This document shows positions 1-64,000 of a stretch of 64,000 nucleotides of DNA, one piece after another; position 1 is the first letter of the stretch, and each line of letters opens with the position of its first letter. The notes under the pieces were generated by a model, which was given only the letters and a program-made list of their open reading frames with translations, had not been told where the DNA came from and made no database searches. Source of the stretch: Xanthomarina sp. F2636L. Its GTDB lineage: Bacteria > Bacteroidota > Bacteroidia > Flavobacteriales > Flavobacteriaceae. The stretch covers positions 1 to 64,000 of the forward strand of contig NZ_JAPMLM010000072.1 of assembly GCF_026410195.1 (NCBI RefSeq), written 5' to 3'. A program made the translations under genes and the position numbers.

Positions 1-345
1 GGAACGCCATCACAATCTGCATCGTTTACATTAGAGTTTGTGTTAGTTGCGTCGTTATCATCACAGTCTTCACTGGTTGGAACACCGTCACAATCGGCAT
101 CGTTGACATTTGAGTTTGTATTAGTTGCGTCGTTATCATCACAGTCTTCACTGGTTGGAACACCATCGCAATCGGCATCGTTAACATTAGAATTTGTGTT
201 GGTAGCATCGTTGTCATCACAATCCTCAGATGTTGGAACACCGTCACAATCTGCATCGTTGACGTTTGAGTTTGTATTTGTTGCATCATTGTCGTCACAA
301 TCTTCAGATGTTGGGACGCCATCGCAATCTGCATCGTTTGCATTT
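1..345 (-). repeat. Tandem 78-bp coding repeat (26-residue units)
   Basis: Four full units begin at 1, 79, 157 and 235 and a partial fifth at 313 (top-strand coordinates), each 78 bp. The encoded unit is essentially invariant (GVPTSEDCDDNDATNTNSN, then VNDADCD), while third codon positions differ between units. The array probably continues past the left edge. It is coding, with no spacers, so it is not a CRISPR. Confidence 0.9.
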
Positions 346-1325
346 GAGACATTAACAGTTAACGTTGCAACATTAGATGTAGCTGATTGATTAACACCAT
401 CTAAAACAAAATCATCGTTAACGGTATAATTTATTGTAGCAGAACCTACAAAACCACTAATTGGCGTAAAAGTTACATTTCCATTTGTATCAACAGACCA
501 AGAACCTTCTGCCGTATTGGCTGTATCTTGAAAGCCAGGAGTAGCTTGATCGAAATCAACTGTTGAAGAATCTATATTTCCATCAACATCAACATCTGTA
601 CTTGTTACATTAAAAGCTGCTGGAACCCCTGTTAAACTACAAGCTATGGAAGTAGTATTATTATCTGCCGTTGGAACAGCATTTATTGCATTTAAAGTAA
701 TGGAAATTTGAATTGTTTCGTAATTTACCCTTGGCTGACCAGCTCCATTTTGACCTGGGAATATCACTAATGTTTCGGCAGTAGCAGAAGCTGTAAACCT
801 AAATTTAGATAATGACCAAATATTGGTAGTTATTGAATTTACCGTTTGAATAGGCCTAGCTCCTATCCTATATGTAAACAAATCAATTAAAGTTCCAGCA
901 TAATAATCACCATTATTACCATCATTTAAGGTGGTTGCTGTTAAGCTATAAACGTTTATCTCATAATCTCTACCCACAATTAACCCCGACATATCTGTTG
1001 AGACAGATTCTTCTGTAAAGTTTGATCCTAAATCTCTTAACGAAATCCAGTCTTGATGATTATTTGGCGGTAATGGTAATTGATTTCCTGTTAAGTTCCA
1101 GGTTGCTCCTCCTCCTGTTACAGGTGGTGCAGCCGCTTGTGAGAAACTGGAAATATCCGGCGTACCACCGCCATCAACCCAACCAGGAGGCACACAATTT
1201 GAACATGGGCTTCCCCCATCTGTAGCTGCAATTGTTTGAGATTGAACTTTACCAGAAAAAAATAATACTATTAGCAGTATTATAATAGGACACTTTTTAA
1301 TTATTGATTTGGAGTTTTTTTCCAT
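1..1325 (-). CDS. Secreted repeat protein, N-terminal part (runs off the left edge)
   Basis: About 441 codons are visible from an ATG at 1325; the frame stays open to the window edge, so the C-terminus is missing. An N-terminal signal peptide (hydrophobic stretch around residues 12-25, then VQSQT) predicts export. Next comes a region without a recognised family (about residues 30-220), then a bacterial Ig/cadherin-like module (about 225-325, with FTPISGFVGSATINYTV, typical of tandem surface repeats). From about residue 330, 26-residue units with DADCDGVP and EDCDDNDA follow, resembling thrombospondin type 3 or MopE-type metal-binding motifs. Such proteins are normally cell-surface or secreted and bind Ca2+ through the Asp-rich loops; here that is inferred. 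A T9SS sorting domain may lie off the window. It is downstream of, and in the same orientation as, a LytTR two-component system, with candidate LytTR sites in its upstream region. Confidence 0.85.
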   Translation of the reverse strand, partial: MEKNSKSIIKKCPIIILLIVLFFSGKVQSQTIAATDGGSPCSNCVPPGWVDGGGTPDISSFSQAAAPPVTGGGATWNLTGNQLPLPPNNHQDWISLRDLGSNFTEESVSTDMSGLIVGRDYEINVYSLTATTLNDGNNGDYYAGTLIDLFTYRIGARPIQTVNSITTNIWSLSKFRFTASATAETLVIFPGQNGAGQPRVNYETIQISITLNAINAVPTADNNTTSIACSLTGVPAAFNVTSTDVDVDGNIDSSTVDFDQATPGFQDTANTAEGSWSVDTNGNVTFTPISGFVGSATINYTVNDDFVLDGVNQSATSNVATLTVNVSNANDADCDGVPTSEDCDDNDATNTNSNVNDADCDGVPTSEDCDDNDATNTNSNVNDADCDGVPTSEDCDDNDATNTNSNVNDADCDGVPTSEDCDDNDATNTNSNVNDADCDGV

Positions 1326-1519
1326 AGGAAAATCTTTTAAATAATTATTATTAAAATTCGATTATAGTCTATCCGATAAATCGATATTAATGTCTTAAAA
1401 AATAAATGTATCTAACTTGTGAAAAACCATTATGAATTAGAGAACATGGTTTAACATGAATAATTAAAAAATGGAACATAAGTTTGTACATATAAGACAT
1501 GGGTTTTTTGACTACATGA

Positions 1520-1586
1520 CAAATGTATCTTATGGGGTTTATTAATAAATGTATAATGTTCTGAATTGAAGTAAACATGTTCTAAA
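1520..1586 (-). promoter_or_regulatory. Candidate LytTR operator and -7 element upstream of the repeat-protein gene
   Basis: The 351-bp gap 1326-1676 holds no convincing gene. Read on the top strand, TGTTCTGAA (1557-1565) and TGTTCTAAA (1578-1586) are direct repeats 21 bp apart, the geometry used by LytTR DNA-binding domains. Thirty bp closer to the gene, CAAATGTA (1520-1527) reads TACATTTG on the minus strand, matching the Bacteroidota -7 consensus TANNTTTG; no -33 TTTG is present at normal spacing, as expected for an activated promoter. A 5' leader of about 190 nt would result. Role inferred. Confidence 0.5.
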
Positions 1587-1676
1587 AACACCTATTAAAA
1601 GCAAAATAAGCGCATTTGAACGATTATTTATGCGTTTCACCGAGCTAAAGCACGATTTAAAGCATTTTAGTAAAAC

Positions 1677-2399
1677 CTAAATTAAGTTGATTTTATGGAG
1701 AAGGTTTTCGCGATACTTTTTCCCGATGGGTATTACCACTTTGTTGATTCTTAAAGATGCATTATCTATCTGCTCTAAATAGTCTAAGTTTATTATATAA
1801 CCACGATGTACACGAATAAACTTCTCATTCATTTTTTCTATGATTTCGTTTAAACTGATACGTAATACTTGGGTTTGTTTATCTTTTAAAACAATCTCAA
1901 CATATACGTGAGCACTTTTTAAATAGAGAATATCTTTAAATAATAGTTTAGAAAACACTCCTTTATCTTTAACAAATAAAGCATCTTTGACAATTAAATT
2001 ATCTTCTATTACCTGTCCTGTTTTTGAGGAATGATTGTAAAGCGCAATTTCTATAGAAGTGTATAATTCTTCTTTTGTAAATGGTTTAATTAAGTATGCT
2101 GGAGGCATAACTTTTTTTGCCTCTGTAACCGTTCTCACATCCGCATTTGATGTCAGGAAAATAAATGGAAAATTATAGTTCTTTTTAATTTTTTTTGCAA
2201 GATCAATACCTGTTTTAGCTCCGGATAATTGAATATCTAAAATAGCAATATCTGGCTTTTCTTCTTCAATACGTTCTATTGCCTCTGAATAATTTATTGC
2301 TGGCTCTAATGCTTCATAACCTAGATCATCTAAGGTATCACATATATTATCTGCTATAATTATTTCATCTTCAACAACTAATATTTTTACTTTTTCCAT
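1677..2399 (-). CDS. LytTR-family response regulator
   Basis: 240 residues. An N-terminal receiver domain (about 4-120) carries the acidic pair E10/D11, the phospho-acceptor Asp55 in AILDIQL, Thr83 and the conserved Lys105 in LIKPF. A C-terminal LytTR DNA-binding domain (about 140-237) has the typical YLKSAHVYVEI and FIRVHRGYIINL segments. It is a cytoplasmic transcription regulator, phosphorylated in all likelihood by the sensor kinase encoded 114 bp upstream. Paired TGTTCTRAA repeats upstream of both this gene and the following repeat-protein gene suggest autoregulation and a nearby target. Family assignment is firm; targets are inferred. Confidence 0.95.
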   Translation of the reverse strand: MEKVKILVVEDEIIIADNICDTLDDLGYEALEPAINYSEAIERIEEEKPDIAILDIQLSGAKTGIDLAKKIKKNYNFPFIFLTSNADVRTVTEAKKVMPPAYLIKPFTKEELYTSIEIALYNHSSKTGQVIEDNLIVKDALFVKDKGVFSKLLFKDILYLKSAHVYVEIVLKDKQTQVLRISLNEIIEKMNEKFIRVHRGYIINLDYLEQIDNASLRINKVVIPIGKKYRENLLHKINLI

Positions 2400-2421
2400 T
2401 GTTTATAAACAATTATTATTT

Positions 2422-2495
2422 CAAAATTAAAATTAATATAGCCTGTCGTCTTTAGTACATACAAATGTTCTAAACGACTTATTTTGTGTTCTGAA
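2422..2495 (-). promoter_or_regulatory. Candidate LytTR operator and -7 element upstream of the response regulator
   Basis: On the top strand TGTTCTAAA (2466-2474) and TGTTCTGAA (2487-2495) lie exactly 21 bp apart, the same two nonamers as at 1557-1586 in swapped order. CAAAATTA (2422-2429) reads TAATTTTG on the minus strand, a -7 match, 37 bp from the nearer repeat. An imperfect inverted repeat (2445-2450 region with 2470-2478) overlaps. Fits an autoregulated, activator-dependent promoter; not proven. Confidence 0.5.
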
Positions 2496-2513
2496 TGAAA
2501 AACCAAACACCTA

Positions 2514-4460
2514 TTAATTTAATGATTTTCTTGCATGAATATCTTTAAAGGTAATAATAAATTTCGCACCTTCTTCATTAGTTTGTTCCAGTGCTCCATG
2601 TAGTTGCTTTACTAAACGTGTAATAAGTCTTAATCCCAAAGTTTTTACCTTACTTAAATCTATGTTTTTATTTAATCCGGGCCCATTATCTGCAATAATC
2701 AATTGATAGTCTGGTGTGTTTTCTGGTTTCTTAATGGAAATATATAGCTTATTTCCTTCCATCCTATTAAATGCGTATTTATAAGAATTTGTAATTATTT
2801 CATTTATTATTAAACCTAGCGGAATTGCAGTATCTACATCAAACTGCATGCCTGAAGATTCTACTATAGTTTCTATTTTTTTATCTGAAGCATATAATGC
2901 GTTTAACTCTTTAACTACTAATTTTATGTACTCCTCAAAGTCTATTAATCCGTTTTCGTTTTGATATAGTTTTTGATGAATTAATGCCATAGATTTCACC
3001 CTATTCTTACCCTCGGTTGCCAGCTCAAGCGCTTTTTCATCTTCTATATCTTTAATTTGTAATTCTAATAAACTAGACACTATTTGAAAATTATTTTTTA
3101 CCCGATGATGTACTTCTTTTACTAACAATTCTTTTTCTTTTAGGGAATCGTCAATAATTTTATTTTTCTCTTTTAGTGCTTTAGACTGTTTTATAGATTT
3201 TCGTAAAAAGTATAAAGAAATTATAAGAAATATTGCAACTAATAAAACTGACACAATATAAATATTTGAGAGTGCTTTCTGATTTTCAATTTCCAGATCT
3301 TTTATTTTAACTGCTTGCTCTGTTTTAAAAGTTGCCAAAGAGTTTGATAAATCTTTAGAGTAAACTTTTCGAGTAACATTTACAGCTTCCTCCTGATAAC
3401 GTATTGCCTCCTTTAAATAATTATCTGTTTCGAGAGCTTGGGAGCATTCAATAAGTACATAATAATAATCATTAAGATTAAGCACACCTTTAGTTTCATT
3501 TATAAATAATTCAGCAAGTTCCTTTGTGTTTGAAACTCCAAATTTTTTAAAAACCTCCTTTTTTATAACTGAATTGGTTGGTAACTTACTTAGGTATTTA
3601 GCGTATAATGAGTAACTATCTAACCTCGTATTTAGGTTATTATAAAGCTCATTTAACAATTCCTCTACCCTATTCTCATGACCTCCTTTATAAATATAAG
3701 CATCAATTAAATGTAATAAAATATCATAATGGTATTCTGTATTTTGCTCTAACTGATTTTCAATTTCCAAAGCTTCCTCACAAACATCAATGTATTTCTG
3801 AAGTTTACCTTCTTTTATTAAAAAATCACTAAGATGATACAAAGATTTGATTAATAATGTTTTGTCATTGAACTTTTTAGCTATTTCAATGTTTCTAAAA
3901 ATGATTTCTTTACCATTTTCAATTTCCTCTTGAATAAGATGCAATACTATAGTATGTGAGCTGGCACTTGCTTTGGTTCTAATAACATATTCGTTATTTT
4001 GGTCAAATTGGTTTAAATAACTTTCTAATTTTTTACTAATACGAGATGCATCGTCTAGTGCGCCTTCATTTCTTAACTTTGTAATTTGAGCAATTTTAAT
4101 ATTTGCATATTCTAGATTAATGTCATGATTACTTTTAGGAGCTTTGATGTAAGTATTTATGTAATTAGAAACCTGATTATAATTGACATTTTTCCTATTA
4201 GAAACCCGTACAATAAATTTATAATGTGCTTTGTAATCTAGCTTTTTCTCAAAAGCAATATTACTTAAGAGATCTAAATAAGGGGTTTTATTTTTTATTA
4301 AAGCAATAAAATATGTTGCAGAGTCTAGTTGTTTTGTTAATATAAAGTCCTCAATTTTATAAATACTGTCCTTACTTTTATTTCGTTCTTTAACGGGCTG
4401 AGATAGTATGTGAATACTGGGAAACAGAACAATTAAAAAAACTAAGATTAATTTTTTCAT
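2514..4460 (-). CDS. TPR sensor histidine kinase (HisKA_2 type)
   Basis: 648 residues from the ATG at 4460. A signal peptide or first membrane segment (MKKLILVFLIVLFPS) precedes a long helical TPR-like sensor region, a transmembrane helix (IYIVSVLLVAIFLIISLYFL), a short coiled coil and a HisKA_2 box with the phospho-accepting His in EVHHRVKNNFQIVSSLLELQ. The C-terminal HATPase_c domain shows NEIITNSYKYAF (N box) and ADNGPGL (G1 box). The periplasmic TPR part would sense a signal and phosphorylate the LytTR regulator encoded directly downstream. A longer frame starts at a TTG (4487), but that codon lies inside a -7 promoter match and is rejected. Confidence 0.93.
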   Translation of the reverse strand: MKKLILVFLIVLFPSIHILSQPVKERNKSKDSIYKIEDFILTKQLDSATYFIALIKNKTPYLDLLSNIAFEKKLDYKAHYKFIVRVSNRKNVNYNQVSNYINTYIKAPKSNHDINLEYANIKIAQITKLRNEGALDDASRISKKLESYLNQFDQNNEYVIRTKASASSHTIVLHLIQEEIENGKEIIFRNIEIAKKFNDKTLLIKSLYHLSDFLIKEGKLQKYIDVCEEALEIENQLEQNTEYHYDILLHLIDAYIYKGGHENRVEELLNELYNNLNTRLDSYSLYAKYLSKLPTNSVIKKEVFKKFGVSNTKELAELFINETKGVLNLNDYYYVLIECSQALETDNYLKEAIRYQEEAVNVTRKVYSKDLSNSLATFKTEQAVKIKDLEIENQKALSNIYIVSVLLVAIFLIISLYFLRKSIKQSKALKEKNKIIDDSLKEKELLVKEVHHRVKNNFQIVSSLLELQIKDIEDEKALELATEGKNRVKSMALIHQKLYQNENGLIDFEEYIKLVVKELNALYASDKKIETIVESSGMQFDVDTAIPLGLIINEIITNSYKYAFNRMEGNKLYISIKKPENTPDYQLIIADNGPGLNKNIDLSKVKTLGLRLITRLVKQLHGALEQTNEEGAKFIITFKDIHARKSLN

Positions 4461-4484
4461 ATAAGTATTAAAGAATTTAATTGA

Positions 4485-4518
4485 CAAAGATAAATTAACC
4501 TATGTAAACTGCGTCAAA
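4485..4518 (-). promoter_or_regulatory. Promoter of the TPR sensor kinase gene
   Basis: CAAAGATA at 4485-4492 is TATCTTTG on the minus strand, a perfect -7 TANNTTTG, and CAAA at 4515-4518 gives TTTG as -33 with a 22-bp spacer. Transcription would start about 20 nt before the ATG at 4460. The rest of the 4519-4726 gap shows nothing clear. Confidence 0.5.
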
Positions 4519-4726
4519 AATGTTATGAATGAAAATAGGATTTTTGCCAGATTCTTGCTCATTGATTTGTACAAAACACTGTGTTGAACTATTTAGATTA
4601 TTCAGCCAACGAAGTATTTAAAACAATTTTTATTATTAAATCTATAGCTAACTAATATTTTCTCTTAATCTAATAATATGTAAAAGTTGGAGCATCAAAA
4701 AAAAACAATTTTAGATAATAATTTAT

Positions 4727-4765
4727 ATAAAAAAACCTCTAAAACACGAATGCTTTAGAGGTTTT
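4727..4765 (-). terminator. Intrinsic terminator after the 87-residue membrane protein gene
   Basis: A perfect 12-bp inverted repeat (AAAACCTCTAAA at 4732-4743, TTTAGAGGTTTT at 4754-4765, 10-nt loop) followed on the minus strand by a run of T. It lies 21 bp beyond the stop at 4786. Confidence 0.85.
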
Positions 4766-4785
4766 AATTGTAACGGTATAAAATA

Positions 4786-5049
4786 TTAATTAGGTTGTAT
4801 TTGATTTGCTTTACTCAGTCTGGCAAGTTCTTGTTGAATTTCTTTGCTTCGTTCCATGAACCTTTCGAACTTTTGACGCCTTTTTTCAGCTCGTTCTTTT
4901 CTTCTTGCATGATAGATCATTTCTAACTGACGCTTTTTCTCCCAAATGTCTTTTCTTTTTTTGTCTTCCATAGCCACAGTTCTATAAGAATACAAGTAAA
5001 AAAAGAGAAACATTAATGCAATAATCGATAAAATAATGTACCCGTTCAT
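4786..5049 (-). CDS. Small single-pass membrane protein, function unknown
   Basis: 87 residues: an N-terminal hydrophobic helix (about residues 3-23, IILSIIALMFLFFYLYSY) and then a very basic and acidic helical tail rich in Lys, Arg and Glu, likely a cytoplasmic coiled coil. No family recognised. It is monocistronic, with its own strong terminator just downstream, which supports it being a real gene. Confidence 0.7.
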   Translation of the reverse strand: MNGYIILSIIALMFLFFYLYSYRTVAMEDKKRKDIWEKKRQLEMIYHARRKERAEKRRQKFERFMERSKEIQQELARLSKANQIQPN

Positions 5050-5245
5050 AATGATAATAAGTTTTAGTTAATAAAAAATACTACTTACGTTTTTTGAATT
5101 ATAATTTGGGGCCTTATTCTTTTTATTCGTAATTACTTAAACTTACAAAAAATAAATAAACTACTACAAAAGAACGGATTAAGGTACAATATTATAGTTG
5201 AACGTCTGTTTTTATTCATTTTCAAGAAAAAAACCTTTAAAAAAA

Positions 5246-5770
5246 CTATTCATTTAAAAGTAATTGGTAGGCATTTTCAATTTCTTTCAAGTCTTTAGCT
5301 GATAAATCAAAAATTGCTGAAGGTGTTTTATTAACTTCTTTTCTGATAAAAACTCCTTTTTCAAAAGACAGACTCTTCCTCATATAAGTAGATTCCAAAT
5401 CATCTATACAAATTGTATAATCTTCATTGGAATGAGACATAACATCTTTCGCATTTTCAAGAAATAAACTATAGTCTTCGATGACAAATAATGAAAACTT
5501 TTTAAAGTCTTTTGATTTTACGACAACGACCACATAAGATTCCCCATCTGGTATTTTAAATTCTAAAGGATCATTATGTAATGTGCCCTTTTTTCTGTAA
5601 AACACTCTATCTATAGCTACTATTGTGTTAGTGTGTTCGTCTATTAAAGTATCACGATCATTTACATGGCCGTTTTCAATTTTTTTATTTTTAGAATGGC
5701 AATTTACCACAACCAAACATACTGTTAAAAATAAAATAATGTTTACAAATACAACTGTTCTTTTATACAT
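5246..5770 (-). CDS. Hypothetical lipoprotein
   Basis: 174 residues. The N-terminus is a lipoprotein-type signal (basic MYKR, hydrophobic core, VVNC lipobox with Cys about residue 24). The mature part is mixed and contains no motif I recognise. It lies 12 bp downstream of a 78-residue gene, so the two are probably co-transcribed. Exported, anchored to a membrane; function unknown. Confidence 0.65.
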   Translation of the reverse strand: MYKRTVVFVNIILFLTVCLVVVNCHSKNKKIENGHVNDRDTLIDEHTNTIVAIDRVFYRKKGTLHNDPLEFKIPDGESYVVVVVKSKDFKKFSLFVIEDYSLFLENAKDVMSHSNEDYTICIDDLESTYMRKSLSFEKGVFIRKEVNKTPSAIFDLSAKDLKEIENAYQLLLNE

Positions 5771-5782
5771 ACCTCTAATTAT

Positions 5783-6019
5783 TTAATTTTTTACAAGTTG
5801 CTTAATTATGAGTTTTTCTGTTTTAGTAAGTGAATCTTTTTTTAAAGATTTAAAAAGTTTATTAACTTTTTTTATATCTTCTACAGGCACTACTTCTGCG
5901 CTAAAATCTATTTGATTTATTAGATTTTTAATGGTGTATAATGCTTCTAAAAACTCTAAATTTTGAACCGGTTGTTTTTTTAACTCTTCCTCAATAAATA
6001 AAAGTTTTGCTCGAATCAT
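5783..6019 (-). CDS. Small helical hypothetical protein
   Basis: 78 residues, Lys- and Leu-rich, predicted largely helical, without signal peptide or membrane segment. It sits between an upstream 82-residue gene (27-bp gap) and a downstream lipoprotein gene (12-bp gap), all on the minus strand, suggesting a three-gene unit. No family recognised. Confidence 0.6.
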   Translation of the reverse strand: MIRAKLLFIEEELKKQPVQNLEFLEALYTIKNLINQIDFSAEVVPVEDIKKVNKLFKSLKKDSLTKTEKLIIKQLVKN

Positions 6020-6046
6020 ATTTTAAAATTTAATCTACTTTTTGTG

Positions 6047-6295
6047 TTATTTATGATTATTTAAAAGCTGAAGACGGATTTTATGAGAAAGAATTATATT
6101 GTTTAAATCATCAATACATTCCATGGCATTGTCTATGGAAGCTGTGTTTCTTTTACAATCCTTAATCACATGATTGAAAACCGCTTTTACAAATTTGTCT
6201 TTAGATTGTTTGGCCTTGGGAATTCTGGCAAAACTTATTTTATTAATCTTACGAATCATATTTATTATTTGATACGACAAAAGTAGATTACCCAT
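6047..6295 (-). CDS. Small basic hypothetical protein
   Basis: 82 residues from the ATG at 6295 (another in-frame ATG at 6259; a longer frame begins at a TTG at 6352). Basic in the middle (ARIPKAKQSKDKFVK), with one Cys in each half; no domain recognised. Transcribed divergently from an XRE-type regulator gene, with an 86-bp gap containing a 17-bp imperfect palindrome, so it may be that regulator's target. Inference only. Confidence 0.5.
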   Translation of the reverse strand: MGNLLLSYQIINMIRKINKISFARIPKAKQSKDKFVKAVFNHVIKDCKRNTASIDNAMECIDDLNNIILSHKIRLQLLNNHK

Positions 6296-6307
6296 AGCAG
6301 TCTTTGT

Positions 6308-6324
6308 ATGACGTTGTGTGTCAT
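6308..6324. promoter_or_regulatory. Imperfect palindrome between divergent genes (candidate XRE operator)
   Basis: ATGAC at 6308-6312 and GTCAT at 6320-6324 form a 17-bp dyad in the short gap between the XRE-type regulator gene and the divergent 82-residue gene. XRE repressors commonly bind dyads of this size in their own divergent promoters. The assignment rests on position and symmetry alone. Confidence 0.3.
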
Positions 6325-6381
6325 GTAAATAAAAAAAGTTACTTTTACTCAAAGACTAACTATAAACCAATTAGCGTTGAA

Positions 6382-7266
6382 ATGAAAAAATACACGTCTT
6401 TAGGTGCCTTAATGATAGATTTTAGAAGTTTCAAGAATATGACTCAAGCTGAATTAGCTTCAAAATTTGATGTGGATATTAGAACTGTTATAAGGTGGGA
6501 GAAAAATGAAACTTTATTAAAGTCCGATAAGGAAGAGGAAATGGTAGATATTACTTTTATTCCTTATCAAGTAATTAGAAACTTAAATGCCCCCGTTTCT
6601 ATACCAACCTATTACGATTTTAACGTAAGAAAATACTCTTTAAGCAATATTTCTAAAGAATTACCTGACCCTAATTGGATTATAGATTTACATGCCGAAA
6701 CAAATAGAATGAGAACCATAAAATATGATTCTGATATAGATGAAATAATTAGATATTCTAAAACACAGCATCATGTAATAACACCTATTTCTAAGGAAGT
6801 AATATTAAGAGCTTCAGAATTATTACCTGAAATAAATCAAATTATATTCGATACTTCTGGCTTCTATTCAGGACACACTGTGTTTTTACCTATTTCAAAA
6901 AGACTGTATAATAAAATTAGAAAAAGAGTTCTTACTGAAAATGACATTACCGTTTCAGATTTAATAGATTATAAGAAACAAAAAACACCTGTATTTTATT
7001 CATATAATATGTGTAGTGACTGTAATGAGAACTTTTTTTACCTTGCAGCTTGTTTTATAAATTTTCTTAAAAAAATAAACAAAGAATATATATATGCTTC
7101 TTACACCTCTAGAAACGACTCATACCATATAAACACACTAATGGGTGTATATGTTGTATGGGAGGATAAGAAATTGCAAGAAGAGATTAAAAGTTTGGCT
7201 CCACCAAGGTTGTATGAGAGTAATAATGTAATTTTTAGGAAGTTTCTAGATAAACATCTAATTTGA
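6382..7266 (+). CDS. XRE-type helix-turn-helix protein
   Basis: 294 residues from the ATG at 6382; an upstream in-frame ATG at 6304 would overlap the divergent promoter region and adds a non-conserved N-terminus. Residues about 8-45 form an HTH (LMIDFRSFKNMTQAELASKFDVDIRTVIRWEK), the classic XRE pattern of TQAELA then RTVIRWE. The remaining roughly 240 residues, including a CSDC pair, belong to no family I recognise and could be a sensor or effector part. The 3' end overlaps the convergent rhodanese gene by 9 bp. Confidence 0.7.
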   Translation: MKKYTSLGALMIDFRSFKNMTQAELASKFDVDIRTVIRWEKNETLLKSDKEEEMVDITFIPYQVIRNLNAPVSIPTYYDFNVRKYSLSNISKELPDPNWIIDLHAETNRMRTIKYDSDIDEIIRYSKTQHHVITPISKEVILRASELLPEINQIIFDTSGFYSGHTVFLPISKRLYNKIRKRVLTENDITVSDLIDYKKQKTPVFYSYNMCSDCNENFFYLAACFINFLKKINKEYIYASYTSRNDSYHINTLMGVYVVWEDKKLQEEIKSLAPPRLYESNNVIFRKFLDKHLI

Positions 7267-7650
7267 TATTTCTACACCTAAACCATCATGTTTCCATTGA
7301 GTGATACCACCTTTTAAATCGTATACCTTAACAAAACCAGCTTCAATTAATTTCTCTGCACATGAGGCACTTCTTCTTCCTGATTTACAATATAAAATAA
7401 CGGGTTTAGATTTATCCAGTTTTAAAATATCCTCATCGAAGGTATCTGAATAGAAGTCGATGTTTTGAGCATCTTTTATAAAGCCTTCAGAAAATTCTTC
7501 TGGAGTTCTTACATCTACTAATTGCACTTCTTCAAGTTCCAAAATAGATTGCATTTCTTCGGCAGTTACCACATTAATATTTTCATTTCTGGTTTCTTTA
7601 CAGCCAAGAATCGTTACTAAAAACAGGATACTAAATACAACTCGTTTCAT
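7258..7650 (-). CDS. Rhodanese-domain lipoprotein
   Basis: 130 residues. The signal peptide ends in a lipobox (VTILGC, Cys about residue 17), so the protein is exported and lipid-anchored. A single rhodanese domain fills the rest, with the active-site loop LYCKSGRRSAS carrying the catalytic Cys. Rhodaneses move sulfane sulfur or hold redox-active Cys; the substrate is unknown. It follows a second, non-exported rhodanese gene by 39 bp, so the pair would act in two compartments. Its stop overlaps the convergent XRE-type gene by 9 bp. Confidence 0.88.
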   Translation of the reverse strand: MKRVVFSILFLVTILGCKETRNENINVVTAEEMQSILELEEVQLVDVRTPEEFSEGFIKDAQNIDFYSDTFDEDILKLDKSKPVILYCKSGRRSASCAEKLIEAGFVKVYDLKGGITQWKHDGLGVEISN

Positions 7651-7689
7651 GCTTCGTTTTTTAATGATTATATTTAAACTAAAAATAAT

Positions 7690-8004
7690 TTAACTATTTA
7701 CTACCTCGCCATTCCACTCACAAAATCCACCCATCAGGTTATAAGTGTTGGCAAACCCTAGTTGATTCATGATGGCACATGCTTGTGCACTTCTTCCTCC
7801 CGAACGACAATAGATATAATAATTTTTACTCTTATCTAACGTTTCAATCTGATCTATAAATCCTTGTCCAAGATAAATATCTATATGTTTTGCATTTTTA
7901 ATGCATCCTTCTTCTAATTCTTCTTCTGTACGGACATCAATTATCAAAGCATTGTCATCTTTTAATAATTGGTCTTGCCATTGCTCTTGGTTTAAATCTG
8001 CCAT
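7690..8004 (-). CDS. Cytoplasmic single-domain rhodanese
   Basis: 104 residues, no signal peptide. Rhodanese fold with ALIIDVRTEEELEEG near the N-terminus and the active-site loop IYCRSGGRSAQ with catalytic Cys (about residue 71). Expected sulfurtransferase activity on thiosulfate or persulfides. Lies between exported thioredoxin-like genes upstream (97-bp gap) and a rhodanese lipoprotein gene downstream. Confidence 0.88.
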   Translation of the reverse strand: MADLNQEQWQDQLLKDDNALIIDVRTEEELEEGCIKNAKHIDIYLGQGFIDQIETLDKSKNYYIYCRSGGRSAQACAIMNQLGFANTYNLMGGFCEWNGEVVNS

Positions 8005-8101
8005 TGGTGATATTAAATTTTAATTTCAGCAAAAATACTATTTCTAAATAAAATAAGTGCAAAAAAAATCCAAAGTCATTTCTTCAGATTTTTTAAAATA
8101 T

Positions 8102-8698
8102 TTAAATTTTTATTGTGCAACCTAGAGCTCTAGTATGAGTTTCTTTTATGGGATTTCCAGCCAATAAAGCATCTACTGCATTTTCAACATACTTCTGATT
8201 TACAGAATCTGGATGTTGATAATTATCATCAATAGCTCCAATATATTTAACCTTATTTCCTTTTTTGACTTTTTGCAACACATAAACATGTGGAGTTTTC
8301 GAAGCGCCATATTGTGGATATATTTCCTGATTTTTATCCATTAAATAAGGAAACGTATAGCCTTTTGCTTTGGATCTTGCTTTCATAGCTTCCATACTAT
8401 CTCCAGGACTTGCAGCTGGGTTATTTGGCATAATAGCAATTACAGGATATCCTTGAGATTCATATTTTTTATTAAGTGCTATAACTCTATCTTCATAAGC
8501 CACAGAAAAAGGACAGGTATTACAAGTAAAAATAACGATATAGCCTTTTGCCTGGTTATAATCTGACAATGAAACCATCTTGCCATCAACGTTTTCAAGT
8601 TTAAAATCGGTTGCAATATCTCCTACTTTATAACCACTTTGAGCTATAGCAACAGTGGATATTAATAAAGCAATAACTAGTGTTTTTAATTTGTACAT
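8102..8698 (-). CDS. Exported thioredoxin-family (redoxin) protein
   Basis: 198 residues. Signal peptide (MYKLKTLVIALLISTVAIAQS) followed by an AhpC/TSA-like thioredoxin fold: VGDIATDFKLENVDGK, then a CxxC-type centre in FTCNTCPFSVAYEDR, and a C-terminal GCTIKI. This matches the periplasmic thioredoxin-family proteins common in Bacteroidota with a TCNTCP active site; they act in thiol redox chemistry, exact substrate unknown. It begins 5 bp after the TlpA-like gene, so both belong to one transcript. A weak A/T-rich hairpin (8063-8094) follows the stop. Confidence 0.85.
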   Translation of the reverse strand: MYKLKTLVIALLISTVAIAQSGYKVGDIATDFKLENVDGKMVSLSDYNQAKGYIVIFTCNTCPFSVAYEDRVIALNKKYESQGYPVIAIMPNNPAASPGDSMEAMKARSKAKGYTFPYLMDKNQEIYPQYGASKTPHVYVLQKVKKGNKVKYIGAIDDNYQHPDSVNQKYVENAVDALLAGNPIKETHTRALGCTIKI

Positions 8699-8703
8699 AA
8701 TAT

Positions 8704-9222
8704 TTATTTTAAAAATTGTTTTATTTCGTGTTCTAGTTCGTTGTAGGTAAAAGCTCTTTCAAAAAATTTACGCTCATTTTTATTAAATATTAATGTTGCA
8801 GGAATAGCTCCAGACCAATCTTCATGTACTTTAGGAATCCATGAATTAGAGTCCATATCGTTTAAAACTACAACTTTAGATTTTAAATTATTCTTTCTTA
8901 TAAAAGGTTTTAATTTAGTTTCATAAACATGTGGAAAATCTAAACTCACTAAAATAACATCCACATTTTTATTGGAATAATTTTTATTTATATCTTCAAA
9001 ATAAGGTAATTCTTTGATGCAAGGTGCACACCAAGTGGCCCAAAAATTTACAACATAGGTTTTATCTGTCGTTGTATACAAGTATTTTTCTATTCCACTA
9101 AAATCCTGAATCTCTAAATCAATATCTTTACTGTCTGTATTTAAAGACGAATCCAATACTTCCTTTGTTTCGTTTTTACACGAAACCATCACTAAAACTA
9201 ATAAAAAAAAAATATACCTCAT
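8704..9222 (-). CDS. TlpA-like thioredoxin lipoprotein
   Basis: 172 residues. Lipoprotein signal (MRYIFFLLVLVMVSC, Cys about residue 15) and a TlpA/ResA-type thioredoxin domain with NFWATWCAPCIKELPYFE, the canonical WCxxC centre. It would act as a membrane-anchored disulfide reductase in the periplasm, for example in cytochrome c maturation or thiol repair. Co-oriented with a second thioredoxin-like gene (5-bp gap) and two rhodaneses. Divergent from the trp operon. Confidence 0.88.
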   Translation of the reverse strand: MRYIFFLLVLVMVSCKNETKEVLDSSLNTDSKDIDLEIQDFSGIEKYLYTTTDKTYVVNFWATWCAPCIKELPYFEDINKNYSNKNVDVILVSLDFPHVYETKLKPFIRKNNLKSKVVVLNDMDSNSWIPKVHEDWSGAIPATLIFNKNERKFFERAFTYNELEHEIKQFLK

Positions 9223-9413
9223 GCTATAAAATTAGGAATCGCATTTCATCCATATCAAATTTTAACAAAACATTAAACTGCATCCCACTAAAATAAGAAA
9301 TACAAATAACTTAAAAAACAACAGATCAAGGATATGTAATATTTATTTAAACTCTTCTTTTTTTAATTTATTTAGCAATTCATGAGTTGTCTTTTTAATT
9401 TTATCCTAATTAA

Positions 9414-9444
9414 TTTGAATAAATCATTTTCATTTCTATCTTTG
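9414..9444 (+). promoter_or_regulatory. Promoter of the trp operon
   Basis: TTTG at 9414-9417 and TATCTTTG at 9437-9444 with a 19-bp spacer match the Bacteroidota -33 TTTG / -7 TANNTTTG consensus without mismatch. Transcription would start near 9450, giving a leader of about 150 nt before trpE that contains the leader peptide and terminator. The rest of the 9223-9413 gap shows nothing I can assign. Confidence 0.8.
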
Positions 9445-9462
9445 AAAAACATAAAAACAATA

Positions 9463-9525
9463 ATGAATACAATTTTAAATCATACTTGGTGGTGGAACTT
9501 TCGAAACTCAAACTTCGTGAGGTAA
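9463..9525 (+). CDS. trpL: trp operon leader peptide
   Basis: A 20-residue open frame from ATG 9463 to TAA 9523-9525, lying between a perfect Bacteroidota promoter and a terminator hairpin in front of trpE. Residues 9-11 are three consecutive Trp codons (TGG at 9487-9495), far above chance. Known attenuation logic: low charged tRNA-Trp stalls the ribosome at these codons and changes downstream RNA folding so that transcription continues into trpE. The peptide itself need have no function. The call rests on sequence and position; no homologous peptide was compared. Confidence 0.88.
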   Translation: MNTILNHTWWWNFRNSNFVR

Positions 9526-9585
9526 CCTTTTGTATATTTAAAACTCAAAATAACAAGGCTTGTCATTCACGACAAGCCTTTTTTT
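9524..9585 (+). terminator. trp attenuator (regulated intrinsic terminator)
   Basis: AAGGCTTGTC (9555-9564) and GACAAGCCTT (9571-9580) form a perfect 10-bp stem with a 6-nt loop, followed by seven T, 14 bp before the trpE ATG at 9600. AACCTTTTG at 9524-9532, overlapping the leader stop codon, can pair with the 5' arm (AACCTT with AAGGCTT, one bulge) and is a candidate antiterminator strand that a ribosome at the leader stop would cover. The terminator is clear; the alternative fold is inferred. Confidence 0.85.
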
Positions 9586-9599
9586 ATATAAATTATTAA

Positions 9600-11003
9600 A
9601 TGAAAACATTCAGTTTATACACCCATCATAAAAAAATACTTTCAGATACGATGACTCCTGTAAGTATCTATCTTAAAATACGTGATAAATTTCCAAACAG
9701 TATTCTTTTAGAGAGTAGTGATTATCATGCCAACGACAACAGTTTCTCATATATCTGTTGCAATCCTATTGCCTCTATTGAAGTTAAAAATGAAGTTATC
9801 ACACAAACCTTTCCAGATGGAACCATTTTTAAAAATAATATTCATAAAAATACGAGTGTTCCTGAGGTTATCCATAAATTCACTAAGCGTTTCAAAGTAC
9901 AATCTGAAAAACATTTCAAATTTATAAACAATGGCATTTTTGGTTATCTAGCTTATGATGCTGTTAGGTATTTTGAAGATATTGCGATTTCAAAAAAAGA
10001 AAAACATTTAGATATTCCGGATATTTATTATGCTGTATATCAAAACATTATTGCAATCAATCATTTTAAAAATGAAGCTCACATTTTTGCACATTGTTTT
10101 AACGCAGAAAATAATATCGATGATATACTCCAACTGATAAAATCCAAAAATTTTGCTGCTTTTAGTTTTTCAACAAAAGGCGAAACCACATCCAATCTTA
10201 CGGACTATGAATATAAAGAACATGTGGAATTAGCAAAGAAGCATTGTGCTCGTGGTGATGTGTTTCAATTAGTACTTTCAAAAAAATTCTCTCAAGACTT
10301 TAAAGGTGATGAGTTTAATGTATATCGCGCCTTACGAAGTATTAATCCTTCTCCATACTTGTTTTATTTCGATTATGGCGATTTTAAAATCTTTGGCAGT
10401 TCACCAGAAGCGCAACTAGTAATCCATAATGACAAAGCTGAAATTCACCCGATTGCAGGCACATTTAAACGTACAGGAAACGACGAAAAAGATACTGAAT
10501 TAGCAAAAAAACTGGCTTTAGACGATAAGGAAAATGCTGAGCACGTGATGTTAGTAGATTTAGCTAGAAACGATTTAAGTAGAAACGGAAGTCAAGTAGT
10601 AGTAGAAAACTATCGCGAAGTTCAGTTTTTCTCTCATGTCATTCACTTGGTAAGTAAAGTCACTGGCACCAAACATAAAAACACAAAAACCATGCAAGTA
10701 GTTGCAGATACGTTTCCTGCTGGAACTTTAAGTGGTGCTCCAAAACATAAAGCCATGCAGCTTATTGAAAAATACGAAAAAACCAGTCGCGATTTTTATG
10801 GAGGAGCCATTGGTTTTATGGATTTTGAAGGAAATTTTAATCATGCCATTATGATTAGAACATTCTTAAGCAAAGACCATCAATTACATTGGCAGGCTGG
10901 AGCTGGTTTGGTTTCTAAATCAAATCCGGAAAACGAATTACAAGAAGTTTATAACAAATTAGGAGCCTTAACAAAAGCTATTGAAATTGCAGAGGAGATT
11001 TGA
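9600..11003 (+). CDS. trpE: Anthranilate synthase component I
   Basis: 467 residues, normal length. Converts chorismate plus ammonia (from TrpG) to anthranilate, the first committed step of tryptophan synthesis, in the cytoplasm. The N-terminal LLESS motif (about residues 35-39) is the tryptophan feedback site of TrpE. The C-terminal chorismate-binding domain shows GSSPEAQ, HPIAGTFKRTG, VDLARNDLSR and FPAGTLSGAPKHKAM. The start at 9600 follows the attenuator by 14 bp. First gene of trpEGDCFBA; TrpG follows after 100 bp. Para-aminobenzoate synthase is excluded by the LLES motif and operon context. Confidence 0.97.
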   Translation: MKTFSLYTHHKKILSDTMTPVSIYLKIRDKFPNSILLESSDYHANDNSFSYICCNPIASIEVKNEVITQTFPDGTIFKNNIHKNTSVPEVIHKFTKRFKVQSEKHFKFINNGIFGYLAYDAVRYFEDIAISKKEKHLDIPDIYYAVYQNIIAINHFKNEAHIFAHCFNAENNIDDILQLIKSKNFAAFSFSTKGETTSNLTDYEYKEHVELAKKHCARGDVFQLVLSKKFSQDFKGDEFNVYRALRSINPSPYLFYFDYGDFKIFGSSPEAQLVIHNDKAEIHPIAGTFKRTGNDEKDTELAKKLALDDKENAEHVMLVDLARNDLSRNGSQVVVENYREVQFFSHVIHLVSKVTGTKHKNTKTMQVVADTFPAGTLSGAPKHKAMQLIEKYEKTSRDFYGGAIGFMDFEGNFNHAIMIRTFLSKDHQLHWQAGAGLVSKSNPENELQEVYNKLGALTKAIEIAEEI

Positions 11004-11103
11004 GTGTTCAGTCGTAGTAGGCAATTTTCACTCGAACATAAAAAAAGAAAAACCAATAAAACGAAAACATAATTATTTGTGTATTCGTGGCAATTAATAT
11101 CAC

Positions 11104-11670
11104 ATGAAAAATATATTAGTTATTGACAATTACGACAGTTTCACCTACAATCTAGTTCATTATTTAGAAGATTTAGGCTGTCAAGTAACCGTAAAAAGAA
11201 ACGATCAACTTCATTTAGATGATGTTGAAGCTTTTTATAAAATTGTTCTATCTCCAGGCCCTGGAATTCCAGATGAAGCAGGTTTATTAAAACCCATTAT
11301 TAAAAAGTATGCTAATACAAAAAGTATTTTGGGAGTCTGTTTGGGACAGCAAGCCATAGCTGAAGTTTTTGGTGGAAAACTCATCAATTTAGAAACGGTT
11401 TTTCATGGGGTTGCAACAAAAGTTACCTCTTGTGTTACTGATGAAGTACTTTTTAAAGGTTTAGAAAAAACGTTTGAAGTTGGCAGATATCATTCCTGGG
11501 TAGTAGACACCAAACTCCCAGAAGAATTAGAAGCAACTTCTTTTGATGAAAACGGACAAATCATGTCTTTAAGACATAGAATATACGATGTTAAAGGAGT
11601 TCAATATCATCCGGAATCGGTATTAACACCTAACGGAAAAAAGATATTAGAAAATTGGATCAATCAATAG
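11104..11670 (+). CDS. trpG: Anthranilate synthase component II (glutamine amidotransferase)
   Basis: 188 residues, the usual size of a stand-alone TrpG. Class I glutamine amidotransferase that hydrolyses glutamine and feeds ammonia to TrpE. Visible features are the N-terminal DNYDSFTYNLV, the oxyanion segment SPGPGIP, the nucleophile Cys79 in GVCLGQQAIAE, and the His-Glu pair in YHPESVLT. Lies 100 bp after trpE and 82 bp before trpD, with no terminator seen in either gap. In some bacteria such subunits also serve folate synthesis; that cannot be judged here. Confidence 0.96.
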   Translation: MKNILVIDNYDSFTYNLVHYLEDLGCQVTVKRNDQLHLDDVEAFYKIVLSPGPGIPDEAGLLKPIIKKYANTKSILGVCLGQQAIAEVFGGKLINLETVFHGVATKVTSCVTDEVLFKGLEKTFEVGRYHSWVVDTKLPEELEATSFDENGQIMSLRHRIYDVKGVQYHPESVLTPNGKKILENWINQ

Positions 11671-11752
11671 TGTTTCAGAGTAATCACATAAACGTATAAA
11701 AAAATAAAAAGACGTATAACTAATAAGAAACACCTACTTCCTAGGTAGATAT

Positions 11753-12751
11753 ATGAAACAAATATTAAACAGACTCATTAATCAAGAAAGCATCTCTAGC
11801 GAAGAAGCAAAACAAGTTTTGATAAACATTTCCAAAGGCGATTATAACCAAAGCCAAATGGCATCTTTTCTAACGGTATTTATGATGAGAAGCATTACCA
11901 TAGAAGAGCTTTTTGGATTTAGAGATGCCCTTTTAGAATTGTGCATTCCTGTAGATTTAAAAGCTTATAACGCCATCGATTTATGTGGTACTGGAGGTGA
12001 TGGAAAAGACACATTTAACATTTCTACTTTAGCTTCTTTTGTAACAGCAGGTGCAGGAATACACGTTACCAAACATGGAAATTATGGTGTCTCTTCAGCT
12101 TGTGGTTCTTCTAATGTTTTGGAACATTTAGGGGTTAAATTCACTTCAGATGCAGATTTTTTAAAACGCAGTTTAGACGAAGCTGGAATATGCATCTTAC
12201 ATGCGCCATTATTTCACCCAGCCATGAAACATGTGGCTCCTATAAGACGTGAACTTGGTATAAAAACATTTTTTAACATGTTAGGACCCATGGTAAATCC
12301 ATCGTTTCCAAAACATCAAATGGTTGGCGTATTTAATTTGGAATTATTAAGAATGTATGGGTATTTATATCAAAATACAGATAAAAATTACACCATTCTT
12401 CATGCCTTAGATGGTTATGATGAAATTTCTTTAACAGGACCAACAAAAGTCATTAAGAACACATCAGAATATATTATCAATCCAGAAGATTTTGGTCTCG
12501 AACATTTAAGCCAAGAAGCCATTCATGGAGGAAATTCGGTATCAACTTCGGCTAAAATATTTACACATATTTTAAACGGACAAGGAACAGAAGCCCAAAA
12601 CCATGTAGTTTATGCCAATGCTGCTATGGCTATCGCAACGGTTACAAATAAAACTGTGGCAGACAGTTTCAATTTGGCTAAAGAATCTTTAGAAAGTGGC
12701 AAAGCTTTAAATAGCTTCAAACAACTAGTAAAACTAAGTAAGAAGAAATGA
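11753..12751 (+). CDS. trpD: Anthranilate phosphoribosyltransferase
   Basis: 332 residues. Transfers the phosphoribosyl group of PRPP to anthranilate. The glycine-rich PRPP loop CGTGGDGKDTFNIST (about residues 74-88) and the downstream KHGNYGVSSACGSSNVLE are family signatures, as is RRELGIKTFFNMLGPMVNP. The 3' end overlaps the trpC start by 4 bp (ATGA), indicating translational coupling. Confidence 0.97.
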   Translation: MKQILNRLINQESISSEEAKQVLINISKGDYNQSQMASFLTVFMMRSITIEELFGFRDALLELCIPVDLKAYNAIDLCGTGGDGKDTFNISTLASFVTAGAGIHVTKHGNYGVSSACGSSNVLEHLGVKFTSDADFLKRSLDEAGICILHAPLFHPAMKHVAPIRRELGIKTFFNMLGPMVNPSFPKHQMVGVFNLELLRMYGYLYQNTDKNYTILHALDGYDEISLTGPTKVIKNTSEYIINPEDFGLEHLSQEAIHGGNSVSTSAKIFTHILNGQGTEAQNHVVYANAAMAIATVTNKTVADSFNLAKESLESGKALNSFKQLVKLSKKK

Positions 12752-13533
12752 ATATATTAGATAAAATAGTAGCCGATAAACACCAAGAACTTATCTTAAA
12801 AAAAGAGATGTTCACTGTAAAAATGCTTGAAAAGATTCCTTTTTTTGAGAGAAACACGTTCTCCTTAACTAATAATTTACAAAACAGTACATCTGGAATT
12901 ATTGCCGAATTTAAAAGGCGTTCCCCTTCTAAGTCCATTATAAATAATACGGCATTGGTAGAAGACATAGCCATTGGTTATGAGGATGCAGGCGTTTGTG
13001 GCATGTCCGTTTTAACCGATGAAATATATTTTGGAGGCACATTAGACGATTTAATAACTGCAAGACAAAACTGTACTTTACCCATTCTAAGAAAAGAATT
13101 TATAATAGACGATTTTCAAATTATTGAAGCCAAAGCATTTGGAGCAGATGTTATTTTATTAATTGCTGCTATTTTAACCAAAGCAGAAATAAAACGTTTT
13201 TCAGAATTAGCAAAAAGCCTTGATTTAGAAGTGCTTTTAGAGGTTCATAACGAAGAGGAATTACACAAATCCCTAATGCCTAGTCTTGATATGATTGGTG
13301 TAAACAACAGAAATTTAAAAACTTTTGAAGTCAGTTTAAAAACCAGTAAAACACTAAGCTCACTAATTCCAGACAAATTTATTAAAGTATCAGAAAGTGG
13401 CATTAGTTCTATTGAAGCAATTAAAGAATTACAACCATATGGATACCAAGGTTTTTTAATTGGCGAAAACTTTATGAAAACTAAGAATCCAGGAAAAAGT
13501 GCCAAAGAATTTATAAAAACTTTAGAAAGATGA
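12748..13533 (+). CDS. trpC: Indole-3-glycerol phosphate synthase
   Basis: 261 residues, a mono-functional TrpC. Catalyses ring closure of the carboxyphenylamino-deoxyribulose phosphate to indole-3-glycerol phosphate. Beta/alpha-barrel signatures: IIAEFKRRSPSK (catalytic Lys), VLTDEIYFGG, LRKEFIIDDFQIIEAKAFGADVILLIAA, GVNNRNLKTFEV and SESGIS. Overlaps trpD and trpF by 4 bp each, so the three are tightly coupled. Confidence 0.97.
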   Translation: MNILDKIVADKHQELILKKEMFTVKMLEKIPFFERNTFSLTNNLQNSTSGIIAEFKRRSPSKSIINNTALVEDIAIGYEDAGVCGMSVLTDEIYFGGTLDDLITARQNCTLPILRKEFIIDDFQIIEAKAFGADVILLIAAILTKAEIKRFSELAKSLDLEVLLEVHNEEELHKSLMPSLDMIGVNNRNLKTFEVSLKTSKTLSSLIPDKFIKVSESGISSIEAIKELQPYGYQGFLIGENFMKTKNPGKSAKEFIKTLER

Positions 13534-14168
13534 AATTAAAAATATGTGGTATGAAATACCTCGATAACATCAAGGAAGTTTCAAGCTTACAACCTGATTA
13601 TCTAGGATTTATATTCTATGAAAAATCTTCTCGTTTTTTTGAAGGAAAACTCCCTGAAATACCAAAGCAAATCAAAAAAGTTGGGGTTTTTGTAGATGCT
13701 GATATTTCAGATATTATCGGAAAGGTGATAAAACACGAATTAAATATCATTCAACTGCATGGCAATGAAGACGAACTTTATGTATTGCGATTAAATATAG
13801 CGTTGAGGCTTTACTCTCCTGATGTTTTGGTTTGGAAGGTTTTTTCTATAGATGACCATTTCAAATTCAACAAATTAAAACCTTTTGAAAATAAAGTCGA
13901 TAAGTTCCTATTCGACACTAAAGGTAAACAACCAGGAGGAAATGGTTTCACCTTTAATTGGAACATTTTAAATAGCTATCCTTCATCAAAACCATTTATT
14001 TTAAGTGGTGGAATAGGTATAGACGAGATAGATAATCTAAAGACGTTTTTTAAAAACGATGTTTCTAAGTATTGCTATGCCTTAGACATCAATAGCAAAT
14101 TTGAAATAACACCAGGATTAAAAGACATTGAAAAGTTAAAAAAAATAAATCTCAATTATGAGCTATAA
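13530..14168 (+). CDS. trpF: Phosphoribosylanthranilate isomerase
   Basis: 212 residues, single-domain TrpF. Isomerises N-(5-phosphoribosyl)anthranilate. The catalytic Cys lies in [12 protein letters not shown] at the N-terminus, with [31 protein letters not shown] and the phosphate-binding LSGGIG following in barrel order. Starts within the end of trpC (4-bp overlap) and its last 11 bp overlap trpB. Confidence 0.96.
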
Positions 14169-15339
14169 TATAAACGAAAGAGGTTATTACGGAGATTTTG
14201 GAGGTGCGTATATTCCAGAAATGCTCTATCCAAATGTAGAGGAATTACGTCAAAACTATTTAAAAATTATGGCTGAGTCAGAGTTTCAAAAGGAATTCAA
14301 TCAGCTATTAAAAGATTATGTTGGTAGGCCTTCCCCCCTCTATTTTGCCAAACGCCTTTCAGAAAAGTATAAGACTAAAATCTATTTAAAACGTGAAGAT
14401 CTGAATCATACAGGAGCTCATAAAATAAATAATACCATTGGGCAGATTTTAATGGCAAAACGTTTAGGAAAACATCGTATCATTGCCGAAACTGGGGCTG
14501 GCCAACATGGTGTTGCTACGGCAACAGTTTGCGCATTAATGGGTTTAGAATGTATAGTGTATATGGGAGAAATTGACATTACTAGACAGGCTCCAAATGT
14601 TGCAAGAATGAAAATGCTTGGAGCTACAGTTATTCCAGCAAAATCAGGTAGCAGAACTCTTAAAGATGCTACCAACGAAGCGATTCGAGATTGGATTAAC
14701 AACCCAGTGGATACACATTATATTATTGGGTCTGTAGTTGGGCCACATCCATATCCAGACATGGTAGCTCGATTTCAAGCAGTAGTATCTGAAGAAATCC
14801 AATGGCAATTACATGAACATGAAGGAAAATCAGAACCTGATTATGTGATAGCTTGCGTTGGTGGAGGCAGCAATGCAGCTGGTGCCTATTATCACTTTTT
14901 AGACAACACAAATGTCAAGCTTTTGGCAGTTGAAGCAGCTGGAAAAGGCATTCATTCTGGTGAAAGTGCTGCGACTTCAGTTTTAGGAAAAGAAGGAATT
15001 ATACATGGAAGCAAAACACTTTTAATGCAAACAAATGATGGGCAAATTACAGAACCCTACTCCATATCGGCAGGACTTGATTACCCCGGAGTTGGCCCCA
15101 TGCATGCCCATTTGTACAAAACCGGACGGGCAAAATTTTTATCTGTTACTGATGAAGAAGCTATGAGTGCTGGATTAGATCTATGCAAATTAGAAGGGAT
15201 TATTCCGGCAATAGAAAGTTCGCATGCCTTAGCTGTTTTCGAAAAGACATCTTTTAATCCAACCGATATTGTGGTTGTTAGTTTATCTGGACGTGGAGAC
15301 AAGGATTTGGAAACTTATATAAAGCATTTTAAATTATAA
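14158..15339 (+). CDS. trpB: Tryptophan synthase beta chain
   Basis: 393 residues. PLP enzyme that condenses indole with serine. The PLP Lys is K89 in [15 protein letters not shown]; the phosphate loop is GGGSNAAG, and the alpha-subunit contact region and the C-terminal SGRGDKD are present. It is a TrpB1-type chain that would pair with TrpA encoded 95 bp downstream. The start overlaps trpF by 11 bp. The trpB-trpA gap ends in a small hairpin next to the trpA start. Confidence 0.98.
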
Positions 15340-15410
15340 GATATCTTTATTTGAAATAGTCAAACTTCATTTAAAGATTCACAAAAAATATAATTTTAAT
15401 TAAAAAATGA

Positions 15411-15428
15411 TTCCCACTTCTGTGGGAA
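15411..15428 (+). promoter_or_regulatory. Hairpin just upstream of the trpA start codon
   Basis: TTCCCAC (15411-15417) and GTGGGAA (15422-15428) form a perfect 7-bp GC-richer stem with a 4-nt loop, ending 6 bp before the trpA ATG at 15435. No T-run follows, so it is not an intrinsic terminator. It could limit or time trpA translation or block 3' exonucleases. Role inferred from position only. Confidence 0.4.
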
Positions 15429-15434
15429 GTAAAC

Positions 15435-16199
15435 ATGAACAGAATCAACAAAAAATTACTGGAAGACAAAAAGCTATTGTCTATATATTTCACAGCAGGA
15501 TACCCAAGTCTAAACGATACAAAAGCTATTATCGAAGATCTCGAAAAAAGCGGAGTGGACATGTTAGAAATAGGTTTACCTTTTAGCGACCCACTTGCCG
15601 ATGGACCAACCATTCAAGCTAGTTCTACTCAGGCACTAAAAAACGGCATGACTACTGAAGTCCTTTTTACCCAACTTAAAGACATTAGAAAAACTGTTAA
15701 TATTCCTTTAATAATTATGGGGTATTTTAATCCGATTTTACAATATGGCGTTGAGGCCTTCTGTAAAAAATGCCAGGAAATTGGTATCGACGGCCTCATT
15801 ATTCCAGATTTACCTATAGATGTATATCACGAAAAGTATCAGACAACGTTTGAAAGACACAGCATTATTAATGTATTCCTAATCACACCTCAAACAAGTG
15901 AAGAACGCATAAGATATATAGATTCTATTTCAAACGGGTTCATTTATATGGTAAGTAGTGCAAGTGTTACTGGAAGTCAATCAGGTTTTGGCGAAGCACA
16001 AACCCAATATTTTAAGCGCATATCTAATATGAAGCTTAAAAATCCTCAAATAGTAGGATTTGGGATTTCTGACAGTAAAACATTTAAACAAGCAACTCAA
16101 TTTACGAAAGGAGCCATCATTGGAAGTGCGTTCATTAAGTATATAACAAAATTTGGTGTAAAAAATCTTAAAAGATTTATAAAGCAAATAAAAGATTAG
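15435..16199 (+). CDS. trpA: Tryptophan synthase alpha chain
   Basis: 254 residues. Cleaves indole-3-glycerol phosphate to indole, which passes to TrpB. Signatures: YFTAGYPSLNDT, the catalytic Glu in DMLEIGLPFSDPLADGPTIQ, the loop Asp in GLIIPDLP, YMVSSASVTGSQSG and GFGIS. Last gene of the trp set; no terminator is visible in the 52-bp gap to the next gene, so read-through to the amidohydrolase gene is possible. Confidence 0.97.
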   Translation: MNRINKKLLEDKKLLSIYFTAGYPSLNDTKAIIEDLEKSGVDMLEIGLPFSDPLADGPTIQASSTQALKNGMTTEVLFTQLKDIRKTVNIPLIIMGYFNPILQYGVEAFCKKCQEIGIDGLIIPDLPIDVYHEKYQTTFERHSIINVFLITPQTSEERIRYIDSISNGFIYMVSSASVTGSQSGFGEAQTQYFKRISNMKLKNPQIVGFGISDSKTFKQATQFTKGAIIGSAFIKYITKFGVKNLKRFIKQIKD

Positions 16200-16251
16200 C
16201 CAAAACAATCACATTTTAATATATTTAACACCTTAACCAAACTTAACCATA

Positions 16252-17967
16252 ATGAAAAAATTTACATCAATTCTATTATTAGCTCTTATTTTCTTGACGT
16301 CATGTAAAGAAAAAAGCAATCAAGAAAACACTTCTAATATTAGCCAAGCTACTGTATATTATAGAGGAGATATCCTAACCATGGAAGGTGAAAATCCTGA
16401 ATATGCTGAGGCTTTAGTTGTTCGGGACGGTAAAATAGAATTTGTTGGCGAATCTAACAAAGCTATGGAAATTGCTGGAGCAGGACACAAAATGATTGAC
16501 TTGCAAGGAAAAACCCTCTTACCAGGATTAATAGATGGACATGAACACTTTTCAATGTTTTCTACGCAAGCAATTGGAGCTCAAATTCTACCTCCACCAG
16601 ATGCTGGAGCTAAAGACATCCCTACACTTATCAATATTTTAAAAGAATGGAATACGCCTGAAAATCGAGAACTAACAGGATGGATTTTTGGAATGGGGTT
16701 TGACGATTCTGTTCTTAAAGAAAACAGGTTTCCTACCAAACACGATTTAGACCAAGTTTCTACAGAGTTTCCAATTATGATTGTTCATATATCTGGTCAT
16801 TTTGCAGCTGTAAATTCCAAAGGTTTGGAAGTATTAAATATCACTTCCGAAACTAAAGATCCAGAAGGTGGTTTAATTAGACGTGAAAAAAATAATGAAC
16901 CTAATGGTGTTTTAGAAGAATTAGCAGCCATCCCATATATGATGAAAGCATTAATTCCTAGTAATAAGGAAGCTTCCGATAAGTTTTTTGAAGCTGGACA
17001 AAATATGGCCGTTTCTTACGGTTATACAACTGCTCAAGATGGTAGAGTAATGGAAAATCACGAAGATTTGGTATCATTAGCAAAAACAGAGAAATTAAAA
17101 ATAGATGTTGTTAGTTATATAGACTATTTATTTGTAGATGAATTTATGAATTCTGAATGGAATAGTAAATCTTATAATAACCACTACAGAATTGGAGGAA
17201 TGAAAGTAACCTTAGATGGGTCGCCACAAGGTAGAACAGCCTGGAGAACGCAACCTTATTTAATTCCTCCTGATGGAGCAAAAAAAGATTATTTAGGGTA
17301 TCCTGCTATTCCAAAAGACAGTGTATTGTCTAATATTTACGAAAAAGCTTTTAAAAATAATTGGCAAATCCTAACCCATGCTAATGGAGATGCTGCAATG
17401 GATCAAATGATTCGAACAATGAAACCTCTTACAGAGAAGTATGGTAATAACGATAGACGTAACGTCCTAATACATGGGCAATATATACGAGAAGACCAAT
17501 TAGATTCCTATAAAGAAATGGATGTTATTACATCTCTTTATCCACTACATACGTTTTATTGGGGAGATTGGCACAAAAAAATTATTGGAGATAGTTTAGG
17601 TAATAAAATTAGTCCTACAAGAACAGCCTTAAACAAAGGTTTAAAACTTACTATACATACAGACGCCCCTGTGGCATTACCTAATCTTATGCGAGTTGTT
17701 TCAACAGCCGTTGAAAGAACTTCTCGTTCCGGAGTAATTATTGGAGAAGAAGAAAGGTTAACTCCTTACGAAGCTTTAAAAGCTATTACCATATGGTCTG
17801 CTTATCAGCATTTTGAAGAAAACCAAAAAGGATCTTTAAAAGCTGGAAAACTTGCAGATTTGGTAATACTAGATAAGAATCCAGTAAAAGTGAAACCTGC
17901 AGAAATAAAAGATATTGTAGTTTTAGAAACAATCAAGGAGGGAGAAACAGTTTACAAATCTAATTAA
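16252..17967 (+). CDS. Amidohydrolase-family lipoprotein (YtcJ-like)
   Basis: 571 residues. Lipoprotein signal with lipobox LTSC (Cys about residue 18), so the enzyme is exported and membrane-anchored. The mature part is a metal-dependent amidohydrolase of the YtcJ/exoenzyme-regulatory group: LPGLIDGHEHFSMF carries the first metal ligands, later GMKVTLDGSPQGRTAW, LTHANGDAAMDQ, LIHGQY and TIHTDAPVALP, with GSLKAGKLADLVILDKNP near the end. Substrate unknown. It follows trpA by 52 bp and precedes a DUF481 gene by 12 bp. Confidence 0.88.
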   Translation: MKKFTSILLLALIFLTSCKEKSNQENTSNISQATVYYRGDILTMEGENPEYAEALVVRDGKIEFVGESNKAMEIAGAGHKMIDLQGKTLLPGLIDGHEHFSMFSTQAIGAQILPPPDAGAKDIPTLINILKEWNTPENRELTGWIFGMGFDDSVLKENRFPTKHDLDQVSTEFPIMIVHISGHFAAVNSKGLEVLNITSETKDPEGGLIRREKNNEPNGVLEELAAIPYMMKALIPSNKEASDKFFEAGQNMAVSYGYTTAQDGRVMENHEDLVSLAKTEKLKIDVVSYIDYLFVDEFMNSEWNSKSYNNHYRIGGMKVTLDGSPQGRTAWRTQPYLIPPDGAKKDYLGYPAIPKDSVLSNIYEKAFKNNWQILTHANGDAAMDQMIRTMKPLTEKYGNNDRRNVLIHGQYIREDQLDSYKEMDVITSLYPLHTFYWGDWHKKIIGDSLGNKISPTRTALNKGLKLTIHTDAPVALPNLMRVVSTAVERTSRSGVIIGEEERLTPYEALKAITIWSAYQHFEENQKGSLKAGKLADLVILDKNPVKVKPAEIKDIVVLETIKEGETVYKSN

Positions 17968-17979
17968 ATTTAAATATTA

Positions 17980-19014
17980 ATGTCTTTAAGTCTTAGAAAG
18001 CTTCCTACTTTAACTATACTAATATGTCTGTTTTATAGCAATCTAATCTGGTCTCAAAATGACACACTTGTTTTAAAAAACAAAGACAAAATTATTGGAG
18101 AAATAAAATCTATGGATCGTGGTGTATTAACTGTAAAAACGAGTTATAGTGATTCTGACTTTAAGATTACTTGGTTAGATATTATTAGTGTTAGAAGTGA
18201 ACAATCTTATTTACTTACGCTATCTGATGGAAGAAGAATAAACAGTTCCTTATATACAAAAACAGACGAGGTTGGAAAAGTAACCTTAAATTATAACGAA
18301 GAAATTACGACAGACTTAAAAAACATTGTTTATATAAAACCTGTAGAAAACGACTTTTTATCTCGTTTAACTGCATCTGTTTCCTTAGGTTTCAATATTA
18401 CTAAAAGCAATAATTTAAGTCAGTTTTCAGTGAGTAGCGATTTAAGTTATACTGCTTATAAATGGTTGTTATCTGGAAGTTACAATTCTGTAAGAAGCAA
18501 TCAAAACGATGTAGCCGAAACCCACAGAACAGATGCCAACGTTATGATTAATTACTTTATGAAAAACGATTGGTTCTACTCCATGTCTGCCGATTTCTTA
18601 TCCAACGATGAACAAAAATTAAAATTACGTTCTACAGTAAAAGGAGGTTTAGGTAAATATGTTATCCATACTAACAGACTTTATTTTGGTGGAGGTTTTG
18701 GTTTGGCTTTTAACAACGAACAATATACTGATGAATTAAATACCAATAGAAACTCTCTGGAAGCCTATGGTGGCGTACAATTAAACATTTTCGATTTAAA
18801 TGACATTAGTTTAAGCACAGATGCTACCTTTTTTCCCAGTTTAACAGAAGGAGGACGATATCGTTTAGATTATAATCTCAATTTTAAATATGATTTACCT
18901 TTAGATTTCTTTATAAAATTGAGTTTATCTTATAACTACGATAGCAAACCTGTAGAAGAAACTTCAAATTCAGATTACGTGTTTCAGTCATCTTTTGGAT
19001 GGGAATTTAATTAA
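17980..19014 (+). CDS. DUF481-family outer-membrane protein
   Basis: 344 residues. Signal peptide at the N-terminus (ending near LIWSQND), then a short beta-rich domain (KNKDKIIGEIKSMDRGVLTVKTSY) and a C-terminal beta-barrel-like region of alternating residues matching DUF481 (salt-induced outer-membrane protein, YdiY-like). Likely sits in the outer membrane. Function of the family is unclear. Starts 12 bp after the amidohydrolase gene, suggesting co-transcription. Confidence 0.78.
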   Translation: MSLSLRKLPTLTILICLFYSNLIWSQNDTLVLKNKDKIIGEIKSMDRGVLTVKTSYSDSDFKITWLDIISVRSEQSYLLTLSDGRRINSSLYTKTDEVGKVTLNYNEEITTDLKNIVYIKPVENDFLSRLTASVSLGFNITKSNNLSQFSVSSDLSYTAYKWLLSGSYNSVRSNQNDVAETHRTDANVMINYFMKNDWFYSMSADFLSNDEQKLKLRSTVKGGLGKYVIHTNRLYFGGGFGLAFNNEQYTDELNTNRNSLEAYGGVQLNIFDLNDISLSTDATFFPSLTEGGRYRLDYNLNFKYDLPLDFFIKLSLSYNYDSKPVEETSNSDYVFQSSFGWEFN

Positions 19015-19159
19015 TGATACCTAAACTTATAATTAAAAACAATTCACCTAGCCAAAAGCACCAATTTAACATTTAAAGTGCTGAATTTAAGATAGTTTTA
19101 ATATTATTTCGTTTTTAGATTTGTATCTTCTATATGAATCATAAAACAAAATAAAAGCC

Positions 19160-19303
19160 ATGGGCCATATAAAAGATAAAAAGAAATTTGAACGAACTAA
19201 AGAACAAACCAATCCTACAAATCCTACTGGAAAAATAAAAAACGAAGTAAACCAGTTCGATATAGATAAGGACACCATAAAAAAGCAACAAAATAAAAAA
19301 TAA
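19160..19303 (+). CDS. Small hydrophilic hypothetical protein (47 residues)
   Basis: An open frame from ATG 19160 to TAA 19301-19303 encodes a Lys/Asn/Thr-rich, fully hydrophilic peptide (MGHIKDKKKFERTKEQ at the start) with balanced amino-acid use that looks coding. TAGATTTG at 19116-19123 matches the -7 consensus 36 bp upstream. It occupies the otherwise empty 373-bp gap 19015-19387. An antisense frame over 19087-19278 is less plausible. No family recognised. Confidence 0.5.
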   Translation: MGHIKDKKKFERTKEQTNPTNPTGKIKNEVNQFDIDKDTIKKQQNKK

Positions 19304-19387
19304 ATAAAATTATTCAGTTTTTACAGAAACCTATTCGTTATAGAATGGGTTTTGTTTTGTCTAAATACAACACTAGTTAAATTACTT

Positions 19388-19843
19388 ATGGCATTAAATA
19401 TTGTACTTATAGAACCCGAAATACCTAATAACACAGGAAATATTGGACGCTTGGCATTAGCATCTGGATCCAATTTACACTTAGTAAAACCTTTTGGGTT
19501 TGAGATAAGCGATACACGTTTAAAACGTGCTGGTTTAGACTATTGGCAACATTTAAATATACATTATTACGAAAACATCGACGAGTTTTTTAAAACAAAC
19601 TCAAATGCAAAAATGGTGTTTTTATCTAGTCATGGTACAAAATCTCATTGGGATATTTCTTTTGAAGATGAGATGTTTTTGGTTTTTGGAAAAGAATCGG
19701 TGGGTTTACCAAAATCTATTCTAGAAAGCCACCCAGAAAAATTATTTAAAATACCTTTATTTAGTGAACATGTTAGAAGTTTAAACCTAGCTAATGCTGT
19801 AGGTATTATTGCTTACGAAGGACTTAAAAGCATACAAAAATAG
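19388..19843 (+). CDS. trmL: tRNA (cytidine/uridine-2'-O-)-methyltransferase, TrmL-like
   Basis: 151 residues from ATG 19388, the normal TrmL size; a 12-residue extension would start at a TTG and is not conserved. SpoU/SPOUT-fold methyltransferase that methylates the wobble ribose at position 34 of certain tRNA-Leu. Signatures: NIVLIEPEIPNNTGNIGRLA at the N-terminus, the LVFGKESVGLP loop and the knot segment IPLFSEHVRSLNLANAVGIIAYE. Cytoplasmic. A 7-bp inverted repeat (19844-19850 with 19871-19877) follows the stop without a clear T-run. Confidence 0.93.
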   Translation: MALNIVLIEPEIPNNTGNIGRLALASGSNLHLVKPFGFEISDTRLKRAGLDYWQHLNIHYYENIDEFFKTNSNAKMVFLSSHGTKSHWDISFEDEMFLVFGKESVGLPKSILESHPEKLFKIPLFSEHVRSLNLANAVGIIAYEGLKSIQK

Positions 19844-19910
19844 CTTCTATTGTTTATAAAACAGAATCGTATAGAAGTTGTAATAATTTCTTAATATAAA
19901 TTTTAAACCT

Positions 19911-20573
19911 ATGAAATATCACGTGATTATCAATAGTGTAACATCTGTTGAAGAATTAAAAGACGCTTGGTCTAATACTGATTATATACAATTGCTTGAA
20001 AAATTTGGGTTTGAAGATGCAGAAAATTCTAAACCTGAAGAATTACTTGAATTACTTTTTATGGCAATATCAGATTTTGAGCCAGAAGAAGCTGCTGCCA
20101 TTGTTTTAGATTATAGACTCTCAGACCATTTAAACAAAAATCAAATAGAACAAATCTCTCATGAAATGTTGCTTGACAAAATCTCTGAAGAATATGCCGA
20201 TATTTCACTACATTATGAATTGTATAAAATCAATCAATTGCTTTATAAGGCATATAACGGAACGTATCCAAACGCAAAAGCAACACTAATTGAGTTTGAA
20301 ATGACTCCAAATAAAGAAGTTACTAAGGAAAATGTTTTAAAGGCATTTAGTGCCACACTTGCTAAAAGTAATGTTATAAAACGTTTGTTCTCCAGTCAAC
20401 TATCAGGAATAGAGAAGTTTGATGAAGCTGAGAATATTATTTGGGATTTAACTTCTAAAGATGAAAATACGTATATTCTAACCACATCTGATTATTGGAT
20501 GAGCAAAGATGAGTTTTCTGAAGCTGAATTTGATGTTACTATTATAGAGTTTGAAGAAGAAGACGAGAATTAA
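19911..20573 (+). CDS. Acidic hypothetical protein
   Basis: 220 residues, strongly acidic (C-terminal EFEEEDEN), no signal peptide, no membrane segment. Helical N-terminal half rich in Glu and Leu, mixed C-terminal half. I recognise no domain. Its end is 4 bp from the convergent 130-residue gene on the minus strand. Cytoplasmic, function unknown. Confidence 0.7.
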   Translation: MKYHVIINSVTSVEELKDAWSNTDYIQLLEKFGFEDAENSKPEELLELLFMAISDFEPEEAAAIVLDYRLSDHLNKNQIEQISHEMLLDKISEEYADISLHYELYKINQLLYKAYNGTYPNAKATLIEFEMTPNKEVTKENVLKAFSATLAKSNVIKRLFSSQLSGIEKFDEAENIIWDLTSKDENTYILTTSDYWMSKDEFSEAEFDVTIIEFEEEDEN

Positions 20574-20577
20574 CGCC

Positions 20578-20970
20578 TTAATTATCACAGTTTTTAAGCT
20601 TATCCTTTTCGAACAAAATCCATTTTAAAGCTTCTTCTCTATCTGAAAATATTCTTAGGTTCCATGTTTCTTTTCTAGGGAGTTTATCTAACATATCGGT
20701 AGTCATGCTTGTTCTTTGGCTATAAGCTATTACTGCCATAGCTGCTATTTCCTTAATAGTTGCTAAATTTCGTTGTGCTAAAAAGTTATAAGTGTAGGCA
20801 TTCTTTTTATTAATGATTAAGAAGAAAGGTGCTTTTAGTTTAGACCTTAATAGATTGTGATAATGGTCTATCATTTCTTCGTCCATGACAACACCTTGAT
20901 TGATTATTACTTCTGCAATATCGTCTTGTAAAACTATTATTTTCCCATAAGAAAGGTTTATTACTTTCAT
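20578..20970 (-). CDS. Hypothetical protein, possible STAS/SpoIIAA-like fold
   Basis: 130 residues. A beta-rich start (VINLSYGKIIVLQDDIAEVIINQGV) followed by alternating helices and strands (APFFLIINKK, AAMAVIAYS, EEALKWILFE) is reminiscent of small STAS/SpoIIAA-like proteins found in flavobacteria, but no catalytic or binding motif identifies it. Cytoplasmic. Convergent with the acidic protein gene, 4-bp gap. Confidence 0.6.
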   Translation of the reverse strand: MKVINLSYGKIIVLQDDIAEVIINQGVVMDEEMIDHYHNLLRSKLKAPFFLIINKKNAYTYNFLAQRNLATIKEIAAMAVIAYSQRTSMTTDMLDKLPRKETWNLRIFSDREEALKWILFEKDKLKNCDN

Positions 20971-21101
20971 GATTTTTAATATTTCAAAAGAGTGACAATT
21001 TAAATATAATTTATTATTGATATTATATAAGCTATTTTAAGCTGCTTTAGGTTTACAAATAAAGATGTTTCACCAAAACTTCAACAGTACTATCTAAAAA
21101 A

Positions 21102-21596
21102 TTATACCGTTTTATAAAAATTAGAAACTTGATTAAAATTAGTTAAATTACTGATTTTATAAAAATAATTTAATTGCCATTTTTGAGTTCGTTCGGCTTG
21201 TTTATTATTTGGCAAATCCCATTTTGGATAAACTCGAAAAGCCCTTTTCCCTTCTTTCTTAGCCGTTGATATAATTCCTTTATTAATTAGCACAGATTTT
21301 GGAAAAACAAATTGTCCGAACTCATTTTCCGAACGTACGTTTACAACATAAAAGTCGATTTGGTCCATGTCATTAAATGGCTCAATTGGTCCATTGCCTT
21401 GTCGTTTCCAGAAAGTAACGAATTGTCCAACCTTTTTAGGTGTAATTTTAGCATTTCGGCAAATGATTTCTCGGTCATCTAATTTAAACCTACAAGCATG
21501 ATATTCTTTACTTTCAAGCTCTTCTCTAAAGTTTGAAATTTTCAGTTTAATTTTGTCGTAAACTTTAGTTTTTACTTCTAATAAATTCTTATCCAT
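21102..21596 (-). CDS. MepB-family protein
   Basis: 164 residues. Matches the MepB family: YHACRFKLDDREIICRNAK, PKKVGQFVTFWKRQGNGPI, YVVNVRSENEFGQFVFPKSVLINKGIIS and GKRAFRVYPKWD are its conserved segments, in order. The name comes from the staphylococcal mepRAB locus, but the biochemical function is unknown. No signal peptide. It lies alone between a hypothetical gene and argS. Confidence 0.82.
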   Translation of the reverse strand: MDKNLLEVKTKVYDKIKLKISNFREELESKEYHACRFKLDDREIICRNAKITPKKVGQFVTFWKRQGNGPIEPFNDMDQIDFYVVNVRSENEFGQFVFPKSVLINKGIISTAKKEGKRAFRVYPKWDLPNNKQAERTQKWQLNYFYKISNLTNFNQVSNFYKTV

Positions 21597-21675
21597 CTAT
21601 ATTATAACCATTCATATTAAGTTCTAAGTTTCGCTTAACTCATATAAAATAAGAATTCCAGAATAACTTAAGATT

Positions 21676-23460
21676 CTACATTCGCTCTGGTACCTGAATA
21701 CCTAATAAACCAAAAGCATTTTTTATAATGTTGGCCACAACCTTAGATAATTGCACTCTAAATTGAATTTCTAAATCTGTATCTGCTCCCAAAATAGAGA
21801 CATTTTGATAGAAGGAGTTAAATTCCTTTACTAAATCGTATGTATAATTGGCAATTAAAGCAGGACTATGATTGTCTGCTGCGTTTTGAATAACTTCTTC
21901 GAAAAGTTGAATTTGCTTAATCAACTCTTTTTCCTTTTGATCCAGAATTAGGTTATCTGCTAATAATTTTGCATTTACATCTACCTCGGCCTTTCTTAAA
22001 ATAGATTGTATTCTAGCATATGTATATTGAATAAAAGGCCCTGTATTGCCTTGAAAATCGATAGATTCTTTAGGATCGAACAAGATACGTTTCTTTGGGT
22101 CCACTTTTAGAATGTAATATTTTAAAGCGCCAAGACCAATTGCTTTATAAAGCTCTTGTTTTTCTGCATCTGTATAACCATCTAGTTTTCCTAATTCTTC
22201 TGAAATATCACCAGCTGTTGTGGCCATTTCTTCAATTAAATCGTCAGCATCAACCACAGTTCCTTCACGGCTTTTCATTTTACCAGAAGGTAAATCTACC
22301 ATCCCATAACTTAAATGAAAGAGATTTTTAGCCCATTCAAAACCTAGTTTCTTGATAATTAAAAACAAGACCTTAAAATGATATTCCTGCTCGTTTCCAA
22401 CCGTATAAACCATCCCTCCTACATCAGGATAATCTTTAACACGTTGTATGGCTGTACCAATATCTTGTGTCATATATACAGCTGTACCGTCGCTACGTAA
22501 TACTATTTTTTCATCTAGACCTTCGTCTGTTAAATCGCACCAAACAGAGCCATCCTCTTTTTTAAAGAAAACACCGGTTTTTAAACCTTCGGTAACAAAT
22601 TCTTTTCCTAATAAATAGGTTTCACTTTCATAATAAAGCTTATCGAAATCGACGCCTAAGTTTTTATAGGTTACATCAAAACCTTTATAAACCCATTGAT
22701 TCATTGTTTCCCATAGAGCAACCGTTTCTTTATCTCCTGCTTCCCATTTAATAAGCATCTCTTGAGCTGCTTTTAAAATTGGAGCATTCTTTTTAGCTTC
22801 CTCTTCTGTCTGTCCTTCAGAAATTAAATTTTTAATTTCCTTTTTATATTCTTGATCGAATTTTACATAGTAATTCCCAACCAATTTATCACCTTTTAAC
22901 CCTGTAGATTCTGGTGTTTCTCCATTTCCAAAAAGTTTCCAGGCTATCATGCTTTTACAAATATGAATTCCTCTGTCGTTTATAATCTGTGTTTTGTAAA
23001 CTTTCTTTCCAGAGGCTTTTAAAATTTCAGCAACACTATAACCTAATAAATTATTTCTAACATGTCCAAGGTGTAATGGCTTATTCGTATTTGGAGACGA
23101 ATATTCTACCATAACAGCTTTATCTTCAGGCTTAGCTGTTACAAACCCATAATCTGGATCTGTACTAACACGATTAAAAAAATGAAGATAATAATTATCA
23201 CTTATTTCGACATTCAAGAAACCTTTTATAACATTAAAGCCAACAACAGCTTCTGCATGTTCCAATAAATATTCTCCAATAACTTCTCCAATTTGCACAG
23301 GATTTCCTTTAACAACACGTAGCATTGGGAAAATAACCACAGTAATATCTCCATCAAACTCTTTTCTGGTTGCTTGAAATTCTACAGATGGTAAATCTTG
23401 TTTATAAATGGCTTTTACAGCCTGTACAACATGTTTGGATAAGATGTCTTGAAGACTCAT
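21676..23460 (-). CDS. argS: Arginyl-tRNA synthetase
   Basis: 594 residues. Class I aminoacyl-tRNA synthetase that charges tRNA-Arg. An N-terminal Add1 domain (1-100), the HIGH-type motif HLGH in NTNKPLHLGHVRNN, a KMSKS-like GKMKSREG, and the C-terminal DALR anticodon-binding domain beginning near YTYARIQSILRK are all present. A -7 match, CAAAGATA at 23482-23489 (TATCTTTG on the minus strand), lies 22 bp before the ATG, giving a short leader. Confidence 0.97.
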   Translation of the reverse strand: MSLQDILSKHVVQAVKAIYKQDLPSVEFQATRKEFDGDITVVIFPMLRVVKGNPVQIGEVIGEYLLEHAEAVVGFNVIKGFLNVEISDNYYLHFFNRVSTDPDYGFVTAKPEDKAVMVEYSSPNTNKPLHLGHVRNNLLGYSVAEILKASGKKVYKTQIINDRGIHICKSMIAWKLFGNGETPESTGLKGDKLVGNYYVKFDQEYKKEIKNLISEGQTEEEAKKNAPILKAAQEMLIKWEAGDKETVALWETMNQWVYKGFDVTYKNLGVDFDKLYYESETYLLGKEFVTEGLKTGVFFKKEDGSVWCDLTDEGLDEKIVLRSDGTAVYMTQDIGTAIQRVKDYPDVGGMVYTVGNEQEYHFKVLFLIIKKLGFEWAKNLFHLSYGMVDLPSGKMKSREGTVVDADDLIEEMATTAGDISEELGKLDGYTDAEKQELYKAIGLGALKYYILKVDPKKRILFDPKESIDFQGNTGPFIQYTYARIQSILRKAEVDVNAKLLADNLILDQKEKELIKQIQLFEEVIQNAADNHSPALIANYTYDLVKEFNSFYQNVSILGADTDLEIQFRVQLSKVVANIIKNAFGLLGIQVPERM

Positions 23461-23903
23461 AATCTATTATTTTTAAGGATGCAAAGATAAAACTTTTATT
23501 AAAGGTATTTACTCAAAATTACTGCTTATCTTACTTTAAAGCTTGTTTTACAAACTCGGTAGCTCTTGCTTTCAAATACATAAAAAACTAAACACAAATT
23601 CTTAACAGATTTTGAACATGCATTTCATCGACAAAAGTGTATTTTTTCCTACTTATTTACCTTTCATCGATAGCATGAAATTTAACGATATTTTCTTGCA
23701 CCATTTCAACTAATTTATTGGTAGTAAAACCCAAAAATTAGCATATTAAATCTCTTTTCACAATTTTTGTTAAGTAATGCTATTAATTGTCCCAATGCTA
23801 TGGGATTTCTTGAACTAACTAATTATTACAGCTCTAAATACTGGCTACCAAACTTAATCTCAACAAATTAAGTTGCTCATTTTTACTGTTGTAAGGCTAA
23901 TTT
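23461..23903. other. 443-bp intergenic region with inverted repeats
   Basis: No gene seen. It separates divergent argS and a TPR sensor kinase. Contents: the argS -7 element (23482-23489); a hairpin TTTCAT/ATGAAA at 23662-23680 whose left part, TTTCATCGA, is also present about 40 bp upstream; and an 8-bp inverted repeat AACTTAAT (23851-23858) with ATTAAGTT (23867-23874), ending 29 bp before the kinase ATG. Possible operators or leader hairpins; none can be assigned. Confidence 0.4.
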
Positions 23904-25964
23904 ATGAAGAAATTATTTTCTTTAGTTGCTTGTCTTATTTTTTTCATTGGTTTTTCCCAGACCAAGGAACAAGATAGTCTTACGATACAATTAGCTTTTC
24001 AAAATTCGGATACTACAAAAATTGAAACCTCTTTATTGTTGGTAAAAGTGCTTTATAAGGACAAAGAATATGATAAAGCCTTAAAATACATTTCTCAAAC
24101 AGAAAAACTATCCCAAAAATTAAATTATCAAGATGGCATTGCTGAAATAACCTATTATAAAGCATTGATTTATGCGTATAAAAACGATTATATTAACGCT
24201 AGAGACAATTATTTAAAAGCCAAGGAATTATTTATTCAACTTGATGACACATTAAATATTGCAAAAGTTAATAACAGCATTGGTTTAAATGAAATTAAAA
24301 GAGGCAACTATAATCTAGGGCTTCAATACGCGCTTTTAGCTTTAAAAGAGTTTGAAAAAAGAAATCTAAAGAACGAGTTACGCTCAGCTTACGAATGTTT
24401 AGCTGAAGCATATTTTAGTATAAATGAAGTAAATAAAGCTACAGAATACTATATAAAGACCTTAGACGCAGAAAGACAAATAAACAACAATGAAGGTTCT
24501 ATTCATGTTCTAAAAAGATTAGCAGAGTTGTATTCTCTTCAAAAAGAACATAGAAAATCCATAGACTATTATGAAAAAGTATTAAAACTAACTTCTGTTG
24601 AAAATGACTCTTTAAGAGGTGAAATTTTGCCAAAATTAGGTGGCGAATACTTACAATTTAATGACTATGATAATGCTTTAAAATATTTAGTAGACGGATT
24701 AAGACTTAATAGGGATTTAAAAAATTCTCATGGAACTTTAGTTTCTCTTAATAGTCTAGGAGATTTAAACCTTAGAAGAAACTTCTTAAAATATGCCGAA
24801 ATTCAGTTGTTTGAAGCAAAGGATATTGCTAGCTCTATAAATGCTAAGGAGCAACAATTAAAAAATTATGACCTCTTAAAGTCTTTAGATTCAACGAATA
24901 GAAGATTTGATCGTGCTTTTATCTGGCAAAGGGAATATTACCAGTTACAAAATCAAATTATAAAAAAAGAAACCAAACCATTTGTTGAAACAAAAGAACC
25001 AATTTTAGTTGATAACTTAGGAATAAACAATACTATTGAGGAAAATGTAGATTCTAAAATTGGAACTAGAACGGCAAAAGATCAACAAGAATTTGATAGG
25101 TTACGGATTGTTTTTTACGCTTTATTAGGAGCCGTAGTCATTCTATCTACTTTTTTAGTTCTAATCTATATTAAACGAAATAGCAGATTAAAATACACTA
25201 GAGAACTAGAAGAAAAAAACCTGCGTATTGAAATTCAAAATGAAGCTATATTAGAACAAACCAAACATTTAGAAGATATAAACAAAGTAAAGGACAAATT
25301 GTTTTCTATTGTTTCTCACGATTTAAAAGATTCTCTAACGTCCATTAAAGGGTTTATAGATTTATTAAAAGACGGGTCTTTAACCCAAGAAGAATTTAAA
25401 TCGTTAATTCCAGAATTAAGCGAAAACGCTAACAATGCTTCTTTATTATTGTTTAACTTATTAAACTGGTCTAAGTCTCAAATGCAGTCTTTAGAACCTA
25501 GTCCTAGTTTATTTGATTTACAAGAAGTCTTTGAAGATAAAATGAATTTACTGGAACAAAAACTTGAAAAGAAAGGTATTATTTTAAGAGATAAAACCTT
25601 AAGAGACTTTGTTTATGCAGATAAAAGCATGGTAGAAATTATAATTCAAAACCTTCTTACAAATGCTATAAAATTCAGCAAAAAAGGAGATACCATTACT
25701 ATTGCTAACCAAATTAGCAATGGTAAATCTATTATTAGTATTTCAGATACTGGTGTAGGAATTTCTAAAGAAAACCAAGAGAAACTATTTAAAAACTCTT
25801 CGTTTACAACTGTTGGTACCCAAAACGAAAAAGGTACCGGTTTAGGATTAACTATATGTAAAGAGTTAGTAGATCTTAATCATGGAAGAATCTGGGTTGA
25901 AAGCGATTTAAATGTTGGTACTACTTTTTATGTAGAACTCCCAAAATCTAATCCACAAAGCTAG
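23904..25964 (+). CDS. TPR sensor histidine kinase (HisKA type), orphan
   Basis: 686 residues. Signal peptide (MKKLFSLVACLIFFIGFSQT), about seven TPR-like helical pairs (30-330), a transmembrane helix (FYALLGAVVILSTFLVLIYI, about 400-420), a coiled coil, then HisKA with the phospho-His in FSIVSHDLKDSLTSIKGF and HATPase_c with IIQNLLTNAIKFS (N), ISDTGVGIS (G1) and GTGLGLTICKELV (G2). The periplasmic TPR part is the likely sensor. No response-regulator gene is adjacent, so its partner is elsewhere. The 3' end overlaps the convergent ctlX-like gene by 4 bp. Confidence 0.93.
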   Translation: MKKLFSLVACLIFFIGFSQTKEQDSLTIQLAFQNSDTTKIETSLLLVKVLYKDKEYDKALKYISQTEKLSQKLNYQDGIAEITYYKALIYAYKNDYINARDNYLKAKELFIQLDDTLNIAKVNNSIGLNEIKRGNYNLGLQYALLALKEFEKRNLKNELRSAYECLAEAYFSINEVNKATEYYIKTLDAERQINNNEGSIHVLKRLAELYSLQKEHRKSIDYYEKVLKLTSVENDSLRGEILPKLGGEYLQFNDYDNALKYLVDGLRLNRDLKNSHGTLVSLNSLGDLNLRRNFLKYAEIQLFEAKDIASSINAKEQQLKNYDLLKSLDSTNRRFDRAFIWQREYYQLQNQIIKKETKPFVETKEPILVDNLGINNTIEENVDSKIGTRTAKDQQEFDRLRIVFYALLGAVVILSTFLVLIYIKRNSRLKYTRELEEKNLRIEIQNEAILEQTKHLEDINKVKDKLFSIVSHDLKDSLTSIKGFIDLLKDGSLTQEEFKSLIPELSENANNASLLLFNLLNWSKSQMQSLEPSPSLFDLQEVFEDKMNLLEQKLEKKGIILRDKTLRDFVYADKSMVEIIIQNLLTNAIKFSKKGDTITIANQISNGKSIISISDTGVGISKENQEKLFKNSSFTTVGTQNEKGTGLGLTICKELVDLNHGRIWVESDLNVGTTFYVELPKSNPQS

Positions 25965-26893
25965 TTTTTAGGCAAAAATACCTCTGCCATCATACAACGA
26001 GCACTTCCACCACCACAGGTTTCAATAGTTTCTAAAGAACTCGATAATATTTGGCAATGTCTTTCAATGGTTTTTATTTGTGAAGCTGTTAAACAGTCGT
26101 ATGCTGCTTGGCTCATAATTAAGTAGCGCTTATCATCTGCTCCTTTAACCTGTAACATATTTCCTGCAAAATTAGCCACTTGTTCCTCTGTAATAGCTAT
26201 GACTTCTTTTTTATCTTCTTTTAAGTGCTTCAACACATTTTTACGCTCTTTTTTATCATCTATACAATCCAAACAAATAATAGCAAATGTTTCAGCTAAA
26301 GCCATCATAACATTGGTATGGTAAATAGCTTTACGTTTACCATCAACAGTTTGATAGGCATTGAAAACAATAGGAGTATATTCAAAATCTTCACAGAATT
26401 CTATAAACAAATCTTCGTCTGCTCTAGCAGATAAAGCACAATAAGCTTTACTATTTACACGATCTAAAAGTAAACTCCCAGTACCTTCAAGAAAAATACC
26501 TTCGTCTTCAGCGCTTGTATAGTCTACAATATTTTCAATTATAAAACCTGCCTCTTCAATACGTAATAAAACGTCTTCTCTTCTTTCTACTCTACGGTTT
26601 TCGGCAAACATAGGATATAATGCTACATCGCCATTTTCATGGAAACTAACCCAATTATTAGGAAATATAGAATCTGGAGCATCTAAAGCTTTTATATCGT
26701 TTACTACAATAACCTGAACGCCTACGGCTTTTAGTTTTTCTACAAATACATCAAACTCTTCTTGAGCTTTAGTATTAATCTCGGCATTTTTTAGATCTAG
26801 ATCTTCCTGAAAATAATTATTAACAGCTGTTTGCTCATTCATCCTAAAGTGGACTGGACGAATCATTAAGATGGTATTTGTAGTTTGATTCAT
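25961..26893 (-). CDS. ctlX: CtlX-like citrulline/arginine hydrolase (amidinotransferase fold)
   Basis: 310 residues. Pentein-fold protein of the amidinotransferase/arginine deiminase superfamily, closest to CtlX (citrulline utilisation hydrolase). Visible signatures are ILMIRPVHFRMNEQTAVNNYFQ, DSIFPNNWVSFH (substrate-binding Asp), YHTNVMMA (catalytic His) and the C-terminal catalytic Cys in GGGSARCMMAEVF. Probably cytoplasmic, acting on citrulline or a related ureido or guanidino compound; exact substrate unproven. Stands alone between divergent and convergent genes. Confidence 0.85.
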   Translation of the reverse strand: MNQTTNTILMIRPVHFRMNEQTAVNNYFQEDLDLKNAEINTKAQEEFDVFVEKLKAVGVQVIVVNDIKALDAPDSIFPNNWVSFHENGDVALYPMFAENRRVERREDVLLRIEEAGFIIENIVDYTSAEDEGIFLEGTGSLLLDRVNSKAYCALSARADEDLFIEFCEDFEYTPIVFNAYQTVDGKRKAIYHTNVMMALAETFAIICLDCIDDKKERKNVLKHLKEDKKEVIAITEEQVANFAGNMLQVKGADDKRYLIMSQAAYDCLTASQIKTIERHCQILSSSLETIETCGGGSARCMMAEVFLPKN

Positions 26894-27011
26894 AGGTTTA
26901 CATTTTTGAATTGCAAAATTACTTTATTAAAAATGAAAAGCAATTGTGTATAGCAATAAAAATTGTTACTTTGATAATCTAATTAATATGTCTATCTAAT
27001 TTTAAGAGCTT

Positions 27012-27518
27012 ATGAAACATTTTTTATTAATATTTATATGCTGTCAGTTATTCTTTTCTTGTGAAGACACAAAGGAGTTTGATAAAATCAACCCTGTTAA
27101 TTGGAAAAATCGTGCAGTAAAACTAACAGATACTGATAGTTTAAAAAAAGGGCAAAGCTACTTATCTGTATATTCAGAAATCTATAGCATTACAGAACAC
27201 AGAACAATAAACTTAACCGTTACAGTAAGTCTAAGAAACATAAGTACTATTCATGATATATATTTACTTAAAGCTAATTATTACAACACCAAAGGCGACT
27301 TAATACGTACATATTTTCAAGAACCAATTGCTTTAAAACCATTGGAAACTATTGAAATAATTATAGATGAAAAAGACAAACGTGGGGGTTCTGGAGCAAA
27401 TTTTGTGTTCGATTGGGCACTAAAAGATAATGACCATAAGCCTTTATTTGAAGCTGTTATGATTTCTACTTCTGGACAACAAGGCATTTCTTTTACCACG
27501 CAAGGTGTTAATCTATAA
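27012..27518 (+). CDS. DUF3124-family lipoprotein
   Basis: 168 residues. Signal with lipobox LFFSC (Cys about residue 17). The mature part follows the DUF3124 pattern: GQSYLSVYSEIYSI, LTVTVSLRNIS, YYNTKGDLIRTYFQEPIALKPLETIEIII, RGGSGANFVFDWA and EAVMISTSGQQGISFTTQG. Function of the family is unknown; the protein is likely periplasmic and membrane-anchored. Ends at a strong bidirectional terminator. Confidence 0.83.
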   Translation: MKHFLLIFICCQLFFSCEDTKEFDKINPVNWKNRAVKLTDTDSLKKGQSYLSVYSEIYSITEHRTINLTVTVSLRNISTIHDIYLLKANYYNTKGDLIRTYFQEPIALKPLETIEIIIDEKDKRGGSGANFVFDWALKDNDHKPLFEAVMISTSGQQGISFTTQGVNL

Positions 27519-27540
27519 AGCTGGAAATATCTTTAAAATA

Positions 27541-27572
27541 AAAAGGTTTTAAACAATTGTTTAAAACCTTTT
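27541..27572. terminator. Bidirectional intrinsic terminator
   Basis: A perfect 32-bp palindrome (AAAAGGTTTTAAACAA and its complement), T-rich on the right and A-rich on the left, between the convergent DUF3124 gene and the haloperoxidase-like gene. It can stop transcription from both sides. Confidence 0.88.
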
Positions 27573-27594
27573 TTATTTTATTTGATTAAGAAAT

Positions 27595-30500
27595 TTAACT
27601 TCCTTTTTTAACCATTATTTTCTTAGTATATCCATTCCATCTTAAGAAGTATACTCCTGAAGATGTAGATGAAGGGATTGTAATTCTAGTAGAATTGTTT
27701 TGATAATTAAAATCTACTTGATCAATCTTAATATATCTTCCACTTATATCAAATAACTCATAACTATTTGTAGGACTTGAATTTGAAATATTAATGTACT
27801 CTCCAGAATTAACGGGGTTTGGAAAAATACTTGACAAAGCAAATTCTTCTATACCTATTGTATTACCCGTGAAATAAGGTACAGCAAAATTATAAGATTC
27901 TATACCAATTTCCTCTCCAATTAAGCGTCCTGGAATATCATCGGCTGGTGGATGGATTCCTCCCCAAATTCTAGATAAACTACATTGATCTGAGGCATCT
28001 CTATAGGTAGCCCATTGTAAAACTACATCTACTGACGGTCCATCTTCAAAAACTAAAAACTCGTTTTGTCTAGCTATAAATTCACCCATTCCTCCTGGAA
28101 AATATTCATCACCAGTAATTAAGGTCATTACTTCTGCTGCAGCTCTAGAATATGTAGAGTGCCCTGAAACAAATCCTGAAAAAGGAGGTGTTACAAAAGA
28201 AGGTCTTTGGTATGGCCACCAGTCTTCTGATAAAATCCAACCAACACCTGCTGTGTCTGTACCTGGATCATTAACAAAATCAGGACCTTTCCAAGAGTTT
28301 AATTTAATTTTTCCCACATGTTGGTCTAAAGCTCCAGCTAAAGGATCTCCACTTTCTACAACCTCAATAAAACCTGCCTGTAACGGAATTCCTTCTGGAT
28401 CGTAGTTACTTAAAGTTTGATTTGTACTTTGACCTTTTGAAGCCATATAACGAATGGCAGAAATTGGTCTAATATAGTCGTACCAACCTTTAATTCCCCA
28501 TGCTGTAATAGCTGAATCGTGCATAGCTCCACCAAGGATAAAATACGATTTTACATCCCATTCTAAAGCGTCTAAAGTTGCTCCTGTCCCATTAAATTGT
28601 TTTACAAATTGCGGATGATCTGACACGTGGTTTAAAAGTGTAAACCAATGTCCTGGAGGTGTTTCAGAATCTGGACCATCTGCCCAAAACTCTGCTAAAA
28701 CTCTAGTATAATCTCCTCTAGGCACCATTTGTGGCGCATAAGCTTGACCGGTGCTAGGATTTACATTTCTACCTGTACTTGGATCACCTCCATTTAATAC
28801 ATCATAAAAGCTAGGATAATTTAAATAGTTTGTTGGAAACGATGAAATTGAAATATTTCCTATTGCATTAGGAGATATGTCCCACATAACGCCATCTGCA
28901 GGGTCTAAATGAGACCCCCATATAGAAACTAAAGAAAAATTCCATTTATAAGCATCACTTGAAGCACTATTTCCTGAATTATCTAAGAAAGGTGGTGCAC
29001 CAGGATCTTTATACACCTGATAGTTATCGCCATCTCTCTGAAATGTAGTTCTATCTGCTGAGGATAGTGCAAACGCGTTAACATTCCCCCATTCTGGACC
29101 AAGAAAAGCAATAAGAGCTCCATCAATTAAATTTCCACTTTGATCGATATAAGTATCTAAACTTAAAGGCTGCCATCTGTTTGGGAAAATAATGGTGTTA
29201 TTTTCATAGGCAGGAGCTAAAGGTGGGTTTATTGGTTCGTAATAAGCATTATCATATTCGGTAGCTTCTCTAGAACCATCTGTAAAACCATAATTTATAA
29301 TTGTTTCGGCTACGTAGTTTCCTAAGTCGGCAGCATTTCCAGATTGATAATTTGTGCCCGTATATCCCATAGGATAATTTAGTTTATCCATAACATAATC
29401 AGCTCTTGCTAGAGTTTCTACTACGCCAGGAGAGTTTTGAAATCTATGTTGTATTAACCTATACATGGCATAACTTATAGCTTTTTTATTTGAAAGCTCA
29501 TTACTTTCTAGAGGTGTAAAACTCTCTAAAACACTAGTAAATCCATGAACTTGATTTCCCATTAAATAGGGTTCTGCAACAGCATCATAAATAGCCCAAA
29601 TATCATACATGGCAACGCTAGAATGAAATAGGTTTCTTGCATGAACAGTTGGCCTAGCAAAATCTTTTCTAATTCCTTCTAAAAGAACTTCATTCCATAC
29701 TCTAGCTATAGAAATATCAGCAGAAATTGGATAATATCCAGTTACATTTAATGAAACTAATGGACTATAACAGCTACCATCGTTTTCAATAACGGATACA
29801 CTTCCTAACTCATTAACACCCCATCTTACTGTAATTTGACCAGTTCCCTGACCAGATACAAGCTCTCCACCAGATACTTCCCAAAAAGTTGTAGATCCAG
29901 GAGTGCTTGGATAGGAATATATTTGTTCTTCTAAGAATCTAGTATTGATGGCACCTGAAATGGCACCTGATGTTAAATACGTACAAGAATTATCATTTAC
30001 GGTTGCTGCAGGATCATAAGAACATGATTGAGGATCTGTACACCCATATATTTTTACACTTGGCGATACTGATAAAGTGACTATTCCAGCACCTTCAGTC
30101 GCTTTTACATGTGTATCTCCAGTAAGGTTACTATGTGTTTCTACTAAGCCAGATGGCCATTTAATAGTTAAACTTGTAACTGTAGTTTCAGCATTTAAAC
30201 CAAAAATTACCGGCTTGATACTTTGACCTAAAAAGCCAACACCATTAAAGTACTTCTTGAATGTACCACTGTTGGTAACTATGGTTAGTTCGGTTCCAAT
30301 AGCACTTCTATTCGAAACAACACCTTCTAAAGAAACTTTTAAGTAATGTATTGGATTAGGTTGGTCGAAGTTGAGTGTTTTGTTTTCATATAAATAAGAA
30401 TGTGAATCTGAATTTGTAACATATAAATCTAAATCCCCATCATTGTCATAATCAAAATCTAAAGCTTCAATACCTATTGTAGAATCATGCAAATTTGAAG

Positions 30501-31632
30501 ACACCGTAGCATCAGTAAAATTATTTAGTCCTTCAACATAATTATTTTTAAAATAGACATTATATTCTGCGCCTCTCCCTTCAAAAATATATCCATTTGT
30601 GACAAATAAATCGTCATCTCCATCTAAATCAAAATCTGCAAATTTAGTTCCCCAAGCCCATCCAGCTCCAAACACATTGTTAGCAGCAGCATTTTCAGTA
30701 AAGGTATTATTTCCATTATTAGTAAAAAGCGCCGTTTCGTCTATACCTGTAATATAGAAATCAAAATCACCATCATTATCATAATCACCCATGGCAATTC
30801 CCATGTCGTCAAAATTATTGCCTAAACCTACAGTTGTTGCAAGTTCTAGAAAACCAGTTCCACCTTGATTAATATACAAGTAGTTTCTTAAATCAAAATC
30901 GTTAGAAACATATAAATCTAAGAATCCATCATCATTAAAATCGTATGGCATGGCAGTAAAACTTTGTCGTGGAGATACCTCTTGAATACCGGTAGAAACA
31001 GTTACATCTGTAAAGGTACCATCACCATTATTTTGATATAACGAATTTGAAGTACATCCACCCCAATCACAAATATAAATGTCCAAAAAGCCATCGTTAT
31101 TAAAATCGAACCAAGTAGCTCCTGTATATTGGCAAGAATTAGATAAATTAAATCCTGCAGTAGCCGTTACATTTTGAAATGTACCATCTCCAAGATTTCT
31201 AAATAATTGGACGTTAAAAGTATTGGTAAGAAATAAATCTGGAAAACCATCATTATCATAATCTCCCCAAAAAGCGCCAATTTTAAAACCGTCGAAACCA
31301 TAAAACACACCATCCAAGCTATAATCCTGGATGAGTAAATTGGATAATCCAGCCGCATTTGTTACGTCTGTAAAAGAACCATCGTTATTATTTCTGTAAA
31401 GTCTACTATGAGTTCTTTCGACACCGTTTCTATCAATAGCTTTAGCAACTACAAACATGTCCATGGCATTATCTCCATTAAAATCGGCTACGGCAACACC
31501 ATTGTTTTGTTCGAGATTTCCTAATCCAGAAATGGACTCGGCCCTTTCAAAAATTTGAGCTGAAACATGAAAAGTGAAACATAAAAAAATAAGAACGCTA
31601 TTAATTAGATTTAAATGTATTTTTGTTTTCAT
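27595..31632 (-). CDS. Secreted FG-GAP/UnbV - vanadium haloperoxidase-like fusion with T9SS sorting domain
   Basis: 1345 residues. A signal peptide (to about 25) is followed by repeated FG-GAP/VCBS beta-propeller units with calcium-type loops such as DYDNDGFPDLFL and DFNNDGFLDIYI (about 30-420). An ASPIC/UnbV-type module (about 440-510), a GCTDPQSCSYDP motif (about 530) and a PKD-like stretch come next. A PAP2/vanadium-haloperoxidase-like domain (about 650-1240) has FSGFVSGHSTYSRAA and RIWGGIHPPADD, the expected vanadate-binding His regions, and a C-terminal T9SS sorting domain begins near FPNPVNSGEYI (about 1265-1345). It would be exported and anchored or released by the T9SS, whose porU and porV genes are 6 kb away. 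Halide oxidation is inferred, not shown. Confidence 0.88.
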   Translation of the reverse strand: MKTKIHLNLINSVLIFLCFTFHVSAQIFERAESISGLGNLEQNNGVAVADFNGDNAMDMFVVAKAIDRNGVERTHSRLYRNNNDGSFTDVTNAAGLSNLLIQDYSLDGVFYGFDGFKIGAFWGDYDNDGFPDLFLTNTFNVQLFRNLGDGTFQNVTATAGFNLSNSCQYTGATWFDFNNDGFLDIYICDWGGCTSNSLYQNNGDGTFTDVTVSTGIQEVSPRQSFTAMPYDFNDDGFLDLYVSNDFDLRNYLYINQGGTGFLELATTVGLGNNFDDMGIAMGDYDNDGDFDFYITGIDETALFTNNGNNTFTENAAANNVFGAGWAWGTKFADFDLDGDDDLFVTNGYIFEGRGAEYNVYFKNNYVEGLNNFTDATVSSNLHDSTIGIEALDFDYDNDGDLDLYVTNSDSHSYLYENKTLNFDQPNPIHYLKVSLEGVVSNRSAIGTELTIVTNSGTFKKYFNGVGFLGQSIKPVIFGLNAETTVTSLTIKWPSGLVETHSNLTGDTHVKATEGAGIVTLSVSPSVKIYGCTDPQSCSYDPAATVNDNSCTYLTSGAISGAINTRFLEEQIYSYPSTPGSTTFWEVSGGELVSGQGTGQITVRWGVNELGSVSVIENDGSCYSPLVSLNVTGYYPISADISIARVWNEVLLEGIRKDFARPTVHARNLFHSSVAMYDIWAIYDAVAEPYLMGNQVHGFTSVLESFTPLESNELSNKKAISYAMYRLIQHRFQNSPGVVETLARADYVMDKLNYPMGYTGTNYQSGNAADLGNYVAETIINYGFTDGSREATEYDNAYYEPINPPLAPAYENNTIIFPNRWQPLSLDTYIDQSGNLIDGALIAFLGPEWGNVNAFALSSADRTTFQRDGDNYQVYKDPGAPPFLDNSGNSASSDAYKWNFSLVSIWGSHLDPADGVMWDISPNAIGNISISSFPTNYLNYPSFYDVLNGGDPSTGRNVNPSTGQAYAPQMVPRGDYTRVLAEFWADGPDSETPPGHWFTLLNHVSDHPQFVKQFNGTGATLDALEWDVKSYFILGGAMHDSAITAWGIKGWYDYIRPISAIRYMASKGQSTNQTLSNYDPEGIPLQAGFIEVVESGDPLAGALDQHVGKIKLNSWKGPDFVNDPGTDTAGVGWILSEDWWPYQRPSFVTPPFSGFVSGHSTYSRAAAEVMTLITGDEYFPGGMGEFIARQNEFLVFEDGPSVDVVLQWATYRDASDQCSLSRIWGGIHPPADDIPGRLIGEEIGIESYNFAVPYFTGNTIGIEEFALSSIFPNPVNSGEYINISNSSPTNSYELFDISGRYIKIDQVDFNYQNNSTRITIPSSTSSGVYFLRWNGYTKKIMVKKGS

Positions 31633-31774
31633 CTTGTTTATTTTGCATTAAATGAATACATAAAAAACAAGTCTAAAAAATATAATCTACAAAATGTAAA
31701 ATATAATCTTTTAACTGTATTTTAACATTATTTTTCTCTAAAAAATCGATCTAATATGTTCACTGATAATAGTT

Positions 31775-32461
31775 TCAAGGAGTAGAATTTGAAACTTGAA
31801 GCAACTTTCCATTGTAGTGTTTTTGACCATTTAATGAAAAGTCTAAAATGTATTTTGCCATCTCAGTTGCAGAAGTTGGAGCTTGATATCCTGGAAATGC
31901 TTCCTCTAACATCTCTGTCTGTACAGCTCCTAATGCCAAAACATTAAAACTTGGACCAGATTCCTTGTATTCTTCAGCAAGTAATTCGGTTAAAGTAATT
32001 ACTGCTCCTTTACTGGAACTATAAGCTGAAAGCCCTGGAAACTTTACACTTCCTTGAACACCTCCCATAGAACTTATAGTAACTACGTGACCATCTTTTT
32101 TTATAAATGGAAGCACTGTCCTTATTAGTTCGGAAACACCAAAAACATTGGTTTTATAAACCTTTTCAAAATCTTGAAAACTTGTTTGTGAAAAAGGCTT
32201 ATTTATAATTGCACCAGCATTATTAATTAAAATATCTACATAATGCCATTCCTTTTTAATAAAATCTGCTACTGCCTGATAGCTGGATGGTTCGCTTAAA
32301 TCGAATGAAAAAGAAGTTACATCGTCCAATTGAAGATCTGTAACGGGATTATGGTTTCTAGATAAAGCTAACACTTTATGCCCCTGAGCTGCGAGCAACT
32401 TTACTAGTTCAAAACCAATACCTCTGCTAGTTCCGGTAATAATAATATGTTTACTCTTCAT
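31775..32461 (-). CDS. Short-chain dehydrogenase/reductase
   Basis: 228 residues from the ATG at 32461 (three more residues if a TTG at 32470 is used). Classical SDR: cofactor loop TGTSRGIG, NNAG, catalytic Ser in ISSMGG and the YxxxK pair in YSSSKGAV. NAD(P)-dependent oxidoreductase, substrate unknown, cytoplasmic. The start overlaps the end of the M28 peptidase gene by 11 bp, so the two are co-transcribed. Confidence 0.88.
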   Translation of the reverse strand: MKSKHIIITGTSRGIGFELVKLLAAQGHKVLALSRNHNPVTDLQLDDVTSFSFDLSEPSSYQAVADFIKKEWHYVDILINNAGAIINKPFSQTSFQDFEKVYKTNVFGVSELIRTVLPFIKKDGHVVTISSMGGVQGSVKFPGLSAYSSSKGAVITLTELLAEEYKESGPSFNVLALGAVQTEMLEEAFPGYQAPTSATEMAKYILDFSLNGQKHYNGKLLQVSNSTP

Positions 32462-33473
32462 ATAATACAATTTCTTTTGTTGGTGTGTGACTCATTTTTT
32501 CAATTACTGGAAGCATTTTATTTATTAAACTTGCCATATGATTATAATCTAATTGATCTGCTTCGTCACCTACATGATGGTAATAATCATAATTTGATAA
32601 GTCGCAGGATGCTATGGTTTGACAAGGCAATTTAAAAGCTTCGTAAAAAGGGTGATTATCAGAAGCTTTAAATAATTGGTACTGTTTAGCAATTTCTGAT
32701 AAGCCTACTAAATTACTCCCAGCATAGTCGTTAATTTTTAATGCCATATTAGATATATCGTAACCTGTAACAAAGGCGACATAATCTCTATCTGGAAAAG
32801 GTACACCAATCATTTCAAAGTTTAACATGGTATATAAATCTATATTCTCAAGCTTCAATTTTTCGGCTAAATGCTTAGACCCTAACAATCCCATTTCTTC
32901 AGCAGAAAAAAGTACAAACATCAAACTTCTACCATGAGATTTTGTTTCCGAAAAATATTTAGACATTGCCAAAACACCACTCGTTCCGGAAGCATTGTCA
33001 TTGGCTCCATTGGCTATAGAATCGTTTGCTACTACTTTTCCATATCCAATATGGTCATAATGAGCTCCAATAATAATAACTTCTTCTTTTAGATTTTTAT
33101 CGTGTCCTTCAAGAAACCCTACAATATTATAAGCGTTCTTATCTCCTATTTTAAAACTATCTCTATAAGTTTCAAAATAAGGTTTAAGTTTAAAATTTTT
33201 AAATTTTTTCTCTATAAAAGAAGCTGCATGTTCTATACCTTCACTTCCTGTATTTCTGCCTTTTAACGCATCTGAAGCTAAAAACTCAACCGTTTCTTTG
33301 AGTTCTAGACTGGTAATTGTTTTAGAACTCGAAGACGAAGTCATTATGACATCGTTTTTTGAAGGGCTTGGAATAACGTTCTGACTTGGGTCTTCATTAT
33401 TCATCACAACTGTGGTCGATTTACAAGCTATAAAAAGAAATATGAAGCTAAGGAGAGTTAAAAAGTGTTTCAT
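32451..33473 (-). CDS. M28-family metallopeptidase lipoprotein
   Basis: 340 residues from ATG 33473; a longer frame begins at a TTG inside a terminator hairpin and is rejected. Lipobox FIAC (Cys about residue 17). The peptidase domain has the M28 zinc motifs: GAHYDHIGYG, GANDNASGTSGVL and LFSAEEMGLLGS, with SDNHPFYEA near the end. Likely a secreted, membrane-anchored aminopeptidase or carboxypeptidase. Downstream gene is an SDR in an overlapping arrangement; upstream a terminator separates it from pdhC. Confidence 0.9.
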   Translation of the reverse strand: MKHFLTLLSFIFLFIACKSTTVVMNNEDPSQNVIPSPSKNDVIMTSSSSSKTITSLELKETVEFLASDALKGRNTGSEGIEHAASFIEKKFKNFKLKPYFETYRDSFKIGDKNAYNIVGFLEGHDKNLKEEVIIIGAHYDHIGYGKVVANDSIANGANDNASGTSGVLAMSKYFSETKSHGRSLMFVLFSAEEMGLLGSKHLAEKLKLENIDLYTMLNFEMIGVPFPDRDYVAFVTGYDISNMALKINDYAGSNLVGLSEIAKQYQLFKASDNHPFYEAFKLPCQTIASCDLSNYDYYHHVGDEADQLDYNHMASLINKMLPVIEKMSHTPTKEIVLYEE

Positions 33474-33500
33474 GCGTTTTTTTAATATTTTGCTTAAAGA

Positions 33501-33535
33501 TAAAAAAACCTGTTTCATTTAAAATGAAACAGGTT
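33501..33535 (-). terminator. Intrinsic terminator after pdhC
   Basis: AACCTGTTTCATTT (33507-33520) and AAATGAAACAGGTT (33522-33535) form a 14-bp inverted repeat, followed on the minus strand by seven T. It lies 35 bp after the pdhC stop and just upstream of the M28 peptidase start. Confidence 0.88.
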
Positions 33536-33570
33536 AATATTATACTTAGATATGTTTATTTTGAATTTAA

Positions 33571-35223
33571 TTAAACCAACATGGTCACAGGGTTCTCTAT
33601 ATAACCTTTTAAAGTGATAAGAAATTCAGATCCTGTTGCTCCATCAACTGTTCTGTGATCGCAAGCCATGGTTAACTTCATTGTATTGCCAACAACTATT
33701 TGTCCGTTTTTAACTACTGGTTTTTCAACAATAGCTCCAACCGATAAAATAGCAGAGTTAGGCTGATTTATAATAGATGTAAAGCTTTCTATTCCAAACA
33801 TGCCTAAATTAGAAATAGTAAAGGTGCTTCCTTCCATTTCTTGTGGTGTCAGTTTTTTATTTCTGGCTTTTCCTGCAAAATCCTTAACAGATGCTCCAAT
33901 TTGAGTTAAACTCTGCTCATTAGCAAATTTTACTACTGGAACAACCAAACCATCTGGAACTGCAACTGCAACACCTATATGTACATGGTTGTTTAATTTC
34001 ATTTTATCGTCAAACCATTGCGAGTTTACTTGTGGATGTTTCTTTAAAGCCAACGCACAAGCCTTAACAACTATATCGTTATACGAAATTTTTGTGTCTG
34101 GCAAGGAATTATACTGGGCACGGAATGCCATAGCATTTTCCATATCGAACTCCACATTTAAATAATAATGTGGCGCTGTAAATTTAGATTCCGCTAAACG
34201 TTTAGCTATAACTTTACGCATTTGAGAGTGTTTTACCTCATCAAAATCCTCTTGCCCTGTTGGAACAAATTTCCCAACTGTTGCAGATGCTGATGGTGTA
34301 AAGTTTTCTATATCGCGTTTTATAATTCTACCGTTTTCTCCAGAACCTTGTACCTGAGAGATATTAATTCCTTTCTCATCGGCCATTTTCCTAGCTAATG
34401 GCGAAATAAATACTCTGCTTCCATCTGAACTTGAAGGTGAACTTGAAGTTTGAGACTTCTCGACTGCCTGCTTGTCTGTAGACATGGTGTCTGAAGTTTT
34501 AGGTTCTTTTTTAAGCTTCTCTTTTGAAGACGAGTCACTTTTTGATGAAGCGCCTTCCATTTTAAAGTTTTTAGCTACGCCTGAAACATCTGTTCCTTCA
34601 GGACCAATTATGGCTAATAGAGCATCAACTTTAGCAGTTTCTCCTTCTTGTAAACCTACATGTAATAAAGTCCCAGCTTGGAAACTTTCAAATTCCATAG
34701 TGGCTTTATCTGTTTCAATTTCAGCAAGAATATCGCCTTCTTCTACTTTATCTCCAATTTTCTTAAGCCAAGTAGCAACGGTACCTTCTTCCATGGTATC
34801 GCTTAAACGTGGCATGGTAACTACAATTACGCCTTCTGGGAGTTCAGTATCACTTACTGACTCATCGGTTTCCTTCGAGCTAGTTTCTTTTTTTAAATTC
34901 TCTTGAGATTCTTCGCTGTCCGTCTGAATGACATCTTTCTTTCCTTCAGTTTTAGAATTTGAAACTAATTCAGAAATATCTTCTCCTTCTTCTCCAATAA
35001 TAGCTAATAACTCATCCACTTTAGTTGTTTCTCCTTCTTGCACTCCAATATGAAGCAAAGTTCCTTCATGAAAAGACTCGAACTCCATAGTTGCTTTGTC
35101 TGTTTCAATTTCAGCAAGGATGTCGCCTTCTTCTATTTTATCTCCAACTTTTTTTAACCAAGTGGCCACAGTACCTTCTTCCATGGTATCGCTTAAACGA
35201 GGCATGTTTATAATTTCTGCCAT
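33571..35223 (-). CDS. pdhC: Pyruvate dehydrogenase E2 (dihydrolipoamide acetyltransferase) with two lipoyl domains
   Basis: 550 residues. Two near-identical lipoyl domains (about 1-80 and 133-213), each with the lipoylated Lys in EIETDKATMEFESF, are joined by Ser/Lys-rich linkers. An E1/E3-binding peripheral domain follows (about 270-310, FISPLARKMADEKGINISQVQGSG), then the acetyltransferase catalytic domain (to the end) with the active-site His in ACDHRTVDGA. Transfers acetyl groups to CoA in the pyruvate dehydrogenase complex. Starts 3 bp after pdhA. The E1-beta and E3 genes are not in the window. Confidence 0.95.
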   Translation of the reverse strand: MAEIINMPRLSDTMEEGTVATWLKKVGDKIEEGDILAEIETDKATMEFESFHEGTLLHIGVQEGETTKVDELLAIIGEEGEDISELVSNSKTEGKKDVIQTDSEESQENLKKETSSKETDESVSDTELPEGVIVVTMPRLSDTMEEGTVATWLKKIGDKVEEGDILAEIETDKATMEFESFQAGTLLHVGLQEGETAKVDALLAIIGPEGTDVSGVAKNFKMEGASSKSDSSSKEKLKKEPKTSDTMSTDKQAVEKSQTSSSPSSSDGSRVFISPLARKMADEKGINISQVQGSGENGRIIKRDIENFTPSASATVGKFVPTGQEDFDEVKHSQMRKVIAKRLAESKFTAPHYYLNVEFDMENAMAFRAQYNSLPDTKISYNDIVVKACALALKKHPQVNSQWFDDKMKLNNHVHIGVAVAVPDGLVVPVVKFANEQSLTQIGASVKDFAGKARNKKLTPQEMEGSTFTISNLGMFGIESFTSIINQPNSAILSVGAIVEKPVVKNGQIVVGNTMKLTMACDHRTVDGATGSEFLITLKGYIENPVTMLV

Positions 35224-35226
35224 AGC

Positions 35227-36225
35227 TTATATTTTGTGTTGTATAAATGGATAATCTTCTTGCTCGTAAACAGCATCGTACATCACATTCTTCTCTGGAT
35301 AAGGAGATTCTTCAGCAAACTTTTCACATTCGTTAACCAAATCTTTAACTCGCTTATCTATTTTCTTTATTTCTGCTTCCGAAGCATATTTATTTTCAAG
35401 AATAATATCTTTTACCTGAGTAATTGGATCTATTTTCTTATACTCTTCTACTTCGTCTTTAGTTCTATAATGCTGAGCATCACTCATCGAGTGCCCTCTA
35501 TATCTATATGTTTTTAATTCCAGGAATGTTGGTCCATCTCCTCTTCTAGCTCTTTGTATGGCTTCGTCGAAAGCTTCAGCAACTTTAACAGGATTCATTC
35601 CATCTACTGGTCCACAAGGCATTTCGTAACCCAAACCAAGTTTCCAGATATCTGTATGATTTGCTGTACGTTCTACCGAAGTTCCCATGGCATATCCATT
35701 ATTTTCACAAACAAAAACAACTGGTAATTTCCAAAGCATAGCCATATTAAAGGTTTCATGAAGCGATCCTTGTCTGGCAGCTCCATCCCCAAAACAACAT
35801 AGGGTTACACCATCAACATTGTGATATTTATCTCCAAAAGCAATTCCTGCTCCTAATGGAATTTGACCACCAACAATTCCGTGTCCTCCATAAAAACGGT
35901 GTTCTTTAGAAAAAATATGCATAGAACCACCAAGTCCTTGAGAGGTTCCTGTTGCTTTTCCATACAATTCTGCCATAACACGTTTAGGATCGACTCCCAT
36001 TCCAATTGGCTGCACGTGATTACGGTAAGCCGTTATCATTTTGTCTTTAGTTAAGTCCATGGCATGTAAAGCTCCTGCTAACACGGCTTCTTGACCATTA
36101 TATAAGTGAAGAAATCCTCTTACTTTTTGTTGAATATAAACAGCAGCTAGTTTGTCTTCAAACTTTCTCCAAAACAACATGTCTTCGTACCATTTAAGGT
36201 AAACTTCTTTGGTTATTTTTTGCAT
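35227..36225 (-). CDS. pdhA: Pyruvate dehydrogenase E1 component, alpha subunit
   Basis: 332 residues, normal length. Thiamine-diphosphate enzyme that decarboxylates pyruvate. Visible: MLFWRKFEDKLAA, GGSMHIF, GHGIVGGQIPLGAGIAFG, the ThDP/Mg motif GDGAARQGSLHE with ENNGYAMGTS, and the phosphorylation-loop-like YRYRGHSMSDAQHYRTKDEV. Pairs with an E1-beta encoded elsewhere and with E2 (pdhC, 3 bp downstream). A palindrome (36287-36304) and a possible -7 (CAAAAGTA, 36317-36324) lie upstream. Confidence 0.95.
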   Translation of the reverse strand: MQKITKEVYLKWYEDMLFWRKFEDKLAAVYIQQKVRGFLHLYNGQEAVLAGALHAMDLTKDKMITAYRNHVQPIGMGVDPKRVMAELYGKATGTSQGLGGSMHIFSKEHRFYGGHGIVGGQIPLGAGIAFGDKYHNVDGVTLCCFGDGAARQGSLHETFNMAMLWKLPVVFVCENNGYAMGTSVERTANHTDIWKLGLGYEMPCGPVDGMNPVKVAEAFDEAIQRARRGDGPTFLELKTYRYRGHSMSDAQHYRTKDEVEEYKKIDPITQVKDIILENKYASEAEIKKIDKRVKDLVNECEKFAEESPYPEKNVMYDAVYEQEDYPFIQHKI

Positions 36226-36282
36226 CTAAATAAATATTAAAAAAATAATTTTCAATATAAACCTTTATAAGGCTTAGGAATA

Positions 36283-36304
36283 AAACCTCCTTTTTAAAAA
36301 GGAG
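36283..36304 (-). terminator. Palindrome between cdd and pdhA (terminator or leader hairpin)
   Basis: CTCCTTTTT/AAAAAGGAG (36287-36304) is a perfect 18-bp palindrome. On the minus strand it is followed by GGTTTTATT, so it may end cdd transcripts. If pdhA starts at the -7 match CAAAAGTA (36317-36324, TACTTTTG on the minus strand), it would lie in the pdhA leader instead. Confidence 0.45.
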
Positions 36305-36401
36305 CTAAACAGTTAACAAAAGTAACACTTTAGTAACTAATGAAAAAACTGTAATTCGTAAAATTTTTTGTGAAGAGAATAATAAGTATAAAATAGGTTC
36401 T

Positions 36402-36884
36402 TTAAAGTACAGATTTATCGAAAACCAAAGGCAATAAGTTGGCTAAAGAATGAGACTTGACAACTTTTCCTGCTTCCCCCATAAAATAGATTTCTATGGG
36501 TGAATCTTGCTTAACTTCATATTCTGCAATTGCTTGCCTACATGCACCACATGGAGGAATTGGCGTAATAGTTTGATGTATTCTTGACCCAGCAATAATA
36601 GCCATTTTTAATATTCTAGCATCAGGGTATTGAGATCCTGCATAATAAATAGCAGTACGTTCTGCGCACAATCCAGAAGGATAAGAAGCATTTTCTTGGT
36701 TTGAACCTAAAACAATTTCATTATTATCTAATAATATGGCTGCTCCCACGCTAAAATTGGAATATGGTGAATACGAATTCCTTCTAGCTACAGCCGCTTG
36801 ATCCATTAATGCAACAATATCTGTAGGTAACTCTTCTAAGTTTTCGAAAACAGTTAAAGTAGATTCAATTTTAATTTCTTTCAT
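36402..36884 (-). CDS. cdd: Cytidine deaminase
   Basis: 160 residues, the homotetrameric class. Deaminates cytidine and deoxycytidine in pyrimidine salvage. The N-terminal AAVARRNSYSPYSNFSVGAA, the zinc and proton-transfer site SGLCAERTAIYYA (Cys and Glu) and PPCGACRQAIAEY with two zinc Cys are all present. Between the porV terminator and pdhA. Cytoplasmic. Confidence 0.95.
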   Translation of the reverse strand: MKEIKIESTLTVFENLEELPTDIVALMDQAAVARRNSYSPYSNFSVGAAILLDNNEIVLGSNQENASYPSGLCAERTAIYYAGSQYPDARILKMAIIAGSRIHQTITPIPPCGACRQAIAEYEVKQDSPIEIYFMGEAGKVVKSHSLANLLPLVFDKSVL

Positions 36885-36930
36885 ACTTTTATTGTACTTT
36901 TTAGTACATTTAAAGATAATAATACTATTT

Positions 36931-36972
36931 CAGACAAAAAAACTATCGCGATTAGCAATAGTTTTTTGTCTG
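36931..36972. terminator. Intrinsic terminator after porV
   Basis: CAGACAAAAAAACTAT (36931-36946) pairs with ATAGTTTTTTGTCTG (36958-36972) with one bulge, and the inner bases can add GC pairs. T-runs occur within the arms on both strands. It lies 14 bp from the porV stop. Confidence 0.75.
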
Positions 36973-36985
36973 TTTTTATGATATA

Positions 36986-38230
36986 TTAATATTCTGAATA
37001 AGCTTCTCTATCTATATTAAACGTTAAAGAGAAACGCAGCGTATTTTCTAAAGGACTTGGCACTTTAGATGCTGAAAACAAATACGATAAATCGATACCA
37101 ATAACATTGTATTTAAATCCGGCTCCAATGGCAAAGAACTGTCTAGCACCTTTGTCTGGGCTTTCATGAAAATATCCGGCTCTAAAAGCAAAAGAATCTT
37201 GGTAATAATATTCGGCCCCTAGTGCCCATGTCCACTCTTGCATTTCTTCACTAAAACCTCCTGGAGCATCGCTAAAGGATTGAAACATCCCTTTAACAAA
37301 ACCAACATCTGGATCTTTTCCTTCAATAATATAATTTGCGTCTTCACTTATTATAGTATCTCCATCGGCTGGATTATAAACACCATCGTCATTTACATCG
37401 TCAAAAACTAATTTTGTTCCAGTAATTGGAGGGGTTGGAACTAATAATTTAGTCACCTCAGCTGTAAGAGACACTTTATTAAAATCATCTAAAATAAAAT
37501 CGAAACCACCTCCTAAGCGCAAGGTTGTAGGCTGAAAGTTTTCTTGCCCACCTGCATCATATTTAAATTTTGGACCAATATTTTGAATAGCAAAACCCAA
37601 TCTCGTTCTTCCGTTGAAACTATTATAAGCTTGCTCTTCACTTTGGTAATATCCAGAAATATCTACCCCAAAAGTACTTGCTGCTTTGGCATCTTGGGTG
37701 TCATCAATCTTTAAATCGGAATTTAAATAACGCATACTCACTGCCATAGAAAACTGCTCACTTAATTTTAAAGCATAAGATACGTCAAAAGTAAACTCAT
37801 TTGGCTTTTTAATTAATTCTTCAGAAAACTCATCCTCTACAAATTCAATCTCTCCTAAAGAAAAATATTTAAAACTTGCTGCAAATGCAGACCTTTCATT
37901 TAATCTATTAAAATATGTTACATTTCCTAAAAAGATATCATTTACCAATTTACTCAAGTAAGGTGTGTAACTAATGGCTACACCTTGTTTTGTTTCAGAA
38001 AACGCATATTTAGACGCATTCCATTGCTGAGAAAACCCATCTACAGAGGTAGCCACCCCCATGTCTCCCATAGATGCTGCTCGAGCATCTGGAGCTATTA
38101 ATAAGAATGGAACTCCTGTGGTAATCACTCTTGAATCGTAAGAATCTGGAGTTATTATTTCAACAGGATTTTGTGCTTGTATTTGGGCAGCAAAAAACAA
38201 TGCTGACAACATTAAAAGTGATTTCTTCAT
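36986..38230 (-). CDS. porV: T9SS outer-membrane protein PorV
   Basis: 414 residues. Signal peptide (MKKSLLMLSALFFAAQIQAQ) then an outer-membrane beta-barrel of the PorV/LptO (FadL-like) family: TTGVPFLLIAPDARAASMGD, QQWNASKYAF and the C-terminal GIDLSYLFSASKVPSPLENT are hallmarks. PorV carries T9SS cargo from the translocon to the PorU sortase on the cell surface. It lies 35 bp after porU on the same strand. Confidence 0.95.
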   Translation of the reverse strand: MKKSLLMLSALFFAAQIQAQNPVEIITPDSYDSRVITTGVPFLLIAPDARAASMGDMGVATSVDGFSQQWNASKYAFSETKQGVAISYTPYLSKLVNDIFLGNVTYFNRLNERSAFAASFKYFSLGEIEFVEDEFSEELIKKPNEFTFDVSYALKLSEQFSMAVSMRYLNSDLKIDDTQDAKAASTFGVDISGYYQSEEQAYNSFNGRTRLGFAIQNIGPKFKYDAGGQENFQPTTLRLGGGFDFILDDFNKVSLTAEVTKLLVPTPPITGTKLVFDDVNDDGVYNPADGDTIISEDANYIIEGKDPDVGFVKGMFQSFSDAPGGFSEEMQEWTWALGAEYYYQDSFAFRAGYFHESPDKGARQFFAIGAGFKYNVIGIDLSYLFSASKVPSPLENTLRFSLTFNIDREAYSEY

Positions 38231-38265
38231 GAATTAATTTTATTTAACAAATATAATTATGTTTA

Positions 38266-41200
38266 TTATAGGATAACAAGTTTCTCTATTTTTTCTACGG
38301 TTTTATTTAATCCTGGGGAACGAACAGTTAATTTATAGATATAAACACCTTTCCCTATTTTGTCTCCAAAATCGTCTCTTCCATCCCAAATAATTTCTCT
38401 AGATAAAGAAGATGCTCCATTGTTACAACATTCACCACTATTTGTTTGCCCACTTAAGGTTCTAACAATTTTTCCAGTAACAGTAAATATTTGAACTAAA
38501 ACGTCTAAAGGCTCCGAACTATTGTGATTAAACCAAAATTCTGTGTAATTAACGAAGGGATTTGGATAATTTAAAACATTTTCGATGATTAACTGCTGAT
38601 TCTCGTCAAACACCACAAATTGAATTTCTGTGGTAGATGAATTATTATAAACATCCCAAGCTTTAATACTTAAGGTGTGCAAGCCAGGTTCTAAGTCTCT
38701 TAATGGATAATTTACAATCCCTCTTTGATAATCGTCCAATTCCGTTTGATAGTAATCGTTTAATACATAAGGATTTGCTTCATCTCCATCTAAAATTCCA
38801 ACAATATCGTGACCAATACCACTCGCCGTATTAATTCCATTTTCGTCTTCTAATTTCACCAATAAACTTGGAGACCTATTTGTAATACCTCCAGAGACAA
38901 AACTTTCATCGTTCATATATGCGGCTATAACAGGACCTATATTATCTTCTGGAGCATCCGCATTTAAACCCCCTATTTGTATTTGATCTACACTTGCTCC
39001 TGTATGATCCACATGAATGCCTTCTTTTTTAGCATAAAAACTAACTCTACCAAAATCGACAGGAATGCCAATATCTTTAGGCACCACAAATTCTATATCG
39101 AATTGCCCGTTTGTAACAGAAGATTGTCCTCTGAAAATAATAGGTCCAAGGGTTTCAAAATCCATAATAATTATTTGACCCCCATCTCTGGTTCTATCAT
39201 TTCCTAATGTTTGTCTTTCTATTTTCTTATCGTAAATAGTGGTTGACAGAATGCCATTATAGTCTGTCATGACATTTCCTGATAAATCCAAAACTTCTCC
39301 GGATAATTTCACTTTGCTTAAGGCTTGTAAAACATCTGTAGTTCCTGTTATTGGGGCATCGTTAACTTTTGTTAAAACAATATCTGGACCTGGAAAAGCA
39401 AGCTTCATGGCTGGATCTCCAATAAAGAACACCAATCTTCTTTGTCCTATAATCGAGATGGCAGGATCTATTTTAGTGAGTCTTAGGGCTTCCGCCATAC
39501 TAGGATATTCGTCATCAGGATAAGTGTCATTATCACTATATGAAAACAAATATTCTTCTAAAACAGTATTAAAGGTAATTCCAACATTTACAAAAATTTG
39601 TCTAGTAGTAGTAATTAGTCCTATAGCTCCTCCATCTTTATTCCAATAGGTATATTCTCCGGCTGTAGGCCTCAAAGGGTTGTCAAACTTAGTAAACTCA
39701 CAGGTAACCGTTACAAAACAAGTTAATTTACATACATTGTTTAATTCTTGCGCATCTGGTTTTCCAAAAATACGCTCATGTGCTAATCCATCTTCTCCTC
39801 CATGTCCAAAGTAATTTACCACCAAAGCTCCTGTTTCAAGAGCGTTTTTAATAGCAGTATTAACTGTGGGATATCTATTACCTCCAGCAGAAGACTCTTG
39901 TTGAAAGGCATCTGTGTGGATTTTTGTAACATTAATAAACGGTTTTTCGGCAGCTACCACATTTCCAATATGGTCTGTTGTAGCTTGTAGAGATTGTTCC
40001 CAGGTTTCATCGACATCATCTGAAATAACTACAAAATTATTTCTCCAACTCCCATAAGAAGCATCTATATAATATCTTTCAATTTTATCTACAAGTTCCG
40101 TTGCGCTCTGATAATTCTCGGCTAAAATTCTTCCAACTGCGATGTCCAATTTATCTGAAATCTCCATATTACCTTCATTAAAATCCATCATTCCATAAAA
40201 ATCATCAGAAATAAAAGAATTTGTCAGATTAAAACTGTTGTATGCATGCCATGAAGGCACTAAATTGGTATTGTTTGGAATTCTGTCCTTATAATCGAAA
40301 GAACCATCTCCAAACAAACAAACATATTTTAGTCTTTTTTCTGGCGTAGTTGCATTGTCATAAACATATTTTACAAAATTTCGGATGGCTCCAATATCTT
40401 GATTACCTGTACTAAACTCCGTGTATATATCTTTTAAAGTAACAACCTTTACATTTAAATTGTTATTTATTCTATTAATTTGAGCTAGTCTTTCAGCCTG
40501 ACCTAATAAACTTGTAGGTGTAATTATTAAGTAATCTACATCCATACTTTGTCCTAATGGATCTTGAAAAATAGTACCTTTAATATTCTGATTATAAACT
40601 GTAGAATTTGAACTTAAAATTGGCTGATAATAGTTTAAGGGTGTAACAATAGCATAAGATTTTAATGTTCCTAAAGCAGATGTAAAGCTTAAGTTTGAAC
40701 TATTATCTGTATTTACTAAATTAGTTACATTATAAATATCGGTTACATGCCAAATCTCTTCAACCTGCGAGGTATTAGAGACATTATATTGTCCTATTCC
40801 TGACATGGATGTAACTGCTTTATTTTTAAATGTGAATTGCTCTCCAGAAAAATTTAATGCTCTTGTAGCTTCAAGTGAAATATAATCTACATAGGCTAGA
40901 GCTGAAGGGTTTCCTCCATTATTATATGTTAATGTTACAGTTAAATTAGAAGAATTAACTGTAATAAAATTATTATAACTTGCTTCAGTTGCTAAATTAG
41001 AATCTGTAATCGCTGGTATGGGCAAAGTAGCTATATTGTCACTATTTACGTTAACGTTCATGGTTGTAGGTGTTTCGGAGGTTCCACCAAGAAACACTTT
41101 TAAATTTACTGGCTCAGAAACAACCAAGTCTGGAAAGGTAAAATCGAAGGTTTTAGTATCTTCCACATCAAATTTATCTCCAAACCAACGTCTTCCAACA

Positions 41201-42144
41201 CTTACTAAATTATACTCATCCACTTCATGATATTTATATTGCTGAAATGTATCTATAGATAAGTCTACTGGACCAGAAGGTTGCAAGAAGGGCTGAATAC
41301 GCTTCCCATTACCGGGACTAATATTTATATAATAATACGTTAAATCTGTATAACAATTAATATTAGAGTTACTGTCTTCATTAAATTCATGTGGGCCTTG
41401 AGCGTAAAACAAAATATAATCACTATCATGAAATACACCATCGCTTTCTCCAATAACTCTAATAGCATTTTCTTTAACATCTATTGGATAGTCTATTGAA
41501 TTGGAATAGGGAATCATATTCCCTCCATTTCCATATATTTTTAGGGTTCTTGGATCTACATTATCAATATTGATTCCCATTTGAGATAAAAAATCTTTGG
41601 TAATCTTATAGACCCCTGTTGCTTCTACCTGAAACTTATACCATTGTCCTGTACTTAAAACAGAGTTTGTAATAACTCTTTGATTTTGGTTTCTATTAGT
41701 TGGCAATCTACCATTAGAATAGCTAATAGAAAAGGAAGTCACCTTTTTAAAAGTTCCATTGGCATCTTTAATAATAGGAGACAATATAAAATAAGCAAAC
41801 ATTTGATCTCTTGCAAGAGACGTTTTAAGACTGTAGGTTAATTTTGTGGGAATTGTTTCAATATTAACATTTTTAAGTTCACTTCTTGAAATATTTGCAT
41901 ACGTAACATTTTCAACGTTTACAGAAGACGCATCAACAGCTTGGTTAATTTTCCACTGCGAAATATATTGTAGTCCTTCAGTATCACTATAATTAAAATT
42001 CGCTTCATTAAATGAAGGAACTATTACAGAATAACTTCCGGCTGACAATACCTTTTCCCCTTCCCAAACAATCTGAAATTGCTTTTGTTGGGAATAGATA
42101 ACTAATGTTGCAAAAAAGGTTAGGAATAATAATTTCTTTTTCAT
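38266..42144 (-). CDS. porU: T9SS sortase PorU
   Basis: 1292 residues. Signal peptide, beta-rich N-terminal domains, then a gingipain-like C25 peptidase domain (about 520-950) with the catalytic His in VVNYFGHGGEDGLAHER and the Cys in CFVTVTCEFTKFDNP. A C-terminal region resembles T9SS sorting domains (NYPNPFVNYTEFWF, then IVRTLSGQT and KGVYIYKLTV). It removes cargo C-terminal signals at the cell surface and attaches or releases the cargo. Transcribed away from gldJ, with porV following. Confidence 0.95.
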   Translation of the reverse strand: MKKKLLFLTFFATLVIYSQQKQFQIVWEGEKVLSAGSYSVIVPSFNEANFNYSDTEGLQYISQWKINQAVDASSVNVENVTYANISRSELKNVNIETIPTKLTYSLKTSLARDQMFAYFILSPIIKDANGTFKKVTSFSISYSNGRLPTNRNQNQRVITNSVLSTGQWYKFQVEATGVYKITKDFLSQMGINIDNVDPRTLKIYGNGGNMIPYSNSIDYPIDVKENAIRVIGESDGVFHDSDYILFYAQGPHEFNEDSNSNINCYTDLTYYYINISPGNGKRIQPFLQPSGPVDLSIDTFQQYKYHEVDEYNLVSVGRRWFGDKFDVEDTKTFDFTFPDLVVSEPVNLKVFLGGTSETPTTMNVNVNSDNIATLPIPAITDSNLATEASYNNFITVNSSNLTVTLTYNNGGNPSALAYVDYISLEATRALNFSGEQFTFKNKAVTSMSGIGQYNVSNTSQVEEIWHVTDIYNVTNLVNTDNSSNLSFTSALGTLKSYAIVTPLNYYQPILSSNSTVYNQNIKGTIFQDPLGQSMDVDYLIITPTSLLGQAERLAQINRINNNLNVKVVTLKDIYTEFSTGNQDIGAIRNFVKYVYDNATTPEKRLKYVCLFGDGSFDYKDRIPNNTNLVPSWHAYNSFNLTNSFISDDFYGMMDFNEGNMEISDKLDIAVGRILAENYQSATELVDKIERYYIDASYGSWRNNFVVISDDVDETWEQSLQATTDHIGNVVAAEKPFINVTKIHTDAFQQESSAGGNRYPTVNTAIKNALETGALVVNYFGHGGEDGLAHERIFGKPDAQELNNVCKLTCFVTVTCEFTKFDNPLRPTAGEYTYWNKDGGAIGLITTTRQIFVNVGITFNTVLEEYLFSYSDNDTYPDDEYPSMAEALRLTKIDPAISIIGQRRLVFFIGDPAMKLAFPGPDIVLTKVNDAPITGTTDVLQALSKVKLSGEVLDLSGNVMTDYNGILSTTIYDKKIERQTLGNDRTRDGGQIIIMDFETLGPIIFRGQSSVTNGQFDIEFVVPKDIGIPVDFGRVSFYAKKEGIHVDHTGASVDQIQIGGLNADAPEDNIGPVIAAYMNDESFVSGGITNRSPSLLVKLEDENGINTASGIGHDIVGILDGDEANPYVLNDYYQTELDDYQRGIVNYPLRDLEPGLHTLSIKAWDVYNNSSTTEIQFVVFDENQQLIIENVLNYPNPFVNYTEFWFNHNSSEPLDVLVQIFTVTGKIVRTLSGQTNSGECCNNGASSLSREIIWDGRDDFGDKIGKGVYIYKLTVRSPGLNKTVEKIEKLVIL

Positions 42145-42407
42145 TGATTAGATAACGTGAATAATTGCTTGTTAGTATCACAAAACAAACAATTTTAACT
42201 AAGGAATCAAAATTACAATAATAATTTATAAAAAAGCACGTTATTTAAACACAAATTAACGGTATAAAACGCGAAAATCATCGTTATACGGTTTAATAAA
42301 TAGGATGAAGTGCATAAAATTTTAATCAATTTTTTTATTTTAACTTGTATTATAACCGATATTTCTTATATTGCGTCACCAAAAATATTATAAGCTTACT
42401 TAAAAGT

Positions 42408-44099
42408 ATGGATATGAAAAAAGTAATGGCATTCAAGATCTTGTTGTTAGTAACAATTTCTTTAACTACGATTGGTTGTAAAAGATCATCGAGCTCTAAC
42501 AGCTCCAGAGCTACTGGTTGGGACATAAACTCCAGAGATGGTGGTTTCCAATATAACACCCAATTTAAAGAACAAGAAACTGCTCCAGGACTAGTGTTTG
42601 TAGAAGGTGGTACTTTTACCATGGGTCGTGTTCAAGACGACGTGATGCACGATTGGAACAATTCTCCAAACCAACAACACGTTCAATCTTTTTATATGGA
42701 CGAAACAGAGGTAACCAATAAAATGTATATGGAATACTTAGATTGGTTAAAAAGAATCTATCCTCCTTCTGAAGAAAACTATAGAGCGATTTATGATGGT
42801 GCACTTCCAGACACTCTAGTTTGGAGAAACCGTTTAGGTTATAATGAAGTAATGACAGAAAACTATTTACGTCACCCTGGATATGGAGAATATCCTGTAG
42901 TAGGTGTAAGTTGGATTCAAGCAGTTGAATTTGCAAACTGGAGAACAGATCGTGTAAACGAAATGTATTTAGAAAACGCTGGTTATATAGCTAGAGATGC
43001 TAAAATTACTAGTGTAGAAGCCGGTGAAACTTTTAACACAGACACCTATATTAATGCACCAACGCAAGTGTATGGTGGTAATGACAGTCTTACTGATCCA
43101 CAAAACTCTAGAAGAAGAGTACAAACTACTGCTTCTGGAGATACTATTGGTGTTTACGCTGGTAGAGAAACTGGTATCATTTCTCCTAGTTATAGACTTC
43201 CAACGGAAACGGAATGGGAATATGCTGCATTAGGATTAACAGAATTAAGAAACTACAACATTTATAGAGGTAGAAAGAAATACCCTTGGGATGGACAATA
43301 TACACGTTCAGGAAAACGTAAAGTTCGTGGAGACCAATTGGCTAACTTCAAACAAGGAAAAGGAGATTACGGTGGAATTGCTGGATGGTCTGATGATGGT
43401 GCAGATATTACCAACGAAGTAAAACAATATGCTCCAAACGATTTTGGTTTATATGATATGGCTGGGAACGTAGCCGAATGGGTTGCCGATGTTTACAGAC
43501 CTATAGTTGATGACGAGTTTAACGACTTTAACTACTACCGTGGAAACGTATATACTAAAAACGCTATTGGTGAAGACGGTACTGTTAAAATTGTAACTAC
43601 AGACGAAATTGTTTTCGATACCTTACCTAACGGAAAAGTAATTGCTAGAGACTTACCTGGAGAAATTGCTCAAGTTCCAGTTGACGATGATGAAACTTAT
43701 TTAAGACAAAACTTCGATAGATCTGATAACAGAAACTTTAGAGATGGAGACAAACAATCGTCTCGCCAATACAGAGAAAGTTTTGGAGACGAAGAAGGTC
43801 TTGGATCAGAAAATTCTGTAACAAGCAAAATGTATAACTCTCCAAAACACAATGTATCTTTAGATGATTCTACAGGAGCATTAATTAGAGAGTACGATAA
43901 ATCTAACAAAAGAACCTCATTAATCAACGACGAAGTTCGTGTTTACAAGGGTGGTTCTTGGAAAGACAGAGAATACTGGTTAGATCCTGCACAAAGACGT
44001 TATTTCCCACAAACTATGGCTACAGATTATATTGGCTTTAGATGTGCCATGTCTAGAGTTGGTTCTAAATCTAAAAACAAGAACAAAACTAAAAATTAA
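42408..44099 (+). CDS. gldJ: Gliding-motility lipoprotein GldJ
   Basis: 563 residues from ATG 42408 (an ATG two codons later is equally possible; a longer frame lacks a signal peptide). Lipoprotein signal with lipobox TTIGC. FGE-sulfatase (SUMF1-like) fold: PGLVFVEGGTFTMGRVQDD, VQSFYMDETEVTNKMYMEYLDW, YRLPTETEWEYAA, NDFGLYDMAGNVAEWVADVY and the C-terminal VYKGGSWKDREYWLDPAQRRY. GldJ is needed for gliding motility and T9SS function in Flavobacterium. Divergent from porU, upstream of murF. Confidence 0.95.
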   Translation: MDMKKVMAFKILLLVTISLTTIGCKRSSSSNSSRATGWDINSRDGGFQYNTQFKEQETAPGLVFVEGGTFTMGRVQDDVMHDWNNSPNQQHVQSFYMDETEVTNKMYMEYLDWLKRIYPPSEENYRAIYDGALPDTLVWRNRLGYNEVMTENYLRHPGYGEYPVVGVSWIQAVEFANWRTDRVNEMYLENAGYIARDAKITSVEAGETFNTDTYINAPTQVYGGNDSLTDPQNSRRRVQTTASGDTIGVYAGRETGIISPSYRLPTETEWEYAALGLTELRNYNIYRGRKKYPWDGQYTRSGKRKVRGDQLANFKQGKGDYGGIAGWSDDGADITNEVKQYAPNDFGLYDMAGNVAEWVADVYRPIVDDEFNDFNYYRGNVYTKNAIGEDGTVKIVTTDEIVFDTLPNGKVIARDLPGEIAQVPVDDDETYLRQNFDRSDNRNFRDGDKQSSRQYRESFGDEEGLGSENSVTSKMYNSPKHNVSLDDSTGALIREYDKSNKRTSLINDEVRVYKGGSWKDREYWLDPAQRRYFPQTMATDYIGFRCAMSRVGSKSKNKNKTKN

Positions 44100-44118
44100 G
44101 AAATTTTCATATCTTTTA

Positions 44119-44150
44119 AAAAAGTCCTAACAATTAGTTAGGACTTTTTT
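44119..44150 (+). terminator. Intrinsic terminator after gldJ
   Basis: AAAAGTCCTAAC (44120-44131) and GTTAGGACTTTT (44137-44148) form a stem with an AATTA loop, followed by more T. It separates gldJ from murF, whose start is 15 bp further on. Confidence 0.85.
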
Positions 44151-44164
44151 TATACTTTTATTTT

Positions 44165-45442
44165 ATGAACACAGAACAACTCCATACACTTTTTTTAAAG
44201 CATCCATCTGTCTCAACAGACACCCGAAAAATAGCTAAAGACGATTTGTATTTTGCGCTAAAAGGAGATAACTTTAACGGGAATGCCTTTACCAAACAAG
44301 CCATAGAAAACGGGGCTTCCTATTGTATTGTGGATGAAAAAGAATGTGCTACAAGTAACCAATGTATTTTGGTAGAAGACGTTCTACAAACACTTCAAGA
44401 CTTAGCTAGTTTTCATAGAAAATATTTAAAACTACCTATTATTGCTCTAACAGGAAGTAATGGAAAAACAACTACAAAAGAGTTAATAAACGCTGTTCTC
44501 AGTAAAAAATACAACTCTTCAGCCACCATTGGCAATCTCAACAACCACATTGGCGTTCCCTTAACTCTTTTAAAGATGACTAAGGATACTGAGATTGGCA
44601 TTGTAGAAATGGGTGCTAATCATCCAAAAGAAATAGAATTTTTGTGCAATATTGCGTTTCCAGATTATGGCTTAATAACCAATTTTGGGAAAGCACATTT
44701 AGAAGGTTTTGGAAGTATTGAAGGTGTTATTGAAGCGAAGTCTGAACTCTACCTACATTTAATAAAACACAAGAAAATCATATTTGTTAATTCCAATGAT
44801 CCTATTCAATTAGAAAAAAGTAAAGGTGCAAGGACGCTTTCATTTGGTAAAAATAAAACCGATGATTTTATAATTCATTTTAAAAGTGCCCAACCAGAAG
44901 TAACAATTACCTACAATAAAAACGAAATTAACAGTCAGCTAATAGGCGAATACAACTTCAACAATATCTCTGCTGCTGTAGCTCTTGGAACTTATTTTAA
45001 AGTTAATGACCAACAAATAAAATCTGCCATTGAGAATTATGTACCAAAAAACAACCGATCGCAAATTGTAAAAAAAGGAAATATTAAAATTATTCTTGAT
45101 GCTTATAATGCCAATCCATCAAGTATGACTGTTGCCTTAGAGAATTTCGGAAAATTAGAAACTGAAAACAAAATAGCCATTCTTGGAGACATGTTCGAAT
45201 TAGGACAAGACGCCAAAAAAGAACATCAAGCCATTGCTGAATTTGCTAATTCATTAAATATTTCAAAAGTTATTTTTATTGGTGAAAATTTTCATGAATC
45301 AATTTCTAAGACAAATGAAACCTATTCATCTTTCAATGATTTTAAAACACATTTTAATTTAAATACTTTAAAGCATGCAACACTATTAATCAAAGGTTCT
45401 CGTGGTATGGCTTTAGAGCGAATTTTAGATTTGTTAGAATAA
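44165..45442 (+). CDS. murF: UDP-N-acetylmuramoyl-tripeptide--D-alanyl-D-alanine ligase
   Basis: 425 residues. Adds D-Ala-D-Ala to the UDP-MurNAc tripeptide, the last cytoplasmic step in peptidoglycan precursor assembly. Mur-ligase signatures are STDTRKIAKDDLYFALKGDNFNGN, the ATP loop LTGSNGKTTTKELI, VEMGANHPKEIEFL, LDAYNANPSSMTVAL and ILGDMFELG. It follows gldJ, as commonly seen in this phylum, but behind its own terminator. Confidence 0.96.
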   Translation: MNTEQLHTLFLKHPSVSTDTRKIAKDDLYFALKGDNFNGNAFTKQAIENGASYCIVDEKECATSNQCILVEDVLQTLQDLASFHRKYLKLPIIALTGSNGKTTTKELINAVLSKKYNSSATIGNLNNHIGVPLTLLKMTKDTEIGIVEMGANHPKEIEFLCNIAFPDYGLITNFGKAHLEGFGSIEGVIEAKSELYLHLIKHKKIIFVNSNDPIQLEKSKGARTLSFGKNKTDDFIIHFKSAQPEVTITYNKNEINSQLIGEYNFNNISAAVALGTYFKVNDQQIKSAIENYVPKNNRSQIVKKGNIKIILDAYNANPSSMTVALENFGKLETENKIAILGDMFELGQDAKKEHQAIAEFANSLNISKVIFIGENFHESISKTNETYSSFNDFKTHFNLNTLKHATLLIKGSRGMALERILDLLE

Positions 45443-45512
45443 TCTTAAACCAAAAATATTTTTAATGATTATATTTAGCCTTTCTTAAACTAAAAAATAA
45501 ACTTTTTTAAAT

Positions 45513-46856
45513 ATGCCGTTTTTCCGTTCTATTTCCCTCACACTTTTTATACTTTCTTTAGTAGGTTGTCAAACTTTAAAACCTACAGTTCCACCAGAAA
45601 TAACCCTTACAACGTTTGAGAAACTAGCAAGTATGGAAAACGTGATTAGTATTGAAAAAAGAAAACCAGTAAGTCATTTTGATGAAAATTATGAAATCTG
45701 GTTTGAACAACCTGTAGATTACGAAGATTCTACAAAAGGTCATTTTAAACAACGTGTGTTTTTAGGTTATGAAAATCCAGAACAACCAGTAATTGTAGAG
45801 CTTCAAGGGTATGGCATTGGCTCAGAAAGAGCTGGAGAATTGGCTAAACATTATAATGCAAACCAATTAAACATTGAGCATCGATATTTTAACAACTCAC
45901 GTCCTGAAGAAATAGATTGGAACACGCTTACAGTTAAAAACGCAGCTAAAGACCAGGCTAGAATTATAGATGCTATTAGAAATGCTTTATATCCTGACAC
46001 TAAATTTATTTCTACAGGAATTTCTAAAGGCTGTCAAACCGTTATGCTACACCGTAGATATTTCCCTAAAAATGTGGATGCTTGTGTTTGTTATGTGGGT
46101 CCTTTAAATTTTGAACGTGAAGATCCTAGAGTTTATAAATTTCTAAAGGAAGTAAGCACCCAACAAAACCGGGATAAAGTAAAAGCCTTTCAAGATTTAT
46201 GCTTTGAAAATAGAGAGGCTCTTTTAGAGATGATGAAAACTGCAGCCATAGAAAAAGATATGTCTTGGGAGTTTGGAGTTGATAAAGCCTTAGATTACAC
46301 CATTCTAGAATATTCTTTTGCCTTTTGGCAATGGGGTACACCTGTTGAAAGTATTCCAACCGGAGATGTTACTATTCAAGAAATGTATAGACATTTAATT
46401 AGCGTGGTAGGATATGGTTTTTTTGAAGAAAAGTCTGTAGAAAGTTTACAACCCTATTTCTGGGCAGCTTTAACTGAACAAGGTATTTACGGCTATGAAA
46501 CAGCACCATTTAAACAGTATTTAAATACAGAAGAAAAGGTTTATAAATTTGAATGGGCTTTTCCTGAAGGAATCTCAAAAACTTACGATTATACTCCTAT
46601 GCAAGAGGTTAAAAACTTTTTGGACTATGTAGCAGAGGACATGCTATTTATTTATGGAGAATATGATTCTTGGAGTGCTACAGCTGTAGAGTTGGAAAAT
46701 GACGCTACAAAAAGAGAGCTATACAAATTTGTTTTACCTCAAGGCAGTCACACAACTAGAATTAAGAGTTTTAGCCCAGAAAAACAGAAAGAAATTTATG
46801 ATATTATTGATTCATGGCTAGTAAATGAACAAACAGATACCCTAAAAACAAACTAG
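45513..46856 (+). CDS. S37-type (PS-10-like) serine peptidase lipoprotein
   Basis: 447 residues. Lipobox SLVGC (Cys about residue 19). Alpha/beta-hydrolase resembling peptidase family S37 (Streptomyces tripeptidyl aminopeptidase PS-10): the nucleophile motif in FISTGISKGCQTVMLHRRYFP, then VDACVCYVGPLNFEREDPR, and the late FIYGEYDSWSATAVEL (Asp) and GSHTTRI (His). Likely membrane-anchored and exported. S28-family relatives are an alternative. Ends at a bidirectional terminator. Confidence 0.78.
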   Translation: MPFFRSISLTLFILSLVGCQTLKPTVPPEITLTTFEKLASMENVISIEKRKPVSHFDENYEIWFEQPVDYEDSTKGHFKQRVFLGYENPEQPVIVELQGYGIGSERAGELAKHYNANQLNIEHRYFNNSRPEEIDWNTLTVKNAAKDQARIIDAIRNALYPDTKFISTGISKGCQTVMLHRRYFPKNVDACVCYVGPLNFEREDPRVYKFLKEVSTQQNRDKVKAFQDLCFENREALLEMMKTAAIEKDMSWEFGVDKALDYTILEYSFAFWQWGTPVESIPTGDVTIQEMYRHLISVVGYGFFEEKSVESLQPYFWAALTEQGIYGYETAPFKQYLNTEEKVYKFEWAFPEGISKTYDYTPMQEVKNFLDYVAEDMLFIYGEYDSWSATAVELENDATKRELYKFVLPQGSHTTRIKSFSPEKQKEIYDIIDSWLVNEQTDTLKTN

Positions 46857-46881
46857 AAAAAACTCACATATTATCTAAATG

Positions 46882-46919
46882 AAAAAGGTGAAAAAGTAAC
46901 TAACTTTTCCACCTTTTTT
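46882..46919. terminator. Bidirectional terminator between convergent genes
   Basis: AAAAAGGTGAAAAAGT (46882-46897) pairs with ACTTTTCCACCTTTTT (to about 46919) with one mismatch, with A- and T-runs outside. It lies between the convergent S37-type peptidase and aminopeptidase P genes. Confidence 0.8.
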
Positions 46920-46952
46920 ATATTATAAAGATAGCTTAAACTTCTTACATCT

Positions 46953-48245
46953 TTAGGATGTCATTAAAGCTTCAATGTCTTCAATCTCAATAGGCATAGC
47001 TTCAGTTAGATTGACATTTCCATCTTTGGTAATGAGATAATCGTTTTCCAATCTACAACCAATACCTTCATCTGGAATATAAATACCCGGCTCGCATGTT
47101 AAAACCATTCCTGGCTCCAACACTTTAGAATACAAGCCAACATCATGAACATCCAATCCAATATGATGCGCCGTTCCATGCATAAAGTATTTTTTATATA
47201 AAGGTTTTTCAGGGTTTTGCTTAGCTACATCTTCGGCATCTAGCAAACCTAATTTTATAAGTTCAGTTTCTACCAGTTTTGCCATTTGCATTTCATAATC
47301 TGAAGGAAGGACTCCAGGTTTAAGCAACTTACTCCCCTCTTTTAAACAGTATAAAACGGAGCTGTAAACTTCTTTTTGTCTTTCAGAAAAGCTCCCGTTT
47401 ACAGGAAAACATCTGGTTGTATCACTATTATAATTGGCATAGCATACTCCAAAATCTAAAAGAATCATTTCACCACTATCACAAATATCGTCATTGGTAT
47501 TGTAATGTAAAGCACAAGCATTTTTGCCTGATGCCACTATAGGTTTAAAGGCATGGCGTGTACCTCCCGACTTAATTAAATTATAAACTAATTCAGCCTC
47601 AAGCTCAAACTCTTTCATTTTAGGTTTGCAGGCTTTTAAAACACGTTTAAAAGATACCACACTAATATCTGCAGCTTGTTGCATGAGGGCAATTTCTTCT
47701 TCAGATTTAATAAGTCTTAAGTCTCGAGTAATTTTTGCTACTCGGTGATATTCGTGCAACGGATATTTCTCCTTACACCAAGCAATCATTCTGTCTTGCT
47801 GGGTTTGCTGATTAAAAGTAACACGTTTTATATGTTCGTTATGTCCAAGGTATATACCATCGGCTTCAAACGCCATCAGTTGTAACACTTTTTCAAAGTA
47901 GTGAATCCATTCTACACGAGTAATTCCTGAAATATCTGTGGCTTGTTTTTTTGTTAATTTATCGCCATCCCAAATTTTAATTTGCTCATTGGTCTCCTTC
48001 ACAAAAAGCATCTCCCGATTTTCTTTCCTAATGGCATCTGGGTACAGAATTAAAATAGACTCTTCCTGATCGATACCAGACAAATAAAACAAATCGTTGT
48101 TTTGGGTAAAGCCCATCACATCGTCTGCATTATTGTGCTTAACATCATTGGATGTAAGAATGGCTAAAGTATTCGTCTTCATTTTAGCCGTAAAATTATT
48201 TCTATTTTTTATAAATAAACTCTTTGGAATTTGATTGTAACGCAT
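46953..48245 (-). CDS. pepP: Xaa-Pro aminopeptidase (M24 family)
   Basis: 430 residues, no signal peptide. Releases the N-terminal residue from peptides with Pro (or hydroxy-Pro) in position 2. N-terminal creatinase-like domain, then the pita-bread domain with metal ligands in LLDFGVCYANYNSDTTRCFPV (two Asp), HGTAHHIGLDVHD (His), CEPGIYI (Glu) and RLENDYLIT (Glu). It starts 2 bp after the FAD oxidoreductase gene, in the hydroxyproline operon, which suggests it helps supply hydroxyproline or proline from peptides. Confidence 0.92.
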   Translation of the reverse strand: MRYNQIPKSLFIKNRNNFTAKMKTNTLAILTSNDVKHNNADDVMGFTQNNDLFYLSGIDQEESILILYPDAIRKENREMLFVKETNEQIKIWDGDKLTKKQATDISGITRVEWIHYFEKVLQLMAFEADGIYLGHNEHIKRVTFNQQTQQDRMIAWCKEKYPLHEYHRVAKITRDLRLIKSEEEIALMQQAADISVVSFKRVLKACKPKMKEFELEAELVYNLIKSGGTRHAFKPIVASGKNACALHYNTNDDICDSGEMILLDFGVCYANYNSDTTRCFPVNGSFSERQKEVYSSVLYCLKEGSKLLKPGVLPSDYEMQMAKLVETELIKLGLLDAEDVAKQNPEKPLYKKYFMHGTAHHIGLDVHDVGLYSKVLEPGMVLTCEPGIYIPDEGIGCRLENDYLITKDGNVNLTEAMPIEIEDIEALMTS

Positions 48246-48247
48246 AT

Positions 48248-49492
48248 TTAAAATTTTCTATCTGGATGAAATGGATGAAGGTCTAATATAGGTTTTTTAT
48301 TGGAAATAACTTCTGAAACCAGCTTTCCTGTTGCTGGTCCCATACTCCAACCCATCATAGCATGTCCTGTGGCAATGGTAAGGTTTTTACATTTTGAGGA
48401 CTTTCCAATATATGGCAAACCATCGGGAGACACTGGACGTAAACCAGACGCTACATCGTTTTTTTCTTCTTGAGTTAATATCACTTCTGGATAATAGCTT
48501 GTTGTGGCTTTCGAGATGGCTTCTACTCGAATCTTATTAACTTTATCGTTTATTCCTGCAATTTCCATAGTTCCTGCAAAACGTGTAAATCCGTGCATGG
48601 GAGTTACAGCCACTTTGGCTTCGGCAAGAATGGAAGGAATGGTAATTCCAGTATCTTGAGTGGTATTAATACGGTAGCCCTTTCCTGCTTGAAGCAATAG
48701 TTTCAAGCCTAATTTTTTACTTAATAAGGAACTCCAGGAACCAGCCGACAAAACAAATTCGTCTGCTTTCAAGGTTTGGTTTTTGGTCTTAATAGCTACA
48801 ATTATGTCCTTATCCTGCACTAAGTCTTCAACTCTTTCATTTAAAAAAAACTGAATACCTACAGCTTTTAAATGAGCTTTCATATCTTCCATAAATTCTT
48901 GAGGTGTGGTATGAGAATCGCATTTATAATAGGTGGCACCTTTGATATTAAAAGTAGCATTTGGTTCTAACAGTTTTAAGTCCTCTTTACTTATTTCATG
49001 AACATCCAAACCTTCACGTTTTGCTAAATGAGCTGTTTCAAGCTCTTCTTCTAGCGTCTTATCTGTCTGACATAACATGAGCAAACCTTTCTTTTCGTAC
49101 TGAAAATTAAAATCTTCATCTCGCTTTATATCGTCATATAAGGTCTGGCTTAAGAGGCTGATATTCTTTATTACTGGAATAGATTTCTTAACATGATTGG
49201 CATTACAGGATTTATTAAAAGCCAACGTCCATTTTATAAAATCGGCATCCAAACGGGGTTTTATATATAAAGGACTTGCAGGGTTTAACATCCATTTTAA
49301 GCCTTTTTTCATAACTCCAGGAGCCGATAATGGCACTAAATGACTAGGCGACAAATAGCCAGCGTTGACATAAGAAGCGCCTGAATCCATATTGGATTGA
49401 TCTATAATGCTTACTTGGTGACCTTCCTTCTGAAGATAATAAGCAGAGCATAAACCAATGATGCCTCCTCCGATGATGATAACTTTTTTCAT
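48248..49492 (-). CDS. FAD-dependent D-amino-acid dehydrogenase, probably D-hydroxyproline oxidase
   Basis: 414 residues. DadA-like glycine-oxidase/D-amino-acid dehydrogenase fold: the dinucleotide motif IIGGGIIGLCSAYYLQKEG at the N-terminus, SAGSWSSLLSKKLGL in the middle and GLRPVSPDGLPYIGKS near the end. Neighbouring hydroxyproline epimerase, DapA-like and semialdehyde dehydrogenase genes point to cis-4-hydroxy-D-proline as substrate, giving the pyrroline carboxylate. D-alanine or glycine dehydrogenase are alternatives if the context misleads. It follows a broken four-helix-bundle gene. Confidence 0.85.
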   Translation of the reverse strand: MKKVIIIGGGIIGLCSAYYLQKEGHQVSIIDQSNMDSGASYVNAGYLSPSHLVPLSAPGVMKKGLKWMLNPASPLYIKPRLDADFIKWTLAFNKSCNANHVKKSIPVIKNISLLSQTLYDDIKRDEDFNFQYEKKGLLMLCQTDKTLEEELETAHLAKREGLDVHEISKEDLKLLEPNATFNIKGATYYKCDSHTTPQEFMEDMKAHLKAVGIQFFLNERVEDLVQDKDIIVAIKTKNQTLKADEFVLSAGSWSSLLSKKLGLKLLLQAGKGYRINTTQDTGITIPSILAEAKVAVTPMHGFTRFAGTMEIAGINDKVNKIRVEAISKATTSYYPEVILTQEEKNDVASGLRPVSPDGLPYIGKSSKCKNLTIATGHAMMGWSMGPATGKLVSEVISNKKPILDLHPFHPDRKF

Positions 49493-49512
49493 TGAGTTAA
49501 TGAGATAATGAA

Positions 49513-49877
49513 TTAATTATTGGGATATATGTTTTTTCTAGCTTTTGATACAATCTTAACAATCTCTAATGATTCATCCATAAATGGTTTCAAAGTTTCT
49601 TCAGAAGCTAATTTTGTATCTCTTAAAATTTCTAACTATAATAAGGTTTCATCTGCTTCCTCACAACTATTGAAATTTTGGCAAAAAACTCTTTTTGTGA
49701 CCGAGAAATACAAGCTGATCGATAATTTGTGGCCGTCGATGTTACCGAACGAATTAATTGCCTTCCAATAACTCTTGTAGAATCAGTTTTAGGAAGTTCT
49801 TCATAGAATAGAATAATATCGACGGCTAATTTTCTTGTTCTATCCTTTAAATGCTCAATAAAGTCCGATTTATTCAT
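49513..49877 (-). pseudogene. Four-helix-bundle (23S rRNA IVP-type) protein remnant
   Basis: An intact start (MNKSDFIEHLKDRTRKLAVD, about 70 residues) reads well until VV, after which one base appears lost near 49663-49664. In the shifted frame the family sequence resumes (EEADETLL, then LEILRDTKLASEETLKPF), is interrupted by TAG at 49636-49638, and continues to SKARKNIYPNN and a TAA at 49513. With two lesions the gene is dead; the shortened 81-residue product would lack the last helix. The family is often found dispersed in flavobacterial genomes and inside 23S rRNA intervening sequences. It splits two hydroxyproline genes. Confidence 0.82.
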
Positions 49878-49926
49878 AATTTAATCTTTATTAGTTCATT
49901 AAATCATTAATTCATTATATCACTGT

Positions 49927-50937
49927 TTAAATTACTTGAAAACCTAAAGCATAAGGATCGTCTTCAGTATCTATAGTAATGCTATTATGTCCATAAATTT
50001 TCGCCCAACCTTGGATGCTTGGAATTATGGCTAATTTTCCATCTAAGATAGTTTCTTTTTCTACTCGTCCAACAAACTTGCTTCCAATAAAACTCTCGTG
50101 AATAAAATGGTCGCCTACTTTTAATTTTCCTTTGGCAAATAATTGTGCTAATCTGGCTGAAGTTCCCGTGCCACACGGACTTCTATCGATGGCTTTATCT
50201 CCATAAAAAACAGCATTTCTACCAGATGATGTTGGGTCTATTGGTGTTCCTGTCCATAGCAAATGCGTGACATCCTTGATGGTTTCATTTTCTGGATGAA
50301 CAAATAAGTTCGGATATTTTTCGTTAATACGCTGTCTAATTACCTGAGAATATTGAATAAGCTTAGATGCCGAAAAATCTTGAACACCAGAGAAATTTTG
50401 TTGTGGATCTATAATAGCATAATAATTTCCTCCATAAGCCACATCGAAGGTAATATCTCCTAGTTCTGGGCAATCTATGCTTAAATCTTCAGCAGCTAAA
50501 AAACTCTTAACGTTTTTTAACCTTACCCATTCTACTTTTGTTCCGGTTTGTTGATATTCAATTTCTACTAATCCTGCAGGTGCTTCCATTCTTATCTTTC
50601 CAGGAACTTTTGGAATAATTAAACCTTCTTCAATAGCAATGGTAATTGTGCCAATGGTTCCATGTCCACACATTGGCAAACAGCCAGAGGTTTCTATAAA
50701 AAGAATAGCAAAATCGTTTTCAGGATTGTGTGGTGGATATAAAATACTTCCACTCATCATGTCGTGACCACGAGGTTCAAACATAAGACCTTTTCGAATC
50801 CAGTCGAATTCTTTTAAAAAATGTTGTCGTTTTTCACTCATGGTGCTCCCAACTAGGTTTGGACCACCTTGTTTAACAACCCTTACAGGATTTCCACAAG
50901 TATGAGCATCGATACAAAAGAAAGTGCTTTTACTCAT
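49927..50937 (-). CDS. 4-Hydroxyproline 2-epimerase (proline racemase family)
   Basis: 336 residues. Converts trans-4-hydroxy-L-proline to cis-4-hydroxy-D-proline. Both catalytic Cys are kept, Cys90 in SGCLPMCGHGTIG and a second in DRSPCGTGTSARLA, so it is an epimerase or racemase rather than the Thr-type dehydratase. FCIDAHTCGNPVRVV at the N-terminus is typical. Overlaps the DUF885 peptidase gene by 8 bp. Proline racemase is excluded mainly by neighbouring genes. Confidence 0.92.
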   Translation of the reverse strand: MSKSTFFCIDAHTCGNPVRVVKQGGPNLVGSTMSEKRQHFLKEFDWIRKGLMFEPRGHDMMSGSILYPPHNPENDFAILFIETSGCLPMCGHGTIGTITIAIEEGLIIPKVPGKIRMEAPAGLVEIEYQQTGTKVEWVRLKNVKSFLAAEDLSIDCPELGDITFDVAYGGNYYAIIDPQQNFSGVQDFSASKLIQYSQVIRQRINEKYPNLFVHPENETIKDVTHLLWTGTPIDPTSSGRNAVFYGDKAIDRSPCGTGTSARLAQLFAKGKLKVGDHFIHESFIGSKFVGRVEKETILDGKLAIIPSIQGWAKIYGHNSITIDTEDDPYALGFQVI

Positions 50938-52666
50938 TTTTTACTCTCTGAATATAATTATTTACACGTGTTTCCATTATGGCTAAGGTTACAGTCCCTT
51001 GTCCTAAAATTACTTCATGAAACTCTCTGATATCGAACTTCTCTTTTAATTCGATTTCAGCTTTTTTTCGTAATTCTCTAATTTTTATTTCTCCTATTTT
51101 ATATGAAATGGCTTGTCCTGGCCAGGAAATATATCTATCGGTTTCTGTAGTTACTTCATGCATAGACAATGCTGTGTTTGCAGCCATATAATCAATTACT
51201 TGCTGGCGAGTCCAACCTTTTGCATGAACTCCTGGATCTACAACCAATCTACAAGCTCGCCACATTTCATAAGTTAATTGTCCAAACTTTTCGTAAGGCG
51301 TAGTATAAATCCCCATTTCATTTGCTAAATATTCAGAGTATAAGCCCCAACCTTCGCCATAAGCAGACAAATATAAATCTCTTCTAAATTTTGGAATAGA
51401 ATCACCCAACTCATTGTTTAAAGATATCTGTAAATGATGTCCCGGAACAGCCTCATGAGCCGTTAAAGCTGGAATGGTATATAAAGTTCTACTAGGCAAA
51501 TTATAGGTGTTTACCCAGTAAAACCCAGCTGTCTTATCATTATGAGACCCAGAATATCTGCCACTTGTATACTTTGGTGCAATAGCGGCAGGAACGGGAA
51601 CTACTCCATAAGGCTTTCTTGGTAAAGTTTTAAAGTATTTTGGTAACTCGCCATCTATTCTTTTTGAAATATCCCGAGCAAACATCATTAACTCTTTGGG
51701 TGTTTTTGCATAAAACTGAGAATCGGTTCTAAGAAATTTTAAAAAGTCTTCAAAGCTTCCTTTAAAACCTAAATCTTCAATAATAACTTGCATTTCAGCT
51801 TTAATTCTAGCCACCTCCTTTAGCCCTATTTGATGAATATCTTCAGCTGTATATTGAGTACTTGTGGTAAAGAAATTAATTCTATTTTGGTAAAACGCTT
51901 CCCCATTTGGAATAGAAATAATTCCCAAATCTTTTCTTGAATTTGAAAAATACTCAGTTTCAAAGAAATCCTTAATTTTTTGATATGGAGCTATTACATC
52001 CGTTTCTATACTTGTTTTTGCAGCCAGTAAAACACTGTCTTTTTGATGACTCGTTAAGCTTTCTGGCAACTTTTTAAAAGGTTGGTAAAATTCACTTTCT
52101 GTATAATCGCTAACTAAATGTTTGCTATAAGAAAAACTATAATCACCAAAAACAGCTGCTGGTTGAGACATCCCCTCTTTGACACTTTCTCTTAAAATGT
52201 CCAAATTATAATCTACCTTTTTAGGCAATTCGTGCAACTGATTTAAATAGGCTTTAACCTGCTTATAATCTGCAAAAGTGATGTTTGCCATCTGACTTAA
52301 ATTCAAATGAAAAGCGGATTCTGAAGTAATGGTATTCAGGTAGGTTTTATAGATATTTGAATCGATTTTATCCTGCAATACAAAATTCAATAATTCAAGA
52401 GAAATTTTTTCAGATTCTGTTAATCCTTCTTTATTAACTTTTAAAAGCTCCTGTTGAAGTTCTTTAGAAAAATTTGCTTCATTCTGATAGAATTTAGCTG
52501 TATTATCAACCGATTCATAAGGTTCAAAATCGTATGTTCTTTCAGTTTCGTACCGTTTAATAACATCTTCTAATAAAACTTCTGAAAAGTCATTTACATA
52601 AATTTCCTTTTTACAAGCCATAAGACTTATAAAGAAAAAGAATATTAAAAGCTTTAAAACTTTCAT
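50930..52666 (-). CDS. DUF885-family peptidase-like lipoprotein
   Basis: 578 residues. Lipobox SLMAC (Cys about residue 18). DUF885 proteins resemble zinc peptidases; the motif LTAHEAVPGHHLQIS (HExxxGH) and the later SAYGEGWGLYSEYLANEMG are visible in the C-terminal third. Likely a membrane-anchored exported metallopeptidase. It starts 4 bp after the aldehyde dehydrogenase gene and overlaps the epimerase gene, so it is part of the hydroxyproline operon and may release hydroxyproline from peptides. Confidence 0.85.
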   Translation of the reverse strand: MKVLKLLIFFFFISLMACKKEIYVNDFSEVLLEDVIKRYETERTYDFEPYESVDNTAKFYQNEANFSKELQQELLKVNKEGLTESEKISLELLNFVLQDKIDSNIYKTYLNTITSESAFHLNLSQMANITFADYKQVKAYLNQLHELPKKVDYNLDILRESVKEGMSQPAAVFGDYSFSYSKHLVSDYTESEFYQPFKKLPESLTSHQKDSVLLAAKTSIETDVIAPYQKIKDFFETEYFSNSRKDLGIISIPNGEAFYQNRINFFTTSTQYTAEDIHQIGLKEVARIKAEMQVIIEDLGFKGSFEDFLKFLRTDSQFYAKTPKELMMFARDISKRIDGELPKYFKTLPRKPYGVVPVPAAIAPKYTSGRYSGSHNDKTAGFYWVNTYNLPSRTLYTIPALTAHEAVPGHHLQISLNNELGDSIPKFRRDLYLSAYGEGWGLYSEYLANEMGIYTTPYEKFGQLTYEMWRACRLVVDPGVHAKGWTRQQVIDYMAANTALSMHEVTTETDRYISWPGQAISYKIGEIKIRELRKKAEIELKEKFDIREFHEVILGQGTVTLAIMETRVNNYIQRVKNE

Positions 52667-52670
52667 TGAA

Positions 52671-54254
52671 TTAGATGGTATCTGTTGATGGCTTATTATT
52701 GAGTAAGCGTGAAATTTTTAATGGATTTTCGTTTTTCAGTTCGTCTGGCAACAAATTATTTGGCCAATCTTGATAACTAAATGGTCTTACCCAACGTTTT
52801 ATGGAATGGATTCCTACGGCTGTGAATCGGCTATCCGTCGAAGCAGGATAAGGCCCACCATGAACCATGGACGGACAAACCTCAACGCCTGTTGGCACCC
52901 CATTATAAATAAGTCGCCCTACGCGATTTTGAAGCGCTTCTATAACTTGTACATATTGTGTTGCTTCATCATCTTCTGCAATTAAAGTCCCTGTTAACTG
53001 ACCTTCAAGACTAGAGATAATCTGCTCTAATTGCTCTTTGTTTTCACATTGAACAACCATAGAATAGGGTCCAAAAACTTCTTGATGTAATGTAGTGTTC
53101 TTTAAAAAACTACGTCCTTCAACTGTGGTTACTGTTTGTCTGGCATAATTAGTTTTCACATCCGTATCAAAATCGGCCACAACAGTCAATTCAGGTTGAG
53201 ACAGCGCTTTTTGCTTGTTAGTTTCATAAGCACCAATAATGTTTGGGTGCAACATACAGGATGGAGCAATCTTTACGATTTCATCAGATAAATTCTGTAT
53301 AAAATTCGTTAAAGAATCTCCTTTAATTCCTAATAACAATCCAGGATTGGTACAAAACTGTCCAGTTCCTAAAGTAATAGATCCTGCATAGGTTTTTGCT
53401 AAGGCTTCACCTCTATTTTTTAAAGCATGAGGTAAAATAACTACGGGATTAATACTTCCCATTTCGGCAAAAACAGGAATAGGTTCTTCGCGTTTTGCTG
53501 CTAAATCGTATAAAGCGCGTCCTGCACGAATACTTCCTGTAAAACCAACAGCTTTAACTCCTGGATGTGACACTAGTTGCGTGCCTACTTCAATACCACT
53601 ACTGTTTAAATTAGAGAATACACCATTTGGCATGCCTGTTTTTTCAGCTGCTTTAACAATTGCTGAACTTACCAATTCTCCTGTTCCGGCATGCATGGGA
53701 TGAGATTTAACAAGTACCGGACATCCAGCTGCCAAAGCTGCTGCCGTATCTCCTCCTGCTGTAGAATATGCTAATGGAAAATTACTCGCACCAAAAACAA
53801 CTATTGGCCCTAGAGGCACTAACATTTTTCTAATATCCGATTTGGGCATAGGTTGTCTATCCGGCTGAGCTGTATCAATACTTGCTTCTACCCAAGAACC
53901 TTCGTTTAGTAAGTCTGCAAAAGCACGTAATTGTCCAACAGTTCTACCCCTCTCACCCTTAGCTCTACCTTCTGGCAAGCCGGTCTCGGAGCAGTAAGTT
54001 TCTATTAATTGAGAGTCTAAAGCTAAAATTTCTTCCGCAATGGCATTTAGAAATTCAGATTTCTTTTTTCCTGAAATATTTCTAAATGTTTTAAACGCTT
54101 TAGAAGCTAGACTAACAGCTTCATCGATCTCCTCTTTTGTTGCTTCCGTATAAATTGGAGTATTTTCAATATTGAGCTGTGGATTAAAGGTTTTGTATGT
54201 ATTGTGTCCTTTTGCTGAAAGTTGCTTCCCAATATAATTTTTTCCTGTTATCAT
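52671..54254 (-). CDS. 2-Oxoglutarate semialdehyde dehydrogenase (NADP+-type aldehyde dehydrogenase)
   Basis: 527 residues. Aldehyde dehydrogenase with the catalytic Cys in LGTGQFCTNPGLLLG, the Glu in VFAEMGSINPVV and VVFGASNFPLAYSTAGGDTA. It matches the KGSADH type that oxidises 2,5-dioxovalerate to 2-oxoglutarate, the last step of hydroxyproline breakdown. It lies between the DapA-like gene (109-bp gap) and the DUF885 gene (4-bp gap). Substrate inferred from family and neighbours. Confidence 0.88.
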   Translation of the reverse strand: MITGKNYIGKQLSAKGHNTYKTFNPQLNIENTPIYTEATKEEIDEAVSLASKAFKTFRNISGKKKSEFLNAIAEEILALDSQLIETYCSETGLPEGRAKGERGRTVGQLRAFADLLNEGSWVEASIDTAQPDRQPMPKSDIRKMLVPLGPIVVFGASNFPLAYSTAGGDTAAALAAGCPVLVKSHPMHAGTGELVSSAIVKAAEKTGMPNGVFSNLNSSGIEVGTQLVSHPGVKAVGFTGSIRAGRALYDLAAKREEPIPVFAEMGSINPVVILPHALKNRGEALAKTYAGSITLGTGQFCTNPGLLLGIKGDSLTNFIQNLSDEIVKIAPSCMLHPNIIGAYETNKQKALSQPELTVVADFDTDVKTNYARQTVTTVEGRSFLKNTTLHQEVFGPYSMVVQCENKEQLEQIISSLEGQLTGTLIAEDDEATQYVQVIEALQNRVGRLIYNGVPTGVEVCPSMVHGGPYPASTDSRFTAVGIHSIKRWVRPFSYQDWPNNLLPDELKNENPLKISRLLNNKPSTDTI

Positions 54255-54363
54255 GTTTTAACTTTTCTCTCCCCAAAAGGGATAATTGATTTTTTTTTGA
54301 TTTTATATAAAACCTCTTTTCGCTCTGTTAAAGATAAAAAATAGCTGTTATTTCCTAAAAAAC

Positions 54364-55278
54364 TTAAAGATTTTTATAATCTGGAAGTACTGGTCTGTTT
54401 TTTAAACTATTTTCTATAACACTTAACACGTATTTACGTTCATCTCCAATGAGAGGTAATCGTGGTGCACGAACATTTTCTGTTCCAATTCCAGTTGCTA
54501 CTTCAGCTAATTTAATATTTTGAACCAATCTTGGATTGATATCTAATTCTAACAAAGGCATAAACCATCTATAAATCTCTAAAGCCTCTTTAATTCTACC
54601 AACTTTTTGAAGCTCGTAAATAGCTACTGTTTCGGCAGGAAAAGCACAAACCAAACCAGCAACCCAACCATCTGCACCTATTAGTAAACTCTCTAGTGCA
54701 ATGGTATCTACTCCTGTCATAATTTTTAATCTATCTCCAAAATAATTTTTTATACGTGTAATATTGGTGGTATCTCTGGTTGATTCTTTAACCGCTTCTA
54801 TATTATCACATTTTAACAACTCATCAAACATGTCCATGGTTACCTTAACCTTATAGTCTACCGGATTATTATACACCATAATTGGTAAAGACGTATTATT
54901 GGCTACGGCTTTAAAATATTCAACGGTTTCTCTGTCGCTAGAAGTATATCTCATGGGTGGCAACATCATCAAGCCTTGAGCCCCATCTTCTTCAGCTTTA
55001 TGAGCAGCTTGTATGGCAGCTTTAGTAGTTTGTTCAGCAATGTTTATAAGCACTGGAACTTTATCTTTTACTAATTCTACGGCTGTTCTTGTCAAGCTGC
55101 GTTTTTCTTCATCTAACAACGTACTAGCCTCCCCTAAAGTACCTCCAAGTACAATGCCATGAACTCCTGCTTCTACTTGTGCACGAATGTTTACTTCAAA
55201 CATTTTTAAATCCAGTTCATCTGTATCTGTGAACTTAGTTGTAACTGCTGGCATGATGCCTTTCCATTGAATACCCAT
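54364..55278 (-). CDS. DapA-family lyase, probably pyrroline-4-hydroxy-2-carboxylate deaminase
   Basis: 304 residues from ATG 55278 (eight more if a GTG at 55302 is used). Dihydrodipicolinate-synthase/N-acetylneuraminate-lyase family: GIVLGGTLGEAST, the Tyr in PIMVYNNPVDYKV and the Schiff-base Lys in NIEAVKESTRDT. In this operon it most likely deaminates 1-pyrroline-4-hydroxy-2-carboxylate to 2-oxoglutarate semialdehyde. First gene of the operon; a separate lysine-pathway dapA role is unlikely here. Confidence 0.85.
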   Translation of the reverse strand: MGIQWKGIMPAVTTKFTDTDELDLKMFEVNIRAQVEAGVHGIVLGGTLGEASTLLDEEKRSLTRTAVELVKDKVPVLINIAEQTTKAAIQAAHKAEEDGAQGLMMLPPMRYTSSDRETVEYFKAVANNTSLPIMVYNNPVDYKVKVTMDMFDELLKCDNIEAVKESTRDTTNITRIKNYFGDRLKIMTGVDTIALESLLIGADGWVAGLVCAFPAETVAIYELQKVGRIKEALEIYRWFMPLLELDINPRLVQNIKLAEVATGIGTENVRAPRLPLIGDERKYVLSVIENSLKNRPVLPDYKNL

Positions 55279-55301
55279 ATTATAATGTGTTTTATTAAAC
55301 A

Positions 55302-55371
55302 CAAATTTAATTAAGAATCAAACTAAGTGATAAGCTATTTTTATCCAATTATCATACTATATTATCCAGTT
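55302..55371. promoter_or_regulatory. Divergent control region: -7 element and 21-bp-spaced direct repeats
   Basis: CAAATTTA (55302-55309) reads TAAATTTG on the minus strand, a -7 match for the DapA-family gene, with no -33 at normal spacing. Upstream, TTATCCAATT (55341-55350) and TTATCCAGTT (55362-55371) are direct repeats 21 bp apart, two helical turns, as expected for an AraC-type activator. On the plus strand TAATTTTG (55397-55404) is a -7 match for the AraC gene. Functional link inferred. Confidence 0.5.
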
Positions 55372-55426
55372 TTAGATAAAAACAAAATATAATGCTTAAT
55401 TTTGTACTTAATTATAAAATGTAAAA

Positions 55427-56275
55427 ATGAAAGTCCTTCCTTTTAAAATACCAAAACCCGAATTAGCAAATTTGGTTTATCAAGTGGATCTGGAGCCTTA
55501 TTTTTATGACAAACTGCATCAACATGAAGACATTCAATTAAGTTTAATAATTCAAGGTGAAGGTACACTCATTGCCGGAGATGCCATTAATCATTATAAA
55601 TCGGGTGATATTATCATTCTTGGAAGTCAACAGCCACATGTTTTTCAAAGTGATAGAGAATTAGCAGATCAATCTCATATGCAATCCTTATTCTTTACGG
55701 AAGATAGTTTTGGTACTGAATTTTTTAGATTGGAAGAATTGACCGAAATTCAAGTGTTTTTTAAAAGAGCGCTTCATGGTTTCAAAGCCACATCGCATCA
55801 AGAAGACATACGAATGCTTTTTGCTAAAATAGAAAATGCCAGTAAATTGGAGCGTTTAATTATCTTGTTGGAATTGCTAAAACTACTTTCTATATGTGAA
55901 TATAAAAGCCTTTCATCTTTTATTTATGAAAAAAACTTTTCAGTAACCGAAGGAGAACGCATGAGAGATGTTTTTGATTATACCATGACACATTTTGATA
56001 AAGACATTACGCTTGAGTCTGTGGCAAGTGTGGCAAATATGACTAAAAATGCTTTTTGCAAATACTTTAAAAAGTACACGAATAAAACCTATGTTGTTTT
56101 TTTAAACGAACTACGAATTGAACATGCTTGTAAACACCTATTAACTAGCCAGGATATAACCATTTCTGATGTGGCTTATAAGGTTGGTTTTAATAACATT
56201 TCCAATTTTAACAGACAGTTTAAAAAAGTGAAACATAAAACACCTCTAATATACAAACAAGAAAATTCTAAGTAG
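55427..56275 (+). CDS. AraC-family transcriptional regulator
   Basis: 282 residues. An N-terminal cupin-type sensing domain (about 1-140, with LHQHEDIQLSLIIQGEGTLIAG and GDIIILGSQQPHVF), then two HTH motifs: DITLESVASVANMTKNAFCKYFKKY and ITISDVAYKVGFNNISNFNRQFKK. Divergent from the hydroxyproline operon and probably its activator, sensing hydroxyproline or a breakdown intermediate. Ends just before a bidirectional terminator shared with tRNA-Val. Confidence 0.92.
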   Translation: MKVLPFKIPKPELANLVYQVDLEPYFYDKLHQHEDIQLSLIIQGEGTLIAGDAINHYKSGDIIILGSQQPHVFQSDRELADQSHMQSLFFTEDSFGTEFFRLEELTEIQVFFKRALHGFKATSHQEDIRMLFAKIENASKLERLIILLELLKLLSICEYKSLSSFIYEKNFSVTEGERMRDVFDYTMTHFDKDITLESVASVANMTKNAFCKYFKKYTNKTYVVFLNELRIEHACKHLLTSQDITISDVAYKVGFNNISNFNRQFKKVKHKTPLIYKQENSK

Positions 56276-56290
56276 AAAGAATGAAATAAA

Positions 56291-56321
56291 AAAAGGTCTA
56301 TACAAATTGTATAGACCTTTT
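56291..56321. terminator. Bidirectional terminator between AraC and tRNA-Val
   Basis: AAAAGGTCTATACAA (56291-56305) and TTGTATAGACCTTTT (56307-56321) form a perfect 15-bp stem, with A-runs to the left and T-runs to the right. It stops the AraC gene (plus) and the tRNA gene (minus). Confidence 0.9.
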
Positions 56322-56329
56322 TTGTTCTG

Positions 56330-56404
56330 TGGGCGCGAAGGGATTCGAACCCCTGACCCCCTGGGTGTAAACCAGGTGCTCTGAACCAACTGAGCTACGC
56401 GCCC
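56330..56404 (-). tRNA. tRNA-Val (anticodon TAC)
   Basis: 75 nt on the minus strand. Acceptor arms GGGCGCG and CGCGCCC pair fully. The D arm (GCTC-AGTTGGTTCAGA-GAGC type), the anticodon stem-loop CCTGG-TTTACAC-CAGG giving anticodon TAC (Val), the variable loop and the T arm with TTCGAAT follow. The CCA end is not encoded (discriminator A, then CAG). A perfect Bacteroidota promoter lies upstream and a terminator downstream. Confidence 0.97.
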
Positions 56405-56420
56405 TTTCGTAATTGGACTG

Positions 56421-56450
56421 CAAATATAAATTAGTTTTCCATATTGCAAA
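56421..56450 (-). promoter_or_regulatory. Promoter of tRNA-Val
   Basis: CAAATATA (56421-56428) is TATATTTG on the minus strand and CAAA (56447-56450) is TTTG, spacer 18 bp: a full Bacteroidota -33/-7 match. Transcription would start about 10 nt before the tRNA. Confidence 0.75.
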
Positions 56451-56468
56451 AGCTTTTTGCAAAAAAAA

Positions 56469-57686
56469 TTAAATTATTTCTGCAACTACAAAAGTACTTC
56501 CTCCAACATAAATCAAATCTTTGATTGAAGCCTTATTTTTTGCAGCATCTAATGCCTCATTTACACTTATATAGCTTCTACCTTTGATACCTGTATGCAA
56601 AAATTCTTGTTGCAAAATATTTGCATCCATTCCTCTTGGAACATCTGGTTTACAAAAATAATAGGTGGCCTTTTTTGGCATAATGCTTAAAATTGAGCTA
56701 AGATCCTTATCATTTACAACTCCAAAAACAATATGTAAGCTATTATATACTTCTTCCTCCAACTGTTTAATTACATATTTTAGCCCTTCTTTGTTATGTG
56801 CTGTATCACAAATAACTTTAGGATGCTCTTGTAGTATTTGCCATCTTCCTTGTAAACCGGTATTTTTTACTACCTGTAACAACCCTTTTCTAACCTGGTT
56901 TTCTGAAATTTTAAAAGAATTTTGCTTTAGAATTTGAAGAGTTTGCAAAACAGTTTTGATATTTTTCTGCTGATAGGTGCCTTTTAAATCGCTTGGATAT
57001 GTTTGATGTGTTAAAGCATCTGTAAAATAAATATCTGAACCATTTTTTTTAGCAACCTCTTGAAACACCTTGGTTGTTTCTTTTTGAGTTTCACCTATAA
57101 CTACAGGAACATGTGGTTTTATAATGCCTGCTTTTTCAGTTGCAATAGCTTCTAAGTTGTTTCCTAGAAATTGTATATGATCCAGTCCTATATTTGTAAT
57201 TACTGAAACTTCAGGAGTAATAATATTTGTAGAGTCTAATCTACCACCCAATCCAACTTCAATAATAGCAATATCTACCTGCTGCTTTGCAAAATAATCG
57301 AATGCCATTCCTGAAGTCATTTCAAAAAAGGATAAACTTTCAGATTCTAAAAAAACTTTATTCTGTTTTATAAAATCGATCACAAAAGCTTTACTTACTA
57401 AAGTTCCATTAATTTTTATGCGCTCTCTAAAGTCTTTTAAATGCGGGGAAGTAAATAAACCTACTTTATATCCTGCTTCTTGTAATACAGAAGCTAACAT
57501 ATGACTCGTGGAACCTTTTCCGTTAGTTCCGGCCACATGAATAGATTTAAAAGTTTGATGAGGATTATTTAGATATTCAGCTAACAGCAAGGTGTTCTTT
57601 AAATCTGCTTTATAAGCCGATTTTCCCTGTCTTTGATACATTGGAAGTCGAGAAAACATCCAATTTACAGTGGCTTGATATGTCAT
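56469..57686 (-). CDS. folC: Folylpolyglutamate synthase / dihydrofolate synthase
   Basis: 405 residues. Mur-ligase-like enzyme adding glutamate to dihydropteroate and folates. The ATP loop HVAGTNGKGSTSHMLASVL, SPHLKDFRERIKING, IEVGLGGRLDSTN, TNIGLDHIQFLG and VICDTAHNKEGLKY are all visible. It starts 3 bp after tonB, so it shares a transcript with the tonB-exbD-exbB genes. Cytoplasmic. Confidence 0.95.
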   Translation of the reverse strand: MTYQATVNWMFSRLPMYQRQGKSAYKADLKNTLLLAEYLNNPHQTFKSIHVAGTNGKGSTSHMLASVLQEAGYKVGLFTSPHLKDFRERIKINGTLVSKAFVIDFIKQNKVFLESESLSFFEMTSGMAFDYFAKQQVDIAIIEVGLGGRLDSTNIITPEVSVITNIGLDHIQFLGNNLEAIATEKAGIIKPHVPVVIGETQKETTKVFQEVAKKNGSDIYFTDALTHQTYPSDLKGTYQQKNIKTVLQTLQILKQNSFKISENQVRKGLLQVVKNTGLQGRWQILQEHPKVICDTAHNKEGLKYVIKQLEEEVYNSLHIVFGVVNDKDLSSILSIMPKKATYYFCKPDVPRGMDANILQQEFLHTGIKGRSYISVNEALDAAKNKASIKDLIYVGGSTFVVAEII

Positions 57687-57689
57687 AAA

Positions 57690-58595
57690 TTATTGCCCTA
57701 AATTGAAGTTCACTTTAACAAAGCCTACCTGTCTATCTGGCGCTTTATTATCTGCTCGCCATTTATGGGATAAAGCTATTTTTTTTGCAGGCTCTAACAA
57801 ACAGGCAGCTGTATTTGTTGTTCCTTTAACGCCTGGAATGGCTTCTATAACATCGCCATTTCTATTTACAACAATTTTTACGATTACCATTCCAGCTTCG
57901 TTACAATCTTGTTTAAATAATTTTTTGCTAGGTACACCTCGTCCCTTTAGTCCATAACCAACGCCTCCACTTCCAGAACCAGCTTGCCCAAAATAACTGG
58001 CAGCGTAAGGATCTCCATCTAGTTGTCCTTTATCTCCTGCTTTATTATCATTTCCTTCTCCCCCAGTTTCTTGACCTTCAGACTTGCTAACACCTCCAAT
58101 TAAAGCATCTAATTTCTTCTTTTTAGCTTCTTTCTCGGCTTGCTCTTTCGCTATTTTATCAGCTTCAGCCTTAGCTTTCGCATCTGCCTTGGCTTTCGCT
58201 TCAGCTTGTGCCTTTGCTTTTGCATCCGCTTCTTTTTTCGCTTTGGCATCAGCATTCTTTTGCTTTTTTATTGCAATAGATTCTTCGTTGTTATCAGTTA
58301 AAACATCTTCAGCTTTAGGTTTTGATGCCGTTGCTTCTGCTTGTTTTTGTTCAGGCTGTTTTACAGTTTCTTGAGGCTCTTCTTTTACCTCTTTTGGTTC
58401 AGATTTAATAGGCTTAGTAGGTTGAACGTCTCCAGATCCAAAATCTGTAGTTCCAAAATTAACTGCCACACCATATTCTTCTGGAGGATCCATATATTTC
58501 GTACCTACTACAAACAATAACAAGATAATCAGCACTGCAATAAGCGCTGTAATTTTTGCTGAATTACGTTCGTGTATGGTTTCGAAATATTTCAT
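57690..58595 (-). CDS. tonB: TonB-type energy transducer
   Basis: 301 residues. A cytoplasmic start, one transmembrane helix (ITALIAVLIILLLFVVGTKYM, about 15-35), then a periplasmic linker with a long TolA-like Ala/Lys/Glu coiled coil (DAKAKKEADAKAKAQ and so on, about 115-165), a Gly-rich segment and a C-terminal TonB domain (GMVIVKIVVNRNGDVIEAIPG to VGFVKVNFNLGQ). Carries proton-motive energy from ExbB/ExbD to outer-membrane receptors. Directly follows exbD (5-bp gap). Confidence 0.92.
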   Translation of the reverse strand: MKYFETIHERNSAKITALIAVLIILLLFVVGTKYMDPPEEYGVAVNFGTTDFGSGDVQPTKPIKSEPKEVKEEPQETVKQPEQKQAEATASKPKAEDVLTDNNEESIAIKKQKNADAKAKKEADAKAKAQAEAKAKADAKAKAEADKIAKEQAEKEAKKKKLDALIGGVSKSEGQETGGEGNDNKAGDKGQLDGDPYAASYFGQAGSGSGGVGYGLKGRGVPSKKLFKQDCNEAGMVIVKIVVNRNGDVIEAIPGVKGTTNTAACLLEPAKKIALSHKWRADNKAPDRQVGFVKVNFNLGQ

Positions 58596-58600
58596 GAATA

Positions 58601-58993
58601 CTAATTAGGTTTTACTGCCAGAATAACCTTAAACTTATTTCTGTTGGCAATATCCATGACTTTTACAACGTGTTCTACAGGTACAGATTTTTCTGCCCTT
58701 AAAACCAAGGTTGGTTTTTCATCTGTAGATAAAGCAGCAATAAGTTCTGATTCTAACATGCTTTCTCCAACCCGTTTTTGATCTATATAATATGTCAAAT
58801 CCTTTTTAATACTTACGGCAACCGATTTCTTGTTTTCGGTTTTTCCACTAGCAGTAGGCAAAAGTATATCTATTGCATTTGTAGTTACTAGTGTAGAAGC
58901 CAGCATAAAAAAGATAAGTAACAAAAAGACAATATCTGTCATGGACGACATATTGAATTCAGGTGTTACTTTATTTCTTCCTCTTAAATTCAT
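58601..58993 (-). CDS. exbD: Biopolymer transport protein ExbD
   Basis: 130 residues. One N-terminal transmembrane helix with the functional Asp in MSSMTDIVFLLLIFFMLAS, and a periplasmic domain ending in VVKVMDIANRNKFKVILAVKP. Works with ExbB and TonB as the proton-driven motor. Overlaps exbB by 1 bp and precedes tonB. Confidence 0.95.
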   Translation of the reverse strand: MNLRGRNKVTPEFNMSSMTDIVFLLLIFFMLASTLVTTNAIDILLPTASGKTENKKSVAVSIKKDLTYYIDQKRVGESMLESELIAALSTDEKPTLVLRAEKSVPVEHVVKVMDIANRNKFKVILAVKPN

Positions 58994-59694
58994 TAAATTG
59001 GCTCGTTTAAGTGATCTAAAAACTCTAAGGAATTAGCTTCCATTTGATATACAACTTTATCTGTTTTTACTACCAAATGGTTATAGGCAATGTATCCAAT
59101 AATCCCAACAATTAAACCTGCTACTGTAGTTGTCATGGCTGTATATAGACCATCTGCCAGAAGTTTAATGTCTATCTGACCTCCAGAATTTGCAATTTCG
59201 AAAATAGAAAGAATCATTCCAATTACGGTTCCAAGAAACCCAATCATTGGAGCTGCTCCTGAAATTGTTGCCAAAACACTCACATTTTTTTCTAAACTAT
59301 AAATCTCTAAGCGTCCTGCATTTTCTATAGCTGTATTAATGTCTTCTAAAGGTTTTCCTATTCTTGTAATTCCTTTATTTATTAATCGAGAAACTGGTGA
59401 ATTCACTTGAGCACATAACATTTGAGCTGAGTCTATTTTTCCATTAGAAACATGATCTTTAATTTGATTCATAAAATTAGCATCTATTTTGGAAGCTGCT
59501 TTTATAGCAAACAAACGTTCAAAGTAAATGTAAGTAGCAACAATTAGCAAAACAAACAAGAGGGTAATAATAATCATCCCAGCTGTTCCACCACTCGTTA
59601 TCAACTCGATAATGGATAAGGTTTTTTCTACAGATTCGCCATCGTTTAACAACTCTGCTCCTTCTTGAGCATCTTGTAAAAATAAATTCATCAT
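58993..59694 (-). CDS. exbB: MotA/TolQ/ExbB proton channel protein
   Basis: 233 residues, three predicted transmembrane helices: AGMIIITLLFVLLIVATYIYF, then ATISGAAPMIGFLGTVIGMI and GLYTAMTTTVAGLIVGIIGYIAYN, the last two forming the proton channel signature. Forms the inner-membrane ring with ExbD. First gene of exbB-exbD-tonB-folC. A small palindrome ACGTTAATAACGT lies upstream (59713-59725). Confidence 0.95.
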   Translation of the reverse strand: MMNLFLQDAQEGAELLNDGESVEKTLSIIELITSGGTAGMIIITLLFVLLIVATYIYFERLFAIKAASKIDANFMNQIKDHVSNGKIDSAQMLCAQVNSPVSRLINKGITRIGKPLEDINTAIENAGRLEIYSLEKNVSVLATISGAAPMIGFLGTVIGMILSIFEIANSGGQIDIKLLADGLYTAMTTTVAGLIVGIIGYIAYNHLVVKTDKVVYQMEANSLEFLDHLNEPI

Positions 59695-59747
59695 ATATTC
59701 TATTCTATTAGTACGTTAATAACGTTTGATTGTACTTAAAATTATAA

Positions 59748-61142
59748 TTAAAAAATAGTTCTTGTAAACATAAAGGCAATCGCTCCTACTATGAAGCCAA
59801 GAAAAGCTAACCAAGCAATTTTTTTAAAGTACCAGAAAAAGTCAATTTTCTCCATTCCCATTGCTACTACTCCAGCTGCAGAACCAATAATCAACATACT
59901 TCCACCTGTTCCGGCTGAGTAAGCAATAAAGTGCCACAACTCGTTATCAATAGGTTCAGAGAACATTCCTAAACTAGCTGCTACTAAAGGTACATTGTCT
60001 ATAACTGCAGAACCTATTCCTAATAGTAAAACAACTAAATCTGAAACTCCTCCATGGTGTAATTCGGTACCGAGCATTGGCATATTGTCTTGTAAACTTG
60101 AAGCAAAACCAAATAAAATCCCCAAAGATTCTAAAGCTGCAACTGCCATTAAAATTCCTAAAAAGAAAAGAATACTTGGTAATTCTATTTTTGATAAAGA
60201 AGCATGTACTGGACTGTGATGTCCTTGGTGATCTGAATTTTCATCTGTATCAAAAGTTAAAGCAAATTTAGAATTACTATATAATTCAGCAAAAATAGCT
60301 ACAACTCCTAAAGCTAACATCATTCCTACGTAAGGAGGTAAATGTGTTACTGTTTTAAAAATTGGCACAGAAACGATTCCTCCCAATCCTAAGTACAACA
60401 TGGTTGCACTAAATTTACTTTTTGGCTTTTCGACAACGTCTTCAGTGTTTTCAATATTTCCTTTAAAAGCTGGTAAAAATGATGCAATAAAAGTAGGCAC
60501 TAACATACATAATAGCGACGGAACAAAAAGATAAACAAATAAATGACTCGTAGTTACTTTTTTACCAATCCATAACATGGTAGTTGTTACATCTCCAATA
60601 GGAGACCATGCCCCACCAGCGTTTGCAGCAATAACAATTAAACCGACATACCAAATACGTATGTTTCTGTCGTAAACTAGTTTTTGAAGGATAGAAATAA
60701 GTACAATGGTTGCTGTTAAGTTATCTATAATTGCAGAAAGGAAAAATGCTAAAAAAGCAAAAATCCATAAAATCCGTTTTTTACTTTTAGTTCTTACAAA
60801 ACTTTTAATGGTTGCAAAACCATCAAAATAATCAATAATTTCCACAATAGTCATGGCTCCTAATAAGAACACTAGAATTTCGGCCGTTTTACCAAGATGA
60901 TGCAATAGAGTTTCTTCCATTAAATGCATCTTATCTTCATGTGCCAACATCCCAAAATTATCCAATAAGGTGTGTTTAGAAGAATCAAACCACTCTGTAA
61001 AACTATCCAAGCCTAATGCTATTAACGCCCAACAAATGGCCATCATCACTAAAGCTGGAATAAGTTTGTCAATTTTAATATTATGTTCTAAAGTAATAGC
61101 TAAGTAGCCTATTACAAATACTAATATGATAATTGTTTCCAT
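59748..61142 (-). CDS. nhaD: Na+/H+ antiporter NhaD
   Basis: 464 residues with about eleven hydrophobic helices. Ion-transporter-superfamily antiporter: SAIIDNLTATIVLISIL and ANAGGAWSPIGDVTTTMLW are the conserved NhaD segments, and DNVPLVAASLGMF and AYSAGTGGSMLIIGSAAGVVAMG lie in the second half. Extrudes sodium for protons, in keeping with a marine habitat. It follows the dehydrogenase gene by 12 bp. Confidence 0.93.
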   Translation of the reverse strand: METIIILVFVIGYLAITLEHNIKIDKLIPALVMMAICWALIALGLDSFTEWFDSSKHTLLDNFGMLAHEDKMHLMEETLLHHLGKTAEILVFLLGAMTIVEIIDYFDGFATIKSFVRTKSKKRILWIFAFLAFFLSAIIDNLTATIVLISILQKLVYDRNIRIWYVGLIVIAANAGGAWSPIGDVTTTMLWIGKKVTTSHLFVYLFVPSLLCMLVPTFIASFLPAFKGNIENTEDVVEKPKSKFSATMLYLGLGGIVSVPIFKTVTHLPPYVGMMLALGVVAIFAELYSNSKFALTFDTDENSDHQGHHSPVHASLSKIELPSILFFLGILMAVAALESLGILFGFASSLQDNMPMLGTELHHGGVSDLVVLLLGIGSAVIDNVPLVAASLGMFSEPIDNELWHFIAYSAGTGGSMLIIGSAAGVVAMGMEKIDFFWYFKKIAWLAFLGFIVGAIAFMFTRTIF

Positions 61143-61154
61143 ATAAATGAACTA

Positions 61155-62381
61155 TTAAATAAGTTGGCTTAGTGCAATTTCGAATGCAGTTTCGCTAATA
61201 TCAGTTTTAGATTTATTTTGATTGTAAACGTTTTGAATGGCTTTACTTATGGTATTAGAGATATCGTTAAAAATAGCTTCGTCTGTCATTTGTACACGCG
61301 CTTCCATAAAATAGGCAAATACTCTAGCCATCCCACAATTAGAAATAAAATCTGGAATTAAACTCACGCGTTTATCTGTGTGTTCCATAATAGGTCCAAA
61401 AAATATTTCTTTATCTGCAAATGGTACATTGGCGCCACAGGAAATAACTTCCAGTCCGCTTTCTATCATTTGGTCTATTTGATCTTTAGTAATTAATCTG
61501 GATGCCGCACACGGTAAAAATATTTCCGTTTGAATACTCCAAATTTTCTCATTTACTTCTTCAAAAGGAATGAGATTATCAGACACTAAGGTGTTTCCAG
61601 TTTTTGCTAAAAACAGTTCGGTAATCTCTTCAAAAGTAAATCCGTTTTCATTAATTAGTCCGCCGGAAATATCTAAAATCCCAACAATTTTGGCTCCCAT
61701 TTGCGATAAATAAAAAGCAGCTGCACCACCTACATTACCGAACCCTTGAACTACAACTTTCTTACCCTTTACTGAACCTCCGTAAATACTATAATATTGT
61801 TTAACAGCTTCGGCAACCCCAAAACCGGTAATCATATCGGCAATGGTATATTTCCTTTTAACACTTGGAGAATAATCTGGATTTTCTATAACTTTTATAA
61901 CCCCTTGTCTTAATTGACCTATTCTGTTAATTTTTCCTGCTTCAGACGCTTTAAAATGTCCATTAAACACACCTTCTTGCGGATGCCAGACCCCTCCTCC
62001 TTCTGTCATAGGAATGACTTCGTGAATTTCATCGACATTCATATCGCCTCCTGTGCCATAATAACTTTTTAACAAAGGGGAAACGGCTTTAAACCAACGT
62101 TCTAAAACTTCTTTTTTCCTAGGATCTTTAGGGTCGAAATTGATACCAGATTTAGCCCCACCAATAGCTGGACCAGATACAGTAAATTTAACTTCCATGG
62201 TTTTTGCTAAAGACAACACTTCGTTCATGTCCAGTCCTTTTCGCATTCTAGTTCCTCCACCTGCAGCACCTCCTCTAAGGGAGTTTATAACAGTCCAACC
62301 TTCGGCATCTGTTTCAGGGTCTTTCCAATTAAAAATAATTTCAGGCTCTTTGGCTTCGTACTTTTGAAGTAATTGTTTCAT
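61155..62381 (-). CDS. Glu/Leu/Phe/Val (ELFV) dehydrogenase
   Basis: 408 residues. NAD(P)-dependent amino-acid dehydrogenase: GGGTRMRKG, the catalytic Lys in GPAIGGAKSGINFDPKDP, GGDMNVDEIHE, and the Rossmann motif VVQGFGNVGGAAAFYLSQMGA. The substrate among Glu, Leu, Phe and Val cannot be fixed from the motifs. Upstream gap 62382-62543 carries a -7 match (CAAAATTA, 62420-62427). Cytoplasmic. Confidence 0.92.
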   Translation of the reverse strand: MKQLLQKYEAKEPEIIFNWKDPETDAEGWTVINSLRGGAAGGGTRMRKGLDMNEVLSLAKTMEVKFTVSGPAIGGAKSGINFDPKDPRKKEVLERWFKAVSPLLKSYYGTGGDMNVDEIHEVIPMTEGGGVWHPQEGVFNGHFKASEAGKINRIGQLRQGVIKVIENPDYSPSVKRKYTIADMITGFGVAEAVKQYYSIYGGSVKGKKVVVQGFGNVGGAAAFYLSQMGAKIVGILDISGGLINENGFTFEEITELFLAKTGNTLVSDNLIPFEEVNEKIWSIQTEIFLPCAASRLITKDQIDQMIESGLEVISCGANVPFADKEIFFGPIMEHTDKRVSLIPDFISNCGMARVFAYFMEARVQMTDEAIFNDISNTISKAIQNVYNQNKSKTDISETAFEIALSQLI

Positions 62382-62543
62382 TTGGTAAGATTCATTTTAA
62401 AGTCAATTGAAAAAAATGTCAAAATTAGAAACACGAGAAATAAACGAGCTTACCAATAGACAACATTTCATATGGATGGTTAATTATTAAATGTAAACAA
62501 ATATAAAAAACAAATAGCCTTTCTTCTTAAAATTATAAGAATT

Positions 62544-63611
62544 TTAATCATTAAAAATTATTCCCGAACTATGATCGTGTTTTGCTCCTGTCACGCTACG
62601 CAAACAGTTAACTTCTTCTCTTAATTTTAAGACTCCTAGAAAACCAAAAACTAAGGCTTCTTTAAATTCTACTAAGACGTTTTCTGGAATTATTAAGGTA
62701 TGACTTGTCTTTTCTTGAATAGTTTTAATTAGAAATGTATGATAGGCTCCTCCTCCTGTAATCAACACATTAGCATGGTTTTTTTTATTTATTTCATTTG
62801 AAATTTGAATAGCAACATGCTCTACAAAAGTCCTCAAAACTGTTTCAACAGGTAATTGAAAACCGTTTATTATAGGAAATATTTCTTTGTTAACCCATTC
62901 TAAACCTAAAGATTTAGGAGCTTGTTTTTTGTAAAACTCCAAACAGTTTAATTGGTCTAAAAGCTCTTGATTGAGAGCTCCCGTTGAAGCTATTTTGCCC
63001 TTATCGTCATATTCCAATCCAATTAAAGAGGCATAATGGTTCAAAACAATGTTTACAGGACAAATATCGTAAGCTATTCTATGGGTTTCAATTTCGGTTG
63101 AAATATTTGCAAAACCTCCTAAATTCAAACAAAAATCGTAATTTGAAAACAACAATCTATCTCCAATAGGAACTAAAGGTGCACCTTGACCTCCTAAAGC
63201 AACATCTTGCACTCTAAAATTGCAAACAATTGGTGTTTTCAAAAACTTATATATGCTTGGCAAATTTCCAATTTGATACGTCATACCTTTTTCTGGCTGA
63301 TGCAAAGCTGTATGTCCATGAGAACTGATAGCGTCCAAATTTTGAATCTTATTTTCAGCTATAAAATCTTGTATAATTTTTGCCAAATATTGGGAATATT
63401 CTCTATCAATTTCCTGAAGCTCGTCAACAGATTTCAACACCAAATGTTTTAAAACATCATACCATTCTTTCGTATATGCTTGAGTTCTTGACGCATGAAT
63501 TTTGTACTTCCAAACACCCTTATTTATTGTAAAAGTTACATAAACTAAGTCTACACCATCCAAAGAGGTTCCAGACATAACTCCTACTATACGATATTCA
63601 GTTTTATTCAT
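62544..63611 (-). CDS. anmK: Anhydro-N-acetylmuramic acid kinase
   Basis: 355 residues from ATG 63611 (the longer frame begins at ATT). Phosphorylates and opens 1,6-anhydro-MurNAc in peptidoglycan recycling. The ATP/sugar motif GVMSGTSLDGVDLVYV, SHGHTALHQP, LGGQGAPLVPIGD, LNLGGFANIS and ITGGGAYHTFLI are present. Divergent from the acyl-CoA dehydrogenase gene. Confidence 0.95.
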   Translation of the reverse strand: MNKTEYRIVGVMSGTSLDGVDLVYVTFTINKGVWKYKIHASRTQAYTKEWYDVLKHLVLKSVDELQEIDREYSQYLAKIIQDFIAENKIQNLDAISSHGHTALHQPEKGMTYQIGNLPSIYKFLKTPIVCNFRVQDVALGGQGAPLVPIGDRLLFSNYDFCLNLGGFANISTEIETHRIAYDICPVNIVLNHYASLIGLEYDDKGKIASTGALNQELLDQLNCLEFYKKQAPKSLGLEWVNKEIFPIINGFQLPVETVLRTFVEHVAIQISNEINKKNHANVLITGGGAYHTFLIKTIQEKTSHTLIIPENVLVEFKEALVFGFLGVLKLREEVNCLRSVTGAKHDHSSGIIFND

Positions 63612-63634
63612 ATCCCGTAAAAATAACAATCCCT

Positions 63635-63666
63635 TTTGAAAAAATGCTAATAAAAAAGTATCTTTG
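63635..63666 (+). promoter_or_regulatory. Promoter of the acyl-CoA dehydrogenase gene
   Basis: TTTG at 63635-63638 and TATCTTTG at 63659-63666 with a 20-bp spacer: the Bacteroidota promoter pattern, 36 bp before the ATG at 63703. Confidence 0.65.
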
Positions 63667-63702
63667 TAGACTTATTAAATAATACTTCAATTACAAAAAA
63701 CT

Positions 63703-64000
63703 ATGGATTTTAATCTTACCGAAGAACATATTATGATTCGCGATGCTGCTCGTGATTTTGCCCAAACCGAATTACTTCCCGGAGTTATAGAACGCGACAA
63801 CTCTCAAACCTTCCCAGATAGCATTGTTCGTAAAATGGGAGAACTAGGTTTTATGGGAATCATGGTAGATCCCAAATATGGTGGTTCTGGTATGGATGCC
63901 ATTTCTTATGTATTAATTATGGAGGAATTATCCAAAATAGACGCTTCGGCTTCTGTGATGGTTTCTGTAAACAACTCTTTAGTTTGTTATGGTTTAGAAG
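63703..64000 (+). CDS. Acyl-CoA dehydrogenase, N-terminal part (runs off the right edge)
   Basis: About 99 codons visible. The N-terminal helical domain of acyl-CoA dehydrogenases: MDFNLTEEHIMIRDAARDFA, LGFMGIMVDPKYGGSGMDA and EELSKIDASASVMVSVNNSL. FAD enzyme of fatty-acid beta-oxidation; the FAD-binding and catalytic regions lie outside the window. Short- or branched-chain type seems likely from the sequence but cannot be proven here. Confidence 0.9.
   Translation, partial: MDFNLTEEHIMIRDAARDFAQTELLPGVIERDNSQTFPDSIVRKMGELGFMGIMVDPKYGGSGMDAISYVLIMEELSKIDASASVMVSVNNSLVCYGLE

Follow-up and report, generated by a model that had tools for sequence, protein, structure and literature searches.

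A Bacteroid-trp (RF01692) leader ahead of trpEGDCFBA in Xanthomarina sp. F2636L, a probable ribosome-mediated attenuator with a conserved candidate antiterminator strand at the leader stop

Described trp attenuators and the RF01692 family

The E. coli trp attenuator comprises a promoter, a Trp-codon leader, mutually exclusive hairpins, and a terminator, with the position of the ribosome deciding the outcome; its antiterminator pairs with the terminator 5′ arm. The closest described systems in Bacteroidota are (i) Bacteroid-trp, given as a likely cis-regulatory RNA of Bacteroidetes in Table 1 of Weinberg et al. 2010 (PMC2864571), and (ii) the trp operon of Flavobacterium psychrophilum, where a Bacteroid-trp element lies upstream and is likened to E. 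coli attenuation in the relevant passages of a 2019 paper (PMC6414381). For the same species, a passage of a further paper describes strong clues for leader-peptide attenuation ahead of amino-acid operons (PMC9723704). No experimental test of a Bacteroid-trp attenuator was found among the open-licence papers searched.

The window analyzed here is a 64,000-nucleotide stretch of the Xanthomarina sp. F2636L genome (assembly GCF_026410195.1, contig NZ_JAPMLM010000072.1, positions 1 to 64,000), a member of the Flavobacteriaceae in the class Bacteroidia. The leader ahead of its trp operon matches RF01692 above the gathering score, with an E-value of 3.9e-4 for the whole window and coverage of model positions 1-131 of 131, and the tryptophan genes that the location criterion of the family calls for lie downstream, with trpE at 9600. 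Judged by its sequence, the leader is a member of RF01692 and not a new system, its kind being already catalogued for these bacteria. Since RF01692 is already a named Rfam family, the leader does not represent an undescribed use of attenuation in Bacteroidota. Very probably, it functions as a ribosome-mediated transcription attenuator of the trp operon, in which the pairing of a conserved strand (strand A) with the terminator loop provides the switch.

The leader shares with its E. coli counterpart the order of parts, namely promoter, Trp-codon leader, mutually exclusive hairpins, and terminator. It differs in that its conserved strand targets the loop of the terminator and the first 3′-arm bases, not the 5′ arm, and in lacking a Shine-Dalgarno-like site. 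Like RF01692, it is a Trp-codon leader ahead of a trp operon and scores above gathering over all 131 model positions, whereas the model covers the terminator only as far as its 5′ arm and thus lacks both the 3′ arm and the A:loop pairing. A Bacteroid-trp element before the trp operon is common to F. psychrophilum and the window; an antiterminator strand, absent from the relevant passages on the F. psychrophilum leader, is proposed for the window leader.

Architecture of the leader and the operon

A sequence-only reading of this DNA had laid out a promoter, a 20-codon leader peptide, Trp codons, a terminator, and trpE as a trp attenuator, and each of these elements is found at the position and in the order proposed (Table 1). 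The arrangement is more than chance: besides the RF01692 score, the leader fold has a z-score of -3.87, with 0 of 200 shuffles equally stable, and matches occur in relatives. The long A+U-rich helix around the Trp codons is the counterpart of the outer helix in the RF01692 consensus, and the terminator stem comprises 10 bp. The leader DNA has a further match in its own genome (L002), which is short, falls where an unrelated gene begins, and does not represent another attenuator.

Table 1. Coordinates of the leader features and of the trp genes in the window
Feature	Positions	Strand	Basis
Promoter: TTTG 9414-9417, 19-nt spacer, TATCTTTG 9437-9444	9414-9444	+	sequence
RF01692 Bacteroid-trp match	9443-9564	+	56.2 bits, gathering score 49
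Leader ORF, 20 codons, MNTILNHTWWWNFRNSNFVR*; ATG 9463, TAA 9523-9525	9463-9525	+	sequence
Long A+U-rich helix around the Trp codons, 5′ strand; partner 9532-9543	9473-9485	+	MFE fold
Regulatory codons TGG TGG TGG (WWW)	9487-9495	+	sequence
Strand B; partner 9514-9521 in the untranslated leader	9498-9505	+	MFE fold
Strand A, UCGUGAG, conserved candidate antiterminator by the leader stop	9515-9521	+	alignment, folding
Inner antiterminator strand, variable pairs to 9553-9564; overlaps 9524-9532	9522-9533	+	fold of 9506-9573
Long A+U-rich helix, 3′ strand	9532-9543	+	MFE fold, RF01692 consensus
Terminator 5′ arm, AAGGCUUGUC	9555-9564	+	sequence, alignment
Terminator loop AUUCAC and first two 3′-arm bases; 9566-9572 is the strand A target	9565-9572	+	
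Terminator 3′ arm, GACAAGCCUU, 9571-9580, and T-run 9579-9585	9571-9585	+	sequence, fold, alignment
trpE	9600-11003	+	ORF, NCBIfam
trpG	11104-11670	+	ORF, NCBIfam
trpD	11753-12751	+	ORF, NCBIfam
trpC	12748-13533	+	ORF, NCBIfam
trpF	13530-14168	+	ORF, NCBIfam
trpB	14158-15339	+	ORF, NCBIfam
trpA	15435-16199	+	ORF, NCBIfam
Operon trpEGDCFBA	9600-16199	+	ORFs, NCBIfam

Comparison is based on an alignment of 172 leaders, 161 inside the family of the window and 11 outside (L160 was dropped as a duplicate of L040). The promoter, which we take to be of the Bacteroidota type from general familiarity with the consensus, recurs as TTTG-N17-21-TANNTTTG in 102/172 related loci, while TANNTTTG alone is present in 161/172. 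Upstream of the leader ORF there is no Shine-Dalgarno-like 4-mer, and such 4-mers precede the leader in just 2 of the 172 loci. A leader that starts without a Shine-Dalgarno site yet keeps a ribosome in step with polymerase bears on transcription-translation coupling in Bacteroidota.

Among the operon genes, trpG, trpD, trpC, trpB, and trpA score above a curated NCBIfam cut-off. The best NCBIfam match of trpE is TIGR00564 trpE_most at 430.7 bits, under the curated cut-off of 517.7, and trpF is best matched as trpF yet also falls under its curated cut-off. Across the 172 loci, the gene that follows the leader is TrpE in 162, TrpD in 5, TrpB in 4, and TrpB-like in 1; the leader thus goes with the first gene of the operon, whichever trp gene that is. 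The TrpB-like case (L131, 200-520, family genome G147) is an attenuator before a gene product with 33% identity to the TrpB of the window. Other families of the class contribute L136, L142, L161, L165, and L170-L174, in which the leader lies ahead of trpB- or trpD-first operons.

Distribution of Trp leaders

Within the genus, 7 of 8 genomes have an RF01692 match (6 above cut-off), as do 128 of 149 genomes of the family at E <= 0.01 (103 above cut-off) and 51 of 392 genomes of the phylum. The 21 family genomes negative for RF01692 comprise 14 with a TrpE of 49-73% identity, 4 with only a 28-33% match, and 3 without TrpE at 1e-40. Reading the 14 trpE loci yields 13 that have a short ORF with at least WW and a terminator, and none of the 14 is matched by Rfam at gathering score; Trp leaders are thereby present in 141 of 149 family genomes (128 by RF01692 and 13 by reading trpE upstreams). 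L188, from family genome G039, is the sole family trpE read (at least 49% identity) that has no recognizable Trp leader.

The class was sampled through 80 genomes, 25 of which have TrpE at 1e-80, giving 26 trpE loci and 20 usable upstreams; those left out are the locus of the window itself (L199), two from genomes already represented (L200 and L217), and three at contig ends (L207, L208, and L224). A Trp-run leader and a terminator are present in 19 of the 20 readable upstreams, the exception being L220 with a single Trp, and Rfam matches 0 of the 20. The leader-plus-terminator rule fires in 32/34 true upstreams, 0/34 reverse strands, and 8/680 shuffles, and it is not perfectly specific, as it also fires in 20 of 199 control segments inside or after trpE.

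In the genomes read, leader-peptide control of trp genes appears to be near-universal in the family and common in the class. Most such class leaders escape the current RF01692 model. The question raised from the window sequence, whether the phylum uses this mode widely, can be answered largely in the affirmative, at least for the class, though the usage had already been described as RF01692. What is added is a corrected antiterminator strand and a range wider than catalogued.

Conservation of the antiterminator pairing

All 172 aligned leaders carry at least two consecutive Trp codons (three in 164, two in the remaining 8) and a terminator, one of which was placed by hand. The terminator arms are paired in 99% of alignment cells, with 66 double-change cells, and the stem covaries. 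On these comparative grounds, ribosome-coupled trp attenuation is well supported.

The conserved antiterminator strand seems to be 9515-9521, which pairs with 9566-9572, and not 9524-9532 (AACCTTTTG) as had been proposed. At its core, UCGUGA (9515-9520) is complementary to UCACGA (9567-9572), that is, to terminator loop bases and two bases of the 3′ arm, and these letters are kept exactly in 135/172 loci. Each of the six core pairs of this A:loop (A:apical) pairing is standard in 157-168 of the 172 rows. Counted over eight pairs, 84% are paired, as opposed to 20-51% when the strands are slid by 1-3 columns, and 0 of 2000 row shuffles reach the observed 0.844 (shuffled 0.827 ± 0.002), a control that ignores relatedness. 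Core changes that keep the pairing occur in L095 (UCGCAA/UUGCGA), L161, L165, and L136. Pairing is likewise kept with changed letters in loci found without Rfam, namely L183 (UCGCGA/UCGCGA), L186 (GGAUUCAG/CUGAAUCC), and L189 (ACCGGAU/AUCCGGU), while L134, L173, and some others pair poorly.

Within the family, the strength of the A:loop pairing is mostly identity rather than covariation. When upstream strands are exchanged between loci, the mean score drops only from 16.7 to 16.0, compared with 10.6 for shuffled strands, and shuffles of single loci give p < 0.05 in only 84/172 aligned loci and, among those found without Rfam, in 5/13 family and 9/19 class loci. A tree-based co-change test over 193 loci, run without ten non-TrpE-headed loci and L068 (L188 and L220 had no leader by the rule), returned 4 supported independent pairs, too few for power, and gave no support for co-change.

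The loci found without Rfam (13 in the family and 19 in the class) were scored for how well the post-Trp strand complements the terminator. The scores exceed those of shuffles, with Fisher p of 1.4e-5 for the family loci and 6.4e-10 for the class loci, and own partners score higher than swapped ones (15.9 vs 13.9 and 18.4 vs 14.7, respectively). This complementarity begins 13-24 nt downstream of the last Trp codon in 13/13 family loci (3.0 expected) and 17/19 class loci (3.8 expected). In some class loci (L211, L212, L216, and L222), 23-29 nt separate the candidate strand from the downstream stop, too far for a stop-bound ribosome to cover it. The best match involves the 3′ arm without the 5′ arm in 10 of the 13 family loci and the 5′ arm without the 3′ arm in 15 of the 19 class loci; given these opposite biases, the antiterminator of the family seems to have shifted to the loop and 3′ arm.

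The class loci outside the family are one reason to weigh the arrangement first proposed for the window, in which 9524-9532 would act as the principal antiterminator by sequestering the terminator 5′ arm, as in E. coli. The stalled fold of this genome (9506-9573) also contains weak inner pairs to the 5′ arm (CCU/AGG and UAA/UUG), and 5′-arm bases are paired upstream with mean probabilities of 0.34-0.92 in the 161 family loci. These inner pairs add to the clamp, with letters that vary between loci. The CCUU/AAGG pairing of the 9524-9532 region with the 5′ arm, however, holds in only 45% of alignment cells and has a duplex energy of -3.4 kcal/mol against -8.3 for A:apical. Moreover, the best match falls on the 3′ arm without the 5′ arm in 152 of the 172 loci and on the 5′ arm without the 3′ arm in 13. 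A main role for 9524-9532 is thus unlikely. Comparison among loci establishes the leader, the Trp codons, the terminator, the A:loop complementarity, and their geometry as parts of the putative attenuator.

Geometry, folding, and proposed mechanism

Measured from the first base of the last Trp codon, strand A starts 14-25 nt downstream in 172/172 loci, and it lies within 15 nt of the leader stop in 170/172. It occupies all three frames relative to the leader (130/36/6), and the constraint is accordingly on the RNA and not on the peptide. The edge of the ribosome is taken as +12, a general footprint value, and the start of strand A falls beyond it; some 14 nt of RNA are hidden inside polymerase. 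Of the ribosome-coupled geometry proposed from the window sequence, the Trp run and the terminator hold, as does the presence of a strand that a ribosome would free at the Trp codons and cover at the stop, while the strand itself had been misplaced.

The segment spanning strands B and A folds better than the mean of its own shuffles in 165/172 loci. In the stalled state, with a ribosome on the later Trp codons and RNA free from 9503, the probability of A:apical is 0.83 when 9570 is the last exposed base, rises to 0.99 at 9575, and falls to 0.08 at 9577; it is at most 0.10 without a ribosome and 0 with a ribosome at the stop. Folding in both states, as the sequence-only reading had suggested, thus separates them. 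In all sets of loci, upstream pairing of the hairpin bases averages 0.90-1.00 when stalled vs 0.23-0.55 when stop-bound, with at most six 3′-arm bases out. Once bases to 9577 are free, the terminator wins at equilibrium even in the stalled state (probability 0.92), and antitermination must for this reason be kinetic. Such kinetic antitermination may be possible because, with about 14 nt hidden, bases past about 9575 would emerge only during the T-run. Were the ribosome to stall already at the first Trp codon, strand B would remain partly free, a point against the mechanism.

In the untranslated leader, strand B is predicted to pair with 9514-9521, which includes strand A, and the terminator (9555-9580) would form. 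When tryptophan is scarce, a ribosome waiting on the Trp codons would cover strand B partly or wholly and disrupt this pairing. Strand A, thus freed, would capture 9566-9572 as these bases leave polymerase, with the weaker inner pairs engaging the 5′ arm, so that the terminator would fail to nucleate and trpEGDCFBA would be read. With ample tryptophan, the ribosome would move on to the stop (9523-9525) and cover strand A, and the terminator would form. The switch between A:loop and terminator is a prediction of folding alone, while we infer the ribosome and polymerase footprints, the timing, and the response to tryptophan. With a strand of seven bases and its target both specified, the mechanism is open to direct testing by compensatory mutants.

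The same complementarity could in principle form a pseudoknot in which strand A and the loop steady the terminator rather than work against it. For A:loop to form, no more than two or three terminator pairs need to open, the lower stem could coexist with it, and the nested folding used cannot score such a structure. A free strand A would then favor termination during stalls at the Trp codons, presumably the wrong sign for a biosynthetic operon, and a steadying role is very unlikely. It is barely credible that the leader ORF is incidental and that control is exerted by a Trp-binding protein (TRAP-like; TRAP binds (G/U)AG repeats in the trp leaders under its control) or directly by tRNA (T-box), given that no T-box reaches gathering score in the whole window, where only RF01692 and one tRNA do, and that the Trp run is kept in 172/172 loci.

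Returning to strand A as an antiterminator, we lean toward a broader reading of the leaders taken together. In trp attenuation of the family, a conserved strand by the leader stop would capture the terminator loop and first 3′-arm bases, which are the last of the hairpin to emerge from polymerase before the T-run ends. In other families of the class, the 5′ arm and loop would be used more often. The need to serve both pairings would explain why the terminator sequence hardly varies. Leader attenuators for Trp, and at least in this genome for His and Phe, would be a class default despite the lack of Shine-Dalgarno sites.

Other amino-acid leaders in the same genome

Two further leaders are found ahead of amino-acid genes in the genome of the window. 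Before hisG (L225, 1292-1348 of contig C51), a His leader ORF, MTFIQSHHHHFHSGTQAS, is followed by a strong terminator; it has no Rfam match, and no convincing antiterminator was found (stalled fold of -4.6 kcal/mol). A 5′ element ahead of hisG is mentioned for F. psychrophilum in a passage of PMC9723704. Before pheA, which encodes prephenate dehydratase (L226, 1326-1406 of contig C66), a Phe/Tyr-rich leader ORF, MKATLNFAYYNWNYFFFNRRNETSYM, occurs together with a terminator; this leader also has no Rfam match, and CGAGAC/GUCUCG is a possible antiterminator pairing.
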